Origin: Bacteroidetes bacterium GWF2_40_14
GTDB taxonomy: Bacteria; Bacteroidota; Bacteroidia; Bacteroidales; UBA932
Reading direction: 5' to 3'
Assembly: GCA_001769195.1 (NCBI GenBank)
Contig: MEOK01000034.1
Span: 1 to 64,000 of the forward strand
DNA length: 64,000 nucleotides
Shown one piece after another: positions 1 to 64,000 of the stretch (position 1 is its first letter; every line of letters starts with the position of its first letter). Both the position numbers and the translations under genes were made by a program. Below the pieces are notes generated by a model that had not been told where the DNA came from, did not search any database, and saw only the letters and a program-made list of their open reading frames with translations.

Positions 1-609
1 TCTTTCTATTCAAGAGTCTCTTCTCCTACATACCTAGGTACTTATTCAGAAGCTTGTTTTATCAAAGCAGAAGTTTTGTTTAATCAAGGTAATGCTCCCG
101 CTGCATTCACTGCGTACAAAGAGGGTATCAAGGCAAGTATGGAACAGATGAATGTGACCCTAAATTCTTGGATTGCAGGTGATCAAACTCTTGCAAATTG
201 TCCTTCATTTACTCCGATGACTCAATCTCAAATGGATAATTTCTTGAATAATGGTATCGGTACAGCAAGCAATCTTTCTCTTGGTAAGATTCTTACTCAA
301 AAACGAATTGCCTTACACTACTCTGTCGAAATCTGGAACGATATGCGTCGTTATGACTTTGATCCAACCTTGTTCCACAATTGGGGTATTCCAGCATATC
401 ACGCAGTTAATGCTACCGCTCTTAAAGGAATTCCTGAAGGAAAACAATACCGTCGTTGGCGTCAATGCTCACACGAGCTTAATTACAACGCAGCGAATCT
501 GCAGGCAATCGGTTCAGAAGTTCCGGGTGCAAATATGAGTCTTAGTGCATGGAACAGTGCTGAAGATGTTTGGACTATTCCTGTTTGGTGGGATTCTGAT
601 CAACAGTAA
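1..609 (+). CDS. SusD/RagB-like outer-membrane lipoprotein, C-terminal part
   Basis: The frame is open from base 1, so only the last ~202 residues are present and the start lies outside the window. SusD-family proteins are surface lipoproteins that bind glycans or peptides and pair with a SusC TonB-dependent porin. Seen here: an aromatic-rich helical C-terminal half with the typical 'LTQKRIALHYSVEIWNDMRRYDF' type segment (about residues 98-120 of the fragment), in which the Q-K-W/R-I-A-L...EIWNDMRRY pattern is characteristic of SusD_2-type proteins, and a C-terminal tail rich in W and D. A SusC partner would be expected upstream. A strong terminator follows 25 bp after the stop, so this ends its operon. 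Confidence 0.85.
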   Translation, partial: SFYSRVSSPTYLGTYSEACFIKAEVLFNQGNAPAAFTAYKEGIKASMEQMNVTLNSWIAGDQTLANCPSFTPMTQSQMDNFLNNGIGTASNLSLGKILTQKRIALHYSVEIWNDMRRYDFDPTLFHNWGIPAYHAVNATALKGIPEGKQYRRWRQCSHELNYNAANLQAIGSEVPGANMSLSAWNSAEDVWTIPVWWDSDQQ

Positions 610-634
610 TCTCATTTACCAATAATACATAAAG

Positions 635-672
635 CAGGGCGGTCATTTTGACCGCCCTGTTATATTTTATTG
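635..672 (+). terminator. Rho-independent terminator after the SusD-like gene
   Basis: A perfect 11-bp stem (635-645 with 649-659, cagggcggtca / tgaccgccctg) with a 3-nt loop is followed by a T-rich run (tatattttatt). It lies 25 bp after the SusD-like stop codon. Confidence 0.9.
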
Positions 673-880
673 AGTAAGTTGTAAGCATAAAAAAATATTT
701 CTGATTTTCATTTTTTCCAGACCATTTCGCAAGTGTCTGCAAATCTTGCCTACACATACCTTCTTGTAATTAATTTCTTTAAATGAAGCAGAACGTAATG
801 ACTGAGAACGGACGATGAGCAATGGGAGGATTTTTGCAGTATTATATTTTAGCAAATAAAAACAGTGTTCAAGATCTCTT
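673..880. other. Intergenic stretch without a recognisable gene
   Basis: Together with the terminator and promoter on either side, this fills the 334-bp gap between the SusD-like gene and the aminopeptidase. It is AT-rich. The short minus-strand frames here (about 60 codons) have no recognisable domain or start context. I see no RNA gene in it. Confidence 0.6.
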
Positions 881-905
881 TTGACATTTTCATTTTATAT
901 CTTTG
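881..905 (+). promoter_or_regulatory. Putative Bacteroidota promoter for the aminopeptidase
   Basis: A -7 element TATCTTTG (898-905, exact TAnnTTTG) is preceded by TTGACA at 881. The spacing between TTG and the -7 box is 14 bp, shorter than the usual 19-21, so the -33 assignment is weak. The start codon is 39 bp downstream. Confidence 0.5.
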
Positions 906-943
906 TAGTATAACCAGAGAATAAACAATTAAAATACAATATC

Positions 944-2332
944 ATGTTCGAAAAAGAGGTATACATCAGACGCAGGCAGAAGCTGCAGGCAAGTGTGAAA
1001 TCGGGAATCCTTCTGTTCCTGGGGAATTCGGAGGTTGGGTTCAATTACCCATCAAATACATACAGATACAGGCAAGACTCATCTTTCCTTTACTTCTTTG
1101 GTCTTGACGAACCGGATCTGGCAACAATAATTGATGTAGAGAGTGGCGAGGAGATTATTTTCGGAAACGATGTGGACATCGACGACATTATCTGGATGGG
1201 TCCTCAGCCGGCAATGAAGGATAAGGCATCGGCAGTTGGGATTAAAAAGGTCCTCCCTTTTTCGGAATTGGAAAAGTATATAAAGAGTGCAGCCAACTCT
1301 GCAAGAATCGTTCATTACCTGCCACCTTACAGAGATTCAAATAAAATCATGTTGAACAGTTTGTTTGGGATAGAGTTTGGCAAGCTTAAAGAGAAGGCAT
1401 CGGTTGAATTTATAAAAGGAGTTGTGGCTTTGAGGGAGATAAAGGAAAAGTGCGAGATTGAGGAGTTGGACATTGCGGCAAACATTGGCTATGCCATGCA
1501 TTATACTGCTATGAAGATGGCCAAGGCCGGGATGGTTGAGCAGGAGCTCGTTGGAATAATGGAGGGAATATCTATCTCCAGCGGCACGATGCCATCATTC
1601 CCGATAATTCTCTCCCAGAACGGAGAGACCCTCCACAACCACATGCACCATCAGATACTTACAGACGGAAGACTACTTGTTATTGACGCAGGTGCAGAGA
1701 ACAATGCCCATTATGCATCGGACTTCACCCGCACATTACCTTCTGGAGGTAAGTTTACAGAGAGACAAAAGGAGATATACACCATTGTGGCAACTGCAAA
1801 CAATCTTGCATTCAGCATGATAAAACCTGGCATATCTTACAGAGCGGTGCATCTTGCTGCTGTCCGTGTATTGGCACAGGGCCTTATAAACATCGGTCTT
1901 ATGAAGGGAAATGTAGATGAGGCTGTTGCTGCAGGGGCACACGCCCTCTTCATGCCTCACGGACTTGGTCACCAGATGGGTCTTGATGTTCACGACATGG
2001 AAGATTTGGGTGAAAACAATGTTGGCTACGATGAGAATTACAAGAGATCGGCACAATTCGGACTGGCTTCTCTCAGAATGGGTAAAATACTAAAACCGGG
2101 ACATGTAATAACTGTTGAGCCGGGTTGTTATTTTATTCCGGCACTCATAGAAAAATGGGAAAAAGAGGGAATCAACAAAGAGTTCATCAACTTTGGCAAG
2201 CTCAAGGATTACTATAATTTCGGAGGGATAAGGTTGGAGGACGATGTTCTGGTTACAGAAAAGTCTTGCAGGCTGCTTGGTTCAAAACGTCTTCCAATTA
2301 CAGTGGAGGATGTAGAGAAAGAGATGGCATAA
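944..2332 (+). CDS. pepP: Xaa-Pro aminopeptidase (aminopeptidase P, M24B)
   Basis: Predicted cytosolic dimetal peptidase that removes an N-terminal residue preceding proline. The 462 residues match the usual aminopeptidase P length. An AMP_N domain covers about residues 1-135 (YIRRRQKL at the start), followed by the creatinase/methionine-aminopeptidase fold. Metal ligands are visible: Asp in VIDAGAENN (~247), Asp in SDFTRTLP (~258), His in HGLGHQMGLDVHD (~339), Glu in VEPGCYF (~391) and Glu in IRLEDDVLV (~430). The stop overlaps the start of the next gene (TAATG), so the two are likely co-transcribed and translationally coupled. Confidence 0.93.
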   Translation: MFEKEVYIRRRQKLQASVKSGILLFLGNSEVGFNYPSNTYRYRQDSSFLYFFGLDEPDLATIIDVESGEEIIFGNDVDIDDIIWMGPQPAMKDKASAVGIKKVLPFSELEKYIKSAANSARIVHYLPPYRDSNKIMLNSLFGIEFGKLKEKASVEFIKGVVALREIKEKCEIEELDIAANIGYAMHYTAMKMAKAGMVEQELVGIMEGISISSGTMPSFPIILSQNGETLHNHMHHQILTDGRLLVIDAGAENNAHYASDFTRTLPSGGKFTERQKEIYTIVATANNLAFSMIKPGISYRAVHLAAVRVLAQGLINIGLMKGNVDEAVAAGAHALFMPHGLGHQMGLDVHDMEDLGENNVGYDENYKRSAQFGLASLRMGKILKPGHVITVEPGCYFIPALIEKWEKEGINKEFINFGKLKDYYNFGGIRLEDDVLVTEKSCRLLGSKRLPITVEDVEKEMA

Positions 2333-3753
2333 TGGCAATAAACAAATATCTCCGTCGGTTTCTTTCCATTGCGACAATTATTGCAGTAATAGCCGTTTCG
2401 TGTTCCAAGGACCCTGTCCCGGAACCTTCTACATCAAAATCACATCTTAACGACCTTATCTCGTTCAGCTTTCTTAGAAGTGACAATCCATCGTTGACAC
2501 AGGATTGCTATGGGTTTAAATCGGCAAATACATATTATCTTACTGTCACACAGGGAGCCAATATCTCATCATTGAAAGGCAGGTTTACTATTTCGCCAAA
2601 AGCAACTGCAAAAATAGGGGGAGTACTTCAGGAGAGCGGAGTGAGCCTGATAGATTACACCAATACTATGGATATTGTTGTCACTTCAGAGTCCGGCAGG
2701 TCAAACACATACAAACTCCTGGTTCAGGAGGGCAGAGGCATTTTTGACAATCTGGTCTATGCTTTTATGCATAAATTTTCTATCCCCGGCATATCCTTCG
2801 CTCTTGCAAAGGATGAGCAGATAGTATATAAAAAGGGAGCTGGTTTTGCAATTCAGGAGACATGGGAACGGACAAGGCCCGATCATCTCTTCAGGCTTGC
2901 AAGCATATCCAAGCAGTTCACCACAATATGCATTATGAAGTTGATTCAAGACGGAAGATTGTCGCTTAACAGGAACGTCTTTGGTTCGGGAGGTGTACTT
3001 GAAAGTGAATTTCCGAACGTAACACAGCTTGCATCTACCGTGACAATAAAAAACCTGCTGGAACATAACAGCGGATGGCCCAAAAGTCCGGACCTTATGT
3101 TCGACTCTCCTTACTACGGACAGACACTTGACCAACGTATTGTAAGAATGCTTAGTGGTCCCCAGACTACACCTGGTGTTACGTATGCCTATTATAATAT
3201 GGGATTCGGGGTTTTGGGGAAGATTATTGAAAAGATAACCGGTAAGAACTTTGAAGTGTATATGAAGGAGGTACTTGCACTTGCCGGTATAACCGATGTG
3301 CATGTAGGGGGAGATAAGTTACAAAGAAGGTCAAACGAGGTGGTATACTACTCACAAAACGGAACAAACGGTTATGCTAACGAGATGCAGCTTATTGCTT
3401 CCGCAGGAGGGATAATAGCCTCTACAGAACAGATGATGAAACTTATGTTCCATATAGACGGGTTTACAAAGGTGCCGGATATAATCACTCCTCAGACCAG
3501 AAGTATGATGCTTACGCCCTCTCCAAATTACAATCGCTATGCATTGGGATGGATGTGTAACCACTCGTATTTTCCCGGAGACTACTACCATACGGGCAAC
3601 CTTTCCGGCACTGCTACAATGTGGGTGATGGGTAATGATGGAATCAACGGTGTTATCCTCTGCAATTCAAGATCGTACATCACCGGATTTGACGATGAGC
3701 TCTATGGGTTATTGCGTGATATCGTCAATCTGGCCTCTGCTGCAACCTGGTAG
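2332..3753 (+). CDS. Serine hydrolase lipoprotein, class C beta-lactamase fold, with N-terminal DUF5018-like domain
   Basis: Exported lipoprotein of 473 residues. I chose the ATG at 2332 (overlapping the pepP stop as TAATG) because it opens with a lipoprotein signal ending ..AVSCSK, whereas an upstream in-frame start would bury the signal. Residues ~30-140 form a beta-rich Ig-like/DUF5018-type domain common in Bacteroidales lipoproteins. The rest is the beta-lactamase/penicillin-binding fold, with SISK (SxxK, ~191), YYN (YxN, ~287) and HTG (~419). The family includes D-amino peptidases, esterases and peptidoglycan-acting enzymes; the substrate cannot be assigned. Its 3' end overlaps the convergent NUDIX gene by 52 bp. 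Confidence 0.85.
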   Translation: MAINKYLRRFLSIATIIAVIAVSCSKDPVPEPSTSKSHLNDLISFSFLRSDNPSLTQDCYGFKSANTYYLTVTQGANISSLKGRFTISPKATAKIGGVLQESGVSLIDYTNTMDIVVTSESGRSNTYKLLVQEGRGIFDNLVYAFMHKFSIPGISFALAKDEQIVYKKGAGFAIQETWERTRPDHLFRLASISKQFTTICIMKLIQDGRLSLNRNVFGSGGVLESEFPNVTQLASTVTIKNLLEHNSGWPKSPDLMFDSPYYGQTLDQRIVRMLSGPQTTPGVTYAYYNMGFGVLGKIIEKITGKNFEVYMKEVLALAGITDVHVGGDKLQRRSNEVVYYSQNGTNGYANEMQLIASAGGIIASTEQMMKLMFHIDGFTKVPDIITPQTRSMMLTPSPNYNRYALGWMCNHSYFPGDYYHTGNLSGTATMWVMGNDGINGVILCNSRSYITGFDDELYGLLRDIVNLASAATW

Positions 3754-4337
3754 AGCTCTGAGAGAATCATAGCAGTAGCTCCCCATATAAAATAATCGCC
3801 TATGGTGTATCCGGGAGCGTTTACATATTCCTCCCTGCCAATCCGGATTTTAAAGATTTCGGATAGGGTGGGATCGAACAGTTTTAATGGAATTTTGCGG
3901 TATTCAACCACCTCTCTATGGTCGGGAATAAGCTCCATTTCACAACTAGCATAGGCCAGTACCGGATAAATTGTAAAATTGCTGGGCGGGACATATAAAC
4001 GGCTTAAAAGACCTACAATCTCAATTTTGTCCCTGTCAAGAGAGAGCTCTTCATGAGATTCGCGACAAGCAGTGTCGGCATAGTCCTTGTCTATGTCTTC
4101 ACATTTTCCACCGGGGAAGGCTATCTGTCCCGAATGTACCCCGTCATAGATATTCCTCTTGATTACCAGTACTTCCCAGTCCAATATATTTTCTGACGAT
4201 GCAGGAAAGAGCAGTACAAGTACCGCTGATTCCCTTGAATTTTCGGGTGGTGCCTCTTCTATCTTTAGAGTAGATAATCTGTGCAAAGGGGCCATTTTGA
4301 GATGCGCCTTTTTACCCGGGAGGTCTGGAATATACAT
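3702..4337 (-). CDS. NUDIX hydrolase, CoA-pyrophosphatase (NudL) type
   Basis: Predicted cytosolic Mg-dependent pyrophosphohydrolase. The Nudix box is seen at about residues 74-98: FPGGK..D......ACRESHEEL, with the REXXEE core. The GGK...D...TA.RE spacing and following VGLLSRLYVPPSNFTIYPV segment match CoA diphosphatases (CoAse) more than MutT. The start is placed at 4337 (protein MYIPDLPG..., 211 aa), 10 bp after the upstream oligopeptidase stop; an in-frame ATG at 4391 would add 18 residues overlapping that gene and is the alternative. Encoded in the same direction as the oligopeptidase, so probably co-transcribed. Convergent overlap with the serine hydrolase at the 3' end. Confidence 0.85.
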   Translation of the reverse strand: MYIPDLPGKKAHLKMAPLHRLSTLKIEEAPPENSRESAVLVLLFPASSENILDWEVLVIKRNIYDGVHSGQIAFPGGKCEDIDKDYADTACRESHEELSLDRDKIEIVGLLSRLYVPPSNFTIYPVLAYASCEMELIPDHREVVEYRKIPLKLFDPTLSEIFKIRIGREEYVNAPGYTIGDYFIWGATAMILSELYQVAAEARLTISRNNP

Positions 4338-4347
4338 AAAGGATCGC

Positions 4348-6489
4348 TTATTTTGAAATACCAACCCTGTTAAGGATAAATGCCCATTCAAAGGCTGTGT
4401 CCCTTATGCTGTCGTACCTTCCAGTGGCACCACCATGCCCCGACTCCATGTTCATATATAGAAGTACAAGATTGTCGTCAGTTTTGTATTTCCGGAGCTT
4501 GGCCACCCATTTTGCCGGTTCATGGAATAGAACCTGTGAGTCGTTTATCCCTCCGGTAGCTAAAATGTTCGGATAATTCTGAGCCTTTACATTATCGTAT
4601 GGTGAGTATGAGAGCATATAGTTGTAAGCCTCCGGTTCGTTAGGGTTCCCCCACTCCTCATATTCCTGTGTTGTAAGAGGAAGCGAGCTGTCCATCATAG
4701 TGTTTATTACATCTACAAAAGGAACCTGGGCAACAATTGTCTGGAAAAGGTCGGGACGCATGTTTGTTACGGCACCCATAAGAAGGCCTCCTGCACTGCC
4801 ACCGGTTGCAGCAAGTCTTGATGGTTCGGTGTATTTGTCTGCTATCAGCTTCTCTGCACAGGCAATAAAGTCTGTAAAGGTATTCTTCTTCTTCATCAAT
4901 TTACCGTCTTCATACCACTGCTCGCCCATGTCGCTTCCGCCTCTTACCTGGGCCACTGCATATATAAAGCCTCTGTTAATGAGACTATAGGCAGAAGGGC
5001 TGAAGTACACGTCAGAACTGGATCCGTAGCTGCCATAAGATGTTATAAGTGTCGGATTCTTGCCGTCCATCTTAAGCCCTTTTTTGTATACAATAGCCAT
5101 CGGCACATTTGCGCTATCGGGAGCCTTTGCCCACAACCGTTCGACTTCATAGTCATCGGGATTGAACCCCGACGGAATCTCCTGCTCCTTAAGGACAATG
5201 CTTACCTTTTTCAAAATATCATATGCATAGATTGTATTTGGTCTTTTTAAAGAGGTGTAGACATACCGGATTGTTGTTGCGTTGTATTCAGGGTTACCTG
5301 TCAGGGTAGCAGAGTATACTGGTTCAGGGAAATTTATATCCTGAGTCTCTCCGCCTTTAAGAGGGATAACAGAAATATGGTTAAGTCCGTCTTTTCTTAG
5401 TTCCAGGGCCATATAGTCTTTCAGGATATCTATAGATTCTATGCGTACAAGGCTGTCGTGAGCGATGAACTCCTTCCAGGTGGCTTTGTTCCGGAAACCA
5501 ACCAGAGGAGCTTCGTAAACCATTCCGTTCAGATTGTCCTTGTCTTTGTACCTTATGAAAAACTTCTCCTTATGTTGTATAACGCTATAGTCTACACCCT
5601 GAACCCTTGGCATGAATACCTTGAATGGTTCTGATGGTCTGTCTGCAGATGTGTAAAGATATTCAGATGTTGTTGAACTGGAGCTACTGATGAATATATA
5701 ATCTTTTGGTTTGCTTTTGCTTACACCTATGTTAAACTTCTGGTCTTTCTCCTCATAAACCAGTTCATCTGCCGCTTTGCTACCCAGTATATGCTTGTAA
5801 ACCCGGTAAGGTCTAAGTGTGTTGTCTATGGAGGTGTAGAATAAGGTTTTACTGTCATTTGCCCATGCAACAGAAGATACCCCCGGTATTGAAATGTCCA
5901 TATCTGTGCCTGTTGTAAGGTCACGTATCTTTAAAATGAATTCGGCATAAGAGCCTGTTTCATTATAAATGTAGGCAGCCGTTTTATTGTCGGGACTTAT
6001 TTCAAATCCGGCGAAAATCATGGCTTTCTTACCCTCTGCCATCTTGTTCACATCAAACATTACCTCTTCTGCTGCATCGAGAGTTTCCAGTTTCCTGCAA
6101 TAAACGCGGTACTGCTTTCCGGCTTCTGTACGGCTGTAATAATAGTAGCCATTCTCAAACTGAGGGTAGCTTTCGTCCACATCTTTAATCCTTCCAATAA
6201 TCTCATTGTAAATCTTATCCTGAAGCTTCTTTGTCTTTTTCATTACAGCATCGGAGTAGCTGTTCTCTGCTTTGAGGTATTCAATAACCTTGGGGTTCTC
6301 CTTGTCGCGGAGCCAGAAATAGTTGTCTACACGGGTGTTGTTGAACTCCAGAAATGTTTTTGGCATAACATCGGCCACCGGAGGTGCGGGGAAATCACTC
6401 TCTTTCAAAATCTTTGAGGTGTTTAGATTGCATGCAGAAAGTGCAAAAGCAACTGTTCCGGCAAACAAAAGGTTATAATATTTTTTCAT
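4348..6489 (-). CDS. ptrB: Prolyl oligopeptidase family S9A lipoprotein (oligopeptidase B / protease II-like)
   Basis: Serine peptidase of 713 residues acting on short peptides, here exported: the N-terminus is a lipoprotein signal (..FALSACNLNTS, Cys20). Residues ~35-440 are the beta-propeller and the remainder the alpha/beta-hydrolase domain. The nucleophile lies in GGSAGG (~residue 565), the acid in GINDSQV (~648) and the histidine in ESGHGG (~686). The segment PLTTQEYEEWGNP is a hallmark of oligopeptidase B, including the acidic residues that favour Arg/Lys at P1. Periplasmic or surface peptide degradation is inferred. Divergent from the hyf-like operon across a 57-bp gap. Confidence 0.9.
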   Translation of the reverse strand: MKKYYNLLFAGTVAFALSACNLNTSKILKESDFPAPPVADVMPKTFLEFNNTRVDNYFWLRDKENPKVIEYLKAENSYSDAVMKKTKKLQDKIYNEIIGRIKDVDESYPQFENGYYYYSRTEAGKQYRVYCRKLETLDAAEEVMFDVNKMAEGKKAMIFAGFEISPDNKTAAYIYNETGSYAEFILKIRDLTTGTDMDISIPGVSSVAWANDSKTLFYTSIDNTLRPYRVYKHILGSKAADELVYEEKDQKFNIGVSKSKPKDYIFISSSSSTTSEYLYTSADRPSEPFKVFMPRVQGVDYSVIQHKEKFFIRYKDKDNLNGMVYEAPLVGFRNKATWKEFIAHDSLVRIESIDILKDYMALELRKDGLNHISVIPLKGGETQDINFPEPVYSATLTGNPEYNATTIRYVYTSLKRPNTIYAYDILKKVSIVLKEQEIPSGFNPDDYEVERLWAKAPDSANVPMAIVYKKGLKMDGKNPTLITSYGSYGSSSDVYFSPSAYSLINRGFIYAVAQVRGGSDMGEQWYEDGKLMKKKNTFTDFIACAEKLIADKYTEPSRLAATGGSAGGLLMGAVTNMRPDLFQTIVAQVPFVDVINTMMDSSLPLTTQEYEEWGNPNEPEAYNYMLSYSPYDNVKAQNYPNILATGGINDSQVLFHEPAKWVAKLRKYKTDDNLVLLYMNMESGHGGATGRYDSIRDTAFEWAFILNRVGISK

Positions 6490-6508
6490 ACTATAAAGTT
6501 ATTAATTT

Positions 6509-6538
6509 TTGTGTTATAAGGATAATCCCGTAACTTTA
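6509..6538 (+). promoter_or_regulatory. Putative promoter of the hyf-like operon
   Basis: TTG (6509-6511), a 19-bp spacer and TAACTTTA (6531-6538), which matches TAnnTTTG at all but the last base. The start codon at 6547 is only 8 bp downstream of the -7 box, so the mRNA leader would be very short or absent. Confidence 0.5.
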
Positions 6539-6546
6539 AGACTCAA

Positions 6547-8580
6547 ATGGAAAAGTCTTTTATTGAATTTTTTAACCTTATTGGCGTTTTAGCTATTGCG
6601 CTTTTCCCTTTTTTAAAGACAAAGGGGAGGGGTTTCATAACTTTAGGTGTAATAACAGTTCAGGTGATAATAAGTTCGTTTGTTGCATTTTCTGTTTTTA
6701 CAAATGGTGTGGTGCTTTTCACATATCCCGGTTCGTTCGTTACCGGCCAGATTCCCGTGAGGATAGACTACCTGTCGGCGTGGTTCATGCTTATCTTAAA
6801 CTTTACATTTCTAACCGGAGCCTGGTACGGCCTCCATTACATGAAAAAATACAAAGATCAGACCGACAATCTGGCTTTGCACGCGACGGCTTTTATACTT
6901 CTATATACTTCTATAATTGATATTTGTCTGTTTCAGAATGGTCTGGTGCTTTTGGTTGTATGGGAGATAATGGCGCTCAGCTCTTTTATTACAATAATTT
7001 TTGAGCACCAAAAAAAGGAGACATTAAAGGCGGGTATCAATTTTCTGATACAGTCTCATGTATGTATTCTATTCCTGACAATTGCGTTCATGTGGGTAAA
7101 GGTAAAAACCGGCTCCTTCGATTTTACAGCAATCACTGAATATACTTCGGCAGAACCTGCAATCACCGGCATTGGACTCTTTCTTTTTTTCTTTTTCGGT
7201 TTTGCAATCAAGGCGGGCTTTGTACCATTCCACACATGGCTCCCTTTGGCCCATCCGGCTGCTCCTGCACATATTTCGGGTATTATGAGCGGGGTTATAA
7301 TAAAGATTGGAATTTACGGGATATTGAGAATGCTGTTGCTTATAAAGACGGACATGGTCTCCCTGGGATACTTTATTCTTGCAATTTCGGTAATCACAGG
7401 TGTCTATGGAGTGATGCTGGCCATAGTACAACACAACCTTAAAAAGCTTTTAGCATATCATAGCATTGAAAATATTGGAATAATAGGAATTGGCATTGGT
7501 CTGGGCTGCCTTGGCCTTGGCTATGACAGTCAGATACTTATTGTGTGTGGTTTTGCCGGAGCCTTGCTCCACACTCTCAACCACTCGCTTTTCAAGTCTC
7601 TGTTATTTTACTGTGCCGGTTATGTCTATCAGAAAACACATACTATGGATATTGAAAAGATGGGTGGTCTAATAAAACACATTCCCCGTACCGGTTATCT
7701 GTTTCTCATAGGGTCTCTTGCAATTTGCGGATTGCCTCCCTTTAACGGATTTGTATCTGAGTTCTTTATTTACACTGGATTGTTCAACGGCCTCCAATCA
7801 AATGACTTTTTATTCATTATGGCTCTCATCTTCTCAATTCTGGGTCTGGTGATTATTGGCGGCCTTGCACTAATCTGCTTTACAAAGGCCTTTGGGATTA
7901 TCTTTTTGGGGACTTCCCGAGATTCCGAAAAGAGGAGCTTTTCCAAAGAAAAACCGAGGAAATTTTTCCCTTTGTACATTATTGCCATTACTATTTTAAT
8001 AATCGGCCTGTTCCCTGTTATACTTGCACCTGCACTTTTGAAAATCACTCATTTGTACATGCCGGTAGCAGTAATACCGGTAGCTCCTGCTTTTACTGAA
8101 ATTCTTGGTAACCTTACCTCTGTTGGCTGGTACTCTCTTGGATTTATTGCATTGACAGCTCTGCTATATTCAATCAGACATTTTTTAACTTCAAGGCGAG
8201 CCCATACCCTTGAACCTACCTGGGGTTGTGGATATACGGGTGATACCGCAAAGATGCAGTACACTGCCTCCTCTTTTATCCGCTCATACCGGAAACTAGC
8301 AGGTTCGTTTCTAATGATTGATAAAGAAAAAAGCGAAGCGTCAGGTTTGTATCCATCGTATATAAATCAGGAGACCCATCCCGGCGACAGGGTGGAGAAC
8401 TGGCTTATAGACAAGCCCTTGCATTTGATAAGAAGATTTTTGAACAGATTTGTGTTTCTGCAAAATGGCAATATTCAGGCATATATCCTTTACGGGTTTA
8501 TATTTATAGGGCTGGTTATAATGGTTCCGGTTATTATAGAGAAGATAGCAGTGTTTTATAACTTTCTAAACCAACTTTAA
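6547..8580 (+). CDS. hyfB: Hydrogenase-4 component B-like proton-conducting membrane subunit (NuoL/M family)
   Basis: Antiporter-like subunit of a complex I/group 4 hydrogenase relative; it would move protons or Na+ across the cytoplasmic membrane. Its 677 residues equal the length of E. coli HyfB. About 16 hydrophobic segments are seen. Proton_antipo_M motifs include a WEIMALSSF glutamate (~residue 140), the FHTWLPLAHPAAPAHISG segment with its flanking lysine, and a central HNLKKLLAYHSIENIG. The C-terminal region PTWGCGYTGDTAKMQYTASSF is typical of HyfB/HycC and is absent from NuoL. First gene of the operon; next gene follows after 1 bp. The role as a pump is by family; direction and ion are not known. 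Confidence 0.9.
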   Translation: MEKSFIEFFNLIGVLAIALFPFLKTKGRGFITLGVITVQVIISSFVAFSVFTNGVVLFTYPGSFVTGQIPVRIDYLSAWFMLILNFTFLTGAWYGLHYMKKYKDQTDNLALHATAFILLYTSIIDICLFQNGLVLLVVWEIMALSSFITIIFEHQKKETLKAGINFLIQSHVCILFLTIAFMWVKVKTGSFDFTAITEYTSAEPAITGIGLFLFFFFGFAIKAGFVPFHTWLPLAHPAAPAHISGIMSGVIIKIGIYGILRMLLLIKTDMVSLGYFILAISVITGVYGVMLAIVQHNLKKLLAYHSIENIGIIGIGIGLGCLGLGYDSQILIVCGFAGALLHTLNHSLFKSLLFYCAGYVYQKTHTMDIEKMGGLIKHIPRTGYLFLIGSLAICGLPPFNGFVSEFFIYTGLFNGLQSNDFLFIMALIFSILGLVIIGGLALICFTKAFGIIFLGTSRDSEKRSFSKEKPRKFFPLYIIAITILIIGLFPVILAPALLKITHLYMPVAVIPVAPAFTEILGNLTSVGWYSLGFIALTALLYSIRHFLTSRRAHTLEPTWGCGYTGDTAKMQYTASSFIRSYRKLAGSFLMIDKEKSEASGLYPSYINQETHPGDRVENWLIDKPLHLIRRFLNRFVFLQNGNIQAYILYGFIFIGLVIMVPVIIEKIAVFYNFLNQL

Positions 8581-8581
8581 A

Positions 8582-9487
8582 ATGATTAGCTTTTTACTGA
8601 TATTACTGGCGAGCTTTTTCTTTATGGGAGTTGTTGTTAGGACAAAAAGCATTGCATCCGGAAGAAAGGGCCCGGGAATTTTTCAGCCCATGAAAGATAT
8701 ATTAAGGCTATTGAGAAAGGGGTCGGTCTACAGCAAGACTACAACCCTCATATTCAAGCTGGCCCCCGTGGCATATATATCATCTGTCTTAATGGCAATT
8801 CTTATGGTTCCGCACGGAAACAATCCAGGATTCATCTCTTTCGACGGTGATTTTGTAATGTTTGCTTATGTTCTGGCCTTTGGGAAGTTTATGATAATAA
8901 TCTCTGCACTTGACACAGGAAGCAGCTTCGAAGGAATGGGAGCGAGCAGGGAGGCACTCTACTCTATGCTTGTGGAGCCCGCCTTCTTTATTCTGATGGG
9001 ATCCTTTGCTTTATATACTGGTCGCACATCATTCTTCACCATTTTTAGCACACTTCACTATGGTTCGTATATCTCATATATGCTTGGTGCCTTGGCCACA
9101 TTCGTTTTTGTACTCATTGCTATGATTGAGAATAGCCGTATGCCGGTTGATGACCCAAAGACCCACCTGGAACTAACTATGATACACGAGGTTATGGTTC
9201 TGGATAACAGCGGATTCGATCTTGGGGTAATACAGTACACTTCGCATTTGAAGTTTGCCATGTATGGAGCCATAATCTCCAATTTTTTCATAGGCGTCCT
9301 GCCATTGTGGATATCCGTCCCTCTGTTTCTGGTGGTACAATTTGGCTTCGCGGTTACGGTTGGTGTTATTGAGTCCTTTATGGCAAGATTCAGAATGGGT
9401 CACAATCCGCAGTTTATTTTTATTCTGACCTCGGTATCGATGTTGATATTTTTTGGAGCACTTCTGGTTTTAGGAAAATTTTTGTAA
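8582..9487 (+). CDS. hyfC: Hydrogenase-4 component C-like subunit (NuoH family)
   Basis: Membrane subunit that docks the peripheral arm and carries the E-channel/quinone-side helices in complex I relatives. 301 residues with about eight transmembrane segments. Family landmarks seen: GSSFEGMGASREALYSMLVEPAFF (shown here as positions ~115-140; key residues Glu, Arg, Glu), and RMPVDDPKTHLELTMIHE (~180-197) with acidic residues conserved in NuoH/HycD. Translation probably coupled to hyfB, with 1 bp between the genes. Confidence 0.9.
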   Translation: MISFLLILLASFFFMGVVVRTKSIASGRKGPGIFQPMKDILRLLRKGSVYSKTTTLIFKLAPVAYISSVLMAILMVPHGNNPGFISFDGDFVMFAYVLAFGKFMIIISALDTGSSFEGMGASREALYSMLVEPAFFILMGSFALYTGRTSFFTIFSTLHYGSYISYMLGALATFVFVLIAMIENSRMPVDDPKTHLELTMIHEVMVLDNSGFDLGVIQYTSHLKFAMYGAIISNFFIGVLPLWISVPLFLVVQFGFAVTVGVIESFMARFRMGHNPQFIFILTSVSMLIFFGALLVLGKFL

Positions 9488-9498
9488 CAGATTACTTT

Positions 9499-10128
9499 AT
9501 GATTGATATACTATTGATAGCATTGGCAATGACGCTGCTCTACATGAGCATCGCCAACAGGCTGCATACATATCTGAGGATTCTGGTACTTCAAGGTTTT
9601 ATTCTTTTTGGGGCCACATATCTCACCCTAACAGATGTAAATACAGTCAATCTTTTACTTATAATGCTTGAAACGATTGTTTTCAAGGCTATTGCAGTGC
9701 CCTGGTTCATGAACTACATTATAAAACGCAACAAGATATCACGTTCTGCAGAACCATATCTGCCCTATTTTGTATCGTTGCTTATAGTTACAATCATTAT
9801 TGTGCTTGCTATAATATTGTCGAGTTCCATAAAGGATGCAAACCTGGACAAGACATATTTTGTTGTTGCACTCTCTACTATGTTTACAGGATTGTACCTC
9901 ATAGTCTCACGAAAGAAAATTATTACACATGTTGTAGGTTATCTGGTAATTGAAAACGGAGTATTTGTGCTCTCCCTTGCTGTTGGCAACGAGATGCCTA
10001 TGCTTGTAAACCTTGGAATAATGCTGGACATATTTGCCAGCGTACTCATACTTGGAATTTTCTTTAATAAAATAGGGGACGTTATTAAAAACCCCGATGT
10101 CGACCTTTTAAATACCCTGAGAGACTGA
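9499..10128 (+). CDS. hyfE: Hydrogenase-4 component E-like membrane subunit (NuoK-related)
   Basis: 209-residue membrane protein with about six or seven hydrophobic segments, close to the 216 residues of E. coli HyfE. The C-terminal half carries the NuoK-like part (GYLVIENGVFVLSLAV, with a membrane glutamate) expected in the proton-path E-channel. It sits between hyfC and hyfF as in hydrogenase-4 operons. Small spacing on both sides (11 and 5 bp) supports a single transcript. Confidence 0.85.
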   Translation: MIDILLIALAMTLLYMSIANRLHTYLRILVLQGFILFGATYLTLTDVNTVNLLLIMLETIVFKAIAVPWFMNYIIKRNKISRSAEPYLPYFVSLLIVTIIIVLAIILSSSIKDANLDKTYFVVALSTMFTGLYLIVSRKKIITHVVGYLVIENGVFVLSLAVGNEMPMLVNLGIMLDIFASVLILGIFFNKIGDVIKNPDVDLLNTLRD

Positions 10129-10133
10129 TAATT

Positions 10134-11570
10134 ATGATAATAGGAGCGTTTTTGGCAGGAGTTTTATTGATATGCGGTTGTCTGATATCCAACCGTAATA
10201 AATTTGTCAACTATCTTCTGGTTGTACTCTTTGGTATTATGCTTCTGGCATTTGGAGCATATCAGTACAACAACCTAAACACAATACAGCTCTCATTTTT
10301 CAAATCCGACTCATTGGGCATTCTGCTTTTGCTGACACTCTGTTTTATATCGGTACCTGTCCTTTTTCACAGTTACAGGTACATAGAGAAATTCAATCCT
10401 GACGAGACACCCCGTTCCCGCGGTCTATTCTTTGCTGCGATGGTTCTACTGATCTCTGCATGTGGGGTGGCATATCTTTCAAACCATATAGCAGTAACCT
10501 GGATATTTGTGGAGCTGACAACTCTTAGTGCTTCGGTTCTGATATACCATCACAGGAACATCCGGGCGCTTGAAGGTGTGTGGAAGTATGTATTCATCTG
10601 TGCCATAAGTATTACGTTTATATATGTTGGCATCCTTTTCCTTAGCCTTTCTCTAAAACAAGCAGGAATTGACGATATGTCCTTCGATTCAATAAGGGCA
10701 AATTACAACAAGCTTAACCTTTTTTGGCTAAAGCTGTCGTTTCTGTTCATCTTTACAGGGTTCACAGCCAAATTGGGGCTTGTGCCAATGTTCACTGCCG
10801 GCGTAGATGCCAAGGACAAAGCTCCTGCTCCTGCAGGGGCATTGCTTGCAAGCATACTAATGAACCTTGGATTTGTCGGAATTTACAGGGTATATGCAAT
10901 AATAGCCCATACTCCACTGCACAGCTGGGCAAATACGGTTATAATAATTGCAGCGTTGTTATCTGTTTTTGTATCTGCGGTTTATATGACCCGTATAAGA
11001 AACATAAAGAGGATGTTGGCATATTCGGGTATAGAGCATATGGGGCTGGTGATGCTTGGTCTTGCTGCCGGAGGTGTAGGAGTATATGCGGCAATCTTGC
11101 ATATTATACTCCATACACTGGTAAAACCGGCTCTTTTTCTTCAGTATAATCAGATTTACTGGGTCTTCCAAAGCAAAAGCATTTACGATGTGGGCAACTA
11201 TTTCAAATATAACAAGACAGGGGCGATTGTTGTTTTACTGGCCTTCATTTCCGCTACTGCTATGCCTCCTTCCGGATTGTTTGTGAGCGAGTTCCTTATT
11301 TTCCAGGCTCTTTTCCAGGCTCATTACATACTTATACTCGTTACCGTTCTCATATTGTTGACATTAATTATCTGGGGATTCGGCTCAAACACCTTTAAAT
11401 TACTCTTTTCCCCTTCTCCTGAGGCTATGGATAAAAGTACAATTCCCGAAATAAACCCATGGGAATCGTTCAGTCAGTATGTTTTGCTGGCAGTTGCTGT
11501 CTATATTGCATACAATCCGCCGCAAAGATTTGTCGAACTTATACAGGATGCGGTAAAACTAATACAGTAA
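10134..11570 (+). CDS. hyfF: Hydrogenase-4 component F-like antiporter subunit (NuoN/NuoM family)
   Basis: Second antiporter-like pump subunit, 478 residues and about 14 transmembrane helices. Seen: AVTWIFVELTTLSASVLIY with the helix-5 glutamate (~125), the helix-7 lysine region GFTAKLGLVPMFTAGVDAKDKAPAPAG (~210-235; key Lys and Pro), and NIKRMLAYSGIEHMGLV (~290-307). This pattern is the standard Proton_antipo_M signature. Four bases separate it from hyfG. Together with HyfB it gives the complex two potential ion-translocation modules. Confidence 0.88.
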   Translation: MIIGAFLAGVLLICGCLISNRNKFVNYLLVVLFGIMLLAFGAYQYNNLNTIQLSFFKSDSLGILLLLTLCFISVPVLFHSYRYIEKFNPDETPRSRGLFFAAMVLLISACGVAYLSNHIAVTWIFVELTTLSASVLIYHHRNIRALEGVWKYVFICAISITFIYVGILFLSLSLKQAGIDDMSFDSIRANYNKLNLFWLKLSFLFIFTGFTAKLGLVPMFTAGVDAKDKAPAPAGALLASILMNLGFVGIYRVYAIIAHTPLHSWANTVIIIAALLSVFVSAVYMTRIRNIKRMLAYSGIEHMGLVMLGLAAGGVGVYAAILHIILHTLVKPALFLQYNQIYWVFQSKSIYDVGNYFKYNKTGAIVVLLAFISATAMPPSGLFVSEFLIFQALFQAHYILILVTVLILLTLIIWGFGSNTFKLLFSPSPEAMDKSTIPEINPWESFSQYVLLAVAVYIAYNPPQRFVELIQDAVKLIQ

Positions 11571-11573
11571 GAG

Positions 11574-13046
11574 ATGAGATACACTTCCATATATAACAAT
11601 CAGTCTATATCCTTGAACGATATCCCGGAACTTGGGTATACTGAGTTTCTGAATGTCAATTGCGGGTTGTTGTCGGAAAATCCTCAACGGCACTGTGTAA
11701 ATTTCTTCGGATATAAAACAGGAGAGGTTGTAAGGTTATTATGCTGCATTGCAGATGATACTACACATCAAATATATCTCTCATCTTCCATCATTGAACC
11801 TGATTCAAGTCTGCCGTCATTTACTGCGCAAAACCACAATTTTGAAAAATTTGAGCGGGAGATTCATGAGAACTTTGGCATTAAATACTCAGACCATCCA
11901 TGGCTGAAACCATACAGAAAAACTGAAAACTATACATTTCTAAGGTCTGAAAGCGAGGAGTTGAATGAGGTGGGTGTGGGGCCAATACATGCAGGAATCA
12001 TTGAGCCCGGACACTTCAGGTTCATTTGTAACGGGGAACAGATTATGCATCTGGAAATTCAACTGGGTTACCAGCATCGTGGGATTGAACAGTTGTTCCT
12101 GCAGAAGAAAAAATTACTGGAACGTACAACTCTTGCAGAAAACATAGCAGGGGATACCACGGTCGGCCATACCACAGCATTTGTGAACCTGTGGGAGAGC
12201 CTTTGCGGATATACTCCGGATATCTCTCTTGATTTTTCCAGAACGCTGGCTCTTGAGCTTGAACGGATAGCAGTTCACACAGGCGACATGGCAGCCATTT
12301 GCGGAGATATTGCCTATCAGCTTGGCAACTCAGTTTATGGCAGACTACGTACACCAATTGTAAACTTCCTGCAGGAGTGGGGAGGAAACCGTCTTGCAAA
12401 AGGACTAATAAGAGCAGGAAAAATCAACTATCCATTCACTAAGGAGCTTGCAACAAGATTGTCCGAAGTTTTCCAACAGTTTGAACCCGATTTCGATGAG
12501 ATATCAGAAAAGCTCTTTAAGCTACCAAGTGCCCTCTCCCGAATGGAGAAAACAGGAATAGTAAGTTACGAGGAGGTGGTTGAGATAGGAACAGTGGGCA
12601 TGTCTGCGAGAATGAGCGGTCTTAACAGGGATATACGCACCTCACACCCGTTTTGTCTTTATGGGTCTGTAATTGAGCATAATCCGGTGCTTAAACGACA
12701 TGGCGACGTATATTCGAGGGTGCAGATAAGGAAGGAGGAGATAAAGCAATCGATAACCTATATTAAGAAACTTCTAGCGGATGTTCCTGATTTTAAAAAA
12801 CCGGAGAATATTTTATTGACCCCTGCCGGTGGAAAGTTTGTTCTCACTCTTGTAGAGGGATGGCGGGGAGAGATATGCCACTGTGCAATAACCGACAACT
12901 CAGGCAATCTGATCCTCTACAAAATAAAGGACCCTTCGCATCACAACTGGATGGCACTGGCGCAGTCAGTGAGAAACAACGAGATATCAGATTTTCCGGT
13001 ATGTAACAAGAGCTTTAATTTGTCGTACTGCGGGAATGATTTGTAA
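11574..13046 (+). CDS. hyfG: HyfG-like large subunit (NuoC-NuoD fusion) lacking all NiFe-ligand cysteine motifs
   Basis: 490 residues: a NuoC-like N-terminal domain (~1-120) and a NuoD/NiFe-hydrogenase large-subunit domain (~130-490, with GPIHAGIIEPGHFRF and LGYQHRGIEQLF). In true group 4 hydrogenases the next segment carries CxxC (R-V-C-G-I-C-G...); here it reads ENIAGDTTVGHTTAF (~186-200), with no cysteine. The C-terminal DPCxxC motif is replaced by NLSYCGNDL, leaving one unpaired cysteine. The Ni-Fe site therefore cannot form in the known way. By family this is an 'Ehr' subunit (energy-converting-hydrogenase-related). The natural C-terminus seems intact; a repeat-flanked insertion starts 5 bp after the stop. 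Confidence 0.88.
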   Translation: MRYTSIYNNQSISLNDIPELGYTEFLNVNCGLLSENPQRHCVNFFGYKTGEVVRLLCCIADDTTHQIYLSSSIIEPDSSLPSFTAQNHNFEKFEREIHENFGIKYSDHPWLKPYRKTENYTFLRSESEELNEVGVGPIHAGIIEPGHFRFICNGEQIMHLEIQLGYQHRGIEQLFLQKKKLLERTTLAENIAGDTTVGHTTAFVNLWESLCGYTPDISLDFSRTLALELERIAVHTGDMAAICGDIAYQLGNSVYGRLRTPIVNFLQEWGGNRLAKGLIRAGKINYPFTKELATRLSEVFQQFEPDFDEISEKLFKLPSALSRMEKTGIVSYEEVVEIGTVGMSARMSGLNRDIRTSHPFCLYGSVIEHNPVLKRHGDVYSRVQIRKEEIKQSITYIKKLLADVPDFKKPENILLTPAGGKFVLTLVEGWRGEICHCAITDNSGNLILYKIKDPSHHNWMALAQSVRNNEISDFPVCNKSFNLSYCGNDL

Positions 13047-13056
13047 TGGGTTAATT

Positions 13057-13120
13057 TGCTAATATGCTAATGTGCTAATATGCTAATATGCTAATATGCT
13101 AATATGCTAATATGCTAATG
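13057..13120 (+). repeat. Upstream octamer array (8 x 8 bp, TGCTAATA/G)
   Basis: Eight contiguous units of TGCTAATA or TGCTAATG, with no interruptions, between the hyfG stop and the four-helix-bundle gene. Two degenerate units (agggaata, tgttaatt) continue to 13136. Confidence 0.95.
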
Positions 13121-13145
13121 AGGGAATATGTTAATTTGGGGAGAG

Positions 13146-13502
13146 ATGGAGAAGAAGAATGTGGTATTGGAGAAGAGTATGGAGTTTGCATTGGAGATTA
13201 TTGAGTATGCAGAGACACTTGAAGAGAAAAGGAAATATGTAGTAGCAAATCAGTTACTCAAATCTGGGACTTCGATTGGAGCAAATATAAGAGAGGCGCA
13301 GTCGGCAGAAAGCCGACAGGATTTTATTCATAAGATTAAAATAGCTGCAAAAGAAGCGCAGGAAACAGAATATTGGTTAATGCTATGTAATCGGTCAGAG
13401 AATTATCCTTCAAATAGTTCATTGCCGAAGAAATTGGATGAGATACAAAGATTGATTTCAAGCATTATAAGTACGGCAAAAAAAGGGGGGGTAATGTGCT
13501 AA
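13146..13502 (+). CDS. Four-helix-bundle protein (23S rRNA-intervening-sequence / S23 family)
   Basis: 118 residues, all helical. The start at 13146 (MEKKNVVLEKS) is preceded by a GA-rich ggggagag, and is preferred over an in-frame ATG 18 bp upstream that lies in the degenerate octamers. Family landmarks are seen: F-A-x-x-I-I (..SMEFALEIIEY), the VANQLLKSGTSIGANIREAQSA segment with S-G-T-S-I-x-A-N-x-x-E-A (~40-60), F-x-x-K-x-x-I-A-x-K-E-A-x-E-T-x-Y-W-L (~67-85). The protein is thought to bind nucleic acid; Avd homologues form pentameric barrels. The TAA stop lies inside the first downstream octamer, so gene and repeats form one unit. Confidence 0.9.
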   Translation: MEKKNVVLEKSMEFALEIIEYAETLEEKRKYVVANQLLKSGTSIGANIREAQSAESRQDFIHKIKIAAKEAQETEYWLMLCNRSENYPSNSSLPKKLDEIQRLISSIISTAKKGGVMC

Positions 13503-13560
13503 TGGGTTAATGTGCGAATGTGCTAATTTGCTAATGGGTTAATTTGCTAATGGGTTAATT
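13497..13560 (+). repeat. Downstream octamer array (8 degenerate 8-bp units)
   Basis: Eight contiguous octamers of the same family and orientation as the upstream array (TGCTAATG, GGTTAATG, TGCGAATG, TGCTAATT, TGCTAATG, GGTTAATT, TGCTAATG, GGTTAATT). The first contains the stop codon of the four-helix-bundle gene. Confidence 0.9.
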
Positions 13561-13614
13561 TGGCGATTATAAATTGACGGTAAAACATTTTAAAAAGCCT
13601 CTAAAAAACAACTA

Positions 13615-13737
13615 ATTAGCACACTAGCATATTCGCAAATTAAATAATTAAGAAATCATTAGCACACTAGCATATTAGCAAATTAAATAATTAAGAAATC
13701 ATTAGCACACTAGCATATTAGCAAATTAAATAATTAA
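13615..13737 (-). repeat. Three tandem 43-bp direct repeats holding inverted octamers
   Basis: Units at 13615-13657, 13658-13700 and 13701-13737 (the last is cut to 37 bp). Unit 1 differs from unit 2 by one base. Each begins with the reverse complement of the octamers (attagcacactagcatatt) and ends in an AT-rich tail. The array stops one base before the hyfI start codon, so the leader of hyfI is formed by the element. Confidence 0.95.
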
Positions 13738-13738
13738 A

Positions 13739-14512
13739 ATGTTAGACAATTTCAAAATAATGTGGCACCAGGGAAAGCAATTCATTCCCGATGTAACAAC
13801 TGCAAAGGTTCCGGGTATTTTCCGGGGAAGGCCCGTCATCTCAAATGCCAGTGTAGATGTTGTGCGGTTGGTTGATTTGTGTCCGACAAGGGCAATAGCA
13901 TCAGGAGCAGGTGCCGGAATTGGAACAGGTGTCAGTATAGATTTAGGCAAGTGTACCTTTTGCGGTGAGTGTGCAGTTCAATTTCCGGAAAAGATAAAAT
14001 TTACAGACGATTATAAATTGTCCACCAACGAGCGTGAGCGGTTGATTATAAGAGAGGGGGCGGAGAATCCAATTATTGTGAATCCTGCAACTGTCCGTAA
14101 GGAAATTCACCGGATGTTTGGAGGCTCTCTTAAGCTCAGGCAGGTTTCGGCAGGGGGTGACAACAGCTGCGAACTGGAACTAAATGCTGCAAACAATGTT
14201 CAGTTCGACATGAGCCGGTTCGGGATTGATTTTGTTGCTTCACCCCGTCATGCCGACGGCATAATCATTACAGGCCCCATTACAAAAAATATGGCCGGGG
14301 CACTGGAAATTTGCTATAATGCAATTCCAGACCCCAAAATCATAATCCTTGCAGGGACCGATGCTATAAGCGGTGGTATTTTTGCCGACAGTCCGGAGTT
14401 AAACAGGGAATTTATTGATAAACATCACATTGACCTCTATATTCCGGGTAATCCTGTGCACCCGCTCACATTTATCAATGGTATTCTGAGTCTGCTTTCA
14501 AAAAATATCTGA
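13739..14512 (+). CDS. hyfI: HyfI-like small subunit: degenerate ferredoxin domain fused to a cysteine-depleted NuoB domain
   Basis: 257 residues. The N-terminal ~105 resemble HycF/NuoI ferredoxin subunits (FRGRP start). Only LCP (~47) and CTFCGEC (~72-78) remain, enough for one [4Fe-4S] cluster; the other cluster's first three Cys are gone and the last is Phe (AVQFP). Residues ~110-257 are NuoB-like (RFGIDFVASPRHADGIIITGP). Of the four cysteines for the proximal cluster, CxxC is DxxC (DNSC, ~143), the third is Asp (AGTDA, ~206) and the fourth Asn (PGNPV, ~239). Electron transfer to the large subunit by the usual path looks lost. No Shine-Dalgarno is visible; the leader is the 43-bp repeat. 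Confidence 0.85.
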   Translation: MLDNFKIMWHQGKQFIPDVTTAKVPGIFRGRPVISNASVDVVRLVDLCPTRAIASGAGAGIGTGVSIDLGKCTFCGECAVQFPEKIKFTDDYKLSTNERERLIIREGAENPIIVNPATVRKEIHRMFGGSLKLRQVSAGGDNSCELELNAANNVQFDMSRFGIDFVASPRHADGIIITGPITKNMAGALEICYNAIPDPKIIILAGTDAISGGIFADSPELNREFIDKHHIDLYIPGNPVHPLTFINGILSLLSKNI

Positions 14513-15784
14513 TCAGGTCAAATCGTCGGTTAATCCTGGAAGGATCCCTTTGCTAACATAAATTGGGTGTATGAACTTCCTCATAGATTTCCGTTTTACC
14601 TCAAACCATATTCCGGCACAAACAGTAATTATACCTCCAATCAGAAGAGTGTAAGGAATTCCGATACCACTCGCAATACTGCCGGCTATAAGGCTGCCTA
14701 TCGGGTGGGTACCCATGAGGGCCATCGCATAAAAGCTCATTACCCTGCCTCGCATCTCCTCTTCTGCAATTGTCTGGAGAAGGGTGTTGACGCCAGCCAG
14801 CGTAAGAATCATAGAGAGTCCTCCGGCAAACAGAACGAACAGAGAAAAGGTTGTATTGGTTGAAAAAGAGGATAATACAATTGTAATACCCAACAAGAAG
14901 GTGTTTATGGAAATAATTTTACCAAGTCCGAGAACCGACTTACGGGCGGCCATATATATTGCACCAGTCAATGCGCCACCCCCAAGGGCAGACATAAGAA
15001 AACCCAGTGTCCCGGCTCCTCCTCCCAGTACCTCTTTTGCGTATGCAGGCAGAAGAACGATAAACGGGAAACCAGCCAGACTAAGAATGGCAAGAAGCAA
15101 AATCATGGTGCGGATTGGCATCGATTTGAATGTGTAATTAATTCCATCCTTCATGCTTTTGATGAACTTGTCTGCAATAACTACAGGCTTTTTATAAGGA
15201 ATCCTTATCATCATGAGTGCAATAATTACAGCCACAAAGCTTATTGCATTGAAAAGAAAACAGATACCCTCACCTACAGCTGCAATCGTAACACCTGCGA
15301 TGGCAGGGCCAACAAGACGAGCTCCGTTGAAAATTGCAGAGTTGAGAGCAATTGCATTGCCCAGGTCCTCTTTCTTGTCTATAAGGTCAACAACAAGTGA
15401 CTGCCTTGCTGGTGCATCGAAGGCACTTATTACTCCGGCCAAAATGCTTAAGACAACAATGTGCCATACTTCTATCATGTTGAATAAAACCAATCCGGCC
15501 ATGACAAATGCCTGAATCATAAAAGCAACCTGAGCAAGTATCATTATCCTGAGGCGGTTGTACCTGTCTGTAAGTACCCCGGTAAAAGTAGAGAGAATAA
15601 AGGTGGGAATCTGGTTTGTAAATCCGACAAGACCGAGCAGGAACACAGATCCTGTAAGCCTGTAAACCAGCCAGCTCAGTGCAATATTCTGCATCCACGT
15701 ACCAATCATAGAGATACCCTGACCTGTAAAATAGAGTCTGTAGTTTCGTGAGTGGAGCGAAGAGAAGATGTCCTTAAGTGTCAT
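14513..15784 (-). CDS. MFS transporter of the MFS_3 / EntS-like type
   Basis: 423-residue cytoplasmic-membrane transporter with 12 predicted helices. The loop 2-3 signature is seen as TGVLTDRYNRLRI (~68-80), typical of the MFS_3 exporters that include the enterobactin exporter EntS and macrolide-efflux relatives. The N-terminal FSSLHSRNYRLYFTGQGISMIGTWMQ is also typical of this subfamily. The substrate cannot be told. Convergent with hyfI: the two genes end on adjacent bases without a terminator hairpin that I can see. Confidence 0.85.
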   Translation of the reverse strand: MTLKDIFSSLHSRNYRLYFTGQGISMIGTWMQNIALSWLVYRLTGSVFLLGLVGFTNQIPTFILSTFTGVLTDRYNRLRIMILAQVAFMIQAFVMAGLVLFNMIEVWHIVVLSILAGVISAFDAPARQSLVVDLIDKKEDLGNAIALNSAIFNGARLVGPAIAGVTIAAVGEGICFLFNAISFVAVIIALMMIRIPYKKPVVIADKFIKSMKDGINYTFKSMPIRTMILLLAILSLAGFPFIVLLPAYAKEVLGGGAGTLGFLMSALGGGALTGAIYMAARKSVLGLGKIISINTFLLGITIVLSSFSTNTTFSLFVLFAGGLSMILTLAGVNTLLQTIAEEEMRGRVMSFYAMALMGTHPIGSLIAGSIASGIGIPYTLLIGGIITVCAGIWFEVKRKSMRKFIHPIYVSKGILPGLTDDLT

Positions 15785-15871
15785 GTAAGAGGATGAGAAT
15801 ATTATCTATGTCAAAAATACCAAACTAATTGACAAAAGTATTACCTTTAATACAAAATCCCACCATAGCCT

Positions 15872-17275
15872 GTGAAAACGTCAGTGAAATTTATATTAAA
15901 CGGCACTCCGGTAGAAATTGATTTTATAAAGGAAAAGCTGCTGTTCCCTCATATGACAGTCATGGATTACCTCCGTGAACACGCCCATCTTACCGGGACC
16001 AAGGAGGGGTGCGGGATTGGAGATTGTGGTGCATGTACTGTATGCCTTGCAGAGAGAGATGTTTTCGGTAACACTGTAATCTCGTCTGTAAACGGATGCC
16101 TCATTATGCTCGGAATGTTGGATAACAAGCACCTGATTACAATTGAGGGGGTTGCAAAAAACGGAAAGTTACATCTGGTTCAGCAGAGCCTGGTAGAAAA
16201 AAGGGGTTCTCAATGTGGCTTCTGTTCTCCCGGAATGGTAATGTCGGCCTATGCCCATTACCTCAACAAAAAACCATTTACCAGATCATCAATCGAAAGT
16301 TCACTCTCCGGGAATCTGTGCAGATGCACAGGGTATGAAAGTATTTTTCAGGCACTTATTGATGTGGAAAAATATGAGAGAATAGAGGAGAATCCGGAAT
16401 TGCCGGAAAATTCAAGAGAGGAGCTCTTTGTTGAGAAAAATGGAAGTGTGTATATAAAACCACTTGACTTACAATCGCTTCTTAAATACAAAAGATGGTA
16501 TCCGCAATACACTTTAGTATCTGGTGCCAGTGACCTTAGCGTTAAGTATAAAACGGAACATCCAGCTAGTGTATCACTTATAGACATTTCTGATATTGAG
16601 GAGTTGAAAGGGGTCACTATAAACAAAGATAGTCTGACAATAGGAGCCAACGCCTCAATCGAATCGGCAAAAGAGGCTCTGTCTGTCTATTATCCGCAAT
16701 TGTCGGAATACCTCTCTACATTTGCATCTCTTCAAATCAGAAACAAGGCATCTATGGCAGGCAGTGTTGCCGGAGCATCTCCGGTTGGAGACATTATGCC
16801 TCTTTTGCTTGCACTAAGGGCCGGGATAGTACTTACTTCAGATAAATCCAGCCGTTCAATTGAGAGTCGTAATTTCAACACTGCATATCGCAGGCACATA
16901 ATGGCAGATGATGAGATAATAGAAAAATTCATCTTACCGCTACCATCTGAGAGACATAAATTATTCTGCAGCAAGCAGTCTAAAAGAAAGGATATGGACA
17001 TATCTTCGATGACCTTCTGTATTAGCCTTTCTATTGATAATGGAATAATTAAGGATGTATCTACAGGTTTCGGAGGTATGGCTGCGGTTCCATGTGCTTC
17101 CGGCAAGATTGAGGAATTTCTGACAGGCAGGCCATTTACAGAAGATACTTTTATTAAGGCAAAACCACTTGTAAGGCAGGAGTTCAGTACAATATCTGAT
17201 ATAAGAGGCTCCGCAGAATATAGATTGCTTGTAGCAGAGAACCTGCTTATTAAGTGCTTTAATGATCTAAAATAG
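15872..17275 (+). CDS. xdhA: Xanthine dehydrogenase-type small subunit ([2Fe-2S] and FAD domains)
   Basis: Electron-transfer subunit of a molybdenum hydroxylase. The start is a GTG (MKTSVKFILNG). Residues ~1-85 are the plant-type [2Fe-2S] domain with GCGIGDCGACTVC (~46-58); ~90-165 are the second [2Fe-2S] domain with QCGFCSPG (~114-121) and LCRCTGY (~149-155); ~185-467 are the FAD-binding domain, with SGASDLSVKYK and AGSVAGASPVGDIMPLL. 467 residues fit bacterial XdhA with both modules fused. It transfers electrons from the Mo subunit encoded 6 bp downstream to FAD and NAD+ or another acceptor. Confidence 0.9.
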   Translation: MKTSVKFILNGTPVEIDFIKEKLLFPHMTVMDYLREHAHLTGTKEGCGIGDCGACTVCLAERDVFGNTVISSVNGCLIMLGMLDNKHLITIEGVAKNGKLHLVQQSLVEKRGSQCGFCSPGMVMSAYAHYLNKKPFTRSSIESSLSGNLCRCTGYESIFQALIDVEKYERIEENPELPENSREELFVEKNGSVYIKPLDLQSLLKYKRWYPQYTLVSGASDLSVKYKTEHPASVSLIDISDIEELKGVTINKDSLTIGANASIESAKEALSVYYPQLSEYLSTFASLQIRNKASMAGSVAGASPVGDIMPLLLALRAGIVLTSDKSSRSIESRNFNTAYRRHIMADDEIIEKFILPLPSERHKLFCSKQSKRKDMDISSMTFCISLSIDNGIIKDVSTGFGGMAAVPCASGKIEEFLTGRPFTEDTFIKAKPLVRQEFSTISDIRGSAEYRLLVAENLLIKCFNDLK

Positions 17276-17281
17276 AACGAG

Positions 17282-19564
17282 ATGGATCAGTCATTAAAAA
17301 GAACGGCATCACATCTAAAAGGAGAGACCAGATATATTGACGATCTGGATAAGCCGAACAATGTTCTATACGGCTTTATCTACAGAAGTAATTTTGCTTA
17401 CGGAAAAATTGAAAAAATTGACATTGAAGAGGCAAAGAGAGTAAAAGATGTTTTCGCCATTCTTAGCTATAAGGATATTCCGGGGAAAAATTTCATGGGG
17501 GCGGTATTTGACGACGAACCTATTCTTGCCGAAGAGCATGTGGAATTTATAGGGCAGGCAATTTTGCTTATTGCAGCAAAGAGTAAATCAGCTGCTTTTG
17601 AGGCAATAACAAAGATTAAAGTCGATATTAAGGAGCTAGAACCGGTTCTGGATGTAGAAGAGTCATACACAAAAGGCAATTTTCCATTTGACCCTCTGCA
17701 CATTGTCAGTGGAGATGTAGAAGAGGGCTTCGCAAAATCTGATTTTGTCATTGAAGGAGTACTTAATACCGGTTGTCAGGAACACTTCTATCTGGAGACA
17801 CAAGCGGCAATGTCGGTTCCAAAACCTGACGGCACCATTCTGGTAAAGACATCGTCTCAGAACCCATCGGAGAACCAGCTTATAATATCTCATGCGCTCA
17901 AGTTGGAAAGCTCAAAAATTGAAGTTGTTACAGACATAATAGGAGGTGGATTCGGAGGTAAGGAGACCCAAAGTAACTGGTGTGCCGTTTGGACCTCACT
18001 TCTTGCAAACCATTGCGCCGTACCGGTTATTATGGTAATGGACAGGAGAGAAGACATGCTAATAACAGGCAAACGCCATCCTGTCAAAACCACTTATAAA
18101 GCAGGGTTCAACAAGAATGGGAGACTAAATGCATATAGCGCAAAATTCCTGTTTGACATAGGATTCAGTGCAGACCTCTCCAGATCAATAATTGAGAGGT
18201 CGTTGCTTCATCTGGACAACTCATACTACATTCCATCAGTCAAATGCGATTTATATCCATGCAGGACCAATAAACCATCCAACACAGCCTTCAGAGGGTT
18301 TGGCGCACCACAGTCAATAGCAGCAATTGAGTATGTAATGGAGGAGATATCCCGAGTTACCGGCATAGATGCTGCTGTTGTAAGGAACAGGAACTTCTAC
18401 GGTAAAAGTGTAAGAAACACCGCACCTTACGGACAAAAGATAAAAGACAACATCATAGGCGACCTTTATAAGGAACTTCTTAAAACTTCCGACTATAAAC
18501 AGAGAGTTAAGTCGTTGAAAGAGTTCAACAAGAGTTCAAAATGGAAAAAGAGAGGAATATCCATGGTGCCGGTCAAATTCGGAATTTCGTTCACTACGAG
18601 TTTTCTAAATCAGGGAGCTGCTTTGGTGAATATGTACAAGGATGGTTCGCTTGTTGTTCATCAGGGTGGTGTTGAAATGGGTCAGGGTTTGTACGATAAA
18701 ATGATGAATGTGGTCTCAAGGGAGTTTGGTATCACAAAAGAATCTGTGAGAATATGTTCTACAAACATATCTGTTATCCCAAACACATCTGCTACTGCTG
18801 CCTCAACAGGATCGGACATTAACGGACATGCAATAAAACTTGCGATTGACAGGTTGAAAAACAGGTTAAACGATTTTATCTCATTAAACTATTCCTGGGG
18901 CAAAGAGGATATAGTATGGGAAAACTCTTTCATATTCAGCAAAAAAAATCCTGAAATCAGATATCCAATATCAGAAATTATTAAAAATGCATATCTGGCA
19001 CAAGTAAGTCTCAGTGAGCAAGCCTACTATAAAACTCCCGGAATCCATTTCGACAGAGTGATTGCAAGAGGAAATCCTTTCTACTATTATGTCTTTGGCC
19101 TTTCTGTTAGTGAAGTTGAGGTTGATATGCTGACAGGGGCCCATAAGATTATTCGGACAGATATTCTTCACGATGTGGGAGAATCACTTGATAAGCTGAT
19201 AGATAAGGGACAGATAGAAGGGGCATTTGTTCAGTGTTCAGGATGGGCGACTATGGAGGAGTTGGTTTATAACAGCAAAGGGGCTCTGTTGACTGCCAGT
19301 CCGGATAGCTATAAGATTCCCGGTATAGCGGATATTCCTCAGGATTTCAGGGTGAATTTGTATGAAAAGAACCCTTTCAATGCCGGTATTTTGAAAAGCA
19401 GGGCAGTAGGTGAGCCACCATTCATATATGGTTTATCTGTCTGGTTGGCAATAAAAAATGCCCTCATATATTTTAATAAAAAGAGTTGCCGGCTCGATTT
19501 GCCTGCAACAAAGGAGAAAATACTAAAATGTGCATATTCATATGTGGAAAGCGATAAAAATTAA
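17282..19564 (+). CDS. xdhB: Xanthine dehydrogenase-type large subunit (molybdenum cofactor-binding)
   Basis: Catalytic subunit of 760 residues, normal for XdhB. Mo-pterin landmarks seen: GGGFGGKETQ (~222-231), NTAFRGFGAPQS (~338-349), EMGQGLYDKM (~464-473) and GEPPFIYGLSVWLAIKNA (~708-725), whose Glu is the catalytic base of the family. Substrate is probably a purine or other N-heterocycle; the motifs do not separate xanthine from related substrates. No XdhC-type cofactor-insertion gene is adjacent. The last 23 bp overlap the following membrane-protein gene. Confidence 0.9.
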   Translation: MDQSLKRTASHLKGETRYIDDLDKPNNVLYGFIYRSNFAYGKIEKIDIEEAKRVKDVFAILSYKDIPGKNFMGAVFDDEPILAEEHVEFIGQAILLIAAKSKSAAFEAITKIKVDIKELEPVLDVEESYTKGNFPFDPLHIVSGDVEEGFAKSDFVIEGVLNTGCQEHFYLETQAAMSVPKPDGTILVKTSSQNPSENQLIISHALKLESSKIEVVTDIIGGGFGGKETQSNWCAVWTSLLANHCAVPVIMVMDRREDMLITGKRHPVKTTYKAGFNKNGRLNAYSAKFLFDIGFSADLSRSIIERSLLHLDNSYYIPSVKCDLYPCRTNKPSNTAFRGFGAPQSIAAIEYVMEEISRVTGIDAAVVRNRNFYGKSVRNTAPYGQKIKDNIIGDLYKELLKTSDYKQRVKSLKEFNKSSKWKKRGISMVPVKFGISFTTSFLNQGAALVNMYKDGSLVVHQGGVEMGQGLYDKMMNVVSREFGITKESVRICSTNISVIPNTSATAASTGSDINGHAIKLAIDRLKNRLNDFISLNYSWGKEDIVWENSFIFSKKNPEIRYPISEIIKNAYLAQVSLSEQAYYKTPGIHFDRVIARGNPFYYYVFGLSVSEVEVDMLTGAHKIIRTDILHDVGESLDKLIDKGQIEGAFVQCSGWATMEELVYNSKGALLTASPDSYKIPGIADIPQDFRVNLYEKNPFNAGILKSRAVGEPPFIYGLSVWLAIKNALIYFNKKSCRLDLPATKEKILKCAYSYVESDKN

Positions 19565-20141
19565 CACCCCTGTAATATACATGGGTCTCACATGGGGAGC
19601 AGCCGAACTGGTGTTGGGATACTTCCTGCATATGCTCAAGGCTCCGCTGACAGGTTCTCTGCTGATGCCTATAGGAATAATATGCATGATAAGTGCTTAT
19701 TTGAAGACAGGGAGCAGGAGAGCAACGGTGTTTACATCGGTAATTGCAGCATCGTTAAAGCTTGTTACAATCCTGATTGTCCCGGTGAGCAGTTTTTATC
19801 TGGTAGTCAATCCAGTGGTTGCGATTCTGCTTGAAGGAGTTGTTCTGGTAATGCCAATAACGTTGATAAATAAAAGAGTATTCCGCAAAATGACACACAA
19901 TATGCTGCTAAGCTTCGCATCGATTTGCATTGGGATATTTTTCTATAAAATTTGCTTCCTCTCCTTCCAGATACTGCTTAAGGCAGGAACAGGAGCTCCG
20001 GCATTAGGAACGTTAAGCGTGCAGGACAACTTCAGCTTCCTGATAAGCCAAACGTTGATAAGTGCCTTTCTGGTAATGGTTTATTTAATATTGTATGTGA
20101 AGATAACAGTCTCACCTGTCATGAAAAAAACCTTCAATTGA
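19542..20141 (+). CDS. Membrane protein of unknown function, coupled to xdhB
   Basis: 199 residues with about six hydrophobic segments and short polar loops. I chose ATG 19542 (MWKAIKINTPVIYMG) over a GTG 12 bp upstream. The start lies inside xdhB in another frame, so translation is probably coupled. I do not recognise the family; the short helices with glycine-rich turns (GAAELVLGYFLHML) look somewhat like small substrate-binding integral membrane components. Its position suggests a link to uptake or anchoring for the Mo enzyme, which is inference only. The 3' end overlaps the convergent secreted-protein gene by 61 bp. Confidence 0.7.
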   Translation: MWKAIKINTPVIYMGLTWGAAELVLGYFLHMLKAPLTGSLLMPIGIICMISAYLKTGSRRATVFTSVIAASLKLVTILIVPVSSFYLVVNPVVAILLEGVVLVMPITLINKRVFRKMTHNMLLSFASICIGIFFYKICFLSFQILLKAGTGAPALGTLSVQDNFSFLISQTLISAFLVMVYLILYVKITVSPVMKKTFN

Positions 20142-20821
20142 GGAAGATCTTCTGCGCCTGTGCATATTAGATCAAGCTTTTCGGTAGATATCAGGTTTAC
20201 CTCTCCTTTATATTTCTGGATTATCACCCTCACCGACTCTATAAGTTGAGGTCCCATTGCGGCTTTCACTTCGTATACCTCTTTGTATTTTCCTTCCGGC
20301 CCAAGTGCCTTGATAGACTTGGCCAGACTGATTCTCATGTCAGCCGGGATCTCCTCCGGCCATACAAGACCAGAAACAAATTCACCTGCAGCTAAGCTTG
20401 GAATATTTGCCTCTGTTGCAATTTCCTCCATTTCTGCCTTAGAAACCTTTCCGGCTGTGCTGATTTTTACCGATAGTTTCGCTTGGGGAACCTCTACTGC
20501 AAAAAATGTAATGTGTGCACTACCATAATAAACAGCATTATAGCCATTCCAATTATATGGTTGAGCAGTTGAATACCCTGTCTTGTAGTCGTTAAAATTT
20601 TTCTGAGGCATAACGACTATCTGTATAAACTGTGTAGGGCTGCTCCCAAATTTGGCGGTATTTACGGCTCCGTCAATTTTGCATTCAAAAAGAGAAAAGC
20701 CCGGAATCTGAACCCGTCCTGCCCATTGTTTAAAGTAGTCGTGGGGAACCGGTGGCTTGACCTGGCAAACCGACATAACTGTAATAAATAACAGAGTTGC
20801 TGTAAAAATAATTTTTTTCAT
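20081..20821 (-). CDS. Secreted protein of unknown function
   Basis: 246 residues starting with a clear signal peptide (MKKIIFTATLLFITVMSVCQ). The mature part has alternating hydrophobic strands and a central stretch rich in aromatic residues (YNWNGYNAVYYGSAHITFF). I recognise no catalytic motif or family. It is followed on the same strand by nothing for 60 bp of overlap with the xdh-linked membrane-protein gene, and preceded 25 bp upstream by the FabH-like gene, which may share its transcript. Confidence 0.7.
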   Translation of the reverse strand: MKKIIFTATLLFITVMSVCQVKPPVPHDYFKQWAGRVQIPGFSLFECKIDGAVNTAKFGSSPTQFIQIVVMPQKNFNDYKTGYSTAQPYNWNGYNAVYYGSAHITFFAVEVPQAKLSVKISTAGKVSKAEMEEIATEANIPSLAAGEFVSGLVWPEEIPADMRISLAKSIKALGPEGKYKEVYEVKAAMGPQLIESVRVIIQKYKGEVNLISTEKLDLICTGAEDLPQLKVFFMTGETVIFTYNIK

Positions 20822-20845
20822 ATTGAGCAGCTTTAGTAGAGCGGT

Positions 20846-21928
20846 TTATATAGTTCTGTAAACAAGTGAATTGATGTTCATGCCAGCTCCAACAGATGCA
20901 AAGACAATTATATCTCCTTTGTTAATTTTATGTGGTTCGAGCTCTCCATTTAAAATCAGGTCGAGCAGCGTTGGCAATGTAGCTACAGATGAGTTACCCA
21001 ACTTGGATATTGTCATAGGCATTACATCTTTGGGAGAATCAGTAAGTTTATAAAGGGAGTAAAGTCTCTTTAATATTGCGTCGTCCATTTTTCCGTTTGC
21101 CTGATGTATAAGCACCTTGCTTATATCTTGGATATTTAGGTTGCTCTTTTCAAGACAATCCTTAATTGCCTGGGGAACTGTTTCGAGTGCGTATTGGTAC
21201 AGTTTTCTGCCATTCATCTTCAGATATAGGTTATCCTTGGTCTCATCGTCGCATTTGAACGATTTGCCCATATATAACATATCAGAATGGGTAAAGGTAT
21301 CTGAGCGGGTTTTGTGAGCAAGTATTCCGACAGGTGTTTCGCTCATCATAGCCTCCAGTACTACGGCACCGGCGCCATCGGCATAAAGCATACTATCTCT
21401 GTCGTGCGGGTCAGATATCCTCGACAGAACATCGGCTCCAATCACTAGAATTTTTTTGGCATCGCCCGATTTTATATAGTAATCTGCCTGAATTACTGCC
21501 TGAAGCCAGCCTGGACAACCAAATGGCAGGTCGTATGCGATTGCGTTCGGACTAACTATTCCTAATTTGTGCTTTACGCGGGCTGCCAGACTTGGAACAA
21601 TATCGGTACGTCGGTTATCACTTTTTACATCACCAAAATTGTGCGCAACAATTACATAATCAAGCTCTTCTTGATCTATGCCGGAAGATTTTATTGCCTC
21701 TGCTGCAGCAAAATATGCGATATCGGAAGTAACCAGATTGTCTGTAACATGCCTTCTTTCTGCTATAGTTGTTATTTCCAGAAACTTATCAATTATCTCC
21801 TGATTAGGTTTTTCTATTTTCTTATCGTTTTCATAAAATTCAGTTGTAAGAAAATTCTCGTTTCTTATACACTCTGTAGGAATGTAACTCCCTGTCCCTG
21901 TTATAACACTATAGATTGAGCTGCTCAT
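20846..21928 (-). CDS. Beta-ketoacyl-ACP synthase III-like thiolase-fold enzyme
   Basis: 360 residues from the ATG at 21928 (MSSSIYSVITGTGSYIP). Condenses an acyl-CoA or acyl-ACP with malonyl-ACP. The Cys-His-Asn triad is seen: FGCPGW (Cys138), LIHQANGKM (~288) and KLGNSSVATLP (~318). A longer N-terminal part than housekeeping FabH, and an insert around EKPNQEIIDKFLEITTIAERRH, point to the specialised FabH-like family found scattered in Bacteroidota, so it need not be the fatty-acid-initiating enzyme. No other fatty-acid gene is adjacent. The downstream secreted-protein gene may be co-transcribed. Confidence 0.85.
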   Translation of the reverse strand: MSSSIYSVITGTGSYIPTECIRNENFLTTEFYENDKKIEKPNQEIIDKFLEITTIAERRHVTDNLVTSDIAYFAAAEAIKSSGIDQEELDYVIVAHNFGDVKSDNRRTDIVPSLAARVKHKLGIVSPNAIAYDLPFGCPGWLQAVIQADYYIKSGDAKKILVIGADVLSRISDPHDRDSMLYADGAGAVVLEAMMSETPVGILAHKTRSDTFTHSDMLYMGKSFKCDDETKDNLYLKMNGRKLYQYALETVPQAIKDCLEKSNLNIQDISKVLIHQANGKMDDAILKRLYSLYKLTDSPKDVMPMTISKLGNSSVATLPTLLDLILNGELEPHKINKGDIIVFASVGAGMNINSLVYRTI

Positions 21929-21995
21929 ATTTATCACACAAATTTGTCTGCTTAATTGCTGACGGGTCAAATTTAAGAAAAATTATTGAACCTTA

Positions 21996-22724
21996 CTATT
22001 TAGCCATTGCCTTAGCTCTTAGTTCCGGCGGCATCTTTTCAATGGCATACCTTAAGGCAGTACGGGGCATTGTTGTCTTATTCTTCATTATATATTCAAA
22101 GACCTCATTCAGATGTGACTGACTGGCAACCTTTAGCATCCAGCCATAGCCCTTCTGAACCATATCGTCACCATCCATCAGCATGATATCGGCCAATTCA
22201 AATATCTCAGTTAGAAACTTTCCCCTTCTTGCAGGAACAATCAGTGATACTGCTGCTGCCCGTCTCATCCATCGGTTTGGTGATTTTGCCCATCTTTTTA
22301 GTTCGGGAAGGAATTCAGGGTACATCTCCAGAAAAGAGCCAACAGTATGGTTACAGAGTGTGTCGCAGGAGGCCCAGTTGTTCAGATAGGTGCCAACCCA
22401 TCTTTCAAGAAGACAGAAGTCTTTCGGAGTGAATTTTTTGTGTATGAAGTACGACCAGTTACATGCTATGAAGGACTCTTCCATCAATACCGATTTCCAC
22501 AGCTCTTCACACAATTCAAATATCTCTGCTTTTGGCAGATCCTTTATCGCTTTGAAATTCTCCTTTGCAATGTTGCCTACCATTGCCGACTTCACCCCGT
22601 ATAGATGTACCTCCTCCTTGAAAAACCGCTCTCCGCTCTTTTTTGTTTTTTCGTCAGCATTTGCTGTAAGATCCTCACGGATTTTACTGATAATTACTTT
22701 GTGATTCATTGTATTTAATGCCAT
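21996..22724 (-). CDS. AlkD-like DNA alkylation repair protein (HEAT-repeat glycosylase)
   Basis: 242 residues, helical, of the ALK/HEAT-like DNA glycosylase family that excises N3- and N7-alkylpurines without base flipping. Seen: FFKEEVHLYGVKSAMVGNIAKE (key G-V, ~34-55), NWASCDTLCNHTVG (~118-131), where the Trp and Asp match AlkD's catalytic cleft residues, and SPNRWMRRAAAVSLI (~149-163). The ATG at 22724 overlaps the stop of the upstream lipoprotein gene; an alternative in-frame ATG is at 22709. Translational coupling to that gene is likely. Confidence 0.88.
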   Translation of the reverse strand: MALNTMNHKVIISKIREDLTANADEKTKKSGERFFKEEVHLYGVKSAMVGNIAKENFKAIKDLPKAEIFELCEELWKSVLMEESFIACNWSYFIHKKFTPKDFCLLERWVGTYLNNWASCDTLCNHTVGSFLEMYPEFLPELKRWAKSPNRWMRRAAAVSLIVPARRGKFLTEIFELADIMLMDGDDMVQKGYGWMLKVASQSHLNEVFEYIMKNKTTMPRTALRYAIEKMPPELRAKAMAK

Positions 22725-23239
22725 TGATAAGCGGTGTTTGCCAGAGGGTCAATCTCCATTAGCCTGCGTACACCCTTACTTCTGTTGTTTTGCCACCAGT
22801 TATAATATGCTCTGGCGACAGCTTCATGTGCATTGCGGTCAAAAACCATCCTTAATTCAGTTGCGCTTCGCAGTGACAAAACAGGATTCTGAGAAGGGAA
22901 CCCGACAAAAAGATACTTGCTGTCTATTGCTTTTGCTCTTACAGACTCAATTGTCCATAGCACATACACACCAAGCGCACATTCATTGAGATAGAAAGAG
23001 GAGATGAAGTTGGTTGGAAAATCAGAGATAACCTGAGTTTCGTTTCTGTATTCGAGCAGGGCAGGAATGTCATTAACAGAAAATGCAGGGAGGTACAAAG
23101 AGTCGAAGCTGTTTGATTTAAGCAATCCGATAAATCGCTCCACATTGGCACCGTCTGTCTCTTCGATTGCATTTTTTTCACATGAGGTGAATCCGATTAG
23201 GGAAATTACCAACATGATAAATAATCTTAATGTTCTCAT
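22715..23239 (-). CDS. Lipoprotein, DUF4943-like
   Basis: 174 residues from ATG 23239, chosen because the protein then begins with a lipoprotein signal (MRTLRLFIMLVISLIGFTSC). The mature part contains LPAFSVNDIPALLEYRNET and FYLNECALGVYVLWTIESVR, which I recall from the Bacteroidales DUF4943 lipoproteins; that name is from memory and moderate in certainty. No known activity. Overlaps the AlkD-like gene by 10 bp at its 3' end. Confidence 0.75.
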   Translation of the reverse strand: MRTLRLFIMLVISLIGFTSCEKNAIEETDGANVERFIGLLKSNSFDSLYLPAFSVNDIPALLEYRNETQVISDFPTNFISSFYLNECALGVYVLWTIESVRAKAIDSKYLFVGFPSQNPVLSLRSATELRMVFDRNAHEAVARAYYNWWQNNRSKGVRRLMEIDPLANTAYQWH

Positions 23240-23471
23240 GGTAATTTGGTTATAATTATTGATAAAGGTATAAATAATTACTTTACCTAAATACAATATT
23301 CATAGAAAATATTGTAATAATGAAAAATGCGCAAGAACTGTTCAGCATGGTTTAGCTCTATGTTAAGCACCTTCATCCCCTTTTTTGGCACCGTCAATAA
23401 CATTCTTTTATTATTGGTATTTTAACAGAATACTTTTGTCCTTCGAAAAAATTGAATGCAATAAAAAGAAA

Positions 23472-24059
23472 ATGAAAACAAAAGAATTAATTTTATGTGC
23501 CTTGCTGGCACTGTTATCTATTACATCCTATGCAAAGGATGGTGACCACAGATTCGGATTCGAACTTAACGGAGGAACATCTTTTCCTACAAGTAAATTA
23601 GCCGGATCAATACTGAAGACTGGTGTGGGAATTGAAGGGACGTTCCATTTCAGGATATTGGATCATACCGGGTTATATGCCGGATGGGGTTGGAACAAGT
23701 TTTCTGCAGAAGAGTCATTTGCGGGAACAGATATGGATTTTGAAGAGACAGGATATGTGTTCGGACTTCAATTCAGGCACCCAGTTGCAGAATCACCGGT
23801 CTCGTTCTTTGTAAGGGCTGGAGGGCTTTACAACCATATAGAGATTGAAAATGAGGAAGGTAATATTATTGCAGATTCGGGACATGGTCTCGGATGGCAG
23901 GCTGCAGCCGGCATCTGTTTGCCTTTAGGTGGTAACTGGTGTATAGCTCCCGGGATAAAATACAACTCCCTCAAGAGAGATGTTGCAATAGAAAATGTTA
24001 CTACAAAAATGAACCATGAGTACATTTCCTTAAGAGTGGGCATTATTTGGAAATTTTAA
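23472..24059 (+). CDS. Outer-membrane beta-barrel protein (OmpA/OmpX-like porin fold)
   Basis: 195 residues with a signal peptide (MKTKELILCALLALLSITSYA) and an eight-strand-like alternation ending in a terminal aromatic (VGIIWKF), the classic outer-membrane C-terminal signature. Segments such as GFELNGGTSFPTSKL and LYAGWGWNKFSAEE resemble the 'outer membrane beta-barrel' OMP_b-brl domain. It lies 17 bp ahead of a histidine kinase, so the barrel and the two-component system probably share a transcript and may report on the envelope. Confidence 0.82.
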   Translation: MKTKELILCALLALLSITSYAKDGDHRFGFELNGGTSFPTSKLAGSILKTGVGIEGTFHFRILDHTGLYAGWGWNKFSAEESFAGTDMDFEETGYVFGLQFRHPVAESPVSFFVRAGGLYNHIEIENEEGNIIADSGHGLGWQAAAGICLPLGGNWCIAPGIKYNSLKRDVAIENVTTKMNHEYISLRVGIIWKF

Positions 24060-24076
24060 ATTCATAATATTTATAT

Positions 24077-25177
24077 TTGTCTGTGATATCAGATTTATTC
24101 AATAAGGCAAACAAGATATTTCCGGGGGGCAGGCTTTTCAGGCTGCTCCTTACTCTGGTAATTTCTATACAGGTAATAATAATACTCTACAATCACCTCA
24201 GCGGATTTTATGTTTTGGGTGGTATTGCCCATTTTTTCATACGTCTTGGAGTTGGTACAATATTAGGGTTAATTGCAGCCTACCTTGTGGCAATCCCCGA
24301 TCTGTACATAATTAGCTTCCTGAACAAATCCTTCAACTGGCACAAGAGAACATTAGCAAGAGTTGTGGTGCAGGTATCGCTGGCGATACTGCTTGCAGTA
24401 ATTGCATCTACACTAATAACAATACTCTCCCATTCCATAAGCTCTTATAGAGAGGGGTTGGGGAAAATTCTGATTTACAATGCTCTTATCTTCTCTGTTG
24501 TAAATATAATGCTAATGGCAATAATGGAGGGATGGCAGTTTTCCATGGAGAGCACCAGAGCAAAGAAAAGGGCTGAGAAACTGGAAAGGGAGTTATCTCA
24601 AGTACGCTTTGAAGTACTTAAAAGTCAAATAAATCCGCACTTTATGTTTAACAGTCTCAATGTGCTTTCCGGATTAATTGAGAAGGACTCAGAAAAGGCC
24701 CAGCGGTTCATAGACGAGTTTTCACAGATATACCGATATGTTCTGGAAACTATAGAGAAACCGGTTGTGTCGCTTGGTGAAGAGCTGGGATTTGTACGTT
24801 CCTATATATTCCTGCAACAAATAAGATATGGGGGATCGCTCAGGCTTGCGGTTGACATTCCCTCTTTTTTTCTTCATAAACTTCTGCCCCCTTTGTCGCT
24901 GCAGACGGTTTTGGAAAATGCCATCAAACATAATATTGTTAATGATTCACAACCATTGAATATTGAGATATATGCACAGGATAGCTGGTTATATGTCAAA
25001 AACAATATTCAACTGAAAATTTCTGCCGGCAGGTCAACCGGTATTGGTCAGAACAATCTTTTGAAAAGATATTCGATGATAAGTGAAAGGCTTCCGTATT
25101 TTATGCTTGGGGCCGATAGCTATATTGCAAAACTACCTTTAATTGAAAGTGAATATGACGAGGGTTCTGATAATTGA
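24077..25177 (+). CDS. LytS/YpdA-type sensor histidine kinase
   Basis: Membrane kinase of about 366 residues: four hydrophobic helices (~18-155), a coiled-coil linker and a His_kinase domain with the phospho-acceptor in QINPHFMFNSLN (His ~188), an N-box (LENAIKHN, ~280) and a glycine loop (RSTGIGQNNL, ~330). The start is uncertain: TTG at 24077 or GTG at 24083; no ATG is in range. It overlaps the response regulator by 23 bp, so the two form a pair. The stimulus is not known; the upstream barrel gene suggests an envelope signal. Confidence 0.88.
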   Translation: MSVISDLFNKANKIFPGGRLFRLLLTLVISIQVIIILYNHLSGFYVLGGIAHFFIRLGVGTILGLIAAYLVAIPDLYIISFLNKSFNWHKRTLARVVVQVSLAILLAVIASTLITILSHSISSYREGLGKILIYNALIFSVVNIMLMAIMEGWQFSMESTRAKKRAEKLERELSQVRFEVLKSQINPHFMFNSLNVLSGLIEKDSEKAQRFIDEFSQIYRYVLETIEKPVVSLGEELGFVRSYIFLQQIRYGGSLRLAVDIPSFFLHKLLPPLSLQTVLENAIKHNIVNDSQPLNIEIYAQDSWLYVKNNIQLKISAGRSTGIGQNNLLKRYSMISERLPYFMLGADSYIAKLPLIESEYDEGSDN

Positions 25178-25913
25178 AGATGAGATAATCGCAGCCGAGA
25201 GGCTTGAAAAAACACTTGAGGAAATAGACAGCGACATACAGATTGTTGCGAAAACAGGATCCATAAAAGAGTCTGTTCAATGGCTGTTATCAAATATTGC
25301 CGACCTTATATTCCTTGACATTCAACTGTCTGATGGTCTCAGCTTTAGTATTTTTGATCAGGTGAAGGTTAACACACCAATAATTTTCACTACAGCATAC
25401 GATCAGTATGCAATAAAGGCATTCAAACTGAATAGCGTATCCTATCTGTTAAAGCCCATAAAAAAAACAGAACTTGCAGAGAGCCTAAAAAAATACAGAC
25501 AAAACAAAACATACTACAACGTCGACTTTAGTGCATTGCTGGCCGAAATCAGAGAAAAGGCTCCGGAATACAGGAAGCGGTTTCTAATACAGACAGGTGA
25601 TAAATTCAGAAAAGTCGAAATTGAAAATATTGCATATTTTTATGTGTCTGACGGACACGTTTCGCTTAGGACTTTTAACGGCCACTCTTACCCGGTAGAT
25701 TCAACACTCGACACAATTGAAAATTCAGTAGATCCTGTGCAATTTTTCAGAATCAACAGACAATATCTCATATCGATGCAATCTATTGCCAATATGACTG
25801 CCTGGTCCAGGAGCAGGATAAAAATTGTACTGAACCCCGCAGCAGAAAACGAAATGGATACAATTGTAAGTATAGACAGGTCAGCAGAATTTAAAAACTG
25901 GATGAACAAATGA
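25155..25913 (+). CDS. LytTR-family response regulator
   Basis: 252 residues from ATG 25155 (MTRVLIIEDEIIAAERL). Receiver domain ~1-120 with acidic pair EDE, phospho-acceptor Asp in LIFLDIQLSDG (~55), Thr in FTTAYDQ (~82) and Lys in YLLKPI (~103). The LytTR DNA-binding domain covers ~150-250 (IENIAYFYVSDGHVSLRT, FFRINRQYLIS). Partner of the overlapping histidine kinase. Its last 4 bp overlap the methyltransferase start (ATGA). Confidence 0.92.
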   Translation: MTRVLIIEDEIIAAERLEKTLEEIDSDIQIVAKTGSIKESVQWLLSNIADLIFLDIQLSDGLSFSIFDQVKVNTPIIFTTAYDQYAIKAFKLNSVSYLLKPIKKTELAESLKKYRQNKTYYNVDFSALLAEIREKAPEYRKRFLIQTGDKFRKVEIENIAYFYVSDGHVSLRTFNGHSYPVDSTLDTIENSVDPVQFFRINRQYLISMQSIANMTAWSRSRIKIVLNPAAENEMDTIVSIDRSAEFKNWMNK

Positions 25914-26548
25914 TAAAAGATATTTGCCGGAACAATCTTACTAAATTTCTGATCAGGGCAATTTCGAAGATGCCTGAAGCAGAAAAACTATTAATATTGG
26001 ACATAGGATGTGGGACAGGAGTTCCAACGATAGAATTGTCGAAACATCTCAATGGAACCATTCATGCAGTCGATTCTGATGAAACTTTACTGCGACAACT
26101 TGATGAAAAGATAATAAAATCCAGGTTGTCCAAAAGAATATTTACATTTCATCAATCAATTTTTGAGATTGATTTGTCTTCACAATTATATGATATAGTC
26201 CTGGCTGAAGGGTTATTAAATATTATCGGCTTTCAAAAAGGCCTCCAGATTGTCAGGAAGATAATTAAAGACAATGGTTATTTTATAATCCATGATGAGT
26301 TTGCTAAACATGAAGAGAAGCTGATTTTGATTGATAGCTATAAGTATAAAATAATCGATTCGTTCATAATAGATGAAAAAACGTGGTGGAAAGATTATTA
26401 CAAGTGTCTGGAAGAAAAAATTTCATTGGTAGATGACATTAACAAATCTGATACTTATGAAAATGAGTTAAAAGAGATAGAGTCATATAAAAAGCAGCCT
26501 CACTTATTCTGCTCTATTTATTATGTGCTTCAGAAACAAGCAATTTAA
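25910..26548 (+). CDS. Class I SAM-dependent methyltransferase
   Basis: 212 residues. Motif I is LDIGCGTGVPTIEL (~30-43), with an acidic residue at the end of strand 2 (HAVDSDE, ~55) and motif-IV-like DIVLAEGLLN (~98). The ATGA overlap with the response regulator puts it in the same operon as the barrel protein and two-component system. The target is not predictable; a small molecule or lipid is as likely as protein. No terminator hairpin is visible in the 45 bp to the convergent cupin gene. Confidence 0.83.
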   Translation: MIKDICRNNLTKFLIRAISKMPEAEKLLILDIGCGTGVPTIELSKHLNGTIHAVDSDETLLRQLDEKIIKSRLSKRIFTFHQSIFEIDLSSQLYDIVLAEGLLNIIGFQKGLQIVRKIIKDNGYFIIHDEFAKHEEKLILIDSYKYKIIDSFIIDEKTWWKDYYKCLEEKISLVDDINKSDTYENELKEIESYKKQPHLFCSIYYVLQKQAI

Positions 26549-26593
26549 ATGAGAGAAAATGCTTAGATAAGTGGCAGAGAGAACATTATATTG

Positions 26594-26956
26594 TCAGAAA
26601 GTAAGCTTCAGGAAATCACCATCAATAATCAATAACTTAACCCCGTTTTCTGTGGTTGAGCGGTGGGAACTTAGTTCATCAGAAACGACGTATGTCATAC
26701 CTTCTGTCAGAATGAATTTCTCGCCGTTTTCCATCTCGCTCACAAAGGAGCCCGACAGACAATGTACAATGTGCCCTTTTTTGCACCAGTGGTCGGCAAC
26801 GTAGCCTTTTGAATATTCTACAATACGGACCCTTAGGCCCTCATATTGACAGGTTTGCCAGTAAGCAATACCTGTCTCCCCCTTGTGTTCCGTCTTTGGA
26901 ACAATTGCCCAATCTATAGTTTGAAAGGGGATATTTTTAGTATTATTAGTCAACAT
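26594..26956 (-). CDS. DHCW-motif cupin protein
   Basis: Small single-domain cupin of 120 residues. The start at 26956 (MLTNNTKNIPFQTIDW) is chosen because residues upstream of it do not resemble the family. The signature is ADHWCKKGHIVHCLSG (~65-80), giving His, Cys and His metal-ligand candidates, with an acidic EMENGEKFIL turn after it. Function of this family is not established. It follows guaC on the same strand by 17 bp, so it may be co-transcribed with it. Confidence 0.85.
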   Translation of the reverse strand: MLTNNTKNIPFQTIDWAIVPKTEHKGETGIAYWQTCQYEGLRVRIVEYSKGYVADHWCKKGHIVHCLSGSFVSEMENGEKFILTEGMTYVVSDELSSHRSTTENGVKLLIIDGDFLKLTF

Positions 26957-26973
26957 ATGTTTCCTTGAAATTT

Positions 26974-28011
26974 TCAACTGTAAACCTGATTTTCCTGTTC
27001 TGCCACTCTTATAAATGTTGTCCGTTTTGTAAGTTCCTTCAGCTGAGAAGCTCCCACGTACGTACAAGTACTGCGAATTCCTCCGAGAATGTCGAGAAGA
27101 GTCTCTTCTACTTTTCCTCGGTAAGGTACGGTAACAGTCTTGCCCTCACTGGCGCGGTATTCAGCTACGCCTCCCGAATGTTTCTCCATTGCGGTTGAAG
27201 AACTCATGCCATAGAACAGTTTTACCTTTTCACCGTTTTTTTCTATCAACTCCCCTCCACTCTCATCATGACCTGCCAGCATTCCGCCCAGCATGACAAA
27301 ATCGGCCCCGGCACCAAAGGCCTTTGCCACATCGCCAGGGGTGGAACAACCTCCGTCACTGATAATCTGGCCCCCCAGACCATGAGCAGCGTCGGCACAC
27401 TCAATTATGGCCGAGAGTTGAGGATAACCGACTCCTGTTTTTATACGTGTTGTACACACAGAGCCGGGGCCGATGCCTACCTTTATGATATCTGCACCTG
27501 CAAGCAGAAGTTCCTCAACCATCTCGCCGGTGACAACGTTCCCGGCAATGATTACCTTGTCCGGAAACTTTTTGCGGGTTTGTTTTACAAAGGCAACAAA
27601 GTGTTCCGAATAACCGTTTGCCACGTCTATACAGATGAATCTCAACTGATGATTTGTGTTTAATATCTGAGTAAGTTTCTCAAAATCTGCAGGGCTGGTT
27701 CCTGTACTGACAGCTATGAAGTTTTCAACACCCGGAGGAGCATTCTGAACAAATGTGTTCCATTCATCAACTGTATAGTGTTTGTGAATAGCAGTAAACA
27801 ACTTCTGCTCTTGCAGAGCCAGTGCCATCTCAAAGGTGCCAACCGTATCCATGTTGGCTGCCATTACCGGTATTCCTGTCCAATCACTTTTGGTGTGCAG
27901 GAATTTGAATGTTCGCTCAAGCTTTACCTGCGACCTGCTCTTTAAAGTAGAACGCTTTGGCCGGAACATTACATCTTTAAAACCGAGTTTAATGTCGTAT
28001 TCTATTCTCAT
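26974..28011 (-). CDS. guaC: GMP reductase
   Basis: 345 residues from ATG 28011 ([21 protein letters not shown]), the standard GuaC length without the CBS domains of IMP dehydrogenase. Converts GMP to IMP and ammonia with NADPH, in purine salvage in the cytosol. Seen: catalytic loop [11 protein letters not shown] with Cys at ~186, GVGYPQLSA following it, and [26 protein letters not shown] (key Asp and Gly residues ~218-240). The segment [23 protein letters not shown] is the mobile flap region. Downstream cupin may share the transcript; a terminator separates it from upstream hsp20. Confidence 0.95.
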
Positions 28012-28031
28012 AATGGTAGTAAAGTTAAGAT

Positions 28032-28060
28032 AAAAAAAGGGGCCATCAAAGGGCCCCTTT
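28032..28060 (-). terminator. Rho-independent terminator of the hsp20 gene
   Basis: A 9-bp stem (28036-28044 with 28052-28060, aaaggggcc / ggccccttt) with a 7-nt loop. Read on the minus strand, it ends in a T run (complement of the A run at 28032-28038). It lies 17 bp past the hsp20 stop and upstream of the guaC start. Confidence 0.85.
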
Positions 28061-28076
28061 CTAATCATTTAGGATT

Positions 28077-28514
28077 TTACATGATCTCAATAAGTTTAAC
28101 AGGCTTTGGTTTTGCCTCCTCTTTTTTAGGAATCGATATTTTAAGGATCCCGTTATCATATTTCGCAGTAATTTTATCGCTTTCAACGGTATTTGGTAAA
28201 GTAAAGGAGCGGTTGAACGATTGATAACTGAACTCTCTGCGGGTAAACTTTTGGCCCTCATTGGCTTCGTTTTCTTCCTGCTTTTCAGAGGAGATTGTAA
28301 GAACATTGTTATTCAGCTCAATCTTGAAATCCTCTTTCCCAAAACCGGGTGCAGCCACCTCTACATCATAACCAACACTGTCTTCCTTGATATTCACTGA
28401 AGGCAGTGTAGTGTTGGTGTCCGAATAATTACTATTCGACCAGTTGAATAAATCGTTATTCAGAAAGTGATCGAATAAATTAGGATACTGGTTTGAAAAT
28501 CTAACTAGTGACAT
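28077..28514 (-). CDS. hsp20: Small heat-shock protein (Hsp20/IbpA family)
   Basis: ATP-independent holdase of 145 residues. The alpha-crystallin domain spans ~35-140: SVGYDVEVAAPGFGKEDFKIELNNN, RREFSYQSFNRSFTLP (the FxRxFxLP signature) and KYDNGILKISIPKKEE. The last motif lies where the I-x-I/V groove-binding tail is usual. The start is preceded 8 bp upstream by AGGAGG on the minus strand, an unusually strong Shine-Dalgarno for this phylum, consistent with high expression on stress. Confidence 0.95.
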   Translation of the reverse strand: MSLVRFSNQYPNLFDHFLNNDLFNWSNSNYSDTNTTLPSVNIKEDSVGYDVEVAAPGFGKEDFKIELNNNVLTISSEKQEENEANEGQKFTRREFSYQSFNRSFTLPNTVESDKITAKYDNGILKISIPKKEEAKPKPVKLIEIM

Positions 28515-28609
28515 AATTTAATCCTCCTGATTTTAGTTAAACATTAATATTCAAAACAGGAAGATTCAAAAAAAATACCAGACAGAAAAATGTGTCAGAT
28601 TGACACTGA

Positions 28610-29044
28610 CTAGTAACTATAGAGTAATTGTACTGACCATTTATCGAGATTTATAATGATGTTATTATAACCTGTCGTTCTTATGGGTTTAAGATTAAAA
28701 GCGACTCTCCTGGTTATCACTGCCAGACATAACTCTTTGTTATCCAGAGAAATTCTCATGTATCGTTGAATTGGATAAGACTCGGCAATTACTTCTGAAT
28801 CAAACGCTTTGAAAATCCAACTGCTGCCACTGCAACCACTGGCGGTCACCTCTAAAACAAGGCTGTCACCAACAACTGCTGCACTCTTTATTGTGTAATT
28901 ATTTGTTATTGCTTTGGTATACAGGATATTGTCTAAGACAACTATTTTGTTATCTGAATCTGGAACCTCCTCCATCTTTGTTATGCAGGACACTGTAATT
29001 GCAGAAAGAAGAATGGTTAACAAGAAACAATACGGACTTTTCAT
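28610..29044 (-). CDS. Small lipoprotein of unknown function
   Basis: 144 residues with a lipoprotein signal (MKSPYCFLLTILLSAITVSC). The mature part has a beta-rich body with a GCSGSSW motif near residue 70. I do not recognise a defined family. No enzyme motif is seen. It lies between trpF and hsp20 on the same strand with ~17 bp to the trpF stop side. Confidence 0.65.
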   Translation of the reverse strand: MKSPYCFLLTILLSAITVSCITKMEEVPDSDNKIVVLDNILYTKAITNNYTIKSAAVVGDSLVLEVTASGCSGSSWIFKAFDSEVIAESYPIQRYMRISLDNKELCLAVITRRVAFNLKPIRTTGYNNIIINLDKWSVQLLYSY

Positions 29045-29061
29045 AAATCATAAATTTACTT

Positions 29062-29706
29062 TCACAGATTATCAAAAAAATTCTCCAGCTTGTATGGGTC
29101 AAGCTGACCTTTTGTCCTTACGCCGCTACACAGATCAAGACCGAATGGTTGTACCTGGTCGATGGCCTGTCTTACGTTTTCAGGAGTAAGTCCGCCGGCA
29201 AGAAAAACAGGAACTTTAGATTGTTCGACTATTTTCCGACTGATCTCCCAATTATGAACACGTCCGGTTCCCCCAAGTTCCTTTATTCTAAGATTTGGAT
29301 TACCACTGTCTAACAATATAGCATCTACGAGATTGGAGATTCTTACTGCCTCATCGATTGTCTCTTCGCCAACAACATGTATCACCTGAACTATTTTGAT
29401 TGCAGGCAATGCGTTTTTAATCAGGTTATAACTACCCTCAATCAACTCATCAACAATCTGGATAGTATTTGTAAGTGTCCGTCTGTGATGCGCAATAATT
29501 TGCTCCGCCGATGTTTCACTTGTGAGCATAAATGTAGCTATAGGAGGGGGGACGGTTTTGGAAATTGCCAGAATGAGTTCGTCTGAGATAACTCCCGGCC
29601 CACTTGGCATTTTAGCTACCAGACCCAGTGCCGACGCTCCAAAATCAATGGCCATTCTTGCCTCCTCGATGGAGCTTATACAGCAGATCTTAACTCTTGG
29701 TCTCAT
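29062..29706 (-). CDS. trpF: TrpF-like phosphoribosylanthranilate isomerase
   Basis: TIM-barrel enzyme of 214 residues in tryptophan synthesis. The N-terminal VKICCI replaces the usual KICGI but keeps the catalytic Cys (~8); the general acid Asp is in ILLDSG (~131). Phosphate-binding glycines are seen in FLAGGLTPENV (~168) and DLCSGVRTKGQLD (~190), which is DVSSGVE in typical TrpF. It is not in a trp operon. The two altered motifs suggest a divergent branch, perhaps with a different isomerase substrate; fold assignment is secure, exact reaction less so. ATGA overlap with the DUF3795 gene. Confidence 0.8.
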   Translation of the reverse strand: MRPRVKICCISSIEEARMAIDFGASALGLVAKMPSGPGVISDELILAISKTVPPPIATFMLTSETSAEQIIAHHRRTLTNTIQIVDELIEGSYNLIKNALPAIKIVQVIHVVGEETIDEAVRISNLVDAILLDSGNPNLRIKELGGTGRVHNWEISRKIVEQSKVPVFLAGGLTPENVRQAIDQVQPFGLDLCSGVRTKGQLDPYKLENFFDNL

Positions 29707-30065
29707 TTTCTCTTAATGGTTTGTTTTTTAGCATTTGCCATTTCAAGTGCAAAACCGTCATAACCAACAATCTTGATCCGGCTTATGCATGCACTTCTGT
29801 CTGAATTAAATATGAATCCAAAGGTTTTGGAAATAAAGTTATTGTATTTTTTGCACTGACTAAGTTCAATCATCTTGCAATCGGCACAGCTCTGTAAGTT
29901 GTTCTCCATGCAGCATTGTCTGATTTTGCACCATGTTGCCTTTACATTCTCCTTGCATCCGGGGCATTTACCGGCCAGATAGGAGCGACATGCACCGCAA
30001 TAGAGGCCGCAGAAGGCAATCAGATTTGAGTCAGGGACAATCTCCCTTTTGTTTGTTGTTGTCAT
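29703..30065 (-). CDS. DUF3795 cysteine-rich protein
   Basis: 120 residues with twelve cysteines, arranged as FCGLYCGACRSYLAGKCPGC (~18-37) followed by WCKIRQCCMENNLQSCADC (~45-63; key Cys spacing C-x4-CC-x7-C-x2-C). This is the DUF3795 pattern, probably binding zinc or an iron-sulfur cluster; no function is established. The ATGA overlap couples it to the downstream trpF-like gene. Confidence 0.85.
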   Translation of the reverse strand: MTTTNKREIVPDSNLIAFCGLYCGACRSYLAGKCPGCKENVKATWCKIRQCCMENNLQSCADCKMIELSQCKKYNNFISKTFGFIFNSDRSACISRIKIVGYDGFALEMANAKKQTIKRK

Positions 30066-30079
30066 ATAATTACTTTTAT

Positions 30080-31009
30080 TTATTCCGATAATTTCTTAAT
30101 ATATTCAGGAGTGGCAGGCTCATCTTTAAAAAAAACACCTTTTTCACCTCTGGAGAGAGCCCACTTGTCGATCCATGAAATTCCCCAATTACCATATACT
30201 GTAATAGCAGATTCATAAGCTTTATCCTCCAGTACCCTATCCAGGCTTACAAACTCATAATTGTTCCTCCAAAACATCTCTGCCAGAAGAGCTATATAGT
30301 CAGAATTCAGAAGGTTGGCATGTAGAAGCAATATCTGTGGTATATGTCTTCCAAACAAGGCATTTGACTGTCGTTCGTAATATTTCAACTTCTGCTCCAT
30401 GTAATCAATATAATCAAGACCAATCTGCTGCATCATCTGGACCTCTTTTTTGTCTTGCGCCCTCTTGTACGCCAATGCGAACAGATAATCATCATTGTCT
30501 ATTGTTACGGGAGCAACTGTGTATGCATGTTCTAAAAGAAAAGTATTCAGTGAGTCTGCTTTTGCCTTTGTATTGCCAACATGCAGGAAAGGATGCCGGA
30601 AATATTTGATAGTCCGACCATTGTTTGCCAGTAACTCTTTTGTGATAACTTCGCCTTTTAAAATATCGGCCGAATACTTCTCAAAAGAGACCGAATTGTA
30701 ATCGGGATGAGAATATGTGTGGTTGCCAATTTCCAGACCGTTATCTAACCAGCTCTTAAGCATGTTTACCTGAAACGGGTTACGTTTACCATTATCATAT
30801 AATTTTCGCTCATTTACAAAACCTATTGCTGGTATCCTGTTCTCCTTTAATGACTGTACCAATTTGTCAGTCAGATTTTTCTGATAACAAGTGTCGTTTT
30901 TCCCATAACTAACAACAGGCAGGTCATCAAAGGTAAAGCAAACCTGTTTTTCCTGACCGTATAAAGACAAGCCAGAGAAAAGCAATATAAGTAGCAGTAG
31001 AATTCTCAT
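30080..31009 (-). CDS. Secreted polysaccharide deacetylase (NodB/CE4 family)
   Basis: 309 residues from ATG 31009, giving a signal peptide (MRILLLLILLFSGLSLYGQ). The NodB domain begins with CFTFDDLPV (TFDD motif, catalytic and metal Asp) and has the metal histidines in EIGNHTYSHPDYNS (H-x3-H, ~100). The later LLLHANLLN carries the third motif's His. Substrate could be a peptidoglycan or capsule N-acetyl sugar. The frame stays open 32 codons upstream of the chosen start and that part resembles a cupin N-terminus, described separately. Confidence 0.86.
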   Translation of the reverse strand: MRILLLLILLFSGLSLYGQEKQVCFTFDDLPVVSYGKNDTCYQKNLTDKLVQSLKENRIPAIGFVNERKLYDNGKRNPFQVNMLKSWLDNGLEIGNHTYSHPDYNSVSFEKYSADILKGEVITKELLANNGRTIKYFRHPFLHVGNTKAKADSLNTFLLEHAYTVAPVTIDNDDYLFALAYKRAQDKKEVQMMQQIGLDYIDYMEQKLKYYERQSNALFGRHIPQILLLHANLLNSDYIALLAEMFWRNNYEFVSLDRVLEDKAYESAITVYGNWGISWIDKWALSRGEKGVFFKDEPATPEYIKKLSE

Positions 31010-31105
31010 GTTTAAACATGCTTTATCGGGGTGCAGAAGCACCCTTAGGATTGTATCGTCACCGGCTATAAACTCTTCGGAGTTTTTAAGATCTTTAATC
31101 AACAT
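31010..31105 (-). pseudogene. Probable relic of a cupin-protein N-terminus, in frame with the deacetylase
   Basis: The 32 codons in front of the deacetylase signal peptide read MLIKDLKNSEEFIAGDDTIL then RVLLHPDKA. I recognise this as the start of small cupin proteins (..GD.T.LREILHPDK..). The rest of a cupin is absent. It may be a deletion scar, or an untranslated leader by chance; certainty is moderate. Confidence 0.4.
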
Positions 31106-31150
31106 AGGTTAAATATATAATGCATTAAAAGTACAAACTTTTTTTTATTT

Positions 31151-31180
31151 TTGGAACTTACTTATTAGTAAGTATATTTG
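31151..31180 (+). promoter_or_regulatory. Promoter of the tetR-fabF operon
   Basis: TTG (31151-31153), a 19-bp spacer and an exact TATATTTG (31173-31180). The start point would be near 31187, ruling out the GTG at 31180 as start codon and supporting ATG 31204. Confidence 0.75.
31156..31173. promoter_or_regulatory. Palindromic operator between -33 and -7 (likely TetR autoregulation)
   Basis: Perfect 7-4-7 dyad ACTTACT-TATT-AGTAAGT, filling the promoter spacer of the TetR gene and lying in the divergent region with the deacetylase. Placement fits a repressor that blocks polymerase; binding by this TetR is inferred. Confidence 0.7.
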
Positions 31181-31203
31181 TGCCGACACAAAATCATGAT
31201 AAA

Positions 31204-31758
31204 ATGTCTGTAACTCGCGAAAAGATAATAGAATTAGGAGAAAATCTAATCCGCTCAAAAGGGTATAATGCTTTTAGCTATCAGGATATCTCCACCGAAT
31301 TAGGAATAAAAAACGCGGCTGTACACTACTATTTTCCCACAAAGGAAAACCTGGGGACGAGTATAGTAAAGACAAATATCCAACGTTTTGAAGAGATGGT
31401 GGAGAATATGCACAGTCATGGTTTTAATGAAAGGCAACAACTCGATACGTTTGTAAAAATATATCTGAAGAGCCACAGAGAACAGAAACTGTGTATAATA
31501 GGCTCTCTTGCATCTGACTTTAACACTTTAAATGAAACAACAAGAACAGAGCTAAAAAGGATGACTGAAATAATCCTGAAGTGGCTAACGGATATTCTTG
31601 TCACCGGCAAAGAAAAGAAACTCTTTGTTTTTGACGAGGAGCCGCAGAGCAAGGCGTTTATTATATTGTCAGGCATGGTAGCGAGCCTGCAGGTATCAAG
31701 AATGATGGACAAAATGGACTATAAAAACGTGTGTCAAACTATAATCAGTTTAAAATAA
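31204..31758 (+). CDS. TetR-family transcriptional regulator
   Basis: 184 residues. The N-terminal helix-turn-helix reads IIELGENLIRSKGYNAFSYQ then DISTELGIKNAAVHYYFPTKENL (~5-48), a standard TetR DNA-binding domain. The C-terminal ligand domain is short and typical. A palindrome in its own promoter suggests autorepression. fabF follows after 5 bp, so it is probably in the regulator's operon, and the divergent deacetylase may also be controlled. Confidence 0.9.
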   Translation: MSVTREKIIELGENLIRSKGYNAFSYQDISTELGIKNAAVHYYFPTKENLGTSIVKTNIQRFEEMVENMHSHGFNERQQLDTFVKIYLKSHREQKLCIIGSLASDFNTLNETTRTELKRMTEIILKWLTDILVTGKEKKLFVFDEEPQSKAFIILSGMVASLQVSRMMDKMDYKNVCQTIISLK

Positions 31759-31763
31759 ACAAT

Positions 31764-33005
31764 ATGAGAAGAGTAGTAATAACCGGATTAGGTGCTGTAA
31801 CACCAATTGGGAATAATGTAACAGATTTTTGGAGTAATTTGGTAAATGGAAAAAGTGGATCAGCTGCTATAACAAAATTTGATACAACTAATCATAAGAC
31901 AAAATTTGCATGCGAGGTCAAGGGGTTCGATCCATTTCTGTGTATGGAAAAACAGGAGGTCAGAAAAATGGATCTATATACTCAGTATGCCATAGCTGCA
32001 GCAGAAGAGTGTATGAAAGATTCTGGTTTGGACCTTGCCAAATGCAACCTCAATAAAACAGGTGTGATTCTGGCAACCGGAATAGGAGGGTTGATGACCT
32101 TTGAGGAGGAGATCCTGAATTTTGCGGAAAATAAAATGATTCCAAGGTTCAGTCCTTTCTTCATAACAAAGATGATCTCCAATATTGCCGCCGGTCAGAT
32201 ATCAATACGATACGGTCTCCATGGTATCAGTTTTTCTATGTCCTCTGCTTGTGCATCGTCCAATAATGCGATAGGAAATGCTATGGATCTGATAAGGATG
32301 GGGCGGGCCGATATAATACTTGCCGGAGGTGCCGAGGCTTCTATAGCTCATTCTGCTATTGGCGGGTTTAATTCTATTAAAGCCTTGTCTACATTAAATG
32401 ACTCCCCTGAAACTGCCTCCCGTCCATTTGACAAGAGTCGTGACGGTTTTGTGGCAGGAGAGGGAGCTGGAGTACTTATGGTAGAGGAGCTTGAACATGC
32501 CTTAAAGAGAGGAGCCAAAATCTATTGCGAACTTGTCGGATATGGAGCTGCCTCGGATGCATATCATATTACCGCAACCCATCCCGATGGTCTGGGGGCA
32601 ATTCTGGCAATGGAGAGTGCTTTGACAGATGCCGGTTTGACACCAGATGATGTTGATTACATCAATGCCCATGCTACAGCAACACCACTTGGCGATATAA
32701 GCGAATGCAAGGCTATTGAGGAAGTTTTTGGCCATTGTCTGGATAAAATTCATATAAGCGGAACAAAATCAATGACCGGCCATCTGTTGGGGGCAGCGGG
32801 AGCAATTGAGGCTATTGCCTGCATTAAGGCAATTGAAAACAATGTTATTCCTCCAACAATCAATCTAAATGATATTGACCCTCAGATAAATCCTCTGCTT
32901 GACCTTACACCATTAAAAGCTAACAAAACAGAGGTGAATGTTGCAATAAACAATACATTTGGGTTTGGCGGACACACATCTACAACAGTATTCAAGAAGT
33001 ACTAG
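31764..33005 (+). CDS. fabF: Beta-ketoacyl-ACP synthase II
   Basis: 413 residues (start MRRVVITGLGAVTPIGNN at 31764). Elongates acyl-ACP with malonyl-ACP in fatty-acid synthesis. Catalytic Cys-His-His: SSACASSNNAIG (Cys ~163), NAHATATPLGD (His ~303) and SMTGHLLGAAGA (His ~339); GFGGHTSTTVF closes the protein. Full family length. Presence behind a TetR gene suggests a regulated second copy rather than the constitutive housekeeping copy, which would normally neighbour acpP. Confidence 0.9.
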   Translation: MRRVVITGLGAVTPIGNNVTDFWSNLVNGKSGSAAITKFDTTNHKTKFACEVKGFDPFLCMEKQEVRKMDLYTQYAIAAAEECMKDSGLDLAKCNLNKTGVILATGIGGLMTFEEEILNFAENKMIPRFSPFFITKMISNIAAGQISIRYGLHGISFSMSSACASSNNAIGNAMDLIRMGRADIILAGGAEASIAHSAIGGFNSIKALSTLNDSPETASRPFDKSRDGFVAGEGAGVLMVEELEHALKRGAKIYCELVGYGAASDAYHITATHPDGLGAILAMESALTDAGLTPDDVDYINAHATATPLGDISECKAIEEVFGHCLDKIHISGTKSMTGHLLGAAGAIEAIACIKAIENNVIPPTINLNDIDPQINPLLDLTPLKANKTEVNVAINNTFGFGGHTSTTVFKKY

Positions 33006-33006
33006 A

Positions 33007-33861
33007 TTAGAAGAGTTTGATCATTTCAAATTGCTTTCCCCTTACAGGAATGCCGTTTGACTCGATAAACGAAGTGATTGCCTCACACGATTTGTCTGTG
33101 TTTATTACTTTTACAGAGTTGTGTTTGTTGTACTTAAGAGCCTCTGCCAGCAAAATTGATGCTATGCCCTCTCTTCGATGACTTATGCATACCGCTATCT
33201 GGGTCAGATCACCTGATAATGGTTCGAAAATGCAATAACCGACCAAGTCTTCTGCGGCATAAGCTCCCAGTATCACAAAATCATTCATACACCTGCCAAT
33301 TGCCTCGAAACTATTTTGCCAGGATGGAGCAAAATCCATGAATTCAGCCATTTGGTTTTGGCTACTCAGGTCAGTTTTTTTTATGAAATATTCCGGTTTT
33401 AACACTTTGCGGGCTAACGATATTTCTACATTATTTTGCTTGAAGTAGTTGAACTCCCTTGTTGTCTCAAATCCAAGCTTTCTGTATACCGAAACAGCCT
33501 TGTCGTTATGTTGCAGAACCTCTAAAAGATATTGTGAAATACCTGCATTTTTAAGAAACGGTAACGAATAAGTGAATATCCTGGAAGCCAGGCCTTTTCC
33601 CTGGTACTCATAGATTGTGCCTGTACCTGTGTCATAAGCTGTCTTCACACCTTTGTGTGTGCCAATGCCGTTCAGAGTGAAGGAGACAAGCCTGTCGTTT
33701 ACAAATGCCCCGAAAGATAATTCAGGAACAAATCCTCTGCGGGTTAACATTGTCTTGAGTTCGTCTTTGTCAATCTGAATTTCGTAATCACCAAATGCCA
33801 GGTTAAAAGCTTCAAATATTGTATCAAAACTGATTTTGTCAAGAGAGAGGATTTGTTCCAT
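33007..33861 (-). CDS. GNAT acetyltransferase, tandem-domain
   Basis: 284 residues with two GNAT-like halves. The first shows YEYQGKGLASRIF (~93-105, acetyl-CoA loop) and YRKLGFETTREF (~135); the second has ICISHRREGIASILLAEALKY (key R-x-x-G-I-A, ~225-240) and ends IESNGIPVRGKQFEM. The substrate is unknown. It is convergent with fabF, with 1 bp between the stops, and leads away from the AraC gene 18 bp upstream, with which it could be co-transcribed. Confidence 0.83.
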   Translation of the reverse strand: MEQILSLDKISFDTIFEAFNLAFGDYEIQIDKDELKTMLTRRGFVPELSFGAFVNDRLVSFTLNGIGTHKGVKTAYDTGTGTIYEYQGKGLASRIFTYSLPFLKNAGISQYLLEVLQHNDKAVSVYRKLGFETTREFNYFKQNNVEISLARKVLKPEYFIKKTDLSSQNQMAEFMDFAPSWQNSFEAIGRCMNDFVILGAYAAEDLVGYCIFEPLSGDLTQIAVCISHRREGIASILLAEALKYNKHNSVKVINTDKSCEAITSFIESNGIPVRGKQFEMIKLF

Positions 33862-33879
33862 ACTGAATTATAAGAAAGA

Positions 33880-34827
33880 TTAAATAGGCTTTACCGGAAC
33901 ACAAATATCTACAATGAACCTGCCATCCTTTGGCTCTTCCGGGTATATTTCCAGACACGGGCCATCTCCTGGCTGATAACCGCTTACCGGAAACCATTGG
34001 CCGTAAACCCACTGCCAAGCATCGGTAAATTCATTTGCAGCAATATCAAAACGTGCAACAACATATTTGCCACCTTCAATCTCCATTTTTCCTATTTCTC
34101 CGTTTACTTTTGTTTCGGCAGGAACGGTAATACTGACGCTCATTCTAAGCTTATCTTCGATTGTTATGTTCGGGTCATCGTGATAAACTGTCAGAAACTG
34201 AAGATTGGGTTGTTGCATTAATCCTCTGGCTCCTGCCCATGCGCAGATTTTACCCCACAGGGTTTCGAATAATTTATTGTCGCCCTTGTATGGGCCGGTA
34301 TGCCTGACGTAGGCAACTGTCATTGTTGGAAGTTCCTTGACTTCCAGACTTTTGTTTTGTTTCATATCTGTCCTCCATTTAAGTGTGTTTGAACTGCTAC
34401 AAAGGTAAATGAAGGAATTTTCTCCCTCTTGTTTCCTGTTGCTTTCCAGTTGACTTAAATTGCTTTTTTCGTGTTTTTCGTTTCTGTAAAGTGTTGCAGA
34501 TATGTGAAAATAATTCTTGAAATTTCTGGAAAAAACAGAAACGTCCATAAAACCTACTTCAAATGCAATTTCCGTTATGCCCTTCACTGAGTTAAGAATA
34601 AGTAATGACGCTGCTTTTTCAAGACGCAGACGAAGTATGAACTGAAATGGAGTTTCACCGGTGAGAGCCAAAAAAATCCGATGAAAATGGAACTTTGAGA
34701 AATTGGCAACCGAAGCAAGTTCATCTAAAGTAAACTGTTTCTCAAGGTTCGCCTCGATATAATCAAGAGCCCTATTGATTCTTGACTTGTATTCGTTTTC
34801 TGTATTGGGATTTCTGAGGATTACCAT
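33880..34827 (-). CDS. AraC-family regulator with GyrI-like ligand domain
   Basis: 315 residues. Two AraC helix-turn-helix motifs lie at ~15-115 (FTLDELASVANFSKFHFHRIF and GITEIAFEVGFMDVSVFSRNF; both under the family pattern). After a linker, ~155-315 is an AraC effector-binding/GyrI-like domain (VKELPTMTVAYVRHTGPYKG), which in related proteins such as Rob or BmrR binds hydrophobic or cationic small molecules. It overlaps the HAD gene by one base (TAATG). A multidrug or metabolite sensor role is inferred. Confidence 0.9.
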   Translation of the reverse strand: MVILRNPNTENEYKSRINRALDYIEANLEKQFTLDELASVANFSKFHFHRIFLALTGETPFQFILRLRLEKAASLLILNSVKGITEIAFEVGFMDVSVFSRNFKNYFHISATLYRNEKHEKSNLSQLESNRKQEGENSFIYLCSSSNTLKWRTDMKQNKSLEVKELPTMTVAYVRHTGPYKGDNKLFETLWGKICAWAGARGLMQQPNLQFLTVYHDDPNITIEDKLRMSVSITVPAETKVNGEIGKMEIEGGKYVVARFDIAANEFTDAWQWVYGQWFPVSGYQPGDGPCLEIYPEEPKDGRFIVDICVPVKPI

Positions 34828-35510
34828 TATTTTTTAATTGATTTACCCATAATTAGTTCTGTCATTAAGGCAATTGTCATTCCGGAAAAATCGCATATTG
34901 TCAACGAAGCTCCTGCCTGAATCAGTTCATCGCTGCTATGACTTGTTTCAACTCCAATTACTGTTATTCCTGCCCCACTTGCCGACATGATTCCCGATAT
35001 AGAATCTTCGAAAACAACACAATTCCCCTTATCTACAGATAATTTACTTACGGTGGTATTGTAAATTTCCGGATTGGGTTTACCTCTCAATATTTGGGTT
35101 TTATCAACTATCAAGTCGAAAAACTCGTATATGCCTAGTTTTTTCAATATTAGATCTACATTTTCTGAAGGTGCAGAGGTTGCTAATGCAATTTTGTGCC
35201 CCGATAGTTTTATAGATTTCAGAAAATCAACTAACCCTGTCACGGGACTGACACAACTCAATTGCCTTATAATGTTCCGATACTCTTCATCTATCTCATA
35301 ACTATAATTATCTATCTCTTCCTGAGTAAGATCCTTTTGCAGAAGTATTTTTAATGCCTCATCTCCTGTTGTACCAAAAATTAAGTTTTTAAAGATTTCA
35401 TCATTGACTTCTACCCCTTTTTTATTAAAAAAACGTGTCCATCCGATTTTGTGATATGGGTTGCTGTCAATCACCACACCATCCATATCGAATATTATTG
35501 CGTAAACCAT
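34827..35510 (-). CDS. HAD-superfamily phosphatase (beta-phosphoglucomutase-like)
   Basis: 227 residues. HAD motif I is FDMDGVVIDSN (~7-17), motif II LATSAPSEN (~110), Lys in LRGKPNPEIY (~145) and motif IV VFEDSISGIMSA (~170). The alpha-helical cap after motif I places it in subfamily IA, which contains beta-phosphoglucomutases and sugar-phosphate phosphatases. The substrate cannot be fixed. It overlaps the upstream ferredoxin gene's end by 16 bp and the AraC start by one base. Confidence 0.88.
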   Translation of the reverse strand: MVYAIIFDMDGVVIDSNPYHKIGWTRFFNKKGVEVNDEIFKNLIFGTTGDEALKILLQKDLTQEEIDNYSYEIDEEYRNIIRQLSCVSPVTGLVDFLKSIKLSGHKIALATSAPSENVDLILKKLGIYEFFDLIVDKTQILRGKPNPEIYNTTVSKLSVDKGNCVVFEDSISGIMSASGAGITVIGVETSHSSDELIQAGASLTICDFSGMTIALMTELIMGKSIKK

Positions 35511-36121
35511 TTTCTTCTTTTAATAATATGCAAAATAAGATAAATAACTAAAATTAAAGCAATTTTATCGTGGATTTCTATAAAAATAAGTCTTGAGGTA
35601 ACGGAGTTTCCAGATAAATCAATAAACCATGGAACAAAACCTGTTATTGCAACTAATAAAAAGAGAATTGATAATGTTATAACCTGTTTGTTTTTTATGT
35701 GAAAGATCATAAGTAAAGAAAACAGGACAACAACAATCTTATGAATTGTTGACCAGTCGTTATAGATTATTCCCCAAATAGCTTTCGATGTTTCAAATCC
35801 TCTGGTATGTTCATGTTGTCCAGCTGAACTACCCATATGAAACCCCAGTTGCAGGACCAACCCAGAAATAATCATTGCTATACCAAAAAACAGCAATAAA
35901 TAAATGACGAGTGAACGATTATGTGTAGTTTTATCAGCTTTGGACAGGGCTCCATATTGGCATGCTTTTATACATTTCAGACAAGAGCTGCATTTGCCAG
36001 GGTCAGCAATTATCGCATGCTTGTGCCAGGGCAAATCGACTTTTTTAATTACCATATTGGGACATTCGTCTATGCATTTCCAGCATGCTTTACATTTTCT
36101 TGTGTCAAGTTGTACTTTCAT
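35495..36121 (-). CDS. Membrane-anchored 2[4Fe-4S] ferredoxin
   Basis: 208 residues from ATG 36121. Two cluster motifs are intact: CKACWKCIDECPNMVI (~10-25) and CSSCLKCIKACQYGAL (~40-55). Four hydrophobic helices follow (~70-205) with several His residues (..IHKIVVVLFSLLMIFHIK, EIHDKIALILVIYLILH), which could hold haem or quinone. This suggests an electron-transfer unit at the cytoplasmic membrane; donors and acceptors are unknown. It lies directly downstream of the Crp-type regulator and may be controlled by it. Confidence 0.8.
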   Translation of the reverse strand: MKVQLDTRKCKACWKCIDECPNMVIKKVDLPWHKHAIIADPGKCSSCLKCIKACQYGALSKADKTTHNRSLVIYLLLFFGIAMIISGLVLQLGFHMGSSAGQHEHTRGFETSKAIWGIIYNDWSTIHKIVVVLFSLLMIFHIKNKQVITLSILFLLVAITGFVPWFIDLSGNSVTSRLIFIEIHDKIALILVIYLILHIIKRRKWFTQ

Positions 36122-36191
36122 TGTATAATTTTTTATACAAAGATGCTTAGCAGGGAAGCATTGGAAAGATAACAATTGTTAAGAAAAGCAG

Positions 36192-36746
36192 CTATCTCCT
36201 GTTTCTTATCCTGCTTAACGAAATGGGTGTGATACCAAGATAGGATGCTATGTAATGTTGAGGCACCCTTTTAATTATTTCCGGGTGATTCAAAATTAAA
36301 TCATTATACCGTTCCTGTGGCGTATCCTTGATTCGGGAAAGGAAAAGAGCGGCATAGTTACTAAAACGCCGATACATTATCTCTTGAAAACCATCTTTAA
36401 GATCAGGAAAATGCTGAAGGAGCCTGGCAAAATTATCCTTGTGAAGTGAAAGAATTATTGTGGGTTCTATGCTTTCAATGGTAAACATGCTGGGTTTGTC
36501 ACTTAAAAAGCTATCAATAGAAGCAACCGCCTGGTTTTCAAAAAAGAATTGCAAAGTTATGTCCTTCCCATCTTTATTGAACCAAAGCCGTAAACACCCT
36601 TTTTTTATAAAATAGATGTGATTGGCAATTTCACCCTCATTCAGCAGAGTCGTTTTGGAAGTGATTTCTGTTTCCACGAAAATCTTCTGAAAGTTATCAT
36701 CGTATTCCTTATCAGTCTTTATTTTTTCAATCAATAGATCTAGCAT
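36192..36746 (-). CDS. Crp/Fnr-family transcriptional regulator
   Basis: 184 residues. Cyclic-nucleotide-binding-like beta barrel at ~20-110 (LLNEGEIANHIYFIKKGCLRLWF), then a short C-terminal helix-turn-helix (RVPQHYIASYLGITPISLSRIR, key residues ~160-182). There are no Fnr-type N-terminal cysteines. The C-terminus stops right after the recognition helix, as is common in Bacteroidota Crp-like proteins. The start overlaps the end of a truncated DUF998 fragment. Confidence 0.9.
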   Translation of the reverse strand: MLDLLIEKIKTDKEYDDNFQKIFVETEITSKTTLLNEGEIANHIYFIKKGCLRLWFNKDGKDITLQFFFENQAVASIDSFLSDKPSMFTIESIEPTIILSLHKDNFARLLQHFPDLKDGFQEIMYRRFSNYAALFLSRIKDTPQERYNDLILNHPEIIKRVPQHYIASYLGITPISLSRIRNRR

Positions 36747-36955
36747 GGTCCTGTAAGATTTAATGCAGGTATGTGTCTTGTAGGGGTGCTGAATGCAATC
36801 AGCTCACTGACTGTTTGGGAAGAATAGCTATATGCTTCCCACATTAAAACAGCAAATATATCGGTAACGATAAAAAGCAGTGAAGATACTATTCCGCAGA
36901 TCAACAAAATATTACGGATAATTTTTGATGTTTGGGGCTCAGTAGTTGTATTCAT
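36740..36955 (-). pseudogene. Truncated DUF998 membrane-protein gene
   Basis: 71 codons encode MNTTTEPQTSKIIRNILLIC then a first helix and SYSSQTVSELIAFSTPTRHI, which matches the first third of DUF998 proteins (usually near 200 residues with six helices). The remaining helices are missing and the frame ends in NLTGPC at the Crp gene. A deletion joining it to the Crp gene is the simplest reading. It may still make a one-helix peptide. Confidence 0.65.
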
Positions 36956-36981
36956 TTATATAAATGGTATGAATCTTCCCT

Positions 36982-37398
36982 CTATTTGATAGTCTTCAAG
37001 AATTGAGCTGCTGTCATTACTGGCAACTTTGCCTTTTGAAAGTCCTTCAGGTTTCTGGTTATAATGGCATCAACTCCATTTTCTAATGCAGTGAAGTATT
37101 GCAAAGCGTCTTCGTAATCCTTAAATTCATTGTCATTGAGCGATAGTCCTACAATTTTCTCATCAAGACTTAAAACTTGTACAATTAGTTTTAGTTTTCG
37201 AAGAATTAGTTTAGCATCATCCGGTTTTTTTGATTGTAAAAGAATATAGTTTGTATTAGCAAACGTAAGAGCAGAAACGCTTAACTCAATTTTTTGTTTA
37301 TCTGCCAGAGTGAACAGAATTGCCGCTTCATCATAGAAAGGCTCCCTTTTAGCAAGAAGGTCAATAATGATGTTTGTATCTATAAATATTTTTTTCAT
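36982..37398 (-). CDS. PIN-domain ribonuclease toxin (VapC-like)
   Basis: 138 residues, a single PIN domain. Acidic residues expected at the metal site are seen: FIDTNIIID (Asp ~7), the helix with NEFKDYEDALQYFTAL (Asp/Glu ~90-97) and DAIITRNLKDF (~112-120). It follows the antitoxin gene with an ATGA overlap. VapC toxins cut tRNA or rRNA; the target here is unknown. Confidence 0.88.
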   Translation of the reverse strand: MKKIFIDTNIIIDLLAKREPFYDEAAILFTLADKQKIELSVSALTFANTNYILLQSKKPDDAKLILRKLKLIVQVLSLDEKIVGLSLNDNEFKDYEDALQYFTALENGVDAIITRNLKDFQKAKLPVMTAAQFLKTIK

Positions 37399-37640
37399 TT
37401 ATACTTTTCTGCCAGGTAATTTGAATAATCCTTTCTGTTGTCAAAGTTGTCATCTAGCTTGATTACTCCGCTAAGACTTTCCACAAGAGGTGAAATTTCT
37501 GTTGCTCCTGCTTTCTGTTTAGTTATTGATTCGAGATAAGATTCAACCATTTTAGAAAGACTAATATTATGATTACGTGCATAATCCTTAGCCTTATCTA
37601 TAATACGTTTGTTTAGTCGTAATGTTAATTTCGTTTCCAT
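37395..37640 (-). CDS. Antitoxin of the PIN pair (ribbon-helix-helix-type, DUF6364-like)
   Basis: 81 residues from ATG 37640. The N-terminus ETKLTLRLNKRIIDKAKDYA looks like a ribbon-helix-helix DNA-binding fold, and the C-terminal half (SPLVESLSGVIKLDD..) is the toxin-neutralising tail usual for this family. It precedes and overlaps the PIN toxin by 4 bp. An inverted repeat and promoter lie just upstream, fitting autoregulation by the antitoxin or the complex. Confidence 0.82.
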   Translation of the reverse strand: METKLTLRLNKRIIDKAKDYARNHNISLSKMVESYLESITKQKAGATEISPLVESLSGVIKLDDNFDNRKDYSNYLAEKYK

Positions 37641-37652
37641 GGCATAGTATTT

Positions 37653-37679
37653 ACGTACAAATATAGAAATCATGTACGT
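37653..37679. promoter_or_regulatory. Toxin-antitoxin operator (inverted repeat)
   Basis: ACGTACA (37653-37659) and its exact complement TGTACGT (37673-37679) flank a 13-bp spacer 13 bp upstream of the antitoxin start. The -7 element of the promoter (minus-strand TATATTTG, 37658-37665) lies across the proximal arm and spacer. Confidence 0.7.
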
Positions 37680-37688
37680 CAAAACCAA
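37658..37688 (-). promoter_or_regulatory. Promoter of the toxin-antitoxin operon
   Basis: On the minus strand, TTG (37688-37686), a 20-bp spacer and an exact TATATTTG (37665-37658), embedded in the inverted-repeat operator. Confidence 0.7.
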
Positions 37689-37772
37689 GAGTTTTTGATT
37701 GTATTTGCTTGCCAACGGAGCAGAACGAGAATGGGAGGCAAGAAGGATACTCAAAGCGGAATGATCTATGAA

Positions 37773-37964
37773 TTACTCAAAAATAAAAATTTCTTCGATT
37801 GTTACCGAGAAAACATTCGCTAAATCATAAGCAAGTTTTAAAGAGGGATTATATTTGTTTTTTTCTAAAAACACTATTGTTTCTCTTCGAACATTGACTT
37901 TTTTCGCGAGATCATCTTGAGTTAAATTATATCGGGCCCTAAATTCCTTAATTTTATTAGTCAT
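37773..37964 (-). CDS. Small XRE-family helix-turn-helix regulator (YgzD-like)
   Basis: 63 residues making up only the helix-turn-helix: [20 protein letters not shown] followed by [21 protein letters not shown]. Typical of tiny regulators paired with membrane proteins. It overlaps the membrane-protein gene upstream by 8 bp, so they are translated from the same message. Confidence 0.88.
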
Positions 37965-38355
37965 TCTTTATGCCTTTAAAATTTAATATCAACCACGAGA
38001 TTCCAAAGGTTACGGCCATAGCTAAAATGCCAAATCCAAGTAATTCTTCGGAATCAATTTTAACTCTGTCTTTCAGAAAAATTAAAAATACCCAAATGTA
38101 AAGGGAGACGTAATAAGAAGTAGCTGCTGTCTTTTGGAGAATTTTTCTTGATAATTCATCTTCGACCGGTTCACCACGTTTAACATTACTTAATCTTTTA
38201 AATCCAACAAAAATAGCAAAACCAACAATCAGCAAAATAACTCCGAATTGTAATAAATCAACCGGACTAAACTTATTAGCAGATGTAAAAAACCAGAGAC
38301 CTGCAGATATTAAAACAAGTCCTGATACGATGAAAACAATTAACGACTTTTTCAT
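37957..38355 (-). CDS. Four-helix membrane protein paired with XRE regulator
   Basis: 132 residues with four hydrophobic helices (~5-22, 35-53, 80-95, 108-127) and a charged loop ([19 protein letters not shown]) between the second and third. The arrangement resembles DUF2178/DUF3796-type proteins that occur with a YgzD-like regulator. Function unknown; the regulator may be held or released by it. Confidence 0.72.
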
Positions 38356-38435
38356 ATGATAAATTATTAGTTAAATAAATCTAACACAATGTTAGAAATA
38401 AATAACATCAATAACAAATTTTTCTTGAATTATTT

Positions 38436-39698
38436 TCATTTTAAGTTATTAACATCCGAGCCTTGCAGCAACCCCGCAACATACCCTGTGGTCCAGGCGC
38501 ATTGCAGGTTGTATCCGCCGGTTATGGCGTCGATATCCAGCACCTCGCCGGCAAAGTAGAGGTTTTTACAGACCTTGCTCTGCATGGTGCCCATATCTAC
38601 ACTTTGAAGACTGACGCCCCCACAGGTAACAAACTCTTCTCTGAATGCAGATTTGCCCTTTACCGTATATTCATCGTTGGTGAGTGTTGTGGTAAGTCGG
38701 TTTATCCCCTTCTTGCCAACCTCAATCCATTTCTTGTCGGGAGAGAGGTCGCTCTTTTCAAGAAGGTATAGCCATAACCGCGATGGGAGTGAGTAGGGCC
38801 TAATGTTCGACAACAGTTTATGCGGATGTTCTTCTGCCATTCCTTGCAGCGCGGCGGAAACAATGTCGTTGTTCTGTTCGTTGGCCCAGTTAATCTGTAT
38901 GCGAAAGTTGTATGAGGCCTCGTTGAGGATACGGGCACCAAAGGACGACAGCTTTAGTATGGCCGGTCCGCTCATGCCCCAGTGTGTTACGAGTAGAGGG
39001 CCATTTGCCTTCATTTTTGTTCCCTGAATACCTACAACTACATTCTCTACAACAACACCCATTAGTTCTGTTACAGGCTCAGCCGGCATGTTGAAAGTAA
39101 AGAGTGATGGCACCGGATATTCAATCTTATGGCCAAGATCTTCAAGCCAATCTAGCCCGTCTCGTCTTGGTGAGCCGCCTGTGGTCACAATTATTTTGTC
39201 AAAAATTTCCGGTGAAAGCTCATCATCAAAAAAAGTCAGTTCAAGCTTGTTCCCCTTCTTTCCGCCAAAATCTTCATCAACCCTTCTCAGAGCCTTCACG
39301 CCCATTCCTGTGTTTATCTCCACTCCCAGACGCTTTGCCTCCGAAATCAGACAATCAACTATGCTAAGCGAATTCTGAGATACCGGAAATACGCAGTTAT
39401 CTTCGTGAATAACAAGCGGGACACCTCTGGACTCAAACCACTCCATTGTGTGAACAGTGCCAAAGGTGTGAAACGCCTTCTTGAGTTGCCGGCCACCTCT
39501 TGGGTAAGCCTTGCAAAGTTCGTCAACGTTGGTGCACCCGTTTGTCAGATTGCATCTCCCCCCTCCGGACACCCTTACTTTAGATAGCAGGGTGAGTGAC
39601 TTTTCAAATATTGATACTCTGGCAGAGGGATATCTCTCCTTTGCAGTAATTGCCGCGAAAAAACCTGCTGCCCCTCCACCGATAATGCCGATATTCAT
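38436..39698 (-). CDS. HI0933/YhiN-family flavoprotein (BaiN-like)
   Basis: 420 residues. The FAD-binding N-terminus reads IGIIGGGAAGFFAAITAKE (~3-21), followed by VRVSGGGRCNLTNGC (~42-56), the family signature; GGSPRRDGLDWLEDLGH and the C-terminal EVLDIDAITGGYNLQCAW are also characteristic. A Rossmann-type flavin oxidoreductase fold is secure. Members include BaiN of bile-acid metabolism, but the substrate of most is unknown. Starts ~10 bp after the pentapeptide gene on the same strand. Confidence 0.9.
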   Translation of the reverse strand: MNIGIIGGGAAGFFAAITAKERYPSARVSIFEKSLTLLSKVRVSGGGRCNLTNGCTNVDELCKAYPRGGRQLKKAFHTFGTVHTMEWFESRGVPLVIHEDNCVFPVSQNSLSIVDCLISEAKRLGVEINTGMGVKALRRVDEDFGGKKGNKLELTFFDDELSPEIFDKIIVTTGGSPRRDGLDWLEDLGHKIEYPVPSLFTFNMPAEPVTELMGVVVENVVVGIQGTKMKANGPLLVTHWGMSGPAILKLSSFGARILNEASYNFRIQINWANEQNNDIVSAALQGMAEEHPHKLLSNIRPYSLPSRLWLYLLEKSDLSPDKKWIEVGKKGINRLTTTLTNDEYTVKGKSAFREEFVTCGGVSLQSVDMGTMQSKVCKNLYFAGEVLDIDAITGGYNLQCAWTTGYVAGLLQGSDVNNLK

Positions 39699-39707
39699 AT
39701 TCTGGAT

Positions 39708-40274
39708 TTACTCTATTGTGATATTGTACTTGCTCAGCAATCCGGCAATATTCTGATGCGAGAATTTCGCTTTAAATATTCTGTTGATCTCAGGATTAAT
39801 AGAAAAATTGAAAGATGTGCGGAAGTCGCAACCCTCCAGGTTTGTGTTTTCAAAAACTGCCCTCACCAGATCGCATTTATTAAAAACCGACCCGGTAAGG
39901 TCGGTTTCTGCAAATTCAACCTCTTCAAGCTTACAGTTGTCAAAATTAGTCTTCTTTAATTTGAGTTTGAAAAAAGAGGAGAAGTTGAGGTTACAGTAAT
40001 TAAAGCATAGTGCAACAGTCGTTTTGTTGCAAGAGTCGAAGCGGAGCCCCAGAAGCTTGCAGTTATTAAATTCCACATCACCAAAAGTAGTGTTGACCAG
40101 TTTTGCCATACTTAAGTCGCAATTTTCAAACTTACATTCGGTAAAGGCAATCTCAGAGAGGTTAGCGTTGGAAAAATTGCAATTTGTAAAAGAGCACCCT
40201 CCGTATTCTCCAGTCACCAGTTCGTTTTCAGAGTATTTTTTATCCCTGAAATTTTTATTTTCTATGAATTCCAT
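39708..40274 (-). CDS. Pentapeptide-repeat protein
   Basis: 188 residues, mainly A(D/N)Lxx-type repeats (CNFSNANLSEIAFTECKFEN onwards, ~30-155) predicted to fold into a right-handed quadrilateral helix. The C-terminus (INRIFKAKFSHQNIAGLLSKY) is a cap found in a widespread subfamily. Some relatives mimic DNA and guard gyrase, but no such role can be claimed from the sequence. In line with neighbours on the minus strand, ten bases from each. Confidence 0.88.
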   Translation of the reverse strand: MEFIENKNFRDKKYSENELVTGEYGGCSFTNCNFSNANLSEIAFTECKFENCDLSMAKLVNTTFGDVEFNNCKLLGLRFDSCNKTTVALCFNYCNLNFSSFFKLKLKKTNFDNCKLEEVEFAETDLTGSVFNKCDLVRAVFENTNLEGCDFRTSFNFSINPEINRIFKAKFSHQNIAGLLSKYNITIE

Positions 40275-40283
40275 TGTTCTAGT

Positions 40284-41114
40284 TTAGTTCATCCCCAGAT
40301 TGTATACCTGTGCCCTTACTTCCTGTGCCCACTCCAGATGAGTATACGACTTGTCAAATGTCTGATATGGTATAGGTTTCCCAATAGTTACCCTTATGGT
40401 TTTGTTTCTTTTGTTGAACATTTCGCGTGGGAGAAGTGCCAGTTCCAGGTTAAGGTTAATGCCAAGGACTGTTCTTGCAGAGTGGATAAAATAGAACAGT
40501 CTGGAGTTACTGCCATGAAAGTGAAGCGGCACAATATCTCTCTGACTCGAAACAGACTTTGATATGAAGCTTTTTTGCCAAGGCTGGTCCTGGATTTTTC
40601 CTTTTAATTTTCTCGATACAATACCTGCAGGAAAGTGGGTTATAGGAATATCCTGCCTGTATGTCTCCTCCAGCTGATGCAGATACTCTTTTGATGAGCC
40701 GTCAAACACATTAACCGCAGCAACAAACGGACGCAACTGAGGAACATACATAAAGGCATCGTTTGCGATGGCTTTAAGTTCGCCATATTTACTTGATACT
40801 ATGTGTGTCAGAACCAGTCCGTCGATAATTCCGAATGGGTGATTTGCCGCAAAAAAACATTTTTTATGATCAGGAAGGTTCTCCAATCCCTCAATTTCCA
40901 ATGTGAGATTAAGCTCCTCTATTACCTTTACAAGGAACTCCTTTCCAACAGTGTGAGAGTATTTATTGAGAATATAGTTCATCCCATCCTGACAGACAAT
41001 TTTTTCTAAAATTCTGATAATGAACCTGGGAAGCAGTGGTAATATTCCTGATTTACGCTCACGTATGCTTTTTTCTATGTCTATGTATTTGATATCCTGA
41101 ACTTTCTCTTCCAT
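40284..41114 (-). CDS. PlsC-like lysophospholipid/ornithine-lipid acyltransferase
   Basis: 276 residues, soluble or peripheral. The motif NHPFGIIDGLVL (~92-103) has His and Asp five residues apart, the variant seen in the hemolysin/GlsA/OlsA-like O-acyltransferases of Bacteroidota rather than the HX4D of PlsC. FPAGIVSRK (~160) matches the acceptor-binding block. Likely acylates a lyso-lipid in the inner membrane; a role in glycine or ornithine lipid synthesis is possible, but no glsB-like N-acyltransferase is adjacent. Confidence 0.78.
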   Translation of the reverse strand: MEEKVQDIKYIDIEKSIRERKSGILPLLPRFIIRILEKIVCQDGMNYILNKYSHTVGKEFLVKVIEELNLTLEIEGLENLPDHKKCFFAANHPFGIIDGLVLTHIVSSKYGELKAIANDAFMYVPQLRPFVAAVNVFDGSSKEYLHQLEETYRQDIPITHFPAGIVSRKLKGKIQDQPWQKSFISKSVSSQRDIVPLHFHGSNSRLFYFIHSARTVLGINLNLELALLPREMFNKRNKTIRVTIGKPIPYQTFDKSYTHLEWAQEVRAQVYNLGMN

Positions 41115-41140
41115 GTCAATAATTTGTGCAAAGGTACTTA

Positions 41141-42061
41141 TTATATAGCATAAATAGTACCGGTGAGATTTTCAGATACCTTCCACAACTTTTCAGCCAC
41201 AGTTGATTTAAACAAATGATTTACCTCCGGACTTACTGCCGGATTCCCCCGATGGTTGCCTTTTCCGTCAGGACCGATATACTCTCCACCTTTAAGAGCC
41301 TTGTTGGTGGCAGCATACAGGGTAGGTAGTGCACCTTTCTCAGCTGATTGCGCATACGCATTGAAAAGAAACTTCATTATAGAACCGCTCTCCTTCCCGG
41401 AACCTCTGGACATAAGGTTTGTTGCTGATATGCCAGGATGGCAGACAACACATATGGTTCCGGAACCGCTCTTTTTCAGCCTGTTGTTAAGCTCCACTCC
41501 AAATAGAAGATTTGCAAGTTTGCTTTGCCGGTAGAACTTCATTCGGTTGTAACCCTTTGCACCATCCAGATTGTCAAACATTATCTCTGCACCTCTGCTG
41601 GCGATACTACTTACAACAACTATTCTGGAACCGGGAGTTGCCATAATGGCGGGCAGAAGATGCCCTGTCAATGCAAAATGGCCAAGATGATTTGTTCCGA
41701 ACTGAAGCTCGAATCCGTCACTGGTTTTCCTGAACGGAGGAATCATTACTCCAGCGTTGTTAATCAGTATATCAAGAGTCTGATATTTAGCCAGAAACTC
41801 ATCTGCAAAATTCCTGATACTCTTAAGGTCACCGAGGTCGAGGTGCATTATACTCACCGTTGCAGCCGGATATTCAGCTGAGATTCTGCTCAATGCCCTC
41901 TCTCCCTTTTCCATGTTCCTGACCGCCAGAATAACATCAGCTCCCTTTTGAGCCAATACTCTTGCAGCCTCAAAACCTATTCCGCTCGCCCCGCCTGTTA
42001 CAATAACTCTCTTGCCATCAAGATTGTCAATATCTTCAGTTGACCATTTTGTTTTATTCAT
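41141..42061 (-). CDS. Short-chain dehydrogenase/reductase (classical, retinol-dehydrogenase-like)
   Basis: 306 residues. Cofactor motif TGGASGIG (~21-28), DLGDLKSI (~75), NNAGVM (~99), Ser in VVVSSIASRG (~150) and the Y-x3-K-like FYRQSKLANLLFG (~175-187). The proximity to WW-oxidoreductase/retinol-dehydrogenase-like SDRs is by overall layout (..GFELQFGTNHLGHFALTGHL, split by the substrate loop). Substrate unknown. Separate from its upstream neighbour by a 36-bp gap. Confidence 0.9.
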   Translation of the reverse strand: MNKTKWSTEDIDNLDGKRVIVTGGASGIGFEAARVLAQKGADVILAVRNMEKGERALSRISAEYPAATVSIMHLDLGDLKSIRNFADEFLAKYQTLDILINNAGVMIPPFRKTSDGFELQFGTNHLGHFALTGHLLPAIMATPGSRIVVVSSIASRGAEIMFDNLDGAKGYNRMKFYRQSKLANLLFGVELNNRLKKSGSGTICVVCHPGISATNLMSRGSGKESGSIMKFLFNAYAQSAEKGALPTLYAATNKALKGGEYIGPDGKGNHRGNPAVSPEVNHLFKSTVAEKLWKVSENLTGTIYAI

Positions 42062-42097
42062 TTCTCAAATTTTATTGTTAAAGATAATATTTAGCTC

Positions 42098-44227
42098 TTA
42101 AAAAATGAAATTTACGCCAAAATAGAACGTTCTTTTAGAATACAGTTCGTTAAAACTGACTGAATAGTCGGAATTATAATTCTTGCTCCTCACATTTTGA
42201 GAATTAAGAAGATTACTCACACTGCCAAATACGACTAAAGCAATATTTTCATTTATTATAAGATATTTAGAGGCCGTGATATCAAATTTGCCATACTGAG
42301 GCAGGCGTTCCGCGTCGTTCCAGTTGCTATAAACAGGAGAATATATGTTGTATGAATCTATATAACTTGCTCCTGTAACCGACCTGAAATAACAACCCTG
42401 CCTCAGAATATACATAGCACTTATTTGCAAATTATCTTTCAAATTGCATTTTAGCACTCCCCGGAAAAAATAATCAAGGTCAAATATTGATGGTCTGGAA
42501 GTTTGCCCCTCTTTTATGGTTGAGGTGAGACTGGTTAGTGAAAGTTGGATTTCAAAGGGTTTTATTGGAATGTTTGTGAAAATCTCTCCGCCGGTTATTG
42601 GATTTGAACTGTTTAGGTAAATTACATATTTTAAAAATAAAGAGGATTGAATTTCTATCCATTTGTTTGTAAATGAATAGTCTAAAGATAACTGGTCACT
42701 ATGGTAACGGGTTATTGATATCTGTTCTGCGCCGGGCATTGCCAGACGGTTGTAATGACCGGCCGACAATGTAAAGCTGTTGTTTATGTCGGGAGAGAAC
42801 CTCATGTTTAACTGATAACTGAACATATCAGGCTCGTTCCTGAAAACAACATTTTTTCTGATTCCGGAACCAATCACTATTTTTTTACTCAGATTGATTT
42901 TGGCATAGACAAAAAACTCAGGGAGAAAATATGACTCATTTGACTCGAATTTAATGGTTGGATTTTCAGGATTCAGACCAAAATCGAAAATTGCCCTCTT
43001 GCCTGCCGCATCACTCTGCCGGTAGTCAAACGACATCCCAGCCTTTATGCTGACCTTGTTTAAGAAATAGTGGATGTTGGCAGAAAGGTACAGATCCTCT
43101 TTATCAACAGAAATATCGGTGTTTCCTGAATTGTAGTTTTCTGTACTTATGCTATATCCAGCATTTATGGTGAATTCACTTTTTTCTTTCCGGGAAATGA
43201 AATTGGCGACTGTAAAATTCCTTCTTTTACCCATTTCTGATATTCCGGTATAGCTTGGATGTTTGAAATTATACTCATATCCCTCTTTATTGCTGTAATT
43301 GAATAATTTAAACTGGGTTTTACTGTTGATATTGTAAATGAAATGCAGCCCAAGGTCAAGCGAATTGAATTTTTTCAGATCTTTTAGTGCATCTTGATTT
43401 ATGCCGGTTAAAATTTCCGATGGTGAGTAATTGGCGAATGCAGTAAGTGCAGTATTGTTAGTGGTTTTTCTTGATGTGAGGGCTCCAAAACTGGCAAAGC
43501 TCAAGCTTATATTATTGATATCTTCTTTTGGAACATTGTTATTGGTCTGTAAGCTTACCAGCCCGGATGCCGTGTTTCCGTATTCCAGCGGGGGATTGCC
43601 TGCAAAAACGTGCATCCTCTCTATTATAGCGGTGTTAAATATACTGAAGGTGCCGATACCGTTTAGTTGAGAAAACCTGATTGCATCATATATAGGAACA
43701 TCGTTTAAGAATATTCCCGTCTCTTCCGGTCTGCTGCCTCTCAGACTGATGCTGGCCGATTCATCTGTTGTTGTAGATGTGGGCATAGCGTTAACAGCAA
43801 GCAAGGGATCTGCTTTTGCTGCGGGATTCATATAAATATCCATCTGTTTAAGCTGTTTAATAGTGAATTCTTCTGCAATAATCCTTCGTGCACTCACTAC
43901 AGCAGCCTTAAGAATATTGTCAAGGGGGACCAGCTCAATATTTATTTGTTCGTTTACTATGTCAGACATGGCTATATGTTTCTCCCTGTATCCTATATAG
44001 CTTATAATTAACGAATCCTTGTTCTGATTATCCCCAATTTTTAGGAGAAACGAACCATCATTCAAAGAAACAGAGCTAACTCTCCAATTATTCAACAGAA
44101 AAATATTCGCCCCTGACAATGGCTCTTTTGTCTCCTTGTCAATAATCATTCCTTTCAGGTTAATCTCCTGGCAGAAGACACTAATGGAGAGAAGAGAAAA
44201 AAGAATATTTAATACTACGCATTTCAT
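42098..44227 (-). CDS. TonB-dependent outer-membrane receptor with CarboxypepD_reg-like domain
   Basis: 709 residues with a signal peptide (MKCVVLNILFSLLSISVFC). Residues ~22-105 form the carboxypeptidase-regulatory-like domain (LKGMIIDKETKEPLSGANIF), ~125-235 the plug (ISLRGSRPEETGIFLNDVP and ASGLVSLQTN) and the rest a barrel of alternating strands ending in aromatic FYFGVNFIF. It imports a large ligand powered by TonB. It starts on the final base of the TPR gene upstream, and shares an operon with an HTH regulator and a membrane protein rather than a SusD. Confidence 0.88.
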   Translation of the reverse strand: MKCVVLNILFSLLSISVFCQEINLKGMIIDKETKEPLSGANIFLLNNWRVSSVSLNDGSFLLKIGDNQNKDSLIISYIGYREKHIAMSDIVNEQINIELVPLDNILKAAVVSARRIIAEEFTIKQLKQMDIYMNPAAKADPLLAVNAMPTSTTTDESASISLRGSRPEETGIFLNDVPIYDAIRFSQLNGIGTFSIFNTAIIERMHVFAGNPPLEYGNTASGLVSLQTNNNVPKEDINNISLSFASFGALTSRKTTNNTALTAFANYSPSEILTGINQDALKDLKKFNSLDLGLHFIYNINSKTQFKLFNYSNKEGYEYNFKHPSYTGISEMGKRRNFTVANFISRKEKSEFTINAGYSISTENYNSGNTDISVDKEDLYLSANIHYFLNKVSIKAGMSFDYRQSDAAGKRAIFDFGLNPENPTIKFESNESYFLPEFFVYAKINLSKKIVIGSGIRKNVVFRNEPDMFSYQLNMRFSPDINNSFTLSAGHYNRLAMPGAEQISITRYHSDQLSLDYSFTNKWIEIQSSLFLKYVIYLNSSNPITGGEIFTNIPIKPFEIQLSLTSLTSTIKEGQTSRPSIFDLDYFFRGVLKCNLKDNLQISAMYILRQGCYFRSVTGASYIDSYNIYSPVYSNWNDAERLPQYGKFDITASKYLIINENIALVVFGSVSNLLNSQNVRSKNYNSDYSVSFNELYSKRTFYFGVNFIF

Positions 44228-44979
44228 CAGTTAGAAGATTTAGAAAGTCCGGGCAAAAGTCCTCTCTTAACCCACCAGAAGTCGGGTTCAAGAAGCAAAG
44301 CTTTTTCATAAATATCCTTAGCTTTATCATTCAGACCAAGCTGAGCATATGCAATTCCCAACCAAGCCATGGCATCGAGGTACATCCACTCTTTTGCCGG
44401 ATTCAGTGCCTCAAAAAGCCTTACTGCCTTTTCGTACTCTTTTACTGCCAGTTCAACATCGCCACCCCACATTTTAGGAGTGAAGTACTTGGAGCTTGCA
44501 TCTTGTCTCCAGGCAAGGGCGCAGGTTGAATCGATTTCCAGAGCTTTGCTTATCTGCTTTCCGCTTTTTGAACTGAGAATAATTGCCTTTGCAGGGCTGA
44601 ATGCCATTTGTACACTCATAATTGCAGCAGAAACAGAGAGTAATTCCGGCGAATTAGGGTAAAGCTTTAAGAGGGTGCTTATTTGATCGGAGGTTTTGCC
44701 GATATATTCATTAAAAGTAGCCTCATCCTTTTCTTTGCTGGCGAGGCATGCATATAACAATCCATATTTCAGCTTAATGGCTCTGATATGTTCCTCCTGA
44801 TTGTCTGAGGGAAAGTCCAGAAGTTTGTCGGCTTTTGGAGCCAGCATTTTCCAAAGTGACATGTTTGAGTTAAGATAGGCATAATATGCTTTCTCTTCCA
44901 GTTGGCTTAATGATTCGGGTTGCGCTTTAAGCAGTTGAAAGCAGATCAACAGGCTTAGTGTAAAAAATAGTCTTTTCAT
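44227..44979 (-). CDS. Secreted TPR-repeat protein
   Basis: 250 residues, signal peptide MKRLFFTLSLLICFQLLKAQ. The helical body carries TPR-like repeats (~130-245), for example AWLGIAYAQLGLNDKAKDIYEKALLLEP. Probably periplasmic protein-protein scaffold. Its position between an HTH/membrane pair and a TonB receptor suggests partnership with the receptor; a specific function is not known. Confidence 0.8.
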   Translation of the reverse strand: MKRLFFTLSLLICFQLLKAQPESLSQLEEKAYYAYLNSNMSLWKMLAPKADKLLDFPSDNQEEHIRAIKLKYGLLYACLASKEKDEATFNEYIGKTSDQISTLLKLYPNSPELLSVSAAIMSVQMAFSPAKAIILSSKSGKQISKALEIDSTCALAWRQDASSKYFTPKMWGGDVELAVKEYEKAVRLFEALNPAKEWMYLDAMAWLGIAYAQLGLNDKAKDIYEKALLLEPDFWWVKRGLLPGLSKSSN

Positions 44980-45033
44980 TTTGTATAAAATTATAAATAA
45001 GTTTAAAATATAAACCAGAATAATAAAAAAAAA

Positions 45034-45318
45034 TTAGATTTTAAGGTACTCTTTTAAATCGTTTACATATTGTTCAAATGCTTCAACCCCTTTTTTGGTT
45101 ATTGAACATCTTGTCTGTGGCATTTTACCCTTAAAGCTTTTTTCTACGGTAATATATCCAGCTTGCTCAAGATTGGTTATCTGAACACTTAAGTTGCCGG
45201 AAGTTGCCTTGGTCTGTTCTTTTAAATAGGTGAAATCTGCTTTTGAAAAAGAGATTAGGAGAGACATAACAGAAAGGCGCAGTTCGGAATGTAGTAATGG
45301 GTCAAGTTTTTTAAGCAT
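45034..45318 (-). CDS. Winged-helix regulator (HTH_34/MarR-like)
   Basis: 94 residues, all winged helix: DPLLHSELRLSVMSLLISFS, KADFTYLKEQTKATSGNLSVQ (the helix-turn-helix part), GYITVEKSFKGKMPQTRCSI (wing). The ATG lies at the stop of the upstream membrane-protein gene. Small solo DNA-binding proteins of this type regulate their own operons; a palindrome is seen in the operon's promoter. Confidence 0.85.
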   Translation of the reverse strand: MLKKLDPLLHSELRLSVMSLLISFSKADFTYLKEQTKATSGNLSVQITNLEQAGYITVEKSFKGKMPQTRCSITKKGVEAFEQYVNDLKEYLKI

Positions 45319-45319
45319 T

Positions 45320-45880
45320 TTATTTCTGATATTTAAGCATATAGCCAGGGATTAGATAACCAAAAATCAAAGCCAGAACAGAAACTATGTCCAAAGCAAT
45401 TCCCGACAGATAAAACATACATATGGCACCTATCCAGAGTACAATTCCGCCAAAAGCCAGAGGTTTGAATTTTATTATAATGCCAGTAAGAAATGTAGCA
45501 TTTCCTGCAAGAATGAAAATAACGGGAACCGTGTAATGATGATTACCGGAAAAAATCACCAGAATCAGATAGCTTACAAGAAAGGAAAACCAGGTCATTA
45601 TATTTATCCTCACAATATGAGACATTGCCGGCATCTTTCTCCCTTTGGAGTATCCATACCATCCGGCTATTAGCATGGCCGGAAAAATTATGAACCAGAC
45701 ATAATATGGGTGGGCATAATCTGTTAATCTGGAGATAAGCAACTGAGCAACTTCTGCTATAATAATTACCCAACCCCAGAAAATGAAGTAAAAACTATTT
45801 TCCTTAAGATTTATTTTGGCATTTTGGATCATCTCTTCAATTATTTTGAGACTTTCCTGAGGGTGTAAGTTTCTTTCCAT
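45320..45880 (-). CDS. Membrane protein of unknown function
   Basis: 186 residues, six hydrophobic helices after a helical N-terminal ~25 residues (..ESLKIIEEMIQNAKINLKEN). Proteins of this shape occur beside HTH_34 regulators in Bacteroidota, but I know no function. First gene of the operon running to the TonB receptor. An exact -7 element and palindrome lie just upstream. Confidence 0.75.
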   Translation of the reverse strand: MERNLHPQESLKIIEEMIQNAKINLKENSFYFIFWGWVIIIAEVAQLLISRLTDYAHPYYVWFIIFPAMLIAGWYGYSKGRKMPAMSHIVRINIMTWFSFLVSYLILVIFSGNHHYTVPVIFILAGNATFLTGIIIKFKPLAFGGIVLWIGAICMFYLSGIALDIVSVLALIFGYLIPGYMLKYQK

Positions 45881-45895
45881 TTTTCAAATTTTGGA

Positions 45896-45925
45896 CAAAT
45901 ATAAATAAGTTTATTAAATAAACAA
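45896..45925 (-). promoter_or_regulatory. Promoter of the membrane protein/HTH/TPR/TonB-receptor operon
   Basis: On the minus strand TTG (45925-45923), a 19-bp spacer, then exact TATATTTG (45903-45896). Confidence 0.75.
45909..45923. promoter_or_regulatory. 15-bp palindromic operator in the promoter spacer
   Basis: GTTTATT-A-AATAAAC is a perfect 7-1-7 dyad between the -33 and -7 elements. Candidate site for the HTH_34 regulator encoded second in the operon. Confidence 0.6.
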
Positions 45926-45965
45926 AAAATACTCAATAAATAATTTCATATACAATGGCAGCTTT

Positions 45966-47714
45966 TTAGCAAGGTATTGTAAAGTAGAATGTAGATCCTT
46001 TGCCTTCTTCGCTTTCTACCCATATTCTGCCACCAAGTAGCAGAACGTATGCTTTAGAAATTGACAAACCCAATCCTGCACCCTCATAGTATCTGGCAAC
46101 AGACTCGCTCCCCTGTCTGAATCTTTCGAAAATGAGTTCCTTTTGTTCCGGATTAATACCTATACCTGTATCCTTGACGAAAAACTCCAATCCGTCGGAA
46201 TTCTTGCTGAATCCAATTTCTATAGAGCCGGTGGCAGTGAATTTTATGGCGTTCTTTATAAGGTTTGAAAGTATCTCCTTTATCTTTTCCTTGTCACTTA
46301 TAATTTTAGCCTCTTCTGTGGGAATATTGTCACATATAATCAGCTTGATACCTTTTTCCAGGGCTTGAGGCTCATACAAATTAAATATAATACCCATCTG
46401 GTCGTTAATGTCAAAATTTGTGATTTTGACCTTGGAGAGACCAGCTTCAAGTGAAGAGAGGCTGATTATGTCGTTTATGATATTGAGCATACGGGTACCA
46501 CTCTTTTCAATTATGGCAAGATACTCCTGTTGTTCATCCTCAGATAACTTTAACTCTCTTAGAAGTTCCGTAAACCCAAGTATGCCATTCATGGGAGTTC
46601 TTATCTCATGACTTATATTTGCAAGGAATGCAGACTTGAGGCGATCACTCTCTTCTGCTTTTTCTTTGGCTTTGATCAGTTCTTTTTGTTGAGAGACATT
46701 ATAAGAGATATCACGGATTACAATTATACGGCTCCCGGACTGATTTTTTATTGCCTGGGTTATTAACTGGAACGTCTTCAATTCTGTTCCAACAGGAACT
46801 TCTATCTGATCATTGTTGTTCACTGTAATAACCGCCTTTAACAACAGGGGCACGGTAACTCCGGACTCCTCTGCAAATAGACCAAGTATACTCTTGTTCT
46901 TGATGCCAAGGTATGTCATTGCAGATTTATTGATATCCAGTATTCTGTTATGTTCATCAAGTGCAATTATTCCATCCTGCAATGTTTCGAAGAGAGTCTC
47001 CCGGGCAACAGGCACCAGATCCAGAAACCTGTTATGGAAAATTGCATAGATAAGCAGTAACCCGCTCAAAGTAATGCTGGCAGGTGCTAAATCAAGCCCC
47101 GGGGTTACATTTATACCCGTCAGGTAAAAAAGACTTGCGGACCATGGTACCAGCCCCCCCAATAAAATTATCCATCCATGATACTGGAATGAATTCTTAT
47201 GATGGAAAATAAAGCTGAAGATGCTTACTGTTGCTATTATCAGCATTAAGTAACTATAAGCAAGGTATCCTATCCAGAACCATATTCCATGGTAGTACTC
47301 CATAAGGTTTGTCTTAGGAGAGATAGGAGAGAACCCCGACCACATCAGATTATGATAATCATTGGTTAAAACCACAACCAGTGTAGTCAGCGGCATAATA
47401 AACAGCAGTATGATGTTTTTTAAAGAGAGAAACCTCTCCTTTCCTGTAAAGCGAAGAACAAAAATCAAGTATAGAACAGGGGTAAAGGATCCTCCGGTAA
47501 ATTCCATTTTGGCCCAGAATATTTTTTCGGCCATTGTGGGAGCAGAAGTTTCGAAAATTACACAGAAAGCACCGATTCCCGAAGCAATCATCAACCATGT
47601 AATCTCCAGAGCACCTTTTACTCTTCTTCTGTGCCATGCCAGAAATGCACCAAAAAACGACACCAGTGCTGTTACAAGAAAAAACAGGGAATATATGGTA
47701 AAAGTCTGGTTCAT
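45966..47714 (-). CDS. Hybrid-free sensor histidine kinase with 7TM, PAS and kinase domains
   Basis: 582 residues from ATG 47714 (MNQTFTIYSLFF). Seven hydrophobic helices (~1-215) of the 'histidine kinase N-terminal 7TM' type, a PAS-like domain (~220-330; DGIIALDEHNRILDIN), then HisKA with LANISHEIRTPMNG (His ~369) and HATPase with N-box (NLIKNAIKF, ~480), DTGIGI and GAGLGLSISKA (~555). No receiver domain is attached and no response regulator is adjacent, so the partner is elsewhere. Confidence 0.9.
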   Translation of the reverse strand: MNQTFTIYSLFFLVTALVSFFGAFLAWHRRRVKGALEITWLMIASGIGAFCVIFETSAPTMAEKIFWAKMEFTGGSFTPVLYLIFVLRFTGKERFLSLKNIILLFIMPLTTLVVVLTNDYHNLMWSGFSPISPKTNLMEYYHGIWFWIGYLAYSYLMLIIATVSIFSFIFHHKNSFQYHGWIILLGGLVPWSASLFYLTGINVTPGLDLAPASITLSGLLLIYAIFHNRFLDLVPVARETLFETLQDGIIALDEHNRILDINKSAMTYLGIKNKSILGLFAEESGVTVPLLLKAVITVNNNDQIEVPVGTELKTFQLITQAIKNQSGSRIIVIRDISYNVSQQKELIKAKEKAEESDRLKSAFLANISHEIRTPMNGILGFTELLRELKLSEDEQQEYLAIIEKSGTRMLNIINDIISLSSLEAGLSKVKITNFDINDQMGIIFNLYEPQALEKGIKLIICDNIPTEEAKIISDKEKIKEILSNLIKNAIKFTATGSIEIGFSKNSDGLEFFVKDTGIGINPEQKELIFERFRQGSESVARYYEGAGLGLSISKAYVLLLGGRIWVESEEGKGSTFYFTIPC

Positions 47715-47937
47715 TATTATTCTGAAATTAAGGCCTGGCGACGTATTGAGCAAATTTATTCAGAAAATAAGAAGTATTTGCCCATAGCTTGCTGACCAAA
47801 TGCTGAAAAATCTAAAAAAGCTGAAAAGAGGGGAAAATTAATTACATTTAATGATAATTAATAAACTTGGAAATGAATAACTTCATCTACATATTCATCA
47901 TGTATGAGTAAAGCTAAAAATCTTTAATTTGTAATTT

Positions 47938-48135
47938 ATGGAAACAGTAATTTTTAATGTGTCGCTCTATCTGGGAATTTTAGGATTTCTGTTATTTACA
48001 GTTTCCTTTCTTTCCGGTCTTAGGATAATCAAGACTAAAGCAAAATTCAGAGTTCACAAACGAGTAGGTATTATAGGTTTTGTGGCAGTATGTGTTCATG
48101 CCTTTGTAATGTCGTACTTTTATTTTTTATCATAA
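47938..48135 (+). CDS. Small two-helix membrane protein
   Basis: 65 residues, two hydrophobic helices (~7-27, ~45-63) around a basic loop (IIKTKAKFRVHKRVG) with a histidine in each half. Family not recognised. Size and His placement resemble fragments of cytochrome-b-like helical hairpins, but this is only a resemblance. Confidence 0.6.
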   Translation: METVIFNVSLYLGILGFLLFTVSFLSGLRIIKTKAKFRVHKRVGIIGFVAVCVHAFVMSYFYFLS

Positions 48136-48138
48136 AGA

Positions 48139-48432
48139 CTACCTTATTGTTACTCTCAATGCTCCCTGGTAACCATATGTTGCAAAAGGGGCGTCTTCAT
48201 ATATGAACCCGGGAAACTTCTGCTGAAGCATCTTAATTAGTTCCGTTCTGAGAGTGCCTTTTCCTGAACCGTGGACAAAATCAATTTTTTTTCCTTTGTT
48301 AAACCTGTTTGATTGCAAAGTGCGCTCAAATAGCTCCAGCTGATAGATCAATGAGTCGGCAGGAGCAAAGCTGCGGTAGCCCTTTGCTATCTTCTCAATG
48401 TGGAGGTCGATTGATATTATGTTTGGTTTCAC
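48139..48432 (-). CDS. Solo Smr-domain protein
   Basis: 97 residues, almost only an Smr domain: SIDLHIEKI (the LDLHG-like motif, ~8-16) and FVHGSGKGTLRTEL (H-G-x-G-x-G, ~51-64). Smr domains are nucleic-acid nicking or binding modules, in MutS2 and in stand-alone ribosome-quality-control nucleases. Here the domain is minimal, so an accessory role is likely. Divergent from the CrtI-like gene. Confidence 0.82.
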   Translation of the reverse strand: MKPNIISIDLHIEKIAKGYRSFAPADSLIYQLELFERTLQSNRFNKGKKIDFVHGSGKGTLRTELIKMLQQKFPGFIYEDAPFATYGYQGALRVTIR

Positions 48433-48481
48433 GAGCTACAAGATAACCATTTCTTCCAATAAATTCAGTAAATTTGATTGT

Positions 48482-50011
48482 ATGAAAGTAAGTATCATTG
48501 GAGCAGGTGTATCGGGTTTGTCACTGGGGTGCTATCTCCAGATGAATGGTTTCAAGACAGCAATTTACGAGAAACATTCATTGCCTGGCGGTTTATGTGC
48601 AAGCTGGAAAAAGGGAGGGTATACATTTGACGGATGCCTTCACTGGGTATTGGGTTCCGATAATGGAAGCCCGTTTTACAAGCTTTGGTCAGAACTGCTC
48701 GATATGAAATCCATCGAATTTGTAAACCACGAAGAGAGGCTAGCAGTTGAATTAAAAGAGAACGGCAATAAATATGGCGACAAGGTTTTCAGGCTATATA
48801 CAAATACAGACAGACTGGAAGCGTATTTGCTCGACCTTGCACCGGAAGACAGCAGAATGATTTGGAAACTTATTAGATTAATAAGGACTATCCAGAAGTT
48901 CGAAATGCCGCCGATGATCGAGAATATTTCAAAACTGCAGACCTTAAGAAGGAAAATGGAGATGATAACTTACTTTCCTTTTCTCATACAATTTCTAAAG
49001 TGGAGGCATGTAACCAATTACTCTTTTGCCTCCAGGCTGAAAAACCCGTTTCTTAAAGAGGCATTCGAATTATTGTTTGACGGAGATGAAGTCAATCTCC
49101 TTGTAATGACCATGCCACTTGCATTCTACGACCAAAAAAGTGCAGGATATCCTGTTGGAGGGTCTGCAAAGTTTGCAAAGAGGATTGCCGATAAATATGA
49201 ATTGCTGGGAGGTAAAATCCACTACAATAAGGGAGTGAAAAAGATAAATGTAGAGAACAGCGTGGCAAAAGGGGTATTATTTGACGATGGCACCTCTGTT
49301 TATTCAGATATGACAATTTCGGCTGCCGATTGGAATTTTACAGTGTTCAAGGCCCTTGAAGGAAAGTATATAAATAAAAAAATCCTGGAACTGGCAGCAT
49401 TAAAAAAGCTTGAGGTTTATCCTTCGGTCATGCTAATTTCATTGGGCGTAGGACGTAGCTTTAATGAATTTGCTCATTTTTTCCGATTTCCCATAAAAAA
49501 CGAATACCTGTCGCCTGACGGGACTGCCTACAATCAAATTGAGGTGCATATCTATAACTATGACAAATCCATTGCTCCGGAAGGTAAAACAGTAATTGCC
49601 ATGAGTTTCTATACCAGAAATGGCGAATTCTGGATAAACATGCGGCAAAAAGACATTGAGGAATATAATATTTGTAAGACATCTTTTGCGAATACAATGA
49701 TTGATATTCTTGATGAAAAAATGGGGGGGGTCAAGGAATTTATAGAAGAGATGGATGTTGCAACACCAGCCACCTACAACAGGTATACCGGTAACTGGAA
49801 GGGGAGCGCACAGGGTTGGTTTCCGGGGAAAAATCTTGTTGCAGCATCGCCGGTAGCCATAACTCTTCCGGGGTTGAAAAATTTCTATTATACGAGCCAC
49901 TGGTCAATTCCGGGGGGAGGATTGCCTTCGGTGTTAAAATCGGCACATGATCTGGCTCAGAGAATATGTCTGAAGAACAATATTAAATTTAAAATAGAGG
50001 GAAGACTATGA
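48482..50011 (+). CDS. Phytoene-desaturase-like NAD(P)/FAD oxidoreductase (CrtI/CrtO superfamily)
   Basis: 509 residues from ATG 48482 (MKVSIIGAGVSGLSLGC). The N-terminal FAD motif GAGVSGLSLGCYL is followed by LPGGLCASWKKGGYTFDGCLHWV (key Gly and His ~40-62) and the C-terminal flavin motif WSIPGGGLPSVLKSAHDLA (~480-498). Amine-oxidase superfamily fold. Carotenoid or polyene desaturases, retinol saturases and related enzymes belong here; no carotenoid gene is nearby. Overlaps the M28 peptidase by 4 bp (ATGA). Confidence 0.88.
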   Translation: MKVSIIGAGVSGLSLGCYLQMNGFKTAIYEKHSLPGGLCASWKKGGYTFDGCLHWVLGSDNGSPFYKLWSELLDMKSIEFVNHEERLAVELKENGNKYGDKVFRLYTNTDRLEAYLLDLAPEDSRMIWKLIRLIRTIQKFEMPPMIENISKLQTLRRKMEMITYFPFLIQFLKWRHVTNYSFASRLKNPFLKEAFELLFDGDEVNLLVMTMPLAFYDQKSAGYPVGGSAKFAKRIADKYELLGGKIHYNKGVKKINVENSVAKGVLFDDGTSVYSDMTISAADWNFTVFKALEGKYINKKILELAALKKLEVYPSVMLISLGVGRSFNEFAHFFRFPIKNEYLSPDGTAYNQIEVHIYNYDKSIAPEGKTVIAMSFYTRNGEFWINMRQKDIEEYNICKTSFANTMIDILDEKMGGVKEFIEEMDVATPATYNRYTGNWKGSAQGWFPGKNLVAASPVAITLPGLKNFYYTSHWSIPGGGLPSVLKSAHDLAQRICLKNNIKFKIEGRL

Positions 50012-51600
50012 CAACCAAATATCATTCACTTTTTTTGATAGCTGTTTTATTTATTGTAAGCTGCAATCCGGGATTGTCTGTCATGGACCCTGCTCTGGAG
50101 AGCATTACTGCCGATGATATGAAAAACCACATCTCCACTCTGGCTTCTGACGAGTTTCTCGGGAGAGCGCCATCTACCCCGGGAGAGGATAAAACAATCA
50201 ACTATCTTGCAGATCAGTTTAAGAAAATAGGATTGAAACCGGGAAACGGCGACAGCTATTTTCAGGAAGTGTCGTTGATAAAAATAACATCAGATCAGTC
50301 GATTAAGATGAAAATTACAGGAGGGAAGAAAGATTACAATTTGGTTTTTTCGGAAGATTTTGTGGGAGGGACACCTCAGATAGCGGATAATATAGAAGTT
50401 GACAAATCAGAAATCATCTTTATCGGATATGGTGTAAACTCTCCCGAATATAAATGGAACGACTATGAGGGACTGGATGTTAAGGGGAAAACTGTATTAA
50501 TGCTTGTGAATGACCCGGGTTATGCAACATCGGACACCTCGTTGTTCGAAGGCCGGTCAATGACAATGTACGGACGCTGGACATATAAGTTTGATGAAGC
50601 TGCCCGTCAGGGAGCAAAAGCAGCGATAATCATACACGAAACAGGGGCTGCCGCATATCCTTGGGGTGTTGTCCAGAACAGCTGGTGTGGTTCCAAGCTT
50701 TACCTTGAGGACAATATGCTTTTAAAGACTGATTTGCTAATGCAAAGCTGGATAACTACAGAGTGTGCGAAAAAACTGTTTGAGTCTGCCGGGTTGGATT
50801 ATGAGCTGGCAATATCCTCTGCATCAAAACGCGGGTTTAAACCTGTAAGCATGAATATGACTGCTTCCATCAAATTTAAAAACCAAGTAGAATATTCAAA
50901 ATCGAACAATGTGGCTGCACTTTGGCCCGGAAAAGGAAAATCTGACGAATATCTCATCTATTCAGCCCATTGGGACCATTTCGGAGTAAATCCGGCATTT
51001 GAGGGTGACTCTATTTTAAACGGAGCTGTCGACAACGCCACAGGAACTGCTGCTCTTCTGGAAATAGCTGAGGCATTTACAAAACTAGCAAAACAACAGG
51101 ATCGTTCCGTACTATTTCTTGCTGTCACATGTGAAGAACAGGGCTTGCTGGGGAGTGAATTTTACACTCTGCATCCACTCTTTCCACTTGAGAAGACGGT
51201 AGGAGTCATTAATATGGACGGCCTTAACATTCTGGGCAGAACCAAAGACATGACAATCGTTGGCATGGGGAAATCGGTCCTGGACAAATATGCTGTATCT
51301 GTCTTGGAAAAGTACGGAAGATATGCATGCCCGGATCCTAAGCCAGAAAAAGGGGGATACTTCCGTTCTGACCATATTAGTTTTGCAAAAATCGGAGTTC
51401 CGTCGCTTTATCTTTCAAAAGGAATTGATGATCTGGAACATGGCAAGGAATGGGGTCTGGCACAATCGGAAAAATGGATAACGGAACATTATCACAAACC
51501 TTCTGACAATTACGAACCTGATAAATGGAACTTTGACGGCATGATAGAAGATATTAAGGTGTTTTTTGAAGTGGGATATGATATAAGTATAAAAAAATAG
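50008..51600 (+). CDS. M28-family zinc aminopeptidase with PA domain, lipoprotein
   Basis: 530 residues; lipoprotein signal ending FIVSC. Residues ~130-280 contain a protease-associated insert. The catalytic domain shows SAHWDHFG (Zn His/Asp, ~321), DNATGTAALLEIA (Zn Asp, ~345), EEQGLLGSEFY (Glu base and ligand, ~378) and NMDGLNIL (~402), and YHKPSDNYEPD (Zn His, ~498). Periplasmic or surface peptide degradation by removal of N-terminal residues is expected. Confidence 0.9.
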   Translation: MTTKYHSLFLIAVLFIVSCNPGLSVMDPALESITADDMKNHISTLASDEFLGRAPSTPGEDKTINYLADQFKKIGLKPGNGDSYFQEVSLIKITSDQSIKMKITGGKKDYNLVFSEDFVGGTPQIADNIEVDKSEIIFIGYGVNSPEYKWNDYEGLDVKGKTVLMLVNDPGYATSDTSLFEGRSMTMYGRWTYKFDEAARQGAKAAIIIHETGAAAYPWGVVQNSWCGSKLYLEDNMLLKTDLLMQSWITTECAKKLFESAGLDYELAISSASKRGFKPVSMNMTASIKFKNQVEYSKSNNVAALWPGKGKSDEYLIYSAHWDHFGVNPAFEGDSILNGAVDNATGTAALLEIAEAFTKLAKQQDRSVLFLAVTCEEQGLLGSEFYTLHPLFPLEKTVGVINMDGLNILGRTKDMTIVGMGKSVLDKYAVSVLEKYGRYACPDPKPEKGGYFRSDHISFAKIGVPSLYLSKGIDDLEHGKEWGLAQSEKWITEHYHKPSDNYEPDKWNFDGMIEDIKVFFEVGYDISIKK

Positions 51601-51648
51601 GATAATCGGTGTCCCCTGATTCTAAATAATGTTGTTATACATATAATA

Positions 51649-52066
51649 ATGGATTCAACAATAAGTACCAAAGATATTTTCCTGGGGCTGAAAAACAGAT
51701 CCGGTTATGCTTTTGAATTTATTTTTAAGAGCATATATAAGGATTTGCTGTTATTTGCCAATTCTTATGTTATGAACAGACAGATAGCAGAGGATATTGT
51801 ACACATGCGTTAAAAATGGCTGTAAGAACTATTTTAAACATAATTGTGTAATTGATTCCAACAACCTAAAATTATGTGAGGCAATAATCTACTCAAATAC
51901 TATTCATTACGAAGACAACTCAGAGGTTATTGCAAGAGTCCGGGAATGTCTGGATAAGTTGTCTCCAAATCAGAAAATCATTTTAGAACATAGAATCTTT
52001 GATTCCATGTCATACAAAGAGATAGCAGACCAACTTAAGCTCTTTCTGGAGGAGAAGTTAAAATAA
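51649..52066 (+). pseudogene. Decayed ECF sigma factor with two internal deletions
   Basis: ATG 51649 begins MDSTISTKDIFLGLKNRSGY and runs through region 2 to ..NRQIAEDIV, then hits TAA at 51811-51813. The family's next ~20 residues (the ..FVKLWENR.. part) are missing, and the protein resumes in the +1 frame with YTCVKNGCKNYFKH, continuing through region 4 (LDKLSPNQKIILEHRIFDSMSYKEIADQL). A second, in-frame gap removes the recognition helix: ADQL is joined directly to KLFLEEKLK. Two deletions together leave no functional sigma factor. No anti-sigma or SusC gene is adjacent. Confidence 0.85.
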
Positions 52067-52075
52067 TGGGAGAAA

Positions 52076-53101
52076 TCACCATCCTGTTTTGATTGTGCCT
52101 TGCATAATTCCTTGTTTTATGCTGAGAATGGCCTGCTTAATCTCGGCAGGTACAAACTGTTCAAAGTCATGATATGGAGCAATATCTACACCGTTGTTCT
52201 TAAGATTGTAAGTAAGTGTTTGTCCTCCGCGGAAAGTCCCTTCTGTTATTGAGATTATTTCTGAGTAAACCGCCTCATCGAGACGCTTCATGCAAGATGT
52301 GAGAAGAATACTACTTACCTGCGGAAAACTAAGATATTGGTCGGTATCTACACCTATTGCAGTTTTATTTGCGCTCTTTGCTTTAGACAAAGCTCCGTTT
52401 CCTGTTTCCCCTGCGCAGGCAAAAATAACGTCAGCGCCTTTATTTATAAGGTTTTCTGCTAATCTTGAACCCTCTTGTGCATCGGCAAAGCTTTGTGAAT
52501 TAGCACCGGATACCGATACAGATTTGCCGTACTGAAGGTTATAATAATTTACCCCTGATATAAAACTTGTTGTAAACTGCCGGATAGTAGGTATGTCGGG
52601 TCCTGCGACATATCCTACAGAAGGCTTTGCGGGATTCCTGATGGTTGCCCACCATGCTGCAAGAAAACCACAAGGGAACGATGCCTCGTCAATCTGAAAA
52701 ACGACTGTGGCCATATTTCCAGGCAGATAGGGAAATGAGTAGTCAAAAAGAAGGAATTTTATTGCCGGATTATCTTTTGCCGCTTTCATAGTTGGCTCGG
52801 CAGCATCAAACCCGAGTGTGATGATTACATCCATCCCTCTCTTTACAAAATAGTCAATATTAGCAACAAGTTGTTCATTAGTTGTACTTTCCATTACTTC
52901 ACACTCCAATCCGCCAACCCTTGAATCTGCCAGCAGCATACCTTCGTAAGCCTGTTGGTTGAATCCTTTGTCATTAAGTAAACCAGTACCTGTAACCAAT
53001 CCTATTTTTATCTTTTGGCCTGTCTCTTCCTTTACACAGGCAGTATTAAAAATAATTAATATACATAGAGTTACAGTTAAAAGGAATGTCTGGGTTTTCA
53101 T
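52076..53101 (-). CDS. BMP-family substrate-binding lipoprotein (nucleoside-binding type)
   Basis: 341 residues from ATG 53101 (MKTQTFLLTVTLC; lipoprotein Cys at ..IFNTACVKE). Periplasmic-binding fold with GTGLLNDKGFNQQAYEGM (~35-52), VGYVAGPDIPTIRQFTTSF and FACAGETGNGALSKA (~230), all typical of BmpA/Med/PnrA proteins that bind purine nucleosides. No ABC permease is adjacent, so the transporter partner lies elsewhere or the protein works alone as a sensor. Convergent with the sigma relic. Confidence 0.88.
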   Translation of the reverse strand: MKTQTFLLTVTLCILIIFNTACVKEETGQKIKIGLVTGTGLLNDKGFNQQAYEGMLLADSRVGGLECEVMESTTNEQLVANIDYFVKRGMDVIITLGFDAAEPTMKAAKDNPAIKFLLFDYSFPYLPGNMATVVFQIDEASFPCGFLAAWWATIRNPAKPSVGYVAGPDIPTIRQFTTSFISGVNYYNLQYGKSVSVSGANSQSFADAQEGSRLAENLINKGADVIFACAGETGNGALSKAKSANKTAIGVDTDQYLSFPQVSSILLTSCMKRLDEAVYSEIISITEGTFRGGQTLTYNLKNNGVDIAPYHDFEQFVPAEIKQAILSIKQGIMQGTIKTGW

Positions 53102-53161
53102 AATATCCAATTGTTATAATCACGAGAAAGTTATAAAATAACTTCCACTAAAACAACTTGC

Positions 53162-53169
53162 TATCTTTG
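53162..53169 (+). promoter_or_regulatory. -7 element for the NAD-binding protein
   Basis: Exact TATCTTTG 20 bp upstream of the start codon at 53190. No convincing TTG at the right distance, so only the -7 box is called. Confidence 0.5.
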
Positions 53170-53189
53170 TGTAATAATCATAAAAATAC

Positions 53190-53873
53190 ATGAATAAACT
53201 AAGAGTAATCATAACCGGAGCAACCGGAATGGTTGGCGAAGGGCTCCTTTATGAATGCCTGCAACATACAGAAGTTGATAAAGTAATGGTAATATCGCGC
53301 AGACCATGCGGTTATTCACATCCAAAACTTATAGAGATAATCCACAGCAACTTGTCTGATATCTCTTCTCTCAGTGACAGGCTGGTAGGGTATAACGCTT
53401 GTTATTTCTGCCTTGGAACAACATCTTTAGGAAAAAGCGAAGCGGACTATACCATGCAAACATATAATCTTACACTTGGCTTTGCTGCAACACTCGCTAA
53501 ACTCAACCCCGACATGACCTTCTGTTACATATCAGGAACAGGTACAGACAGCACGGAAAAAGGGAAGATTATGTGGGCGCGGGTAAAAGGGAAAACGGAA
53601 AACGATCTTATGAAGCTACCATTCAAAAAGGTGTATAATTTCCGACCGGGTCTCATAAGACCGTTTTTACCATTAAAGCCATCACACACATACTACAAAA
53701 TGTACAAATTCATGGCTTGGCTGTTTCCTCTGATTAGTATTGTTGCTCCTCGATATATGGTAACATTACAGGAGTTGTCAGCAGCAATGATCAATTCTTC
53801 GTTATACGGTTACGCTAAAAATAATCTGGAGATAAATGACATAAAGATATTGGCAGACAGAGTTAGTTCGTGA
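53190..53873 (+). CDS. NAD(P)-binding SDR-like protein (HTATIP2-like)
   Basis: 227 residues, Rossmann fold. The N-terminal motif is ITGATGMVGEGLLYECL (~9-25), and YCFLGTTSLGK... (~72) and ISGTGTD.. (~117) correspond to NAD(P)-contact regions. The Y-x3-K pair is not obvious (RVKGKTENDLMKLPFKKVYNFRPG), as in atypical SDRs. Function unknown. The 3' end overlaps the convergent MerR gene by 11 bp. Confidence 0.82.
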   Translation: MNKLRVIITGATGMVGEGLLYECLQHTEVDKVMVISRRPCGYSHPKLIEIIHSNLSDISSLSDRLVGYNACYFCLGTTSLGKSEADYTMQTYNLTLGFAATLAKLNPDMTFCYISGTGTDSTEKGKIMWARVKGKTENDLMKLPFKKVYNFRPGLIRPFLPLKPSHTYYKMYKFMAWLFPLISIVAPRYMVTLQELSAAMINSSLYGYAKNNLEINDIKILADRVSS

Positions 53874-54693
53874 CTGGTACCTGCACCTCTGTTAGCCACT
53901 CTTCTTCGGAATCTTTGTTCCAGATGCCGTCGATATAGCAAAACCTTGGATGGTCGGCAATAGTATACCCATTTTTCTCAATATATTCATATAGCTGAGC
54001 AAAAGTTTGCGGGAATGATTCATAAGCTCCATAGTGATTTGTACAGATAGCTTTAGTTACTTCCGGAACCTCCTTAAATTGTATAAGATCTGAATCTTCA
54101 CGTTTTTCAACAACGGCCTCACAATATTCAAGATCAATATTTGAGTCGCTATACTCTTTGTTGTGGTCAATTGTATATGCATATTCAGGTTTGGCGCAAA
54201 TACACCCAAGCCTTGCCATCTCCGGCCCAATGATGTTCGGGCATAGATTGAACAACTCCTGATATCCGGTTACGACTCTTCTGTGGCTGGCAACAATAAC
54301 TGCCGGTAATGATTTGATAATAATTTTTTCCATGATTCTCTTTTTGTGAAGAGTACTTTCCAGCCGCGACAGTTCGGTCTGTCTCCATTGAAGTTGTAGA
54401 ATTTCTTGTTTACAATGTTCTATTTTAGATTTTATTTGCTCAATGCCTGGCAATTGATTTTCTTCGTCAAAAACCTCCCGGATCTCCTCAAGAGTAAACC
54501 CAAGTTTTTTTAAAAAAATGATCTGATTCATTTTAGTAATTTGGTCCACTCTGTAATATCTGTATCCGGTCCACTGGTCAATCTCATCGGGAACAAGAAG
54601 CCCTATTTCCTCATAATGGCGTAACGTTTTAACCGTAACCATGTTCAGCTTGGAAAACTCTCCGATTTTAAATTTGATTTTGTGTTCTTTCAT
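53863..54693 (-). CDS. MerR-family regulator with GyrI-like effector domain
   Basis: 276 residues. N-terminal MerR helix-turn-helix: FKIGEFSKLNMVTVKTLRHY then ..GLLVPDEIDQWTGYRYY (~8-50), followed by a dimerising coiled coil (~80-125) and a GyrI-like ligand domain (~128-276; VIVASHRRVVTGYQELFNL, WLTEVQVPV). This layout is BmrR-like, usually sensing bulky hydrophobic cations and activating an efflux gene. No transporter is adjacent. An overlong promoter spacer with a dyad lies upstream. Confidence 0.9.
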   Translation of the reverse strand: MKEHKIKFKIGEFSKLNMVTVKTLRHYEEIGLLVPDEIDQWTGYRYYRVDQITKMNQIIFLKKLGFTLEEIREVFDEENQLPGIEQIKSKIEHCKQEILQLQWRQTELSRLESTLHKKRIMEKIIIKSLPAVIVASHRRVVTGYQELFNLCPNIIGPEMARLGCICAKPEYAYTIDHNKEYSDSNIDLEYCEAVVEKREDSDLIQFKEVPEVTKAICTNHYGAYESFPQTFAQLYEYIEKNGYTIADHPRFCYIDGIWNKDSEEEWLTEVQVPVTN

Positions 54694-54718
54694 AAACTTT
54701 GCGCAATGTTTACAGATG

Positions 54719-54751
54719 CAAATATATACTATGACCCAAGGTACGAGTCAA
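54719..54751 (-). promoter_or_regulatory. MerR-type promoter with overlong spacer and dyad
   Basis: On the minus strand TTG (54751-54749), a 22-bp spacer and exact TATATTTG (54726-54719). Within the spacer is a near-palindrome TGACTC-N7-GGGTCA (54732-54750; five of six arm pairs match). Long spacers distorted by the regulator are the MerR hallmark. Confidence 0.6.
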
Positions 54752-54780
54752 GCGTTTGGCTAAGAAATTTCAGAATTTTT

Positions 54781-55215
54781 TTATTTATCCTTTTCTGACA
54801 TGATAATCGTTTGAATATTTATTCTGTTTTTTTCTTTACCATTATTATTAAGGCACTCTTGTATGCGTTTATTGAATTTCCAGCATGTCATCTGGTTAAT
54901 AGCAAGACATTCAGAATATTTGTATGAAGATAATCCCTTTCCAAGTATGCATAAATTATATGCAATATAAAAAGCCTTCTCTACAGGGAACTTAATGTTG
55001 TGGAATATAGTGTGGGAAGTGGCTGATTCTTCCTTCTTACAGCGGGTGCATCGACGAGAAGAGGGAGACTTTCCCTTGCAGAAGTTGGTGTGACCACAGT
55101 TTCTACAGATAAATCCCTCTTCCCATTTGATATCTGCAATGAATTTCAGGATCTTCTCCTTGTCGTTGAGAAGTTCCTCAAAATACTCTTGTGTCAGATC
55201 CTCTTTAATTAACAT
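54781..55215 (-). CDS. IS1595-type zinc-ribbon protein without transposase domain
   Basis: 144 residues. The N-terminal WEEGFICRNCGHTNFCKGKS and RRCTRCKKEESATSHTIFH (~32-72) form the Zn-ribbon found at the start of IS1595-family transposases, followed by a helix-turn-helix-like segment (IKFPVEKAFYIAYNL.. GLSSYKYSECLAINQMTCWKF). The protein stops at the point where a DDE catalytic domain would begin. It may be a truncated transposase or a domesticated DNA-binding protein. It lies divergent from the persulfide operon, 152 bp away. Confidence 0.75.
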   Translation of the reverse strand: MLIKEDLTQEYFEELLNDKEKILKFIADIKWEEGFICRNCGHTNFCKGKSPSSRRCTRCKKEESATSHTIFHNIKFPVEKAFYIAYNLCILGKGLSSYKYSECLAINQMTCWKFNKRIQECLNNNGKEKNRINIQTIIMSEKDK

Positions 55216-55307
55216 GTATTCAGTTATTTTAAATGATAATATTTTAATAACAGTGCAAAGATATATAAAATTATTGGTGATATTAATATAATTTATAAGT
55301 GAGACTA

Positions 55308-55337
55308 TTGTAATTTAAAATTTGATGTGTATCTTTG
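55308..55337 (+). promoter_or_regulatory. Promoter of the persulfide/sulfur operon
   Basis: TTG (55308-55310), 19-bp spacer, exact TATCTTTG (55330-55337). The start codon at 55368 is 30 bp downstream. Confidence 0.75.
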
Positions 55338-55367
55338 TGGCAGAATAAAAAAATCTCAAAAAAGAAG

Positions 55368-57416
55368 ATGGATAAAATAATTATAATAGGAGGAGTGGCT
55401 GCGGGAGCAACAGCAGCAGCAAAAGTCAGGCGAATTTCATCAACGGCAAAAATAACAATGCTTGAGGCTGGGCCCGATATCTCTTTTGCAAATTGCGGAT
55501 TACCATATTTCATTGGAGGAGATATAAAAAACAGGTCACAACTGATACTGCAAAGTCCGGAAAGCTTCAAGGCTCAGTATGGTGTTGACGTGCATACGCA
55601 TACAATTGTCACCTCTATAGATAAGACAGCGTGTCGGATAAAGGCAATAGACACCAGAAACGGAGAGCAGAAGGAGTTTGAATACACCAAATTAATACTT
55701 GCACAAGGAGGTCGCCCCATAACACCAACATTGCCCGGAGCAGATCTCATGCATGTATTCTCCCTCTGGACACTGGAAGATTTGGATAAGATCACAAGAC
55801 ATCTGGAAGAGAACAAACCAAAGAATGCGGTTGTCATTGGAGGAGGATTTATAGGATTAGAGATGGTAGAGGCTCTGGTTAAGAGAGGTCTTAAAGTAAA
55901 CGTGGTGGAGATGATGCCTCACGTTATGTCCATTATGGATGCAGAAACTGCAGGATTCATAGAGAATGAGATGCTCTCTTACGGTGTAGGAATACACACC
56001 GGAACCAATGTTACCGAGATAACTTCCAATAGTGTTAAACTGGGAAATGGCAAACTGATTGATGCAGATATGGTGTTGCTATCAATAGGTGTCCGCCCGA
56101 CAATTCAGCTGGCGAAGGATGCCGGCCTGGCTATGGGAGATTCAGGTGGGTTACTTGTTGATTTACAATTGAGAACAAGCGACCCGAATATATATGCTGC
56201 CGGAGACATGCTGGAGATAGAGCATCGTGTCAATGGTAAGAAAGTAAGAATCCCTCTGGCAGGGCCGGCAAACCGTCAGGGTAGGATAGCTGCAGAGAAT
56301 GTACTGGGAGGGTCACACAGCTATAAAGGAGCCATAGGTACCTCTGTTGTAAGAGTCTTTGAGGCAGTTGCAGGAACGACGGGGCTCTCTCTAAGGCAGG
56401 CAAAAGATGCAGGATATGACGCTGAGTCGGTTGTTGTGCATAAGGAACATCATACTGCATATTATCCGGGTGCAGAGTATGTTACAGTTTCATTGGTATA
56501 TGACAGAATTACAGGAATAATACTTGGTGGGCAGACTGCCGGATATAAAGGTGCAGACAAACGCCTTGACGTTATTGCAACTGCAGCCGCTTCAAAGCTG
56601 ACTATCCACGATCTGGCTGATATTGATTTTGCATACTCGCCTCCTATTGGAACACCCAACGATGCAGTCAATATGGCTGCATATACAGCAGAGAACAGGT
56701 TGTCGGGTTTCAGCCCTTCAATAACAGTAGCAGAACTTGATTCTTTATCGAGGTTGAAAAAGCCTGTATTCATAGATGTGCGCGATGTATTTGCATTTGA
56801 AAAAAGTCACATATTGGGGGCAATCAACATACCTCTGGAAGTACTTGTCTTACAAAAGAATTCCATACCAACCGGCCGCTCAATAGTTGTATATGACGAA
56901 ACAGGTAAGAAGGGACATCAGGCACTTCGTACTCTTCTAAGTGAGGGTTTTACAGATGTTGTCAACATATCCGGGGGGCATACATCCCTTCAGAGACATG
57001 CCAGAGCTGTTGGTTTCGATTCCATAATGATGGGCTTGCTTCCTGTTGTTGAGAAATCAATAGTAGAAGAGGTTGCTAAAGAAGATGCAATTGAAAGGGA
57101 AAAGCCAGAGATACAAGCAAATAAAAAGGTTCAGGAGAATGTACCTGTAAAACCCGTCGAAGATGTAACTCCTTTGGTGGTAGATGTGCGAACAAAAGGT
57201 GAGTTTGCATCAGGAGCATTTCCCGGCTCCATAAATATTCCATTAGACGATTTACAAAAAAATCTGAATAAACTTGGCAGCAGATCCAGGGAGATAACGC
57301 TCTATTGCGCCTCCGGGGCCCGTTCGGCATATGGACAACGTATGTTGATTAAGCTTGGATTTACAAATGTGAAGAACGGAGGCGGAATTATGCAAATGAT
57401 GATGGGAAGAAGATAA
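55368..57416 (+). CDS. CoA-disulfide reductase-type flavoprotein with two C-terminal rhodanese domains
   Basis: 682 residues from ATG 55368 (MDKIIIIGGVAAGATAAAK). FAD/NAD(P)H pyridine-nucleotide-disulfide reductase with the single redox Cys43 in SFANCGLPYF, as in CoA-disulfide reductase and Npsr. The flavoprotein part ends near residue 450. Rhodanese 1 (~460-555) has Asp-Glu-Thr in the active-site loop (VVYDETGKKGH, ~508) where Cys is expected, so it is inactive. Rhodanese 2 (~600-682) has intact YCASGARS (Cys ~646). Predicted to reduce persulfides or polysulfide with CoA. Followed without gap (ATG shares the stop's last base) by thioredoxin. Confidence 0.88.
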   Translation: MDKIIIIGGVAAGATAAAKVRRISSTAKITMLEAGPDISFANCGLPYFIGGDIKNRSQLILQSPESFKAQYGVDVHTHTIVTSIDKTACRIKAIDTRNGEQKEFEYTKLILAQGGRPITPTLPGADLMHVFSLWTLEDLDKITRHLEENKPKNAVVIGGGFIGLEMVEALVKRGLKVNVVEMMPHVMSIMDAETAGFIENEMLSYGVGIHTGTNVTEITSNSVKLGNGKLIDADMVLLSIGVRPTIQLAKDAGLAMGDSGGLLVDLQLRTSDPNIYAAGDMLEIEHRVNGKKVRIPLAGPANRQGRIAAENVLGGSHSYKGAIGTSVVRVFEAVAGTTGLSLRQAKDAGYDAESVVVHKEHHTAYYPGAEYVTVSLVYDRITGIILGGQTAGYKGADKRLDVIATAAASKLTIHDLADIDFAYSPPIGTPNDAVNMAAYTAENRLSGFSPSITVAELDSLSRLKKPVFIDVRDVFAFEKSHILGAINIPLEVLVLQKNSIPTGRSIVVYDETGKKGHQALRTLLSEGFTDVVNISGGHTSLQRHARAVGFDSIMMGLLPVVEKSIVEEVAKEDAIEREKPEIQANKKVQENVPVKPVEDVTPLVVDVRTKGEFASGAFPGSINIPLDDLQKNLNKLGSRSREITLYCASGARSAYGQRMLIKLGFTNVKNGGGIMQMMMGRR

Positions 57417-57832
57417 TGCAAACAACATATATAATAGTAAGTATTGGAATAGTATTTTTTATAATTCTGGTTTATTACACAAAGGCAAAAATGAAAAATG
57501 TACCTTTGGTTGCAGATAACGAGAAGATTATAACACTTACAGATAAAAATTTTGAACACCAGACAAAGAACAAAATTGTTCTTGTAGATTTCTGGGCAAG
57601 CTGGTGTGCGCCATGCAGGATGATGGCACCTGTTCTGAACGAGGTTGCTGAGACTTTAACAGGCAACACGCATATTGGAAAGGTTGATATTGAAGAATAC
57701 CAGAATCTTGCTGCAAAATTCAAGGTGCGTAGTATTCCGACACTAATTCTGTTTAAAAACGGAGTAGAGGTAAATCGCTTTGTGGGAGTAAAAAGCAAAG
57801 AATTTTTAATCAAACAGATTCATAATAATTAA
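57416..57832 (+). CDS. Membrane-anchored thioredoxin
   Basis: 138 residues. One N-terminal hydrophobic helix (~5-24) then a thioredoxin domain with WASWCAPCRMM (CxxC, ~63-66) and the cis-proline loop VRSIPTLILF. The helix could be a signal anchor, placing the domain outside the cytoplasm, though a KAKMK stop after the helix favours inside-out ambiguity; topology is not certain. Second gene of the sulfur operon, likely to recycle thiols or persulfides with the flavoprotein. Confidence 0.88.
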   Translation: MQTTYIIVSIGIVFFIILVYYTKAKMKNVPLVADNEKIITLTDKNFEHQTKNKIVLVDFWASWCAPCRMMAPVLNEVAETLTGNTHIGKVDIEEYQNLAAKFKVRSIPTLILFKNGVEVNRFVGVKSKEFLIKQIHNN

Positions 57833-57845
57833 GAATTAATGAAAA

Positions 57846-58205
57846 ATGCAAAAAGTACTAATTGTTTTCAATCGGGAACCCTATGACAATACTGACGTAA
57901 CATGGAATGGGTTACGTCTGGCAGAGACATTGCAGAAAAAGGGACATGAAGTCAGGATTTTCTTAATGAATGACTCTGTAGATATGGCTCGGGATATTTG
58001 CAAACCCCCTGTCGGTTACGATCAGGATTTGTCCCAAATGTTAAGGGATTTGATTTCTAAAGGAGTAAATGTTCAGGTTTGTGGTACCTGTATGTCCCGC
58101 TGTGGAATATACAAGAATCATCCATATTTTGAAGGAGCAGAGAAGTCGACTATGGCTTTCCTGGCCGATTGGGTTGCTGATAGCGATAAAGTACTGACAT
58201 TTTAA
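57846..58205 (+). CDS. DsrE-family sulfur-carrier-like protein
   Basis: 119 residues, Rossmann-like DsrE/F fold: VLIVFNREPYDNTDVTWNGL, GHEVRIFLMNDSVDMAR. Conserved cysteines at ..NVQVCGTCMSRCGIY (~78-86) are candidates for the persulfide-carrying residue. Third gene of the operon with the rhodanese flavoprotein and thioredoxin, which supports a sulfur-relay role; no DsrA/B enzyme is present nearby. The stop overlaps the convergent GH18 gene by 4 bp. Confidence 0.83.
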   Translation: MQKVLIVFNREPYDNTDVTWNGLRLAETLQKKGHEVRIFLMNDSVDMARDICKPPVGYDQDLSQMLRDLISKGVNVQVCGTCMSRCGIYKNHPYFEGAEKSTMAFLADWVADSDKVLTF

Positions 58206-59311
58206 GGCTTCATCACCGCTTCCCACACTGCCTTGCGAAGGGTGCCTTTATAGTCATCGGCATCATACTGCCAGTACATGAATCCTTTCATCCCCAGGCC
58301 AATTGCCCATTTCCCTTTAATGTCGATACTCCTGGCATTGTCATATCCGCAGAAGAAGACTCCGTTCTTGGTAACATACGGTGTGCTTGAAATGGCATCC
58401 CAGTTGTCAATTTTATAAACGTTGGGGTCAAGTGTAAGAATCGTCTTGTAATTGAGCGATGTGGGGCTCTCAGAAAACGAGTGCTGGCCATAGAATGGTA
58501 TTCCAAGAACGAGCTTGTTATACGCCACACCTGCAGCCCTGTATGCATTAGCAGTTCTCACACAGTCCCAGTATGCCCTGGAATCGCTCAGTGCAGAGTG
58601 GTGCTTTGGTGCAGAATCGAAGTTGTACGTCATAAGGTTCACATAATCTACGTAAGGGTCAACGGCAGCTACATCAATATATCTGTAACCACCTGTAATT
58701 GTCGTCTTATCCTTTACATATCCTGCATAGGTGAGAAGATATTGGTTTCCAAATGTTTCTCTGAGTTGCTTCATAAGCAGTGTATAGTTTTGTGTGTCAA
58801 CAGCCGGGTCACAAGCGGCACCACTCCAGGAGAGACCGGGGAATTCCCAGTCGATATCTATACCGTCAATATCCCATGCTTCAAGAAAAGCCTTGCAATC
58901 CACAGCGAATGCCTTGCGGTATTCGTCAGATTTTGCCAGTGCAGAAAACCCTCCCCCTTGTGAGTTGTCGGGATTGTCAACTATATGTGTGAATGAGATT
59001 AGGATTTTCAGTTGTGGATTCTGCTTCTTGAGGTTCACTATCTGCCTGAAACGATCTTCTTTTCCCTGTAATTTGAACCCCTGGTAAACTCCGTCTTTTA
59101 CATATAGTTCTGCGAATGCATAGTTAATATGAGTGATCAGAGTCGGGTCAGGAGTGAGTGTTCCCCAATATGTCACGTATGCAACCGAAACCCTGCCTTG
59201 AATACGGGCAGCCGGTACATAAGTTTCGGGTTTGATCTCAGGAATAGTATCTTTCTGACAGGCTGTAAACAAACCCATTGCAAAAAGCACCGGCAGAAGT
59301 ATCTTACGCAT
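58202..59311 (-). CDS. GH18 chitinase-like lipoprotein
   Basis: 369 residues from ATG 59311 (MRKILLPVLFAMGLFTAC, lipoprotein). TIM barrel of family 18: SVAYVTYWG (strand 1), KILISFTHI (strand 3) and the catalytic DGIDIDWEFPG (~147-157; Asp-x-x-Asp-x-Asp-x-Glu intact), YNFDSA (~205) and YWQYDADDYKG near the end. Likely hydrolyses chitin or N-linked glycans at the cell surface. No carbohydrate-binding module. Isolated gene, no SusCD neighbours. Confidence 0.9.
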   Translation of the reverse strand: MRKILLPVLFAMGLFTACQKDTIPEIKPETYVPAARIQGRVSVAYVTYWGTLTPDPTLITHINYAFAELYVKDGVYQGFKLQGKEDRFRQIVNLKKQNPQLKILISFTHIVDNPDNSQGGGFSALAKSDEYRKAFAVDCKAFLEAWDIDGIDIDWEFPGLSWSGAACDPAVDTQNYTLLMKQLRETFGNQYLLTYAGYVKDKTTITGGYRYIDVAAVDPYVDYVNLMTYNFDSAPKHHSALSDSRAYWDCVRTANAYRAAGVAYNKLVLGIPFYGQHSFSESPTSLNYKTILTLDPNVYKIDNWDAISSTPYVTKNGVFFCGYDNARSIDIKGKWAIGLGMKGFMYWQYDADDYKGTLRKAVWEAVMKP

Positions 59312-59359
59312 ATAATACACTATGATATTTAGAATTAAAGAAATCAAAGGTAGAAATAA

Positions 59360-59827
59360 TTAACTTTTTTCAAACCTACAAGTAATATCTTCAAATAGTT
59401 GCCCGTCATGGATTTTATATAGTCGCTGATTGGTGGTTTTGCAGCTTAGCCCTCCATATTGCTCAATATATGGTCCCAGTTTTATGTATGTGAATGGTTC
59501 TGAGGTAAATCCTATTGGCAATTCGTCTCTTCCGGAGTACCATCCAACCTTAATGTCGCAGTTCTTATAAAGTATATATTCAGCTAATTTCACAACTTCA
59601 AGGGGGGCTGCATCACCCCCCATAAAGCATACACAGGTAATAGCTTTTCCATACTTCGACAACAAATCGGCAAGAACATCTTTGGTAAGCACTTCACCGA
59701 CATCTTCTGTCAAATGAGGACTATGACACCCCTCACATCTGTTCGGGCAATTGGATAGGTTTATTGCAAGGGTGACCTCGTCCGGGATTTCCTGAAATAC
59801 GATGTCATAATTGAAGTATTTAAGCAT
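59360..59827 (-). CDS. nrdG: Anaerobic ribonucleotide reductase activating enzyme
   Basis: 155 residues; radical-SAM activase that installs the glycyl radical on NrdD. The cluster motif is CPNRCEGCH (Cys27, 31, 34: CX3CX2C), preceded by ..LAINLSNC and followed by the SAM-binding CFMGGDAAPLE (~80). Its ATG overlaps the last 8 bp of nrdD. Under the same B12 riboswitch as nrdD. Confidence 0.94.
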   Translation of the reverse strand: MLKYFNYDIVFQEIPDEVTLAINLSNCPNRCEGCHSPHLTEDVGEVLTKDVLADLLSKYGKAITCVCFMGGDAAPLEVVKLAEYILYKNCDIKVGWYSGRDELPIGFTSEPFTYIKLGPYIEQYGGLSCKTTNQRLYKIHDGQLFEDITCRFEKS

Positions 59828-61904
59828 AATAGCGTTTTGCAGCTTCTTTTTGTCGGGGAGCAGAGAAATTGCTTACACGTTTCAGATACCCTATAATACG
59901 AGTCAGGTAGTCTAAATCTGTTCCCTCACATTTTGGACACACTTTAAGGTTCCGCTTATCTATATGCCCGCAACTATTGCAGACTGTATTGGGTATGTTG
60001 AATGTAAAATAATTGCACCCCTCGGTTGCCGCTACCTTAAGAAGATGACGGTACTGTTTCTGACTTAGATGTTCATCAAGATTAACATGTAGTGCCGAGC
60101 CACCGGTAAGATGCTCTATATACTGGCTTCCATGAAGCCGGAATTTGTCAATTATATTTATTGACTCATCTTCAACTATATAGAAGTAGCTGTTATAACA
60201 ATCACGAAAAACATCATATCCATCCTCTTTATCCCATTTTGCATGTTTCACCCCTACATTTTCTGCTGGTATCATTTCGCAGTTGAACAGAACATCTTTG
60301 CTCTTGTATCTCTTATTGTAACTCTCTATCAGACCTAGTATCGACCGGACGAAAGTAGCATACTCGGGAGAGTCTTTAATCTCTATGCCCATATATTCAG
60401 CAGCCTCTACCAAGCCATTCACACCTATGGTCAGGTACTGACGGCTCATATTGATATATCCGGCATCGAACAACGGAAGCATACCTTTATTGCACAACTC
60501 TTTCAAATTGGCGTTATAGGCTAGCTGAACCTTATGAACCAGATCTGTGATCTCTTCCAGATGTTCCAGATACGGAACCCCCTTTTTTACGGCATACTGC
60601 AGGCAACGGTTTAGATTTATTGTCAATACGCTCTTAGAACCTGTAGATACGCCTCCTGCGCCCAATGTATAACTGAAGCCGTTGTCCTGAATCTCATTGC
60701 GTAGCCTGCAGCAACTGCTTAGTGAGTCGGCATTGTCGCTCATATATGTGAAAAAAGAGTGTCCGTCGGCATACATCTCTGCGGTAAAATCGCCATACTC
60801 AATATCTCGTGCATCGTTGTCTTTTGTGAGCAGGGCCATTGTCTCAACAGGGAAGGTGAGGACAGCCTTAGTGCGCTCCATGTTAAACCACCGCATAAAA
60901 CGCTTTTGCAGCCAGCTTAGCGAATCCCAGTCCGGTTTTGTGCCATCTGGAAAGGCAAATTCGCCAAACAGACTATCAAAATAGTACTTGTCATAATATG
61001 AGATGTTCCAGAAAACGGCTTGAAAGTTTCGTGCACCTGTGGGTTGGTTAATAGAGTAAACAACCTGCTCGAAGCAGTCCGATATAATTTTATCTATGCT
61101 CCTCTGCTTCTTTGACAAATCTACAATGTCATTTGGGTGAAGGTAATAATCCCTGCCATACTCAAGACCAATGAAGTAGTTCATATACATCAGGAATTCA
61201 GGAGTTGCACATGCACCGCTCAGCATACTTGATACTATAAATACCATGTTTACAAAACCTCCGCAGAACGATTTAAGATTTGTGGGAGGTTTGGAGTTGC
61301 CGCCAACAGACAGTGTACCGTTCAATAACCATGGGTACATAGTAATGCTTGCACAATAGTTTGCAAGACTGGTTTCGTCATTTTTATAAATGAAGTGATT
61401 TTGTAATAGATTCAGATATTTGTCGGAGACCTCTTTTCCGTACATCTCTTTTATCCTGTCGGTCAATAGTCTGCGATTTAGTCTGATAAAGCCAGCTTTA
61501 GGTATTTCTCCAATGAGTGTTGCAATATTCTTCTTTTCGACATTAGCATTTGAATCATATTTGCTGCCTGTCGCCGGATTTTCTGCATCGCAATAATTAA
61601 TCAGGAATTGAAGCCTGTCTCTTGTCTCGCGATCTTCGAAATGACGTTGCCGATATAACATATATGATTTAGCAACTGAAAAATATCGCTCTGCCATCAA
61701 CGAAGTCTCCACTTGATTTTGAATCTCTTCTACACTCATGCCATCAGAAATATTGACGCGGCTCAATATATTGATTATTACCTCTTCGGTCGCATAACTA
61801 CCTACTGCAAGAAAAGCCTTACGAATGGCATTCTTGATTTTGTCTATAGAAAAGGGCTCTCCCTTACCATCTCTTTTAACAATTGACATTTCTTCACTAC
61901 TCAT
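59820..61904 (-). CDS. nrdD: Anaerobic (class III) ribonucleoside-triphosphate reductase
   Basis: 694 residues. ATP-cone at ~8-95 (VKRDGKGEPFSIDKIKNAI), ten-stranded barrel with catalytic cysteines, Zn site CNSCGHIDKRNLKVCPKC (~643-660) and glycyl-radical segment RIIGYLKR (~670) near the C-terminus. Reduces NTPs to dNTPs without oxygen, using formate or thioredoxin. The start could also be ATG 61889 (MSIVKRDG). Controlled by an upstream cobalamin riboswitch; overlapping nrdG follows. Confidence 0.95.
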   Translation of the reverse strand: MSSEEMSIVKRDGKGEPFSIDKIKNAIRKAFLAVGSYATEEVIINILSRVNISDGMSVEEIQNQVETSLMAERYFSVAKSYMLYRQRHFEDRETRDRLQFLINYCDAENPATGSKYDSNANVEKKNIATLIGEIPKAGFIRLNRRLLTDRIKEMYGKEVSDKYLNLLQNHFIYKNDETSLANYCASITMYPWLLNGTLSVGGNSKPPTNLKSFCGGFVNMVFIVSSMLSGACATPEFLMYMNYFIGLEYGRDYYLHPNDIVDLSKKQRSIDKIISDCFEQVVYSINQPTGARNFQAVFWNISYYDKYYFDSLFGEFAFPDGTKPDWDSLSWLQKRFMRWFNMERTKAVLTFPVETMALLTKDNDARDIEYGDFTAEMYADGHSFFTYMSDNADSLSSCCRLRNEIQDNGFSYTLGAGGVSTGSKSVLTINLNRCLQYAVKKGVPYLEHLEEITDLVHKVQLAYNANLKELCNKGMLPLFDAGYINMSRQYLTIGVNGLVEAAEYMGIEIKDSPEYATFVRSILGLIESYNKRYKSKDVLFNCEMIPAENVGVKHAKWDKEDGYDVFRDCYNSYFYIVEDESINIIDKFRLHGSQYIEHLTGGSALHVNLDEHLSQKQYRHLLKVAATEGCNYFTFNIPNTVCNSCGHIDKRNLKVCPKCEGTDLDYLTRIIGYLKRVSNFSAPRQKEAAKRYYA

Positions 61905-62027
61905 ACCTTTACCTTTTTATTTAAAACATATGTAACGGATGACACAGAATAGAAATGTCCTTTAACTATCAAGGATTGTATTTCGATTTCTGTTGCTTTT
62001 TCACCCGAAAGCCACAAAATATAAATG

Positions 62028-62200
62028 TATAAGGCAGGTCTTCTGACTTGTTCCGTGTAACACGCCTTCCCAACTCTTTATAAGTCAGTGGCAAAGATTG
62101 TGCGACATTTAAAGAAACTTACAGCTACGAGGATAGTCCCGGATTTTCACCGGGTTCCCTTTTCCTAATACGAAACAAAGGTAACTCATCTTTGCCTGAT
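62028..62200 (-). promoter_or_regulatory. Cobalamin (B12) riboswitch upstream of nrdDG
   Basis: On the minus strand the region reads, in order, aaaagggaacccggtgaaaa and tccgggact (5' hairpin), ..gtagctg.., ..tttgccactgac.., ..gagttgggaaggc.. and ..agtcagaagacctgcc, the conserved blocks of the AdoCbl aptamer (B12-box AGxCAGxAGACCTGCC near 62034-62050). It ends ~124 bp before the nrdD start. An exact aptamer boundary is approximate. Ligand binding should shut off expression. Confidence 0.93.
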
Positions 62201-62315
62201 GAATTAGTTTAAAATATTATTTTATCAACTAAATATCAACACAGTTTGTGGTTGTATAAATAATTAGTCTTAACTTTAAGATGTCTAGCAAATTAGTATT
62301 GCGGACAACATATTT
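62201..62315. other. Divergent intergenic region between riboswitch and beta-propeller gene
   Basis: With the riboswitch and its 123-bp expression platform (61905-62027), this makes up the 411-bp gap between nrdD and the next gene. AT-rich; the promoters of both divergent units should be here, but I could not identify a clear TAnnTTTG box. Confidence 0.5.
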
Positions 62316-63905
62316 ATGAAAACATTACCTATATCACGACAATTATCTGGTTTAATCATTTTTTTGGCATTGTTTACATCTTGTAACAACGAATCTGAGA
62401 ACCGTTTTAGGTTAAAAGGAACCTTAGAGGGTATAACAGATGGTAATATCATTCTCTCTTATGCAGAAAACGATAAACAACCGGCAGATACTTTCAAAAT
62501 TGAAAAAGGCAAATTTGTTGTTGTCGGAAACATCCCCAAACCATCTAGGTACTATCTGCAGGTTGAGAAGAGAACCCGAGTGGAGTTTTATGCTGAAAAT
62601 GCCAGAATGACACTTAAGGGACATGCCGACTCTATGGGGAGGTCCGTTATAAAAGGGGGAGAGACTCAGACTCTTTATTCTGAATTCAGAAGGAGAGTAA
62701 AAGAGCTGGCCATAAAACATAAAGTGGATGACCTGAGAAAGGAGTTGTACATGAAAACCGCAGAACGCGATATAGAGATCACCAGATTATTAGGTAAATA
62801 CGACGATGATGTATATCAACTTCAGATCGATATTATCAAGGAGAATCCAAAAGCATATTATTCAGTAGAATTGGTCCAAGAGTTGTCCAGAGAAAAAAAC
62901 GCAGTGGAGATTGAAAGATATCTTAATCTGCTAGATAAGAAGTTCGCCGACTATTCAGAGGTTGTGCGTCTGCGTGAATATGTGAAGAAGATTAAGACAA
63001 TCGAGGTAAAGGTAGAATCTTTATTATCAGATGCACACAATCTATCGTACAAGGTAGATGAAAGTTTTGTTTGTAAGGAGCACAACAATATTGTTTATCT
63101 GTCTGTACTGTCAAATGGTAATGTTTGTGCGCTAAAAAAAGATGGAGGGGTGCTTATTATAGATTCCTGTGGGAAAATGGTAAAGGAGTTCAAATCGAAT
63201 ATAAAAACCCCCTCAGCTATTACTGTTGACAAATCAGATAACATTTATGTGCTGGGATCAATTTTAGGGAAAAAGAGAGTAGAATCAAGGGGAAGGAATA
63301 AAGAGATTGAAGTGCCGACAGGAGTAAGCTGTGTTGTTTTCAACACAAAAGGTTCAAAAATCCGCGATCTTAAATTGGAGATTATAGCGAGTGCAACAGG
63401 AGCAAAGGTTTTTGAGAATAATCTCATTGTTGCTGATTCTAAAAAATGGTTGATAGTTGTTTTTGATGCTGAAACCGGAATAAAAAAATCGGTAATAGAA
63501 AATCTTTATACATGCTGCAACATATTGGATTTCTGCGTTCGTAAGGAGAATGAAATACTGGTGGCAAACCTGGCATCTTTCAGGGTGGACGGATTCGACT
63601 ATTCGGGAAATCGTCTATACTCCTTCGGCCAACGAGGGAATACTATCAATGACTTTCATGGTTGCTGCAATCCAGTAAGTGTTGCATTCTTGTCGAACGG
63701 TGGTATTGTAACTGTCGAAAAAGACCCGTCTCGTATAAAAATTTACAGCAAGGAGGGAGCAAAGGTAGTTGAAGGTATAGATGAATTAGTCAAAGGATGC
63801 GCCTATATACCAATAGTTGTAGACAAGCGAGATAACGTTTATCTGGCCTCATATGCAGGCGGACTTATCAAATGTGTTCCGTCAAAAAGGGGGGCACAAT
63901 TCTAA
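62316..63905 (+). CDS. Lipoprotein with DUF4369 and six-bladed beta-propeller domains
   Basis: 529 residues; lipoprotein signal MKTLPISRQLSGLIIFLALF ending at FTSC. Residues ~30-120 form a DUF4369-like domain (RFRLKGTLEGITDGNIILSY), ~120-225 are helical, and ~235-525 are NHL/6-bladed-propeller repeats with recurring I-T-V-D-K-S-D-N-I-Y-V and V-V-D-K-R-D-N-V-Y-L motifs. Probable outer-membrane or periplasmic binding protein, function unknown. The 3' end overlaps the convergent GNAT gene by 24 bp. Confidence 0.82.
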   Translation: MKTLPISRQLSGLIIFLALFTSCNNESENRFRLKGTLEGITDGNIILSYAENDKQPADTFKIEKGKFVVVGNIPKPSRYYLQVEKRTRVEFYAENARMTLKGHADSMGRSVIKGGETQTLYSEFRRRVKELAIKHKVDDLRKELYMKTAERDIEITRLLGKYDDDVYQLQIDIIKENPKAYYSVELVQELSREKNAVEIERYLNLLDKKFADYSEVVRLREYVKKIKTIEVKVESLLSDAHNLSYKVDESFVCKEHNNIVYLSVLSNGNVCALKKDGGVLIIDSCGKMVKEFKSNIKTPSAITVDKSDNIYVLGSILGKKRVESRGRNKEIEVPTGVSCVVFNTKGSKIRDLKLEIIASATGAKVFENNLIVADSKKWLIVVFDAETGIKKSVIENLYTCCNILDFCVRKENEILVANLASFRVDGFDYSGNRLYSFGQRGNTINDFHGCCNPVSVAFLSNGGIVTVEKDPSRIKIYSKEGAKVVEGIDELVKGCAYIPIVVDKRDNVYLASYAGGLIKCVPSKRGAQF

Positions 63906-64000
63906 TACAGGATAGATAGGTTCGCTGAACCCATACTTCCTGTAGAGTTTCTCCCCGTCCTTTGTGGTGTGTAGAGAAATTTTACTGATACCCCGTTTAT
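63882..64000 (-). CDS. GNAT-family acetyltransferase, C-terminal end
   Basis: 39 codons are inside the window, reading ..ISLHTTKDGEKLYRKYGFSE then PIYPVLELCPPF and stop TGA at 63882-63884. The LHTTxxGxxLYxKYGF block is the C-terminal core of GNAT acetyltransferases (YGF motif). The rest lies beyond base 64000. Overlaps the propeller gene convergently. Confidence 0.7.
   Translation of the reverse strand, partial: KRGISKISLHTTKDGEKLYRKYGFSEPIYPVLELCPPF

Follow-up and report, generated by a model that had tools for sequence, protein, structure and literature searches.

The window, a 64,000-nucleotide stretch of contig MEOK01000034.1 from Bacteroidetes bacterium GWF2_40_14, contains six intact ORFs on the forward strand: hyfB, hyfC, hyfE, hyfF, hyfG, and hyfI (table 1). 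Their products match proteins of the hydrogenase-4, formate hydrogenlyase (FHL), and complex I families, confirming the layout given in a preliminary description of this DNA. That description assigned the span 6547–14512 to a single complex. This holds for the hyf genes, but an unrelated 23S-IVP gene, absent from the relatives' loci compared, also lies within the span.

Table 1. Genes of the complex and iron–sulfur ligand positions of HyfI in the window.
Feature	Position	Strand	Description
hyfB	6547..8580	+	NuoL/MrpD-type antiporter-like subunit; ND3-like C-terminal loop (C561)
hyfC	8582..9487	+	NuoH/ND1-like membrane anchor; conserved acidic residues
hyfE	9499..10128	+	NuoK-like small membrane subunit
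hyfF	10134..11570	+	Second antiporter-like subunit
hyfG (ehrL)	11574..13046	+	Fused NuoC/NuoD-like large subunit without NiFe cysteines
23S-IVP four-helix-bundle gene	13128..13502	+	Outside the complex; hyfG/hyfI spacer region; 8-nt repeats on either side
hyfI (ehrS)	13739..14512	+	Fused ferredoxin and NuoB-like modules; N2 cluster absent
HyfI C48 + C72, C75, C78	13880..13972	+	Sole complete Fe-S ligand set
HyfI D141 + C144	14159..14170	+	Former N2 ligands 1 and 2
HyfI D208	14360..14362	+	Former N2 ligand 3
HyfI N238	14450..14452	+	Former N2 ligand 4

The operon encodes an energy-converting-hydrogenase-related (Ehr) complex. It brings together a group-4-like large subunit devoid of NiFe CxxC pairs, Mrp/Nuo antiporter-like subunits, and a NuoH-like anchor. 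In our HyfG tree, which includes neither a true group 4 hydrogenase nor a published reference Ehr, it falls with Ehr-like sequences, among them one of Geobacter. The L1 and L2 CxxC motifs of group 4 [NiFe] hydrogenases are missing, as are the N2 ligands of the NuoB-like subunit and the NADH-module genes expected in a complex I operon. HyfB resembles MrpA and MrpD of the Mrp cation/proton antiporters; however, a complex-I-like soluble arm is kept here, no MrpB-, C-, E-, F-, or G-like gene completing an MrpA–G set was recognized in the operon, and a search of the whole genome for MrpG (PF03334) gave no match. Also absent are the proximal [4Fe-4S] ligands of the small subunit, which are usual in Ehr and lie outside the published definition that we saw.

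Ehr complexes are reported to occur in comammox Nitrospira (PMC10284858), ammonia-oxidizing archaea (PMC10432482), CPR bacteria (PMC7304191), and Geobacter (PMC7894505). The preliminary statement that Ehr complexes lacking NiFe cysteines are already known is borne out by the literature (PMC6349859, PMC10284858, PMC7304191, PMC10432482). The Geobacter ehr cluster likewise encodes a large subunit without NiFe cysteines, a ferredoxin–NuoB fusion, and antiporter-like subunits. However, the Geobacter argillaceus locus recovered by our HyfG search (L132) has all four N2 cysteines, which the clade of the window lacks; by inference from this locus, the Geobacter Ehr of PMC7894505 is N2-bearing. Among solved structures, E. 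coli FHL (7z0s/7z0t) is the best or second-best match for HyfG, HyfB, HyfC, and the NuoB module, and MbhL and MbhJ of the Pyrococcus furiosus MBH (6cfw) match HyfG and HyfI, respectively. Unlike the complex in the window, FHL carries a NiFe site and a formate dehydrogenase, and its clusters include the proximal one and two in HycF (PMC9474812).

Alignment with hydrogenase, complex I, and Ehr relatives, a check proposed in the preliminary description, confirmed the loss of both the NiFe and the N2 cysteines. The L1 region of HyfG reads NIAGDTTVGH, without CxxC, and its C-terminus, NKSFNLSYCGNDL, aligns with the C-terminal cysteine region of HycE, so that both NiFe motifs are gone. The HyfI stretches GGDNSCELEL, AGTDAISGG, and PGNPVHP align with GCNGC, GAC, and GCP of relatives, which leaves one of the four N2 cysteines in the NuoB module. 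MBH carries both NiFe and a proximal cluster; MBS has no NiFe and keeps the proximal cluster. As also anticipated, the ferredoxin module of HyfI retains a single complete [4Fe-4S] set, composed of the CP of motif 1 and the CxxCxxC of motif 2, and these four cysteines are invariant in all 155 rows having the module, which share no other Fe-S ligand set throughout. For the ferredoxin motif that ligates N6a, no printed source was found, and a table entry in PMC9783039 could not be matched to the assignment used here.

The survey across Bacteroidota suggested earlier was also carried out. Among 157 distinct Ehr small subunits, counted without rows lacking SPRH (complex I NuoB) or gapped at ligand columns, the N2 cysteine quartet is complete in 64 and incomplete in 93. 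The main loss is compatible with a single clade (AU test, P = 0.888), which spans several Bacteroidota orders. L022, from a separate lineage, and L208, whose ferredoxin module is missing because its contig ends there, were left out of this test, of the residue percentages, and of the ferredoxin pattern count given below. N2 loss is thus a clade trait and not a local defect. One of the N2-less carriers is a cultured Ancylomarina sp. (L086). For pairs of N2-less loci with dS < 1, dN/dS of hyfI is 0.037–0.093 in six of seven pairs and 0.168 in the seventh, and that of hyfG is 0.057–0.340 (eight pairs); the genes of the complex are under purifying selection. The missing cysteines and the unrelated gene within the operon might indicate a decaying or misassembled locus, but with 93 distinct N2-less sequences and dN/dS well below 1 this has a negligible probability, and the recurrence of the pattern in dozens of genomes rules out a misassembly or frameshift. 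We also ruled out a second, cysteine-bearing HyfI, as the genome of the window gave one match, and a loss of HyfI where it does not adjoin hyfG: hyfI was present in all eight genomes searched, in five of them away from hyfG. We found no report of N2 loss in Ehr among openly licensed full texts.

We then compared N2-bearing and N2-less rows column by column, omitting L022, L041, rows with alignment gaps at a ligand position, and rows whose locus has no HyfI. In HyfI (42 vs. 55 rows), only columns 141, 208, and 238 switch between the two sets, and the same three are obtained at thresholds of 0.90, 0.85, and 0.80. The changes, C141D, C208D, and C238N, affect three of the four N2 ligands. Position 141 is acidic in 98.9% and position 208 in 96.7% of 91 N2-less rows; exactly two acidic residues occupy the four former ligand positions in 92 of 93 N2-less HyfI. 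In the four proteins that miss one of the usual acids, the second sits at position 144, and L153, from a separate lineage, has DCDD. This conservation, without drift, would fit a site of Asp, Asp, and Asn that binds a hard metal ion or another cofactor in place of N2. We consider such a replacement quite unlikely, as ligand position 4 (N, A, S, F, or Y) and position 2 (C, A, N, V, G, Q, T, Y, H, or D) vary rather freely for a metal site and a hard divalent ion would carry no electrons. The remaining cysteine, C144, is kept in only 70% of the 91 rows and looks unconstrained.

No column of HyfG switches at a threshold of at least 0.85 (42 vs. 53 rows, two of the N2-less HyfI rows having no HyfG counterpart), and 81 columns are at least 95% conserved in both sets. 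The conserved Ehr motifs VGPIHAG.IEPGHFRF, AGDT, WRGE, and NKS..LSY.G.DL, as well as His139 of the β1–β2 loop, are shared with N2-bearing Ehr. At the sequence level these motifs are unaffected by N2 loss, and the function of the HyfG cavity therefore seems independent of N2. Three cysteines of HyfG (C41, C243, and C435) co-occur in 42 of the 53 N2-less rows; they are lost independently, and we rejected them as a new cluster. Reactions on CO2 or bicarbonate have been proposed for some complex I relatives. A nonredox or ligand-binding reaction of this kind in HyfG might drive or sense ion transport, in keeping with the identical motifs of the two sets and with a SulP (sulfate-permease-family) gene adjoining hyfI in L085, L089, and L154 (family tested on L085 alone). 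However, this direct linkage is limited to three loci, no catalytic motif was recognized in HyfG, and no ligand is known for it, which makes this explanation distinctly improbable.

The membrane arm retains its charges in both antiporter subunits, as previously described: E140, K222, K253, E405, and others in HyfB, and E127, K213, and K331 in HyfF. At the position of K222 in HyfB, HycC of FHL has Leu208. These charges are conserved in both sets (28–33 N2-less and 24–27 N2-bearing rows per subunit), as are the acidic residues of HyfC, and the ND3-like C561 of HyfB is present in 100% of the rows of each. The coupling loops are unchanged, and HyfF has one switching column (G246/A). The proximal cluster is truly gone, and with its ligands any visible electron route to HyfG, as first proposed. 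Judged from these alignments, the electron wire to HyfG appears to be cut and the coupling and ion-transport machinery kept.

Ordinary electron transfer would then require a geometry unlike that of complex I, with electrons tunneling from the remaining cluster directly to a substrate in HyfG. A single full ferredoxin set is found in 34 of 64 N2-bearing Ehr by a crude pattern in which motif 2 may also end with CP or CG and which thus overcounts two-set members. Ehr geometry may accordingly differ from that of complex I, and wires that are short or interrupted may be the usual state of these complexes. By homology, however, the N2 site lies between the ferredoxin module and HyfG, and in FHL every step of the relay, proximal cluster included, is shorter than 14 Å (PMC9474812). 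Direct tunneling is therefore very improbable.

Alternatively, a redox change local to the remaining cluster, reduced by one partner and oxidized by another, might be coupled conformationally to the membrane arm, with no electrons passing on to HyfG. The invariance of the ferredoxin quartet is consistent with this. By reading the alignments beyond the crude pattern, we identified six N2-less members with all eight ferredoxin cysteines (L088, L216, L217, L219, L221, and L225), from the same order as the Cytophagales genome G399, which suggests that electron flow into their module still matters. We know of no precedent for a dead-end cluster driving a pump, and this mechanism leaves the conserved HyfG motifs without evident reason. 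In 78 loci (74 with hyfG; naive ORFs), the non-hyf families, partly identified, each occur in at most seven loci, and none recurring was recognized as a partner oxidoreductase. A local redox drive is thus unlikely, even with the higher abundance of Geobacter Ehr subunits in formate-grown than in hydrogen-grown cells reported in PMC7894505.

As an acidic pair has replaced the cluster beside the working site, ion transport is probably driven or gated by something other than electrons arriving there. Among the three possibilities raised initially (another redox reaction, a new cofactor, or a regulated ion channel), the last fits best. We propose, with a probability of roughly 0.4, that an Ehr without an electron wire to HyfG would be a Mrp-like, gradient-driven and redox-sensed cation/proton exchanger or gated channel. 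The two HyfI carboxylates (net −2) would stand in electrostatically for oxidized N2, whose [4Fe-4S]2+ core and four thiolates also amount to −2, and would hold the HyfG/HyfI interface in its working state without electrons. The single remaining cluster would sense redox state or act as a structural pin, and the cavity of HyfG would serve for allosteric gating or for binding a ligand. More tentatively, this complex I superfamily member may carry out coupling and ion transport without electron transfer into a quinone/NiFe-type site, its carboxylates permanently mimicking the charge of oxidized N2. As the HyfG motifs are unchanged, electrons arriving at HyfG may not be what drives Ehr complexes at large.

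The preliminary description did not reach the clade-wide distribution across Bacteroidota orders, the conservation of two carboxylates at the former ligand site, or the constancy of the HyfG motifs. In an N2-less lineage, selection has maintained the coupling loops, the channel, and the pump residues; such a lineage constitutes a natural experiment in which what coupling requires can be told apart from what electron transfer requires, and it bears on the role of Ehr complexes generally.

MrpG matches were obtained in 9 of 99 relatives (8 above the cut-off), corresponding to 1 of 20 Ehr carriers versus 8 of 79 others. The carrier G086 has both Ehr and MrpG. Mrp being rare with or without N2-less Ehr, there is no replacement pattern, and we rejected the idea that Ehr replaces Mrp. 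Rnf/Nqr was likewise rejected as a correlate, being uninformative with 93 of the 99 relatives positive; the genome of the window itself has two NqrB/RnfD-family matches.

The six genes of the hyfB-C-E-F-G-I operon, which encodes an energy-converting-hydrogenase-related (Ehr) complex, are all intact on contig C34 of a 3.36-Mb genome that is 97.5% complete. In family scans, their products match hydrogenase-4, formate hydrogenlyase (FHL), or NDH-1 families. The large subunit HyfG (predicted model pLDDT 88.1) is of the fused NuoC-NuoD type, and its closest solved structure by sequence search and Foldseek is HycE of Escherichia coli FHL (7z0s_E). In the small subunit HyfI (pLDDT 92.5), a NuoB-like module matching MbhJ and HycG is fused to a ferredoxin module. 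According to the preliminary description, HyfG has lost both NiFe motifs, and HyfI keeps one of the four cysteines of the proximal [4Fe-4S] cluster, N2, and one ferredoxin [4Fe-4S] set; all three statements hold. The L1 motif of HyfG reads NIAGDTTVGH and its C-terminus NKSFNLSYCGNDL, both devoid of CxxC, as are these two stretches in every Ehr-type HyfG relative in which they were inspected. Alignment to MbhJ and HycG places D141, C144, D208, and N238 at the N2 ligand positions. The ferredoxin module retains C48 (CP, motif 1) and C72/C75/C78 (CxxCxxC, motif 2), which in the usual ferredoxin scheme are the ligands of exactly one cubane. We take this cluster to be the distal, N6a-type one, following the Thermus complex I assignment.

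Features in and near the hyf operon (window positions)
Feature	Position	Description
Region of the 23S-IVP/four-helix-bundle gene	13047-13738	gene between hyfG and hyfI, bordered by repeat arrays whose 8-nt unit is TAATATGC-like
Repeat with 43-nt spacing		farther right; partly complementary
Xanthine-dehydrogenase-like molybdenum hydroxylase, two genes	15872-19564	2Fe-2S plus FAD subunit; Mo subunit
MFS-transporter-like gene		opposite strand; between the hyf operon and the molybdenum hydroxylase genes

The 23S-IVP gene with its repeats was not found in the relatives' loci compared, and a 37-nt repeat to its right has three matches in its own genome (up to three mismatches), all at this locus.

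Excerpts of published work describe Ehr complexes without NiFe ligands, of unknown function (PMC6349859, PMC10284858, PMC10432482, PMC7304191), and a higher Ehr abundance with formate (PMC7894505). Searches of openly licensed full texts turned up neither N2 loss nor a carboxylate switch in Ehr, and we file the N2-less complex as a variant of Ehr that is new as far as these texts show.

N2 loss is a clade trait. Near-full-length Ehr-type HyfI was found in 20 genomes, own included (E 1e-88 or better), in a search of 99 relatives, 46 of which gave any match. Ehr-type HyfG was found in 12 genomes, own included (E 1e-76 or better), among 296 of the phylum (264 with any match), the weaker matches appearing to be complex I and similar proteins. 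A GTDB contig scan with HyfG took in at least 574 relatives, and 80 loci were kept. Within the order of the window genome, HyfI matches at 1e-28 or better occur in 69 of 295 genomes, one being complex I NuoB (G328, read as L180). Of the 30 loci retrieved, 28 belong to this family and are N2-less, L190 has the four N2 cysteines intact, and one is of a separate lineage (L181/L153). Of 157 distinct Ehr small subunits, written as the residues at HyfI positions 141, 144, 208, and 238, 64 are CCCC and 93 N2-less (DCDN 62, DADN 7, then others). In the named collection, the N2-less loci are labelled as Bacteroidota (among them Bacteroidales, Flavobacteriales, Cytophagales, and Saprospiraceae; Acetofilamentum was checked), except L082, labelled Phycisphaerae. 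Five genomes with hyfI away from hyfG retain it elsewhere, N2-less.

The former ligand positions carry a positive signature, not decay. We defined a switch column as one in which the 55 N2-less and the 42 N2-bearing rows have different dominant residues, each reaching 90% or more of its set. HyfI has only three (C141D, C208D, and C238N), with none added at 0.85 or 0.80; clade-specific conservation alone is expected, because the N2-less rows form one clade less diverse than the N2-bearing rows. In HyfG, 81 columns are conserved to at least 95% in each set; there is no switch column at 0.90 or 0.85, and two weak ones (40 and 127) appear at 0.80. Exactly two acidic residues occupy the four positions in 92 of the 93 N2-less proteins, the lone exception (L022/L153) having three. 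An oxidized [4Fe-4S]2+ cluster with four thiolates has a charge of -2, equal to two carboxylates. Proteins with a non-acidic residue at 141 or 208 have Asp at 144 (L085 ADDN, L088 DDHS, L217 DDHF, L221 DDNY), and these are the only acidic residues at 144 among 91 N2-less rows. As the swaps have two origins on the tree, two pairs being too few to reach significance, this apparent covariation is suggestive. HyfG cysteines 41, 243, and 435 are common in N2-less and rare in N2-bearing rows, and were lost independently of one another.

On a 109-row HyfG tree, N2-less (53 rows) versus N2-bearing (43 rows) requires one change (0 of 500 shuffles as low), the branch parting them having weak support (31). 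The HyfI tree built with ligand columns removed requires two, because L033 (CCCC) nests weakly inside the N2-less rows, and three with L022 and L208 added. A single N2-less clade is not rejected by the AU test (p 0.888), and constraining the 91 N2-less rows to one group gives a tree of higher likelihood than the unconstrained quick search. A single main N2 loss is therefore compatible with these results and likely. The Ehr lineage of L153 (G069:C386) is separate and more distant; with DCDD at the N2 site, it looks like one instance of independent loss. Its HyfI is a NuoB-only protein of 175 aa without ferredoxin module, encoded just before the contig end; L153 is possibly an Ehr without any Fe-S cluster. 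L190 (G618), the CCCC protein from the window genome's order, has a long branch that joins immediately outside the N2-less clade.

Every one of the 155 rows with a ferredoxin module, whether N2-bearing or N2-less, has C48/C72/C75/C78; the two remaining rows, L022 (which lacks the module) and L208 (cut off by its contig end), are without the quartet. All eight ferredoxin cysteines occur in six N2-less members (L088, L216, L217, L219, L221, L225), from the order of Cytophagales genome G399. If the eight-cysteine state is ancestral, N2 would have been lost before the second ferredoxin cluster. By a crude pattern, 34 of the 64 N2-bearing Ehr have just one full ferredoxin set, which argues against the simple reading that Ehr always used a full wire.

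The antiporter subunits had been described as keeping their pump residues, and the HyfB and HyfF Glu and Lys indeed reach at least 90% conservation in each set (membrane arm: 28/24, 30/24, and 33/24 N2-less/N2-bearing rows). Conserved residues are E140 (HycC E135), K222, K253, K299, and E405 (HycC E391) in HyfB; D111, E117, E124, E132, E183, D190, D191, E197, and E203 in HyfC; and E127, K213, K292, and K331 in HyfF, which has one switch column (G246/A). At HyfB K222, by contrast, HycC of E. coli FHL has Leu208. HyfB C561 (HycC Cys537, ND3-like loop) is 100% conserved in both sets. HyfG H139 is invariant in 40 rows, and we take it to align with His188 of the HycE beta1-beta2 loop (chain position 200; offset of 12 inferred). 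The functions assigned to these HycC and HycE residues come from excerpts of PMC9474812. For N2-less pairs with dS < 1, dN/dS of HyfI is 0.037 (L003/L004), 0.057 (L003/L006), 0.042 (L004/L006), 0.093 (L009/L010), 0.085 (L073/L075), 0.054 (L074/L091), and 0.168 (L092/L105); N2-bearing HyfI gives 0.104 (L038/L039) and 0.043 (L113/L114). The corresponding N2-less HyfG values, 0.061 (L003/L004), 0.068 (L003/L006), 0.073 (L004/L006), 0.057 (L009/L010), 0.164 (L074/L091), 0.213 (L092/L105), 0.227 (L092/L107), and 0.340 (L105/L107), indicate looser selection on HyfG in the Alistipes-like lineage; the N2-bearing pair L113/L114 gives 0.086.

The electron relay of complex I is built like that of FHL. 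In FHL, excerpts of PMC9474812 have electrons reaching the large subunit through the proximal cluster in steps of less than 14 Å. Judged from sequence, the HyfG cavity of N2-less Ehr is left without a visible electron supply. As the N2 cluster is gone yet the conserved HyfG residues are unchanged, we think that the ion machine may run with no electrons arriving at HyfG. Most economically, it would be an Mrp-like exchanger powered by an existing Na+ or H+ gradient; two matches to the NqrB/RnfD family in the own genome are consistent with Rnf plus Nqr. The Asp pair would hold the interface in an oxidized-like state, and the single remaining cluster would sense or stabilize. Three loci (L157, L162, L132) carry hyfF plus two hyfB-like genes, possibly giving three antiporter-like subunits per locus. 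In L085, L089, and L154, from N2-less and N2-bearing lineages alike, a SulP-type transporter gene (family PF00916 checked for L085 alone) lies immediately 3' of hyfI.
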